From a virus, in the IMG/VR virus record IMGVR_UViG_3300009620_000084, positions 1 to 20,761 of that record: 20,761 bases of DNA. The stretch is one strand, 5' to 3'. Shown here piece by piece: positions 1 through 20,761 of this stretch. The first letter of the stretch is position 1; each line of letters begins with the position of its first letter. The position numbers and the translations under genes are program-made. A model generated the notes under the pieces. The model did not search any database. It saw only the letters and a list, made by a program, of their open reading frames with translations, and was not told where the DNA came from.

Positions 1-37
1 ACAGGGTGATGTCATGTGTGCGGCCAGCCTGTGGCAT
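1..37 (-). CDS. Start of a further late gene, cut by the window edge
   Basis: Only the first 12 codons are in the window (MPQAGRTHDITL). The ATG at 37-35 shares a base with the TGA stop of the upstream gene (39-37), a TGATG junction typical of coupled phage genes. This makes it very likely that the operon continues beyond the edge. The fragment is too short to assign a function. By position, after a connector-like protein, a tail or connector component would be expected, but that is inference. Confidence 0.55.
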   Translation of the reverse strand, partial: MPQAGRTHDITL

Positions 38-1383
38 CAGGCCACTACCTGGTTCCTGACTACTACCTGCCTGGTCCTGTCAAATATCAGGTATCGGTTA
101 GTGGCATCCTGCTCGTAGTGGGCTACCTCTTCCAGGACAGTGGCTCCAAGTCTGGGCATCCTCAGTCTCTTGGCCAGGAGTTCCACCTCGTTGGCGGCGT
201 CCTGAGCAACGTCGAGGAACCCCTGACGTTGCTGTTGAGCTGCCCTGGCGGGGGAAGCCATTTGCCTCCAGAACAGCATCTCAGCGTAGGCTAGCACCAG
301 GTCTATATGTGGCTCTCCTATCTCAATAGTGGCACTATCGGTGGAGGGCTGGCTCAGGAGCCCCATCCCTTCCACTCGGAGGACCCTGCCGGGGATAGGA
401 CGGTCTCCTCTGGCGAAGGGGTAATAGAGGCCATTTACGTCAGCTTCACTGTACTGCATAGTGACATGACTGGGCCAGTTCACCAGGGATGTGGGCAGGA
501 TGTACTTATAGACGGGGTTTATCACAAGGTAGACATGATCAAAGTAGGCAGTCTTGGTGCCAGCTACCACTTCCAGGGTAGCTTTTACCTGGGTGGCATC
601 AGTCGGAATGGTGGTTGATGCGCTCAGACTCTGGAACTCAACGTCCCCTGTGTGGTAATCACCTTCTTTAGTGGAGGTGCTGAAGTCCAGTATGAGCCTG
701 GCCTGGGTGGCTGCATCTGTCCGTACCCTGGCCCTGAGAGTGGCAGTCCGCCCGGTCACATCCGGGATATTGATGTCAGGGGTCTGGGTGAGCTGGCCAA
801 CAGAACCTGAAGAGGAGATTACCTTGGCGGAATACGAGCCCCTGAAGACTATGCTGGACTCCCTGGAGACCGTGGGAGAGTTTACCTTGGTCCATGAGTC
901 CGGGGTATCATTGGCATCGTTCCAGTCCTCCATATTGCCATTGGACAGCAGGTCATCTATGACTATGCTTTCATCCCTGACAGGAAGATAGAGGGTGGAG
1001 TAGAGCAGCCGGATAGCCCGGTTGATGGACTCTCTTTTCAAGACAGGGTCCCAGCGGTGAAGCTCGTAGCCGGTGCCATCGACTATCTGGCCCCCTGTGA
1101 AGACCTGCTCCACTATACCTGTGGGGGAATCTCCATCCGTTCCATCCGGGCTGTAGGACTTGATACGCCTGACTTCCTGGTCAGCAGCTGAGTCTGAATC
1201 GGCTACCCGGATATACCAGCCCTCACAGAAGTCAGGGTCCCCTCCCCCATTGAGGTTCTTCAGGCTTGTGTCCACCCAGGAGGATTTAACAGAGTTGCCA
1301 TCTGCTGTAGTGGTGAGAGTGGTATAGTCGGAAATCCGCTCAGAGAGCCTCTGGAGTAGTACTAAGCCGGTTGTAGTAGCCAT
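37..1383 (-). CDS. Putative head-tail connector or tail protein with an inserted carbohydrate-binding-like domain
   Basis: This is a 448-residue protein that reads as three parts. Residues 1-144 include a helical segment (RESINRAIRLLYSTLYLPV, about 117-135) of the kind seen in phage connector or tail-adaptor proteins. Residues 145-289 begin with LLSNGNMEDW, continue with DSW and a GSYSAKV segment, and end with AYFDHVYLV. That is the layout of a CBM4/9-type jelly-roll carbohydrate-binding domain. Residues 290-448 resume a beta segment (YILPTSLVNWPSHV) and then a helical tail rich in Ala, Gln and Arg (about 380-415). The simplest reading is a connector-like protein split by a sugar-binding module exposed on the virion. 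Its ATG overlaps the previous stop (TAATG) and its own TGA overlaps the next ATG. The connector role is inferred from position and layout. The carbohydrate-binding-like fold is better supported. Confidence 0.6.
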   Translation of the reverse strand: MATTTGLVLLQRLSERISDYTTLTTTADGNSVKSSWVDTSLKNLNGGGDPDFCEGWYIRVADSDSAADQEVRRIKSYSPDGTDGDSPTGIVEQVFTGGQIVDGTGYELHRWDPVLKRESINRAIRLLYSTLYLPVRDESIVIDDLLSNGNMEDWNDANDTPDSWTKVNSPTVSRESSIVFRGSYSAKVISSSGSVGQLTQTPDINIPDVTGRTATLRARVRTDAATQARLILDFSTSTKEGDYHTGDVEFQSLSASTTIPTDATQVKATLEVVAGTKTAYFDHVYLVINPVYKYILPTSLVNWPSHVTMQYSEADVNGLYYPFARGDRPIPGRVLRVEGMGLLSQPSTDSATIEIGEPHIDLVLAYAEMLFWRQMASPARAAQQQRQGFLDVAQDAANEVELLAKRLRMPRLGATVLEEVAHYEQDATNRYLIFDRTRQVVVRNQVVA

Positions 1384-1751
1384 TAGGCTATATCCTTCCC
1401 CACCGTCACGGTGATGAATTCCTTGCCGCCTGGGAAGGTCTGGATAGTGGAGTCAGAGTAGGTTACCTCCCATTCTGCCTCATAGACATCCGCTGTGTCA
1501 GTGTTAGCGGCAGTCCAGGCGTACTTGACTCTTCCGTTAGTAGCAGTCCCTACTATGACAGCCCCAGTATTCACCTTGACAGAGCCACCAGGCTTGACCC
1601 TCATTAGGAATTTTACAGAGGCCCCGGTCAGGTTTACAGGCAGGCCATTGGCGTCGGTGAGCTTGGCCTCTATTGCCGGGGTGGTGTCATCCTCTTTTAT
1701 TTTGAATTCAGAATGTGGAATGTCAGTACCTCCATCAGGCTGCTGGGCCAA
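1383..1751 (-). CDS. BppU-like baseplate or tail protein with Ig-like fold
   Basis: A 122-residue protein with the pattern of the N-terminal domain of phage baseplate upper proteins (BppU_N family). FKIKEDDTTPAIEAKLTDA (about 16-34) is followed by LPVNLTGASVKFLMR, then by short strands and a YEAEWEVTYSD segment near the end. In that family the domain is a small beta sandwich linking a receptor-binding part to the baseplate. The start used is a TTG at 1751, which overlaps the upstream gene by 17 bases and has only a weak ribosome site. A GGAGG lies inside the gene about 7 bases ahead of an in-frame ATT at 1721, so the real start is uncertain. The stop shares a base with the next ATG (TAATG). 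Confidence 0.6.
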   Translation of the reverse strand: MAQQPDGGTDIPHSEFKIKEDDTTPAIEAKLTDANGLPVNLTGASVKFLMRVKPGGSVKVNTGAVIVGTATNGRVKYAWTAANTDTADVYEAEWEVTYSDSTIQTFPGGKEFITVTVGKDIA

Positions 1752-2250
1752 CTAGTTCTACAGAGCCTGCGCCTTCACTCAGGAGAGGAGCACTAACTGG
1801 CTCCCTTACTCCCTTGCCATCAGGATCAAAGACAGGAGTGGAAAGCTGCATGAAGAGGTTAGGGTAGTTGTGGATATCCCCATACAGGTACTCAGATGTG
1901 TATTCCGGCATCAGGGTAGTGGGCTGGTTCTGCCACCAGGAGATGTCTTTGTCAAAGAGCTGGTCTAGAGTGGTGCCACCGAAGACGTAAGGGTAGAGGT
2001 GAGGGGTGGCGTGGATATCCTCGGAGGGCCAGATGGGCATGAGAAGCTCTTCTAGACCCTGGAGGACTTCAATGAAGCCTAGCCAGGTGGAGGGCTCCTG
2101 GATGAAGAAGACATCAGGAAGGGTATAGCGGTATTCGATGGGGAGTACAGGCTCATGGGCCGCTGCCTGGACGCCTATGTCTACCTCCCCGAATGTGAAC
2201 GGGAAGGTGTACGGGAAACCCTGGGGGATGAATACAGTTACGTCAGGCAT
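1735..2250 (-). CDS. Hypothetical late protein, rich in aromatic residues and proline
   Basis: A 171-residue protein that I do not recognise. It is rich in Pro, Tyr, Phe and Trp (for example GFPYTFPFTFGE at about 11-22 and DISWWQNQPTTLMPEYTSEY around 102-121). I see no signal peptide, membrane helix or catalytic motif. It lies between a tail-chaperone-like gene and the BppU-like gene and is read in the same direction with a 5-base gap from the upstream stop. A small structural or tail-associated protein is likely from context only. Confidence 0.6.
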   Translation of the reverse strand: MPDVTVFIPQGFPYTFPFTFGEVDIGVQAAAHEPVLPIEYRYTLPDVFFIQEPSTWLGFIEVLQGLEELLMPIWPSEDIHATPHLYPYVFGGTTLDQLFDKDISWWQNQPTTLMPEYTSEYLYGDIHNYPNLFMQLSTPVFDPDGKGVREPVSAPLLSEGAGSVELVGPAA

Positions 2251-2255
2251 TTATC

Positions 2256-2744
2256 TCAGCCCTGCGGCGGTAACTCTGTGGGCCACTTGGCTTTTAGCTG
2301 TTCCGCGTTATCCGTAGTTAAATCAAATGTCTGCGGTATGTCCCGTAGCGTCTGCTTCTGGGTGGCTATCGTGGACTGCGCCGACGCATCCCCAGCTTCC
2401 ACTGCCCGCATGAAAGTTATGTCCTTGGCAGCGAGTTCCGCATTTCTCACTACCCTGATCCTGTCCATGTGGATGCCTCGGGCTTTGGGCATGTTGACCT
2501 TAATTACTCCACCGGGGCACTCCCAGGCTTCGCGGAAAGTGCGGTCACTGGGCATATCGGTCTCCGGCATCTCATAGGTTGTAGTGCCTATAAGCCCTTG
2601 GGTCTCCAAGACACGGGCTACGAAAAAGTCATAAAATTCCTCGTCCGTAAACTCGGGATGGCTGCCTGTTGGACCACGGTCATAATTAGGTATCATAACC
2701 GAAAGATGGCCGTCAGGATTAATGTAAAAGCCTCGTTTTCTCAT
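2256..2744 (-). CDS. Possible tail fibre assembly or tail chaperone-like protein
   Basis: The chosen start is the ATG at 2744, whose A is also the last base of the upstream TAA (TAATG). It gives 162 residues; the frame is open for six more codons upstream. The N-terminal part starts MRKRGFYINPDGHL. The C-terminal third contains MDRIRVVRNAEL, FMRAVEAGD and KQTLRDIPQTFDL. This pattern (a short DRIR segment, a residue pair before D, then K-x-x-LRD-hP) is common in small proteins encoded next to phage tail fibre genes and often called tail assembly chaperones. It lies directly after a tail-fibre-like gene, which fits. The functional name is tentative; the reading frame is solid. Confidence 0.6.
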   Translation of the reverse strand: MRKRGFYINPDGHLSVMIPNYDRGPTGSHPEFTDEEFYDFFVARVLETQGLIGTTTYEMPETDMPSDRTFREAWECPGGVIKVNMPKARGIHMDRIRVVRNAELAAKDITFMRAVEAGDASAQSTIATQKQTLRDIPQTFDLTTDNAEQLKAKWPTELPPQG

Positions 2745-3211
2745 TACACCTGAGTCCCCCAAGCAACTACGCTGGTCTCATCGGAGTCAATAGCTACATC
2801 GTTGCTGTCGCGTATGCGAACACTAAGCACTGCCGCCGTCTTAACCGCCACGATGCTGTTGCGGTGCTGTGGGGAATTTACCGAGGTGGCATAATTGACA
2901 CTACTGAAGTCGTCCCCAATAGTAAAGTCAGTTAATCCCGTACCCTGGTCTACAATGCCATCGACATTGTAGCTAGCGTCGAGATTTTGAGTGCCGATTT
3001 GGTTAACAGTCCCCCACATCTTTGCGATGCCGGGATGATGCTTCAGTAGGTCCGGCGGGGCATAGGTGTCCTCATTGGTCTCGGCCTCAAGAGCTGCTTG
3101 AGTAGCCTGGGCGACTTCTCCTGAAACACTATGAGCAGCACCGCTTGCAGCCTCATACTCAGCTTGCGTCAGGACGGTTCCTACGGCTGCGTGATCTACA
3201 GTGATAGCCAT
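2744..3211 (-). CDS. Tail fibre-like structural protein
   Basis: A 155-residue protein whose second half has a pattern common in phage tail fibre and receptor-binding proteins: HHPGIAKMWGTVN (about 58-70), then ASYNVDGIVDQGTG, LTDFTIGDDF and NYATSV, with a final strand region around VLSVRIRDSND. In that repeat-like beta domain the HPG-x-AK-x-W segment precedes NV-S-x-x-D-x-GTG and an F-T turn. The first 50 residues are Ala- and Glu-rich and probably helical. The ATG at 3211 overlaps the previous stop (TAATG). Short length means it may be one subunit or one module of the fibre. Confidence 0.65.
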   Translation of the reverse strand: MAITVDHAAVGTVLTQAEYEAASGAAHSVSGEVAQATQAALEAETNEDTYAPPDLLKHHPGIAKMWGTVNQIGTQNLDASYNVDGIVDQGTGLTDFTIGDDFSSVNYATSVNSPQHRNSIVAVKTAAVLSVRIRDSNDVAIDSDETSVVAWGTQV

Positions 3212-3477
3212 TATCTGTCGTACCCCCGTTCCATGGCCTTATGAAGCCTGTAGCGGTTCTCCATAGCCTCTATCTTCTTCATAAAGGGGGAGCAGCCGTT
3301 GTTGCAGCGGGGCTTACCGCAGGTGGCGGCGTTACATAGAAAGCAATAGCCCCTCTGCTTACCGCTACCTGGGTGGATGATGCACACACCATTGCAGTGG
3401 GGGCAAGTATAGGTATCGTGCTCCTCGACCTCACCCCATAGCCCGGTGGTTATAGCGTAGCCACCTACTCTAGCCAC
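3211..3477 (-). CDS. Small cysteine-rich zinc-binding protein
   Basis: The protein is about 88 residues if started at GTG 3477. The same frame is also open from an ATG at 3522, but that would overlap the upstream gene by 58 bases. The GTG overlaps it by only 13 and has GGGAG a few bases upstream. It contains eight cysteines: C25-PH-C28, C32, C45-FL-C48, C53, C58 and C62, with IIHPGSGKQRGYC between the pairs. This suggests two metal knuckles. The C-terminal quarter is charged and helical (MKKIEAMENRYRLHKAMERGY). There is no signal peptide. Role unknown: DNA or RNA binding and a structural zinc protein are both possible. It sits among tail and fibre genes. Confidence 0.65.
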   Translation of the reverse strand: MARVGGYAITTGLWGEVEEHDTYTCPHCNGVCIIHPGSGKQRGYCFLCNAATCGKPRCNNGCSPFMKKIEAMENRYRLHKAMERGYDR

Positions 3478-3944
3478 ATGGCTCCCATACGGAAGTCGGT
3501 AGTAGCCGAAGCATGGATGCATTTGAAGCCAGCCCCGAAGTTATTTGTGGCAGGCGTGACTATCTCCCCGCCTGGGGCAGCTACCCACCGGAATGTGGCA
3601 CGGTGGTTCAACGGAACCTCAAGGAGTTCCTCGTTAGCCGTGTATGTCGGCTCGGTAGTAAGGTTCTCCAGACATTTCGACTGGGACGCACGGTCTGCCA
3701 TGTCTAGATCTGTTGGAGTCACAGTGGTGCCAGCCGCTGTAGTGGTTGCCGCCGTGATTCTCGATACGGTGTAGACGCTAACTAGATCAGCAGGGGTGCC
3801 GATGTTACCGAACCATATCTCGTAAATCCAGTTACGGTGCGCCGTGGATTGTGCTGCAATAGTCAGAGCGGTAGAATCAGTCGAAGCATCGTCTGTTGCT
3901 TGCAGCGTCTGAATCGCAGATGCCGAGTATATTGCTCCAGGCAT
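3465..3944 (-). CDS. Small beta-rich structural protein
   Basis: A 159-residue protein, rich in Thr and Ala, with a composition typical of virion surface proteins. It starts MPGAIYSASAIQTLQATDDA and ends with a strand-like FRMGAMWLE. It has no lysine-rich, catalytic or membrane segment. It is one of three successive small Ala/Thr-rich proteins (with the next two genes upstream), which suggests a group of related head or tail decoration subunits. The relation is inferred from composition only. The ATG start lies 10 bases after the stop of the upstream gene. Confidence 0.6.
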   Translation of the reverse strand: MPGAIYSASAIQTLQATDDASTDSTALTIAAQSTAHRNWIYEIWFGNIGTPADLVSVYTVSRITAATTTAAGTTVTPTDLDMADRASQSKCLENLTTEPTYTANEELLEVPLNHRATFRWVAAPGGEIVTPATNNFGAGFKCIHASATTDFRMGAMWLE

Positions 3945-3954
3945 TTAGTACTAC

Positions 3955-4323
3955 TTAGTATCCTGAGCCTTCCTCTACACCCCAGACCATGCCAGAGATG
4001 GTAGCACTAGCGGTTACGTCCAGGTCCAGAGTTTTACCCGCTGTAAGGAGGATGCCATCCCCTAAGTCCGGGGAGTTATGAACTCCAGCCACCGCGAGTA
4101 AAGGAGTTTGTGCTATCACCGTACCTGCTGCATTGGAGTCCTGGAACTCTATAGCAGAGGCGGCAGATGCCGAGAGACACCACCCCAGGAGCCTGATACG
4201 GCCACTGGCGGTGTCAGAGGCGGTCCAGATGGTCTCCGGTGTGCCTGCTGTTATTGCGTTGGCGTTTATCATCTTAAAGATGTTCGCCTGGATCCTGGCC
4301 GATCTAGTCTGACCAATAGCCAT
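3955..4323 (-). CDS. Small beta-rich structural protein
   Basis: A 122-residue protein with a basic N-terminus (MAIGQTRSARIQANIF) followed by alternating short strands: IRLLGWCLSASAASAIEFQD, GTVIAQTPLLAVAGV, ILLTAGKTLDLDVTASAT and MVWGVEEGSGY. This layout (a G-W-x-hS segment, an E-F-x-D turn, L-D-h-x-x-T near the end) is seen in small phage virion proteins that form a beta sandwich. No enzymatic motif is visible. The neighbours are similar in size and composition. A decoration or tail subunit is likely but not proven. Confidence 0.6.
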   Translation of the reverse strand: MAIGQTRSARIQANIFKMINANAITAGTPETIWTASDTASGRIRLLGWCLSASAASAIEFQDSNAAGTVIAQTPLLAVAGVHNSPDLGDGILLTAGKTLDLDVTASATISGMVWGVEEGSGY

Positions 4324-4333
4324 TATTTAATCC

Positions 4334-4690
4334 TTAGATGGCAGCAGTGCCAGCAGCGTAAGTGCGCCCATTGTCCGGCCTTTCAGGTCCTCTCTCGTAG
4401 AGAATGATGAGGGTAACGTCTGAGCCATCGTCCGAGATCAGCTTGGCTCCTTGCTGGTGATGGGGGATCCTCCCCCAGTTTCCCTCTGTTACAGCATGGC
4501 CGAAGCTTGAGGTGGGAGTGCCTGTGGGGTGCCAATGAATGTTGTCCCCTATGGGCACATAGAACCAGATATTCCCACAGTGTACGGGTACGGTCCCATC
4601 ACCACCTGATATGCTCTCAGCTGAAGAGGCCATTGCAAGAGACTCACCGGATATGAACTGCTCTCTATGTTTCAGAGTGGAATTAGCCAT
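4334..4690 (-). CDS. Hypothetical late protein
   Basis: A 118-residue protein that I do not recognise. It has a hydrophilic start (MANSTLKHREQFISGESL), a central beta-like stretch with several His residues (VPVHCGNIWFYVPIGDNIHWHP) and a VTLIILYERGP strand near the end. It overlaps the stop of the upstream gene by 8 bases, so translational coupling is likely. A virion protein is the most probable role by position, because it lies between a zinc-finger-like gene and the small beta-rich genes. Confidence 0.55.
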   Translation of the reverse strand: MANSTLKHREQFISGESLAMASSAESISGGDGTVPVHCGNIWFYVPIGDNIHWHPTGTPTSSFGHAVTEGNWGRIPHHQQGAKLISDDGSDVTLIILYERGPERPDNGRTYAAGTAAI

Positions 4691-5069
4691 ACTTCTGATC
4701 CTTCTCCCAGCGGATTACGTTCTGCTTCATCTCGGCCATGTTGGCACCTTTCTCAAAGTTGTAGAAAGGTATATTGTGCTCCACCAGGAAGTCCTGGACA
4801 GTACCTGGATGGTCGGGATTGGGCCAGTCACGGGCCGCAAAGGCAGCTCTGAGGGATTTAGATTTTAGGATAGGGCTGTCATCACAGTCGATGATGGACT
4901 GCAAATCGTGGTCTAGAGCACTGGTTTTGGGGGCCTTCTCTGGCTGGGTTAAAGCCCACTCCTGGTGCTTTGGCCCCTTCTCATGGTTGGTCTTGTACCC
5001 TTCAGTGACCTTCTGGCCACAGTCGCAGGTGTATTTTTCTTTCTTGGGCTTGGTCTCGGTGGTTACCAT
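4683..5069 (-). CDS. Zinc-finger-like small protein
   Basis: The start chosen is ATG 5069, which has AGGAG seven bases upstream and overlaps the upstream stop by 7 bases. It gives 128 residues; the frame is also open for 18 codons further upstream, but those lie inside the previous gene. The N-terminus is Lys-rich and carries C15-D-C17, then H29 and H35 (YTCDCGQKVTEGYKTNH then EKGPKH), which could bind one zinc ion in a C2H2-like fashion. The remainder is helical and charged, ending in MKQNVIRWEKDQKYG. I do not know its function. One of at least four small cysteine-containing proteins in this operon. Confidence 0.6.
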   Translation of the reverse strand: MVTTETKPKKEKYTCDCGQKVTEGYKTNHEKGPKHQEWALTQPEKAPKTSALDHDLQSIIDCDDSPILKSKSLRAAFAARDWPNPDHPGTVQDFLVEHNIPFYNFEKGANMAEMKQNVIRWEKDQKYG

Positions 5070-5482
5070 GGATCTTCTCCTGTAAGCTCTTCGTTGGTGA
5101 TTACCCAGTCTACCCCCATCCAACCAAACAGCCTGGTGAGCCAGTTCTTCTTTATCTTGCCTCTTTTTATGCTGTTGATACGGTGGAGGTTGGCGTTCAG
5201 GAAGTCTGAAGCTGGCTTCCCTTTGGAAGGTTCAGGGACTTTTTTTATGGCCTGGGCTCTGAGGAAAATCTGGTCTATCCTGCCCCGGAACTCAACCCAG
5301 CTTTTGGCATCCAAGGGGTCCCCGCCCAGGTAGAGCTTCTCTTCCTGCTCATTGAACTCTACATTCTGGCCTGCCACCAGCCATTTATTGAACGTAATCT
5401 TCCTAGGGCGTCTAGCAGGGTCATGCTCTTGCACGGCCATAGGTATGCCATTGGGTCTGACGAGGTCCTTGGAGGTCATCAT
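5063..5482 (-). CDS. Hypothetical late protein
   Basis: A 139-residue protein with a basic, Pro-containing N-terminal third (HDPARRPRKITFNKWLV, about 20-36) and a Lys/Arg-rich C-terminal segment (HRINSIKRGKIKKNWLTRLF) followed by a short hydrophobic patch (FGWMGVDWV). No signal peptide, full membrane helix or known catalytic motif is visible. Basic stretches could contact DNA or another virion protein. It begins with two Met codons at 5482 and overlaps the next gene by 7 bases. It sits just downstream of the decoration protein, so a head-completion or connector role is possible, but this is inference. Confidence 0.55.
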   Translation of the reverse strand: MMTSKDLVRPNGIPMAVQEHDPARRPRKITFNKWLVAGQNVEFNEQEEKLYLGGDPLDAKSWVEFRGRIDQIFLRAQAIKKVPEPSKGKPASDFLNANLHRINSIKRGKIKKNWLTRLFGWMGVDWVITNEELTGEDPW

Positions 5483-5500
5483 GGCTTTGGCTCTACCACA

Positions 5501-6316
5501 TTAGACCACCAGGATAATGATTTGGCATCCTAGCATCAGAGGATCATCGCCTCCGGACCCTTCAGCAGCCTTGTCAACGTCCACCGCGACGATGTTTCCT
5601 GGTTGCAGTATGCCGGTGGTATTGAAGGCAGCGGATACGTCAGCGCGGTTCAGGTCATCGGCAGCTACAGACAGAGCCGCAGCAGTAATTCCGTCCGTGG
5701 TGGCTGTATTGGTCTCATCATCCACACCTGCCGAGGTGTCGATGGTGTAAGTGTCCGAGGTATCCAGGAGGGTTCCTACACCGGACCACCAGAGGTACTG
5801 GATAACATTCCCCACATAATTCTGGGGGACCATGAAGGTGTACCCAGCTGCTTCAGAGGCAGCTGCCAGCAGGACTCCTGTGTAGTCGTTGCGCTGGGAG
5901 AAGACAGCTGTTCCGTCCGTCATTGGGGACAGGTTGATGGTCAGCTCCTCCGGGATCTTAATTCTGGCATTCAGGGTGGAGGTGGACAGCGAGAAGGCCA
6001 GGACTTGAATGAGGTTGTTGGCCCCAGTTGGCCTGGTAGCCGTCAGGTCTCCAGCCGTTGCGCTCAGGTAAAATGTATTCCCCTGAGTATAGGGTGCATC
6101 CACATCTTCGATGAGGCACTCTGTGCAAAGGGCTCCCTGGACGCCTGAAGCATAGGTGGCCGTGGAGAAGGCCTCAGCGAACTTGGTCTCGTCATCGGCA
6201 TCGGCCAGTTCCCAGTCGGTGCCATCGAAGTAGAGGGGATCCCCGGCTGTTACGGCTGTGGAGCCTATAGTAGCCTGGAAAACACCTCTTGCGCGTTTAA
6301 CAAATGGATCTGCCAT
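5501..6316 (-). CDS. Head decoration-like protein, probably two-domain
   Basis: A 271-residue protein directly after the major capsid gene, the usual place for a decoration (cement) protein. The N-terminal half resembles DUF2190-type capsid cement proteins: a start of alternating strands, then AGDPLYFDGTDWELADAD (about 24-41). An NLSPMTDGTAVFSQRND linker region follows, then a second beta-rich part with AGYTFMVPQNYVGN and a C-terminal strand (LMLGCQIIILVV). The protein is acidic and Thr/Ala-rich. It is longer than the usual single-domain cement protein, so the second half may be a knob or a fused subunit. AGAAGGAG lies about 9 bases before the ATG. Confidence 0.6.
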   Translation of the reverse strand: MADPFVKRARGVFQATIGSTAVTAGDPLYFDGTDWELADADDETKFAEAFSTATYASGVQGALCTECLIEDVDAPYTQGNTFYLSATAGDLTATRPTGANNLIQVLAFSLSTSTLNARIKIPEELTINLSPMTDGTAVFSQRNDYTGVLLAAASEAAGYTFMVPQNYVGNVIQYLWWSGVGTLLDTSDTYTIDTSAGVDDETNTATTDGITAAALSVAADDLNRADVSAAFNTTGILQPGNIVAVDVDKAAEGSGGDDPLMLGCQIIILVV

Positions 6317-6348
6317 GTCTCAAAACTCCTTCTGCTGAAGTTTTTAGA

Positions 6349-7308
6349 TTAAGCGGCGGAATCTATTCCACCTAGACCTATGATCTGCTTGGTGGAGAAG
6401 GTCAGGCCCTGTAGGTAAACCACAAGCCTGAACTCCTCAATCTCCTCATCTCGCTTGATACCCAGGTTACGCATACGGGGTTGCATGACCGGGCCATTGT
6501 GGAGGAGAGTGTAGCCTTCGTTCTCTTCACCGAACCGGACTCCGAAGATGGAGGTGGCGCTGGAAGAAGGCCATGTGCTGGAATCATTGTAGGTCTCTGA
6601 ATCAGTGATGAAGTTGGTCCGCACTATGGGGATGCCATCGTACATGGAGACCTTGTGCCCGAACATATCAACATTGGACTCGTAGATGCCTGACACTGAA
6701 GAGGCCCTGGCCAGTGAAGAGAGCTTGCGCCTCATGGTGTTGTTCATTATCAAGGCATCGGGTTTGGTCATACCATCGTCAATCTGGTCGATCATGGCAT
6801 CCAGGCGGTCCATGGTCAGCTCAGTCTCGGCTGCACCGGGGCCGTCAATATTGCCATCGTCCATGGCCATCATGCGGGTCTCAGCACGGCACAGGGAGTC
6901 CAGGCCCTCAAACTCAGTGGTGACGGACTCAGGCTCACCCTGGATCACTAGCCGGGAGATCTCCCTGGTCAGGGACTTTACCATCAAAGCAGTGTTGACT
7001 GCATTGGGATCCTGGACCGATCCCCTGGTGTCCCGGATGTACATATCCACGCCGGACTGGGAGCCTACAGTCACCAGAGAAGCAGTCTTCTTGGTGAAGG
7101 TGGGCTTGGTGGTTTCCCAGGTGTCTCCCACCTGGTGGGTCTCTGCACTGGGAAGGGTTAGCTCACGGTTATAGACCAATGAGTTGCCTTCAAAGGACTT
7201 GAACCGAAGCATGGCCATCAGGAAATCCGCTGTGAGGATCTCCTTGAAGACCCCTTTCATCACTGGATCTTTTTCAAGTTTGGCCCACTCGGTTAGTGCA
7301 TCTGCCAT
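6349..7308 (-). CDS. Major capsid protein, HK97-fold type
   Basis: A 319-residue protein following the scaffold gene. The sequence shows features of HK97-type capsid proteins: an N-terminal helix, a strand and loop region (LTLPSAETHQVGDTWE, about 50-65), a helix with REISRLVIQGEPES (about 115-128), FEGLDSLCR (133-141), and the segment KPDALIMNNTMRRKLSSLA (182-200), which is the typical 'D-hhMN-x-x-hR-x-L' of this fold. The C-terminal strand region reads EFRLVVYLQGLTF. No cleaved N-terminal delta domain is present, which fits a separate scaffold protein. The ribosome site AGGAGG, about 5 bases before the ATG, is among the strongest in the window and suits a highly expressed gene. Confidence 0.8.
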   Translation of the reverse strand: MADALTEWAKLEKDPVMKGVFKEILTADFLMAMLRFKSFEGNSLVYNRELTLPSAETHQVGDTWETTKPTFTKKTASLVTVGSQSGVDMYIRDTRGSVQDPNAVNTALMVKSLTREISRLVIQGEPESVTTEFEGLDSLCRAETRMMAMDDGNIDGPGAAETELTMDRLDAMIDQIDDGMTKPDALIMNNTMRRKLSSLARASSVSGIYESNVDMFGHKVSMYDGIPIVRTNFITDSETYNDSSTWPSSSATSIFGVRFGEENEGYTLLHNGPVMQPRMRNLGIKRDEEIEEFRLVVYLQGLTFSTKQIIGLGGIDSAA

Positions 7309-7327
7309 TTAATCCTCCTTTGAGGAG

Positions 7328-8179
7328 TTACCTTCCTGAAGGGTTTCCTGGGTCTGTATCAAAGAGCCTGGACCTGGGCTTGCCAGCCCTCATACCCTCT
7401 CGGATAAGGTCCATTCCAGACATTTCATCCAGGCTGTTTAAAGACCCAGAGCTTGGGCCGGTGTCTAGCTCCCCTAGTCCTGAGTCCTCTTCTGCTTGTT
7501 TTCTGGTCTTCTTTGCGGTCTCTTTATCCTCTTTCAGCTTGGCCCGTTCAGAGGCTACGATGAGCTTGGAGGCCGAGAGGACCGTATTGGTAAGCCCATT
7601 GAAATCCCGGTAACCTGAGTCTTTCAAGGTCTGTACCCCAGTCTGCCACTCTACTTTTATCTGGGCCACCTGGTCCTTGGTGAGGAGGAGGTTATCGTCG
7701 TCATCATGGACTGCATGGGCAAGAGCAGTAGATATGGTCTCGTACTGGGCTGTTAAGGACTGGGTTGCCTTTGCGGTGTTACGCTCATTCTGGATCTTCC
7801 CCACTTCCTCCTCAAGGTCTACGGTACTTCCGGGAGCTTGGGAGGAGACCAGGGCCGTAACAGTCCTGGTCATGGCTGCTATGTCGTTCTTGATGTCTGT
7901 GAGTTCTGAGTCACGGGCTTCCCTGGCCTTGTTACGGCCTTCCTGGGACTTGATCCTGTTCTCCAGGTCCTTGAGCTTGGCTTGGTCTGCCTCATGCAGG
8001 GCTTTGTAGTCGGGATTTTTACCTTCCTTGGGTCCTTCCTTTGGAGTATTGGGATCCTCGGAAGGGTCTTCTGCAAACTCTAGGGAGTCTTCCTCTACAC
8101 CTTCTTCCCCTTGAACGGAGAGAAGGTCAGGAAGGTCAGCTAGGTCTGGCAGCGGGTCCTGTAGGCCTGGTGTAGTCAT
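7328..8179 (-). CDS. Scaffold-like protein
   Basis: A 283-residue protein with the composition of phage scaffolding proteins. It has an acidic, Pro-rich N-terminal region (about 1-55, for example EEGVEEDSLEFAEDPSEDP) and a long charged helical or coiled-coil region (about 60-145: HEADQAKLKDLENRIKSQEG and the following Glu/Lys/Arg repeats). A second helical part has KLIVASERAKLKEDKETAKK (about 208-227), and the C-terminus is basic and serine-rich (REGMRAGKPRSRLF), which could bind the capsid shell. It lies directly before the capsid gene, the standard position. GGAGG precedes the ATG with a short spacer. It also lies just after a strong terminator, so it needs its own promoter or read-through. 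Confidence 0.7.
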   Translation of the reverse strand: MTTPGLQDPLPDLADLPDLLSVQGEEGVEEDSLEFAEDPSEDPNTPKEGPKEGKNPDYKALHEADQAKLKDLENRIKSQEGRNKAREARDSELTDIKNDIAAMTRTVTALVSSQAPGSTVDLEEEVGKIQNERNTAKATQSLTAQYETISTALAHAVHDDDDNLLLTKDQVAQIKVEWQTGVQTLKDSGYRDFNGLTNTVLSASKLIVASERAKLKEDKETAKKTRKQAEEDSGLGELDTGPSSGSLNSLDEMSGMDLIREGMRAGKPRSRLFDTDPGNPSGR

Positions 8180-8234
8180 ACATCCTCCGTGGGACTGCCT
8201 CTTTTAAGGAGGGGTGCCACATAGATTAGAACGC

Positions 8235-8266
8235 AAAAAAGCCAGAAAGAAATTAATCTTCCTGGC
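8235..8266 (-). terminator. Rho-independent terminator inside the late region
   Basis: On the minus strand the hairpin is GCCAGGAAGA - TTAATT - TCTTTCTGGC, followed at once by six T. The stem is 10 base pairs with one G-T wobble and a 6-base loop. It lies downstream of the small zinc-binding gene (stop at 8292) and upstream of the scaffold gene. On the plus strand there is no T-tract after the hairpin, so it acts only in the direction of the operon. The 112-base gap 8180-8291 that holds it has no gene. Confidence 0.8.
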
Positions 8267-8291
8267 GACTTCCGCGCACTGGTATGTTTAT

Positions 8292-8462
8292 TTAAGCTAC
8301 CATGGATTTCCTTTTCCTGTCAAATTGGGGAGTGACAGTGAGCCTATGTCCGGTACTGCAAATGAACCTATGACCGTTCTTGCAGGTGAATGTCAGAGCG
8401 TAATCAGTACCTTTGACTGATTCGCAGACTAAGGTATGGCAGGAGGGGCATCTAACGGGCAT
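8292..8462 (-). CDS. Small zinc-binding protein
   Basis: A 56-residue protein starting at ATG 8462, inside the last codons of the 1545-residue gene (11-base overlap). The frame is open further upstream, to an ATG at 8549, but that stretch lies within the larger gene. The sequence MPVRCPSCHTLVCESVKGT carries C5-PS-C8, and FTCKNGHRF carries C27 and H31, with another cysteine at 35. A zinc-ribbon-like C-x2-C ... C-x3-H site is likely. The C-terminus is basic (DRKRKSMVA). It is the last gene before the terminator at 8235-8266. Function not known. Confidence 0.65.
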   Translation of the reverse strand: MPVRCPSCHTLVCESVKGTDYALTFTCKNGHRFICSTGHRLTVTPQFDRKRKSMVA

Positions 8463-11400
8463 TGGGTGCCATTCCCCCCACTGGTAGAGCGGCTGGAACG
8501 GGTGGGACGGGTGCTGCTGCCCCCCCTGCCCCTTCCCTAGTTTGTTCATAGAAGAATCTACTACCCTCTACGGTCTCAGGGGTTACGTCATATCCCCATT
8601 TGAGAAGTAGAAGATCAATACCAGGTTCTTGCTGTATTATATTCCTGTACTCACCCACCTCCCTCTCCGCAGCCCGGATTACCCTCACATTCTGCTCCTT
8701 AAAGAGTTGTTTATCCATTCCTTCAGGCATATCCCTGTATTCCCTCCACACCTCAATATCCCGTGGGGAGAGATCATACTTTTCCACCATCTCTATAGGC
8801 TTTTCCCAGTAGCGTTTGAGGGTCTCCCTGTCCTGTCTGAGTTCTGTGGCCAAGGGACGCTCATTGCTTCGTATGTGGGTTTCTACACGGGTTATCATGT
8901 CCTCCCCATGTTCTCCCTTGACCCTGTCAATTATGACCTCTCTCAGGTCGAAGTCATATTCCCCTGTTAGGGGGTCCTCTAACCTTAACTCCGGAGGATC
9001 GCCTTCTACCCAATTTAAAGCCCTCATGTAAGCACTGAGAGCTATCTGGAACTTGGCTTCCGAGGGTTCTAACTCAGAGAGTATTTTCATAGCTTCTGAG
9101 TGTAGAGGGCTGTTCCTCTTATACTCCTTTTGCTCGGCCCGTTGTCTTTGGATATTAGCGTGGACTGTCCTGAATAGCTTCCCAGGATTGTCTGGGGACA
9201 CACTAGCAATCAGGGCATCTAGCTCTGTATCCCAGTGGGCGTCTATGGCATCCAGGTCATTCATCATTATCTGGACAGGCGCACGGCGTTTGGTCTGTAC
9301 ATCTTTAACTTCCTGCACCAAGGGCTGCATTTCTGGCTGTTTATCTATTATTGCCAGGTAGTCTGCATCTATAGGGTTAGATACTTTATTTAGCCATGGG
9401 GAACGCCGGTTTGACTGCTCCGCAGCTTCTAGTGGCAGTACCCCTTCTGCCACCAATCTATCCTTGACTATCTCCCTCATTGCGTTACGGGCTTCAGTTG
9501 GGGTTTCTGGGGAGGTCCTGGCTCCTGCCTCAGCAGCTATAAGAGCTTCCATGCCTTCCCCTTCTATCTTACCCTGTGCCACGAAGGGTAGAAGTGACGT
9601 ACCTATAAACTTCGCCAGGTCAAGGGGACCGTCTATCTCCTCAAAGGGCAAGAAGTCTTTTCCAGTGGTAACTTCCAATAGAGCCAATGCCTGAGACCGG
9701 GTAACTGCCCCCCTCCCCTGTATGAAGTTTATTACCGGGTTATCGTAGGTGTCCCATGAGATGAGGTTTTGGGGATCGGCTACGATCTTTCCGAGTGTCT
9801 GGGAGATTGACCTGACCTGTCCACCAACTCCTATCCAGTCTCCCCCAATAAAGTGGGAGAGGTAGCGTTTCCCATTTAGTGGGTTCAGGCCTGCCTGGAT
9901 TTCCTCCCAGTCCATTCTCATAGCCAGTCCGGTCACAACGTACACAGAGGTGACTGCTGTAGCCAATCTAGCCAATGCTAGTCTAGATTTGTTGCCTACG
10001 ACTCCAGGCTTCATAGCATCTATTGTCAAGGCTATCGTGGATCGCAATAGCCTTGGGGAGAAGGCCAGCCACATGCCCTCAGCGGCTCGTTGGGTAGGTC
10101 CTACTCCAAGTGCCCTGGAATCCAGGCCTCCGGTGAGGTTCCTGATGTAACGAGCCAGTTCAGCATCTGTGCCGGTCCAGGAGTCCTTGAGGGACTGCCG
10201 TAGTAGTGCTCTAGACCACCCCAAGCCCGTATTGTAGGAGGCTTGGAACCGCCCAAAGGTCTGTTTACCTGCCTGCTGAAGAAGTCTCCTGACCTCCTCT
10301 CCCTTGGGTAACCTTGATGCCAGGAACTCTACGGAGATACCCTGACCAGGCTTCAAAAGCTTAAAGAACTCAGGGTCACCTACCGGGACTCCATGCAGAG
10401 CCAGCCACTGGAAGTCCTCAATATTTTCCCTAATAAGCCTGGATTGGACGGTAGGATCCAAGAATGCCTGGTAGTGCCTTAGAGATGTCCTTGCCCAAGC
10501 GTTTGGGTTTTCACCCAGGACCGGAAGCAGGTTCAGGAATGGTAAGGCCCAGTCACCTACAGTGGAGAGAAACCGGACGGTGTTACCCAGAATCTCAAGT
10601 CCTTTAAGTGCTTTCGCACCAAAGGTATCTATTCCCTGGAGGGTAAGTTCTTTTTTGATAAGGTCAACGTCTCCGCTAGGGAAGAAACGATTGTTACCTT
10701 CCTTCCACAGTGCTACGGGAATTTCATTTGGTTGACCGGGGCCAAAGAATATGGGTGCCTCGGTTATTAATGCTGTTTCTCTGGCCCTGGCTAGCTCCAA
10801 GGCATTAGTATAATCAGCACCCGCTCTCCTCCTTTCAAGCCTGGCAAGAGCTAGAGCTTCATCCAGCCCTTCCACAAAGTCCTTCATCAGGGATATTCTG
10901 GACTCCAGGCGATTTAACCTATGCTGTACAGTCCTCAATCTAGTTGACTGGGACGCCTCACGCTTAATCAGCTTATCGTACTGATTCCTTGCCTCAGTAG
11001 CTTTGGCTATGGCCCTAACCCTTGGTATGACAATCCTGCCTCTCTGCCTTGCTCCTCTAGGGCCTATTATGTCTACGGTAGTCTCTCCAGCGGGAGTGAT
11101 CCCGTATCTCTGAGTGGCCTGGGTTTCCCTTTCCAAGGGAAGCACATCTATGTCTTGAATCCGTTGGTCCAAGGCCTGTATGTCTGATTCGTTCAGTCTT
11201 ACGGCCCTCTCCCTTCCCCCGGATACGGCCCTGGTAACTCTCCTGTGACCTTCGGTTGTATGGATAAGTCCCCTGAAGCCCTTCAGTAACTTCTCCAGAT
11301 CTCTGACTGTACGAATCGTGACTAGATAGGCGTCATTTATCGCTTTGGGTATGAACGCATGGGGGGAGACTGAGTATTCCTCCAGGGCATCGTTTAGCTG

Positions 11401-13089
11401 CTTCCTTACGACCTTCCTGTAGGCCCAGGCTATATGCAATTCCAGGGACGCTCTGGGGTCTATATCGTACCGGATTCCCTGCTGGAAACCTTCAGTGGCT
11501 TCATCATAATGCCTCTGGAGCAAGGGGTTAGAGTGCCGTCTTACTTCTATACCCCGTATCTCGTTAACATTCCTGAAGACGTAGTATTCCCCATCGGGCC
11601 TGGATCGAATACGCTGGGTTATGCCAGCATCATCCAGGAGTCTGGGGATTTCAAAGTTCTCAATCATGTTGTAGTCATCAATCAAAGCTCTGGTTGCTTC
11701 GGGGTTAGGCAGCTTAGAGAGGTCGAAGGCATCAGGCTTTTCAAATACGTCCTGCCAGAGCTTGCCTGTATCCCCAAAGAAACCATCCTTGTCTATAGGG
11801 AGGAGCTGGCTGGTATCCCCTAACCTGCTCTTGATCCCAGGCATGGCTCCCGTCATAGGTCCGCCGAAATGAGAGTCGTAGGCTGCTGCCAGGGCTACCT
11901 CGTTCAGATACTCTATCGTTACTTTTTGGGTCTGGTAGGCGGTTAGAGCCCTGCCTACCTGAGTGTTCTTGGCTATAGAAGGATTTATTCCTGTAGTGGC
12001 TATTGCGGCTTTGACGGCTGTATTTTCGGTTGTGACTACCTCCTCGAGAACGTCATCAAATGGTCTTGGGGAAGGGATGAATTCATTAGCAGACGAGTCC
12101 AGGTTGAGGCCAAATTCCTCGGCTTCCTTTTGCCGTCGCATTCTGGCTTCAGGCACTGGACCCTGTTCAGCTATCTCTCCTGGTCTGAGGACTCGGCCTG
12201 ATGGTGGTATTTGCCCTGTGGCACTACCCAGCCGATCCACCAATTCCTCCGTGACCTCGTTTATCACATCTTCCCCAAACTCATTCCCGGCGGCATGGGC
12301 TACCTGCACCCGCACAGCACTCCTCATAGACGCTACGGACCCACGCAAGGGAATCTTTAATATAGAAGCTAAAATGAACGGGTCAAACACCACTGACAAC
12401 GCCATTTGTGCCAGCAAAGACCGGGCACGGAAGGACTCCAGTGCCGCCGGGTATCCTTCAGTGAATAGGGTAGGTGCTTCAAGCTGGCTAAACTCGGTAC
12501 GCGCCAACTTGGGCTCAAGATGCCGCAGCGCAGAGACAAGCCGAAACTGCGGGACCTGTGAGACCAACTCGGCTCCAGTCTGGGCGAACACCTCCGTGGG
12601 CTCGAAGGCAAACTCAAGGAAGGGATTAATAACCTGAACCATCCCCAACCCAATATCTATCAGGGGATTTTCTGACCTGGCTGGTGGTTGTACTGGGCCA
12701 GGGGTATCTCTCCACCCAAGTATATCCATGACGCTTCCAGCAGCCGGAGGCCCTTTATCCCACGGAGCTGTCAGCTCCCGAAGAGCATCCGCTGTGGACT
12801 GTACCTGGATGGATTCTTGAAATTGTACTGGACCTGGCTGGGCAAGAGGAAACCCCGTGGGGAGGTCAAATCCCGTGGGGAATTCAAAGCCCGTGGGGAT
12901 AGGAGGACCTATAAAACCTACTGGTTCAGGGGACTCCCTGTATTTGAAGGGATCCGATACTTGCTCGGGGAGAGGGGTTGGTACACCACCAAATGTAGGT
13001 AACTCCCCTGTTTGACGGTCACCCACTAATTGGCTGAGTTTTTTTTCTGTGGCTGACTCCAGGGGAAAGTAGAAGAAGTGCTGTACCAT
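8452..13089 (-). CDS. Very large virion-associated protein (candidate ejection or internal virion protein)
   Basis: A 1545-residue protein, the largest in the window. The N-terminal region (about 1-70) is Pro/Phe-rich with three PTGF repeats. A hydrophobic stretch is at about 220-250 (ALSVVFDPFILASILKIPL). Residues about 693-770 form a strong coiled coil (KREASQSTRLRTVQHRLNRL). A hydrophobic segment follows near 835-865 (DWALPFLNLLPVLGENPNAW). Residues about 1000-1060 contain FSPRLLRSTIALTID and a possible membrane helix (TSVYVVTGLAMR). That last part resembles a domain of large polyvalent phage or mobile-element proteins. The final third is charged and helical. There is no signal peptide. 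An internal virion or DNA-ejection protein would fit size, coiled coil and amphipathic helices, but it is unproven. The ATG shares a base with the upstream stop (TAATG). Confidence 0.6.
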   Translation of the reverse strand: MVQHFFYFPLESATEKKLSQLVGDRQTGELPTFGGVPTPLPEQVSDPFKYRESPEPVGFIGPPIPTGFEFPTGFDLPTGFPLAQPGPVQFQESIQVQSTADALRELTAPWDKGPPAAGSVMDILGWRDTPGPVQPPARSENPLIDIGLGMVQVINPFLEFAFEPTEVFAQTGAELVSQVPQFRLVSALRHLEPKLARTEFSQLEAPTLFTEGYPAALESFRARSLLAQMALSVVFDPFILASILKIPLRGSVASMRSAVRVQVAHAAGNEFGEDVINEVTEELVDRLGSATGQIPPSGRVLRPGEIAEQGPVPEARMRRQKEAEEFGLNLDSSANEFIPSPRPFDDVLEEVVTTENTAVKAAIATTGINPSIAKNTQVGRALTAYQTQKVTIEYLNEVALAAAYDSHFGGPMTGAMPGIKSRLGDTSQLLPIDKDGFFGDTGKLWQDVFEKPDAFDLSKLPNPEATRALIDDYNMIENFEIPRLLDDAGITQRIRSRPDGEYYVFRNVNEIRGIEVRRHSNPLLQRHYDEATEGFQQGIRYDIDPRASLELHIAWAYRKVVRKQLNDALEEYSVSPHAFIPKAINDAYLVTIRTVRDLEKLLKGFRGLIHTTEGHRRVTRAVSGGRERAVRLNESDIQALDQRIQDIDVLPLERETQATQRYGITPAGETTVDIIGPRGARQRGRIVIPRVRAIAKATEARNQYDKLIKREASQSTRLRTVQHRLNRLESRISLMKDFVEGLDEALALARLERRRAGADYTNALELARARETALITEAPIFFGPGQPNEIPVALWKEGNNRFFPSGDVDLIKKELTLQGIDTFGAKALKGLEILGNTVRFLSTVGDWALPFLNLLPVLGENPNAWARTSLRHYQAFLDPTVQSRLIRENIEDFQWLALHGVPVGDPEFFKLLKPGQGISVEFLASRLPKGEEVRRLLQQAGKQTFGRFQASYNTGLGWSRALLRQSLKDSWTGTDAELARYIRNLTGGLDSRALGVGPTQRAAEGMWLAFSPRLLRSTIALTIDAMKPGVVGNKSRLALARLATAVTSVYVVTGLAMRMDWEEIQAGLNPLNGKRYLSHFIGGDWIGVGGQVRSISQTLGKIVADPQNLISWDTYDNPVINFIQGRGAVTRSQALALLEVTTGKDFLPFEEIDGPLDLAKFIGTSLLPFVAQGKIEGEGMEALIAAEAGARTSPETPTEARNAMREIVKDRLVAEGVLPLEAAEQSNRRSPWLNKVSNPIDADYLAIIDKQPEMQPLVQEVKDVQTKRRAPVQIMMNDLDAIDAHWDTELDALIASVSPDNPGKLFRTVHANIQRQRAEQKEYKRNSPLHSEAMKILSELEPSEAKFQIALSAYMRALNWVEGDPPELRLEDPLTGEYDFDLREVIIDRVKGEHGEDMITRVETHIRSNERPLATELRQDRETLKRYWEKPIEMVEKYDLSPRDIEVWREYRDMPEGMDKQLFKEQNVRVIRAAEREVGEYRNIIQQEPGIDLLLLKWGYDVTPETVEGSRFFYEQTREGAGGAAAPVPPVPAALPVGGMAPNAR
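12854..12898 (-). repeat. 18-bp tandem repeat in the N-terminal coding region
   Basis: The nonamer CCCGTGGGG occurs three times at 12854, 12872 and 12890, exactly 18 bases apart. It encodes the hexapeptide repeat PTGF-x-x (PTGFEF, PTGFDL, PTGFPL) in the very large protein. A further related unit (GPPI) precedes it. Confidence 0.75.
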
Positions 13090-15659
13090 TAGTTGGCTAT
13101 CTCCGACATGAACCTTGCTCTCCTGCCACTCCTGCCTGGTCTAGTGGACGCCAGTTCCCGCTCAAATAGCGCACTGGGTATGCCAGCTTCTTCGCTGAGG
13201 CCCCTGAGAAACTCAAACTCAGAGGGTAGAAGCCTTCTACGCGCTTGCTGGGAGGGGACTGTGAGTCCCGCTACCGGGAAGACTGACCTTGCCGGGGCTA
13301 TGATGGAGCCACCAAGTAGCTGTCTGACCCCTAGAGGGAAGGCCGAAGGGTTTGTGACCAGCCCTCCCTCTTGGAACCCTTTGACTCCCTGGCTTTGCAG
13401 GAGGTTTAACTCTTCCTCGGTCAGGTCATCCAGGGGGGTGACTACTGTGCCGGGAGGGAGGTCTACTAGCTCTGGCCCTTCTTCGCCTACGATCTCAAGG
13501 TTATTCCCAAAGGTTGTGCCTCCCCCTGCAAACTCTGTTGGCTTGCCATCATACAAACCGGCTTTGAAATCTTCAAAGCTTACGCTGCCAGAACCTTTCG
13601 GAGTTCGGGTAAAAAGCTCAAATTGCTCCTCCATCGACGGGGCTTTGTACGCTGGGGACGCCCGTTTACGTGCCCCAATGTCTTGGACTTGTGGTGGCCC
13701 CAGTCGGTCTGCCCATGCTTGCCTCCCTCTAGCAAGTGCATTTACTTCCTCTCGGAGTCCTGAGGTTAATTGCTCTTCTCTAGTCATCCCACTGTAGGCT
13801 AAATTCGCTTCAGCGGCCAGCTCCTGTAACCCCTTAAAAGATAACGCATCCTCACTTACAGCAGCCGCAGGTGTGGGCTCTACAGCAGCTGGGGGCTCTT
13901 CAGGTGTGTCCTCTACAGCAGCCCCCGGAGCTGTGTCTCCAGCCGGGTCTCCAGCCAGCAAAGCGTCTATGTTTGTAAGCTTCTGCTCCAGTTGAGCTAT
14001 CCCTGCATTCAGTGCCTCTATCTGGGGAGATTGGAACTTCTCAGCCCAGGACTCACCTATATCCTCCATTGTAGGGGGTCTTCCAGCCTGAATTGACTCC
14101 TGGAATCTCTGGTAAGCTGTTTGCAGGAACTCAGGCTGAGGGCCTATTCTTCTGACCCCCCCTAGAGCCTGGACATCCGCTCCTAACTGGAAGTCCTGCT
14201 CAACTATCCCTGGCTCCCCACGGGCCAGGGCTGATATAACCGCTGAGTCTGCCGGGGACCGGGAGAAGTCCATGGCAGCTTGGAGTGCCTCGGTGGAAGT
14301 GGGTCTGTTCCTGAATTCATCCAGGGCTACGGCAGCTTCCCAATCGTTGTTCAGTATGGCCCTGGTGATTACCTGCTCCATGGTGAGCATAGGGAGCTGC
14401 TGAAGGTTGCCGGAAGTGTCCTGGACAAAGGTCCTACCGGCTGTGTCTACGACTCTGGCTTCTGTAGGGGCTCTCTGCTCTCTTCCTACATTTATCTTGG
14501 TCCCATCATTGAGTATTACGGTCTGAGTGCCGTCCTGGTGAGTGATGGTCTGGGCAGTTGTGATATCTGTAGGTTCTACCTTCTCTGGGTTTAGTCGGAT
14601 CTGAGTGCCATCGCTTAGTACAGCTATCCTAAAACCAGGGGCTATTTGGTCCTCTATGATATGGCTAAATTCTAGATCACCAATATCCGGAGTCACGGTG
14701 GTGTCTACAATGAAGGAATCTCCGTTGTTGAGAACATGTAGCTCACGGCCCTCACCAGCGGGTATTTTGTTGACTACCGTTAAATCGCCTGGGGGTATTT
14801 CGGCTTCAGGCTTGAGCTGGATGACAAACTTGTTTATGTTTCCTTTATAGACTGACTCATGGGTTTCCCCTAGCCCCAGATCCTGTATCGCTTTTTTAGA
14901 CCCTAAGTCCCCCGCTTCAGTATCGAATCCATCGAACTGGTCCACAGGCTTGAGGCTGATAAACCACATGTTTGTGTTTGCGTTATAATCCAGTTCATGG
15001 GTCTTTGTCAGCCCTGCTCTTTCCAGGGCAGCTCTAGCATCTTCTTGTCCTTGATCCGTATTTTCCCAGCCTTCAAATGGGGCATCAGGCTCTTTTTTTA
15101 CTATACGAAACTTATTTGTACCGGGTATCCACTCTGGCTCCCATACTGATCCCTGAAGCTGATTGTTTATTGCCGTTTGAGCTGCGGATCTACTACTATA
15201 TGTAATGGGGTCTGGGACTGCAATCCGCTCTGTTAGCTTGGTCCCATCATTTAGTAATATAACCCTGATTATATTATTCCCTTTACCGTCTTGGATAAAG
15301 GTTTCTTCCCGTATATGTATGCTAGCCTTTAATTCAGCGTCAGTGGGAGCTGGCTCTTCACTCACTTTCTCTGAATAATAGTAGCCACCTGGGGTTGGTA
15401 TCTTCCAGAACTCGGTTACGCCATCATCAGCAGTTACAGTAGTAATGCCCCCAGCCGTAGCCCCAACCCCTCCAGTAGAGACATACCAGAACCCCTCTGG
15501 TGATTGGCGCACTTGAGCATTAGGGTACTGGAGTTTTAACTCAGCTGTAAGGGTTCTAAGCTCCTTCTCCACGTGCAGCTTCGCATTATCATTGCCATCA
15601 GCGTCCAGTTCTGGGGCATAGGTATGCGTGCCTGGTACTTTATCGTCTGGGTCAGCCAT
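13089..15659 (-). CDS. Large repeat-containing structural protein with a tape-measure-like C-terminal motif
   Basis: An 856-residue protein with two kinds of repeat. Type A (x-N-x-F/W-x-I-x-x-K) is at about 181-188 (TNKFRIVK), 229-237 (TNMWFISLK) and 275-283 (INKFVIQLK), with a looser copy at 55-62. Type B (h-L-N/S-D-G-T-K/Q) is at about 133-141 (VILLNDGTK), 346-353 (AVLSDGTQ) and 381-388 (VILNDGTK), with a loose copy at 308-315. Around 580-610 there is an Ala/Pro/Glu-rich linker. Near the C-terminus, residues 724-738 read VGEEGPELVDLPPGT, a motif well known from phage tape-measure and tail proteins, followed by a GG-rich turn (FQEGGLV). It begins with a TAATG overlap and ends with another. 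Not a typical tape measure in length or position; a minor head or tail-associated protein is possible. Confidence 0.6.
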   Translation of the reverse strand: MADPDDKVPGTHTYAPELDADGNDNAKLHVEKELRTLTAELKLQYPNAQVRQSPEGFWYVSTGGVGATAGGITTVTADDGVTEFWKIPTPGGYYYSEKVSEEPAPTDAELKASIHIREETFIQDGKGNNIIRVILLNDGTKLTERIAVPDPITYSSRSAAQTAINNQLQGSVWEPEWIPGTNKFRIVKKEPDAPFEGWENTDQGQEDARAALERAGLTKTHELDYNANTNMWFISLKPVDQFDGFDTEAGDLGSKKAIQDLGLGETHESVYKGNINKFVIQLKPEAEIPPGDLTVVNKIPAGEGRELHVLNNGDSFIVDTTVTPDIGDLEFSHIIEDQIAPGFRIAVLSDGTQIRLNPEKVEPTDITTAQTITHQDGTQTVILNDGTKINVGREQRAPTEARVVDTAGRTFVQDTSGNLQQLPMLTMEQVITRAILNNDWEAAVALDEFRNRPTSTEALQAAMDFSRSPADSAVISALARGEPGIVEQDFQLGADVQALGGVRRIGPQPEFLQTAYQRFQESIQAGRPPTMEDIGESWAEKFQSPQIEALNAGIAQLEQKLTNIDALLAGDPAGDTAPGAAVEDTPEEPPAAVEPTPAAAVSEDALSFKGLQELAAEANLAYSGMTREEQLTSGLREEVNALARGRQAWADRLGPPQVQDIGARKRASPAYKAPSMEEQFELFTRTPKGSGSVSFEDFKAGLYDGKPTEFAGGGTTFGNNLEIVGEEGPELVDLPPGTVVTPLDDLTEEELNLLQSQGVKGFQEGGLVTNPSAFPLGVRQLLGGSIIAPARSVFPVAGLTVPSQQARRRLLPSEFEFLRGLSEEAGIPSALFERELASTRPGRSGRRARFMSEIAN

Positions 15660-15889
15660 TATTTAGCGTTTCTCCTTACTAGCTTCATGGCCTCTTCAAT
15701 TCCATACTTCTCTATCCAGCCCTGCTTCTGGGCAGAGGACATACCCTCAAAACGCTTGGCTGCTTCCGGAGTGGAAAGGCGCTCCTGACCTAGAGGCACT
15801 GTGTCGGATTCCTCGGCCATCTTGAGGAACTGCTTGTATTCCTTTAGCACCTTGTTTATGCCGCCTTCGGCAGGGTTCACTCTACCCAA
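15659..15889 (-). CDS. Small hypothetical protein between portal and the repeat protein
   Basis: A 76-residue protein that I do not recognise. The start is a TTG at 15889 with GGAGG seven bases upstream, which supports translation here rather than from the later GTG. It is charged and probably helical (NKVLKEYKQFLKMAEESD, about 12-29; FEGMSSAQKQGWIEKYGIEE, about 47-66), with a basic C-terminus (VRRNAK). There is no membrane segment. Its TAA shares a base with the ATG of the 856-residue gene. A small head or portal-associated protein is plausible from position. Confidence 0.6.
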   Translation of the reverse strand: MGRVNPAEGGINKVLKEYKQFLKMAEESDTVPLGQERLSTPEAAKRFEGMSSAQKQGWIEKYGIEEAMKLVRRNAK

Positions 15890-15922
15890 GGGATAGCCTC
15901 CAGGATTGGGATTAGGGTGCTT

Positions 15923-17791
15923 TTAGCCAGCCAGGTTCTGCCCAGTCCTTCCGGGCTTGGCTACCTGCCCGGTAAGGGGCTGTCTGAGGTTCCTGGCTGC
16001 TCCCATTATCTGGTTGGCTCCTTGTTGAGCGGAGCCTCTACCCAGAGAGGACCCTATAGGCTGTCCGTCTGGCCCTATTAGCCCTGCTGGGCCTCCAGCC
16101 GGTTGTCCTCCCTGCCCCCCAGCCAGTTCGCCTTCCATCTCTTCGGTTAGAAGCTCTTCCAGACCCATCCTTCTGGCCGCTACTATAGCCATCTTCTGGG
16201 CCACTGGAGGGAGCTTACGGATCTCCATGGCAATGAGCCTCCAGCGTTCCTCTGTGACGTTCTCCCTCTTTGCGTAGTCCTCCCAGTAGGACTGATCGCT
16301 GAGGACACCCTGTTGCAGCTCTGCCAGTCCGAGTTCTCTGAGCTGGAGCTGTAGTACCGGGTCTATGACCTCAAAAGTGACCTTGTTGGAGTAGTCCCCT
16401 TTGATCATAGAGGGCTTCAGGGTCTTGCCTTCTACTCTGATCTCCAGGTCCAGGGTGTCTACGAACTGCATTATATGGGATGCTGAATTGGTGGCCAGGT
16501 GCTGTAACTGCGCGGTGGGGGCTATGAACTTCCTGCCAGAGGCTGTGTCCAGGATGGCTTGCTGCCCTACCGTGCTGATGCCTTGCTGACGGATACCGGC
16601 CTGGGACCTGGAGAAGGTGCCAAATTCTATGTCCTTGTCCAGGCCGCTCTGGGCCTCCAGCATCCAGCGGGAGAAGTTGTTGACCTCCTCCAGGGATACC
16701 ATGGCCAGATCAGGGACCTCTATGATGTCATCCCCTCTGGCTAACTGAGCAGCGAGTTCTGAGGCGTCCATAGTGGTCAAGCGCCTGCGCCAGGTGGCCT
16801 GCATCAGGGCATTGTGCATACCTGACATGGCCTGGGCATGGGCTTTTAGTGTGGGCATGATCGGGTCCAGGAGGCCCACAGCCAGGTATTTGACATCGTT
16901 CCCGTTCTCTGTGCCGGTGTCCGTTATCACCTGGCCGAATCCGGCGAATGCGTGACCGAAGGGCATGAGCTGCCAGTCGTTTGGTTCTACGAACAGGAAG
17001 GACTTGTTGACCATGAGGGCATGCCAGTATTCGGTCCAGTACTCTATGGCTTCATTAAACTCAAAGGGGTTCTGGCGCTCCTCCCAGAGTTGAACCCTCA
17101 TATCCTTGCGCTTGGGTTTCCCGTTCTTCTGTAGCCTGCCTGCTGTTAGCTCGTAGAGTTCCTGGTTAGTCCTACGAGCCAGTTTTAGGGCCACAGAGGG
17201 CTCTTTCTGGAAGGGGTCCAGTAGGATGGTGGAGGGGTGAGGGGCTCTGGTGCGGAAAGGCATGATGTTGCGCTTCCGGTTGGACCATACGTCCATTCGG
17301 AGTTCAAAGTCATCCCCGGATTCACCAGTACGGATCCTGGGCTTGTCTCTGGACTGCCTGAGAGACTCGGTGTGGATAGCGTCTTCTACAATAGTGTACC
17401 CGTATAGAAGGAGGTTCTTGGCTGCTTGCTTCCAGGTGAGAGAAGGCTCCCTCAAGGACACCTGGTGCATGATGGACTGCATAGCGACTTCTAGCTGGTT
17501 AGCGGTCTCTTCGGCCTCGTCACTATCATCCAGGGGCCAGCGTTTGACCTTGGGCTCATGGGAGAGGAGATGGTCTACGGCGTGGTCTATGATTGCCCGT
17601 CCCCTGGAGGGCCTGAGCCACTGAGGACGGTTGGAGCCCTCCCACCATAGGGGAAAGGTCCCGTAGTAGTAGGAATCGGCTGTCCGCCAGTTTTCGTGAG
17701 CTTCGTTCCAGAGTCCAGAGAGATAGGACTTCATGGAGTCAACGTAGGACTCGTCAGGCCTTTCTGATATGTTCAGCTCACCTTGGGGCAT
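15923..17791 (-). CDS. Portal protein
   Basis: A 622-residue protein directly downstream of the terminase, the usual position and size for a portal, the dodecameric ring through which DNA enters and leaves the head. The N-terminal part has NWRTADSYYYGTFPLWWEG (about 34-52) and RGRAIIDHAVDHLL (about 64-77), typical of portal proteins with their 'N-x-h-h-D-x-x-V-x-x-L' helix. The middle has the LLYGYTIVED segment, a hydrophobic strand pair, and later a long helical part (ASELAAQLARGDDIIEVPDL) ahead of the stem region. The C-terminus (about 555-622) is low-complexity, Gly/Gln/Pro-rich. No clear Shine-Dalgarno precedes the ATG; there is a 23-base gap after the terminase nuclease stop. Confidence 0.75.
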   Translation of the reverse strand: MPQGELNISERPDESYVDSMKSYLSGLWNEAHENWRTADSYYYGTFPLWWEGSNRPQWLRPSRGRAIIDHAVDHLLSHEPKVKRWPLDDSDEAEETANQLEVAMQSIMHQVSLREPSLTWKQAAKNLLLYGYTIVEDAIHTESLRQSRDKPRIRTGESGDDFELRMDVWSNRKRNIMPFRTRAPHPSTILLDPFQKEPSVALKLARRTNQELYELTAGRLQKNGKPKRKDMRVQLWEERQNPFEFNEAIEYWTEYWHALMVNKSFLFVEPNDWQLMPFGHAFAGFGQVITDTGTENGNDVKYLAVGLLDPIMPTLKAHAQAMSGMHNALMQATWRRRLTTMDASELAAQLARGDDIIEVPDLAMVSLEEVNNFSRWMLEAQSGLDKDIEFGTFSRSQAGIRQQGISTVGQQAILDTASGRKFIAPTAQLQHLATNSASHIMQFVDTLDLEIRVEGKTLKPSMIKGDYSNKVTFEVIDPVLQLQLRELGLAELQQGVLSDQSYWEDYAKRENVTEERWRLIAMEIRKLPPVAQKMAIVAARRMGLEELLTEEMEGELAGGQGGQPAGGPAGLIGPDGQPIGSSLGRGSAQQGANQIMGAARNLRQPLTGQVAKPGRTGQNLAG

Positions 17792-17814
17792 TTACAACAT
17801 TCTCACTATGGAGG

Positions 17815-18753
17815 TTACCACCCGTAAGGGTTGGGCCGGGACTGCATCCTTCCGGAGTAGCTCCGTGGGAAGTTCCTGCCGGTCATGTCTTCGCCATCGA
17901 TCCCCAGGACTCGCCTGTGCTCTTCCTTATGTCCTGGGACCCTGGCTCTTTGTGCTCTGTCCCGGATCTGGTTAGCTATACCGATGGCGAAGGGATAGTC
18001 ATCGTGAGCGCCTTGTTGAGCCTCTATTCTACCATGCTTGTTCGGATTTCGTATTACGGAGTAGAACTGGGCCAGGCCTTCCTCGCTTGGTACAGTGATT
18101 GCCCTGGTGTTACAGGCTGACTGGAGGTCCCCCCAGAGGACGAATCGGGAGCCTGTACGCTGCCTGGTATCGGCGGTGTGCCAGCCTGGTTTCCCGTCTT
18201 CCCGGTAAAAGAGCCTTGGGTAGTGGGCTTCAATGGCAACCTTGATGGTCTGGATCCCCCAGTCGTTATCCTCTATCCCCCAGATTGGGTTCCTGTAGTA
18301 TTCCAGCAGGTCCATGGAGGCCACGGAGAGCTGCTCAGGCTCCATGAGGGGACTCATAACGTCTGCTACCGTGTATCCGGTCTCGGCGTCTATTATGCCG
18401 GTGACGCTGAAGTCCTGGCCTACCCCGTGGGAAGTGTCGGTCCCTGCCGCGTACCTCTTCCCAACCTGGAAGTCCTGGAATATGTTGGCGTAGAAGCCAG
18501 CCCCAACCGGGAGGGTCTTTATCGGGGATCTCAGGTCCTGTCTCATGGCCATGAGGGTTTCAGGGCTGAAGAAGACCAGGGTCCTGGCTGGGGCCAGGGC
18601 CTCGTCTTCATCTCTGGGGTATTCCTTCTCAAACCTGGCTACGTCATCGGCTTCGGACCGACGCTCCTCGTACCAGGCCTCATCACGGTCCGGTCGGACA
18701 TCCCAGCCATAGAAGAGCTTGGTCCAGCTTCTAGTCTGGCTTCCTTGCTGCAC
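17815..18753 (-). CDS. terL: Terminase large subunit, nuclease domain (separate frame)
   Basis: This frame encodes the RNase H-like nuclease half of a large terminase, which cuts the concatemer during packaging. From GTG 18753 it has 312 residues. After SWTKLFYGWDVRP (9-21), a linker segment typical of terminases, comes YAAGTDTSHG (101-110) with the first catalytic Asp (D106). The second acidic motif is IEDNDWG (160-166), and the third is QGAHDDYPFAIG near the end. All three acidic groups are present, so the domain should be active. The GTG has AGGAG five bases upstream, inside the ATPase frame. The same frame is also open from an ATG at 18792. It overlaps the ATPase reading frame, which stops at 18731, and lies +1 relative to it. 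It could be an independent protein, a programmed frameshift product, or one sequencing indel. Confidence 0.75.
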   Translation of the reverse strand: MQQGSQTRSWTKLFYGWDVRPDRDEAWYEERRSEADDVARFEKEYPRDEDEALAPARTLVFFSPETLMAMRQDLRSPIKTLPVGAGFYANIFQDFQVGKRYAAGTDTSHGVGQDFSVTGIIDAETGYTVADVMSPLMEPEQLSVASMDLLEYYRNPIWGIEDNDWGIQTIKVAIEAHYPRLFYREDGKPGWHTADTRQRTGSRFVLWGDLQSACNTRAITVPSEEGLAQFYSVIRNPNKHGRIEAQQGAHDDYPFAIGIANQIRDRAQRARVPGHKEEHRRVLGIDGEDMTGRNFPRSYSGRMQSRPNPYGW

Positions 18754-19378
18754 GGTATCTCCTCTTGAAGAGCGAATCCGCGTTGTCCCCATTGGAAGTG
18801 GAGGTCAGGATAAGCTGACCTCCATTGTCATTCAGTGTGGGCTCCACTGCCGTGACGTTTTCTTCCAGGTGAGGGTGAAAATCGGCCTCGTCGAATACGG
18901 CTTTGGTGGCTGTATAGGACCTTCCGGCTTTCTGAGTGGAGGGCAGGGCACGTATCCAGGAGTCAATGGAGGGAAATGCCAGCTCTTGCTGGTTTTCCAG
19001 GGACTTTACCTTCACCTGGAGCTGAGGAGGGAGTGCTTGATAGATGAATTTGGACTTCCAGAGGAGCTGTTTGCACTCTTCTTCCCCCTGGCTGAACATA
19101 AGTAGCTGTGCCCCAGGCTCAAACTGGGCACAACGTAGGAAATGGGCTGCAATAAGCCAGGAAGCCCCTATCTGGCGGGACTTTAGCCATACTATGAGCT
19201 GCTGGGTGGTTAAAACCTGGATGGCGTCTACCAGATGGGGCCATTTCTCGAATTTTATCTTCCCACGGCCTGGTGGCGGCTCCAGGATGTAGACGTAATC
19301 TACAAAGTACTCCAGGTATTGCCTTGAAAGCTCCAGATGAGCTACTTCTGCGACTGTTTCCTCTACGGTTTGTGTCAT
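18731..19378 (-). CDS. terL: Terminase large subunit, ATPase domain (separate frame)
   Basis: A 215-residue protein with the ATPase (motor) half of the packaging terminase. The Walker A-like motif is LKSRQIGAS (65-73), a form used by many phage terminases. Walker B is AVFDEADF (160-167), with the catalytic Glu in the usual DE pair. The coupling motif LTSTSNG is at 191-197. A segment LLMFSQGEEE (92-101) is typical of this family. The frame then stops at 18731, soon after LFKRRYRAA, just where the nuclease domain should follow. That domain is encoded in the overlapping +1 frame (17815-18753). The ATG overlaps the stop of the zinc-ribbon gene (ATGA). Normal large terminases are one chain of about 450-600 residues, which matches the two parts together. 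Confidence 0.8.
   Translation of the reverse strand: MTQTVEETVAEVAHLELSRQYLEYFVDYVYILEPPPGRGKIKFEKWPHLVDAIQVLTTQQLIVWLKSRQIGASWLIAAHFLRCAQFEPGAQLLMFSQGEEECKQLLWKSKFIYQALPPQLQVKVKSLENQQELAFPSIDSWIRALPSTQKAGRSYTATKAVFDEADFHPHLEENVTAVEPTLNDNGGQLILTSTSNGDNADSLFKRRYRAARKPD
18751..18765 (-). promoter_or_regulatory. Internal ribosome-binding site and GTG start for the nuclease frame
   Basis: On the minus strand AGAGGAG (18765-18759) lies five bases ahead of GTG (18753-18751). The site sits within the last codons of the ATPase frame, 20 to 34 bases before its TAG stop. A strong site with correct spacing exactly at the frame change supports independent or re-initiated translation of the nuclease half. 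Confidence 0.55.
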
Positions 19379-19506
19379 TCAGGGGTCCCTTTGAGTGACT
19401 TGGGTAGAGTACTTGGCACCTCCTTATAGTCGCACCTGTCGCAGACCGTTCCTCTGCCTCCGCAGTCCATTGTGTCCCCACAGGTTGGGCATATACGGCA
19501 GGTCAT
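19375..19506 (-). CDS. 43-residue zinc-ribbon protein
   Basis: Found by reading the gap between the terminase genes. The ATG at 19506 has GGAGG seven bases upstream, and the stop overlaps the next ATG by ATGA. The protein MTCRICPTCGDTMDCGG carries C3, C6-PT-C9 and C15, then C22-DR-C25 (TVCDRCDY). The two CxxC knuckles form a zinc-ribbon signature. The C-terminal third is basic (PKSLKGTPE at the end). A zinc ribbon next to the terminase may help DNA recognition or contact the packaging complex, but this is inference. Confidence 0.65.
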   Translation of the reverse strand: MTCRICPTCGDTMDCGGRGTVCDRCDYKEVPSTLPKSLKGTPE

Positions 19507-19524
19507 TCTGTGGCCTCCAGGATA

Positions 19525-19992
19525 CTAGACATTGTACCTTGGCGCTTTCAGCACTGTTGGTAGTATTGGCGGTGGCATGTGTGTAAGGGGTGGAGGAGCT
19601 ACCTTTGGGGCTTCTGTAGGAGCTTCCGGCTGGGTATAGTGCTCTAGATCACTCGCTAGCCTTGGAGCGGCCAGTGCTAGAAGCTCCTCCTTTGACATTT
19701 GGGCTATAAGGTGCAGGTGCTCAGTCTGGATCGGCCCACCTTCCGGTGACGCAAGCGCCATGTCCTGGACTACCTTGCCGAATCCACGGTCAGCCAGCCA
19801 GTTGCAGGCGTCCAGCTGGTCCTTTTGCCTCTTGCTCTTTAGCCCACGGAGCACATCTATCATGAAGTCTACCAGCTCCTCGCCATTGCGAGTCTTGGAC
19901 CTGATCATGGCACCAAGTCCCAGGGGCCTTCCACTGGGGTTACCTGACTTCCCTGGCTGGAATCGGAAAGACTTGAGCTGTTCTGTTGGCAT
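19525..19992 (-). CDS. DUF5681-type protein, candidate terminase small subunit
   Basis: A 155-residue protein with FQPGKSGNPSGRPLG (11-25), the signature of the DUF5681 family, whose genes often sit at the head of phage packaging operons. A helical region follows (about 30-115, for example ELVDFMIDVLRGLKSKRQKD and SKEELLALAAPRLASD), and then a Pro-rich C-terminal tail (about 120-155). The position, first gene before the terminase ATPase, fits a small subunit that recognises the packaging site. The start ATG has a G-rich ribosome site (AGGGGGG) four bases upstream. Assignment is by family association and gene order. The protein could also be an unrelated DNA-binding protein. Confidence 0.6.
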   Translation of the reverse strand: MPTEQLKSFRFQPGKSGNPSGRPLGLGAMIRSKTRNGEELVDFMIDVLRGLKSKRQKDQLDACNWLADRGFGKVVQDMALASPEGGPIQTEHLHLIAQMSKEELLALAAPRLASDLEHYTQPEAPTEAPKVAPPPLTHMPPPILPTVLKAPRYNV

Positions 19993-20011
19993 TTGGCCCC
20001 CCTATATGGTG

Positions 20012-20044
20012 TACCACCCTATTTTCAGTATACCACCCTATTTT
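20012..20044. repeat. 14-bp direct repeat ahead of the first gene
   Basis: TACCACCCTATTTT occurs at 20012-20025 and again at 20031-20044, 19 bases apart. The second copy overlaps the extended -10 candidate. The sequence TGGTGTACCA just beside the first copy is an imperfect palindrome. Repeats here could bind a regulator or the terminase. Confidence 0.6.
20027..20035 (-). promoter_or_regulatory. Extended -10 promoter candidate for the terminase operon
   Basis: The minus strand reads TGGTATACT, a TG-N-TATACT extended -10. A -35 hexamer is weak or absent, as is common for extended -10 promoters. The start of transcription would lie near 20020, about 28 bases ahead of the ATG at 19992. It is a likely start point for the operon but rests on pattern only. 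Confidence 0.4.
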
Positions 20045-20065
20045 TTTGGGTCCTACTTTTACTTA

Positions 20066-20110
20066 TTTGTGGTTTTATTTCTTGTTTTATTTCTTTGTGG
20101 TTTTATTTCT
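20066..20110. repeat. Direct repeats in the leader region
   Basis: The 17-mer TTTGTGGTTTTATTTCT occurs at 20066-20082 and 20094-20110. Between them lies a third copy of its last 11 bases, GTTTTATTTCT (20084-20094). The AT-rich repeats may be terminase or replication-protein sites, or a slipped duplication. Confidence 0.65.
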
Positions 20111-20167
20111 GTACTTTACCTCAAAATGGAGAGTTTGACACTAATGGGTTAACCTACACAAATTACT

Positions 20168-20194
20168 CCTTACTTAAGGGGACCCACGGGGTCC
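20168..20194. repeat. Two adjacent inverted repeats
   Basis: CCTTA-CT-TAAGG (20168-20179) is directly followed by GGACCC-ACG-GGGTCC (20180-20194). The second can fold as a 6-bp GC-rich stem with a 3-base loop. No T-tract follows in either direction, so a protein-binding site is more likely than a terminator. Confidence 0.55.
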
Positions 20195-20266
20195 GGGGTG
20201 GGGTCTGACCATCGGCTTATTGCAATTGGTTGTAGGTAATAATGAATTCCTAGCTGTTGGCAAGCT

Positions 20267-20320
20267 GCCTTCCCTTACCTTGCCTTGCCTTCCTTTCCTT
20301 TCCCTTCCTTTCCCTTGCCT
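20267..20320. repeat. CCTT-pentamer tract, pyrimidine-rich on the plus strand
   Basis: About eleven imperfect pentamers of the pattern NCCTT or CCTTT. The part from 20292 to 20316 is entirely pyrimidine on the plus strand. It ends about 20 bases before the first TGTGA box. Strand asymmetry of this kind can unwind or form triplex DNA. It could also come from replication slippage. Confidence 0.7.
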
Positions 20321-20341
20321 GTAACGTACAATTTCCTGGAT

Positions 20342-20357
20342 TGTGAAAATTTTCACA
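20342..20357. promoter_or_regulatory. CRP/FNR-like operator, box 1
   Basis: TGTGAAAATTTTCACA is a perfect 16-bp palindrome that matches TGTGA-N6-TCACA, the consensus of CRP-type regulators. The spacer AAATTT is AT only. It lies 350 bases upstream of the small terminase start. Confidence 0.6.
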
Positions 20358-20397
20358 TAGTGCCTATATGGCCTTGTGCTGCCCATTGTCCGACAAG

Positions 20398-20411
20398 TGA
20401 CCCATGGGTCA
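20398..20411. repeat. 14-bp perfect palindrome
   Basis: TGACCCATGGGTCA reads the same on both strands without a spacer. It is not related to the TGTGA boxes. A dimeric regulator site is a likely explanation. Confidence 0.55.
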
Positions 20412-20482
20412 GCTTTCCCATTATCGGCCCTGTACGTGTCTTGTGTGGCCATAGGAGCGATTTAGAACATATGTTTCCCCGA

Positions 20483-20566
20483 CGTAATCCGTAATCTGCC
20501 CCTATCTAGTCAATACGAATACCGTCACCGTTGGTTCAATTGGGTTATTTTGGTTACGAATATCGT
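20483..20566. repeat. Short direct repeats, iteron-like
   Basis: CGTAATC is repeated head to tail at 20483-20489 and 20490-20496. TACGAATACCGT (20514-20525) and TACGAATATCGT (20555-20566) are near-identical copies 41 bases apart. The motif contains ACGA-ATA-TCGT, an imperfect dyad. Such short repeats could be a replication or regulator site. Confidence 0.45.
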
Positions 20567-20613
20567 TATTTAGTCCTCAGATACAATCCAGGCTCAAAAT
20601 ATACCCATTTTGT

Positions 20614-20633
20614 ATTGTGAAATACATCACAAT
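20614..20633. promoter_or_regulatory. CRP/FNR-like operator, box 2
   Basis: ATTGTGA-AATACA-TCACAAT has 7-bp perfect arms and matches TGTGA-N6-TCACA (core 20616-20631). Its centre is 32 bases from box 3, about three helical turns, so both boxes would face the same side of the DNA. Confidence 0.6.
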
Positions 20634-20647
20634 ATCCGGCTTTAGAT

Positions 20648-20663
20648 TGTGAAATATATCACA
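20648..20663. promoter_or_regulatory. CRP/FNR-like operator, box 3
   Basis: TGTGA-AATATA-TCACA, with the same arms as the other two boxes and an AT-only spacer. It would lie near +22 of the promoter candidate at 20685-20712, a position suited to repression, if that promoter is real. Confidence 0.6.
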
Positions 20664-20684
20664 TTCCAGGCTGATAGCTCCAAA

Positions 20685-20712
20685 TTAATAGGCGTGCAAG
20701 CTCCCTTATCAA
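20685..20712 (-). promoter_or_regulatory. Promoter candidate upstream of the TGTGA boxes
   Basis: On the minus strand TTGATA (20712-20707) and TATTAA (20690-20685) are separated by 16 bases. The -35 differs from TTGACA at one base and the -10 matches four of six. Transcription would run leftwards through boxes 3 and 2. AT-rich sequence gives such matches by chance, so this is a candidate only. Confidence 0.3.
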
Positions 20713-20761
20713 GGCTGTACCAAAAAATAAAAGGATAATTAGTATCATCAAATTAGTGGGT

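Follow-up and report, generated by a model that had tools for sequence, protein, structure and literature searches.

TGTGA-N6-TCACA palindromes in the divergent early/late control region of an uncultured phage as putative operators of a host-type regulator

The stretch of DNA analyzed here (the window, 20,761 nucleotides of the IMG/VR virus record IMGVR_UViG_3300009620_000084) ends within a divergent region of about 1.16 kb that separates a leftward terS-terL operon from a rightward, presumably early, operon (Table 1). The leftward operon runs from a terS-like gene, whose start codon lies 350 bp from the nearest palindrome (box 1), through a split terminase and presumed portal and scaffold genes to the major head protein. 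The rightward side was read from contig L030 (IMGVR_UViG_3300025286_000522), which overlaps the window (2 differences over 1761 bases; window position = L030 + 15634) and in which the operon begins at 5519 with a GP88-family protein. Two overlapping terminase ORFs, for the ATPase and then the presumed nuclease part, are also present in the related phages L033 (G003, 31945-33572) and L035 (G005, 17160-18750), unlike in L036 (G006), where the terminase is a single ORF. Short direct repeats (TTTTATTTCT) and a polypyrimidine tract occur upstream of terS, at 20057-20110 and 20266-20318 of the window.

Table 1. Features of the window that bear on the control region.
Feature	Position	Strand	Description
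Box 1	20342..20357	.	TGTGAAAATTTTCACA, perfect 16-bp palindrome
Conserved core	20363..20571	-	about 210 bp between box 1 and boxes 2/3; dyad-rich; 82% identity to L033
Box 2	20616..20631	.	TGTGAAATACATCACA, inside the longer palindrome TATTGTGA-N6-TCACAATA
Box 3	20648..20663	.	TGTGAAATATATCACA
terS-like gene	19525..19992	-	155 aa, DUF5681 N-terminus; heads the leftward structural operon
Large terminase, ATPase part	18731..19378	-	215 aa; PHROG phrog_2, E 1.1e-15
Large terminase, presumed C-terminal part	17815..18792	-	separate overlapping ORF, 325 aa
Major head protein	6349-7308	-	leftward structural operon

Three perfect TGTGA-N6-TCACA boxes are found in the window, at 20342, 20616 and 20648, and no further one was detected there at one mismatch or fewer. 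The perfection of the three boxes and the 32-base spacing of boxes 2 and 3, both claimed in an earlier note on this DNA, are exact, and the judgement made there that chance is a very unlikely origin is borne out by the absence of such boxes from 100 dinucleotide-preserving shuffles and by a mononucleotide expectation of 0.02 for the entire window and of 0.0008 for its intergenic stretch of 0.76 kb. The count of three holds for the window but not for the region, as L030 carries a fourth perfect box (TGTGAAAAATTTCACA, L030:5141-5156) 14 bases past the window end, at what would be positions 20775-20790. The centers of boxes 1 and 2, 2 and 3, and 3 and 4 are separated by 274, 32 and 127 bp (26.1, 3.05 and 12.1 helical turns), all near whole turns, a pattern suggestive of cooperative binding to the 32-bp pair and weakly suggestive of looping over the 274- and 127-bp distances.

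The boxes had been described as lying upstream of the late operon. This is correct with respect to the minus-strand terS-like gene (start at 19992). Operons diverge from here in both directions, however, and box 4 belongs to the rightward side: a single base separates it from TTGACA-N18-TAGACT, a rightward-pointing promoter sequence with an extended -10 element (L030:5141-5187 including the box). Taken alone, a promoter scan did not raise this sequence above shuffles; at the same aligned place L033 has TTGACA-N18-TAAGAT without the box and L034 has TTGACA-N17-TACCAT (read directly). Box 4 is centered near -45.5, which is not among the canonical CRP activation positions (-41.5 and -61.5). The L033 version of the conserved core contains 26-nt inverted-repeat arms and a long hairpin at L033:4008-4120 (RNA fold z = -6.0; -1.5 for the window core). 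The dyad-rich core is possibly a leader RNA or an origin, and no Rfam family was matched in the control region. At another place in L033 (1469-1520, minus strand) a Twister-P5 ribozyme match above the gathering threshold was noted. Given their position at the point of early/late control, the assignment of the boxes as putative operators of some regulator is well supported.

Related phages show that the boxes have been gained and lost. They had been expected at the same place in relatives, and here the outcome is mixed, as they are absent from the near L033 and L034 and one is kept, in a conserved context, in the more distant L035 and L225. L033, a complete circular genome of 41.8 kb (27-bp terminal overlap) with a TerL 91% identical to that of the window, contains none of the four boxes even at 2 mismatches; box 1 is deleted, a sequence 11 bases shorter takes the place of box 4, and other repeats (TGCAAATGGTTGCA and GCCTGGCAGGC, two copies each) stand at equivalent places. 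L034 (TerL 83%) has no TGTGA boxes and shows instead two LexA-type GAAC-N4-GTTC palindromes 36 bp apart, while in L035 (71%) a single TGTGA box is retained. A box joined to a CRYGCCTAG element is common to L030, L035 and L225 (TerL 40%; one mismatch in this last case), from which it follows that this composite is probably ancestral. L035 also has six copies of GGAAATAAATCTATTTCC (one mismatched), with one pair 33 bp apart and some inside terS (listed at L159:10729, 10762, 16282, 16607, 16707 and 16766), and L198/L200 repeat the palindrome TAAGAN3TCTTA. Across the related set, 24 families of clustered repeated palindromes were counted vs 1.3 in block shuffles; near terS, the palindromes of each relative are repeated 2-6 times and several are paired 32-36 bp apart. 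Altogether, the palindromes peculiar to each relative and the boxes lost or kept mean that operator sequences turn over fast here while the promoter stays.

With regard to the regulator, the boxes have the inverted TGTGA arms and 6-bp spacer of the CRP-type core, as had been pointed out, but this assignment is not unique since six of the eight half-sites in the four boxes read TGTGAA (a T precedes four of the eight), as fits Rex and HcpR. HcpR operators follow TTGTGA-N6-TCACAA and GlxR-type operators follow TGTGANNTANNTCACA; the boxes match 12-14 of 14 positions of the former (box 2 in full) and 10-12 of 12 of the latter (boxes 2 and 3 in full). The extended 22-bp CRP consensus of Escherichia coli (AAATGTGATCTAGATCACATTT) is matched weakly, at 12-16 of 22 positions. 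NrdR, TyrR, LacI and omega-repressor sites presumably differ in arms or spacing and were dismissed. The operator (ROP) of Rex, a redox-sensing repressor of Gram-positive bacteria, has the consensus TTGTGAA-N4-TTCACAA (PMC5355995), with which each box agrees at 12-13 of the 14 fixed bases (box 1 at 13). By these comparisons CRP would not be the sole candidate, as the Rex and HcpR consensuses appear to fit equally well.

A phage-coded CRP relative, also proposed in the earlier note, found no backing: HTH_Crp_2 (PF13545) had no match in L030, L033, L035 and L036 (G001, G003, G005 and G006), with about 16 kb of the window's phage lying outside the sampled sequence. A weak Crp-HTH match in G008 (L240) was discarded as a candidate, the ORF preceding a helicase-loader-like ORF and looking like a replication protein. 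The related phages examined yielded no Rex N-terminal domain, and among 50 non-structural proteins of the relatives, many of which lack an assignment, neither an integrase nor a classical repressor was recognized. The best phage-coded candidate may be an RHH-like (ribbon-helix-helix) protein whose gene lies beside the helicase in L033 and L035; it is conserved at about 43% identity across these two and L243-L245. Its model shows a beta-alpha-alpha order, as this fold requires, at low confidence (pLDDT 55), and PDB sequences gave no convincing match. L035 encodes in addition a 76-aa repressor-like protein (phrog_4738). No TerL relative was found in bacterial genomes (genome_contigs), the portal had no match among cultured phages, and a comparison of portal, capsid, polymerase and helicase with cultured phages gave nothing nearer than about 37% identity. 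A literature search on CRP sites in phages returned nothing pertinent.

Tandem TGTGA boxes greatly outnumber the reversed control pattern in viral contigs, with at least 119 stretches vs 4. These loci fall into two classes, TTGTGAA and TGTGAT/C/G, and the window is nearer to the former. TTGTGAA arrays lie upstream of terS or terL in unrelated phages (L103, L064/L116, L049, L041 and L023); the distance from array to terminase was not quantifiable, phrog_2 being too specific to locate TerL in the majority of records. Of 115 LexA-type GAAC-N4-GTTC palindromes in the loci retrieved, 34 stand within 150 bp of a TGTGA box, whereas none of four control palindromes gave more than one such case, an association spotted post hoc and counted in loci picked for tandem TGTGA boxes. 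The triple array TGTGA-GAAC-TGTGA matches five viral loci and had no match in the bacterial and archaeal genomes searched, 257 Gb in total. Interleaved TGTGA/GAAC arrays were observed in contigs of unrelated viruses, at L041:2237-2446, L012:1026-1663, L046:14312-14422, L044:3226-3346, L102:2972-3121 and L155:5141-5240, and the largest arrays count 12 perfect TGTGA boxes, with LexA-type boxes among them. L012, with 12 perfect TGTGA boxes, also bears intergenic TTTCACGTGAAA palindromes, which are parS-like (TGTTTCACGTGAAACA), at 2160-2180, 2455-2475, 3450-3470 and 4090-4110.

Based on the available evidence, we give a probability of roughly 45% to the explanation that a dimeric regulator recognizing the half-site (T)TGTGA(A), probably a host global regulator, uses the boxes as its operators at the early/late divergent region. 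The NADH/NAD+-sensing repressor Rex or a protein of the CRP/FNR superfamily (CRP, HcpR) would be candidates. Such a protein would bind boxes 2 and 3 cooperatively and, at box 4 beside the -35 element, may hold back or modulate early transcription; the near-consensus early promoter speaks for repression rather than activation. Occupancy of box 1 would affect leftward transcription, perhaps of the late genes, and the phage programme would thereby answer to the redox or energy state of the host. Against a host regulator stand the near relatives L033 and L034, which are devoid of boxes, and the palindromes of several relatives (GGAAATAAATCTATTTCC in L035, TAAGAN3TCTTA in L198/L200), which match no regulator familiar to us, so that a fast-evolving phage regulator fits as well.

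The latter is the main rival. It is possible, if doubtful, that the boxes are operators of a non-CRP regulator belonging to the phage itself, with the RHH-like protein as candidate and a specificity that shifts between relatives. The private palindromes that each relative repeats near terS would then be explained, and the RHH-like protein is indeed conserved, in L035 along with the phrog_4738 protein; yet the recurrence of TGTGAA in unrelated phages is not accounted for by a private regulator, the RHH-like fold is of low confidence, and a search for the missing segment of the window's phage, where such a gene would lie, found nothing. We consider it unlikely that the boxes are elements of a replication origin or packaging site (iteron-like or TerS-binding) around the structured core beside terS. 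Boxes 1 and 2/3 do flank this conserved, dyad-rich core, TTGTGAA arrays precede terS in several phages and L033 bears other repeats at equivalent places, but box 4 is outside the core at the early promoter, the core is conserved while the box sequences change, and in other phages the arrays are far from TerL.

That the boxes act as a decoy, titrating a regulator of the host instead of controlling a phage promoter, is somewhat more improbable still: other phages do have as many as 12 perfect TGTGA boxes in one array, along with LexA-type boxes, and the high copy number reached in infection would titrate a scarce repressor, but this region has only four boxes, one of them set tightly against a promoter. 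Chance, or AT-rich sequence without function, would agree with the absence of boxes from near relatives and is strongly disfavored, being hardly compatible with the empty shuffles, the rarity of the control palindrome in viral contigs and the survival of a box in distant relatives.

Operators of a host regulator, the preferred explanation, can be compared with known systems. The boxes share most fixed bases with Rex operators and differ from them in standing in a phage control region, with no Rex gene found in the related phages. They have the perfect TGTGA-N6-TCACA arms of CRP/FNR-superfamily operators and depart from CRP in the weak fit to the 22-bp consensus and in the position of box 4. 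Phage GIL01 has its early and late promoters controlled by the LexA of its host in place of a repressor of its own (PMC4551915, PMC6182141). The resemblance would lie in several host-type operators at early/late promoters and in relatives without a recognized classical repressor, although an RHH-like protein is present, and it extends to the two LexA-type palindromes that L034 has at this place; conversely, the GIL01 operators are LexA boxes and not TGTGA boxes. Immunity operators or stoperators of phages are likewise repeated palindromes that vary between related phages, but the boxes of the window are confined to one region, their motif is common to unrelated phages and no cognate repressor was found.

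Tentatively, it can be proposed that uncultured phages of several lineages assemble their early/late regions from arrays of operators of host global regulators (TGTGA boxes read by Rex or CRP-type proteins, GAAC-N4-GTTC boxes read by LexA) and swap inputs between close relatives, so that host redox/energy state and DNA damage would gate infection without a phage repressor, the window being one example. If a host metabolic regulator binds the boxes, phage transcription would be tied to the redox or carbon state of the cell, as that of GIL01 is to DNA damage through LexA. If true, the replacement of TGTGA boxes by boxes of the LexA type that a sister phage shows, together with the interleaving of both in unrelated phages, would make the sensing of host state a general design of phage promoters.
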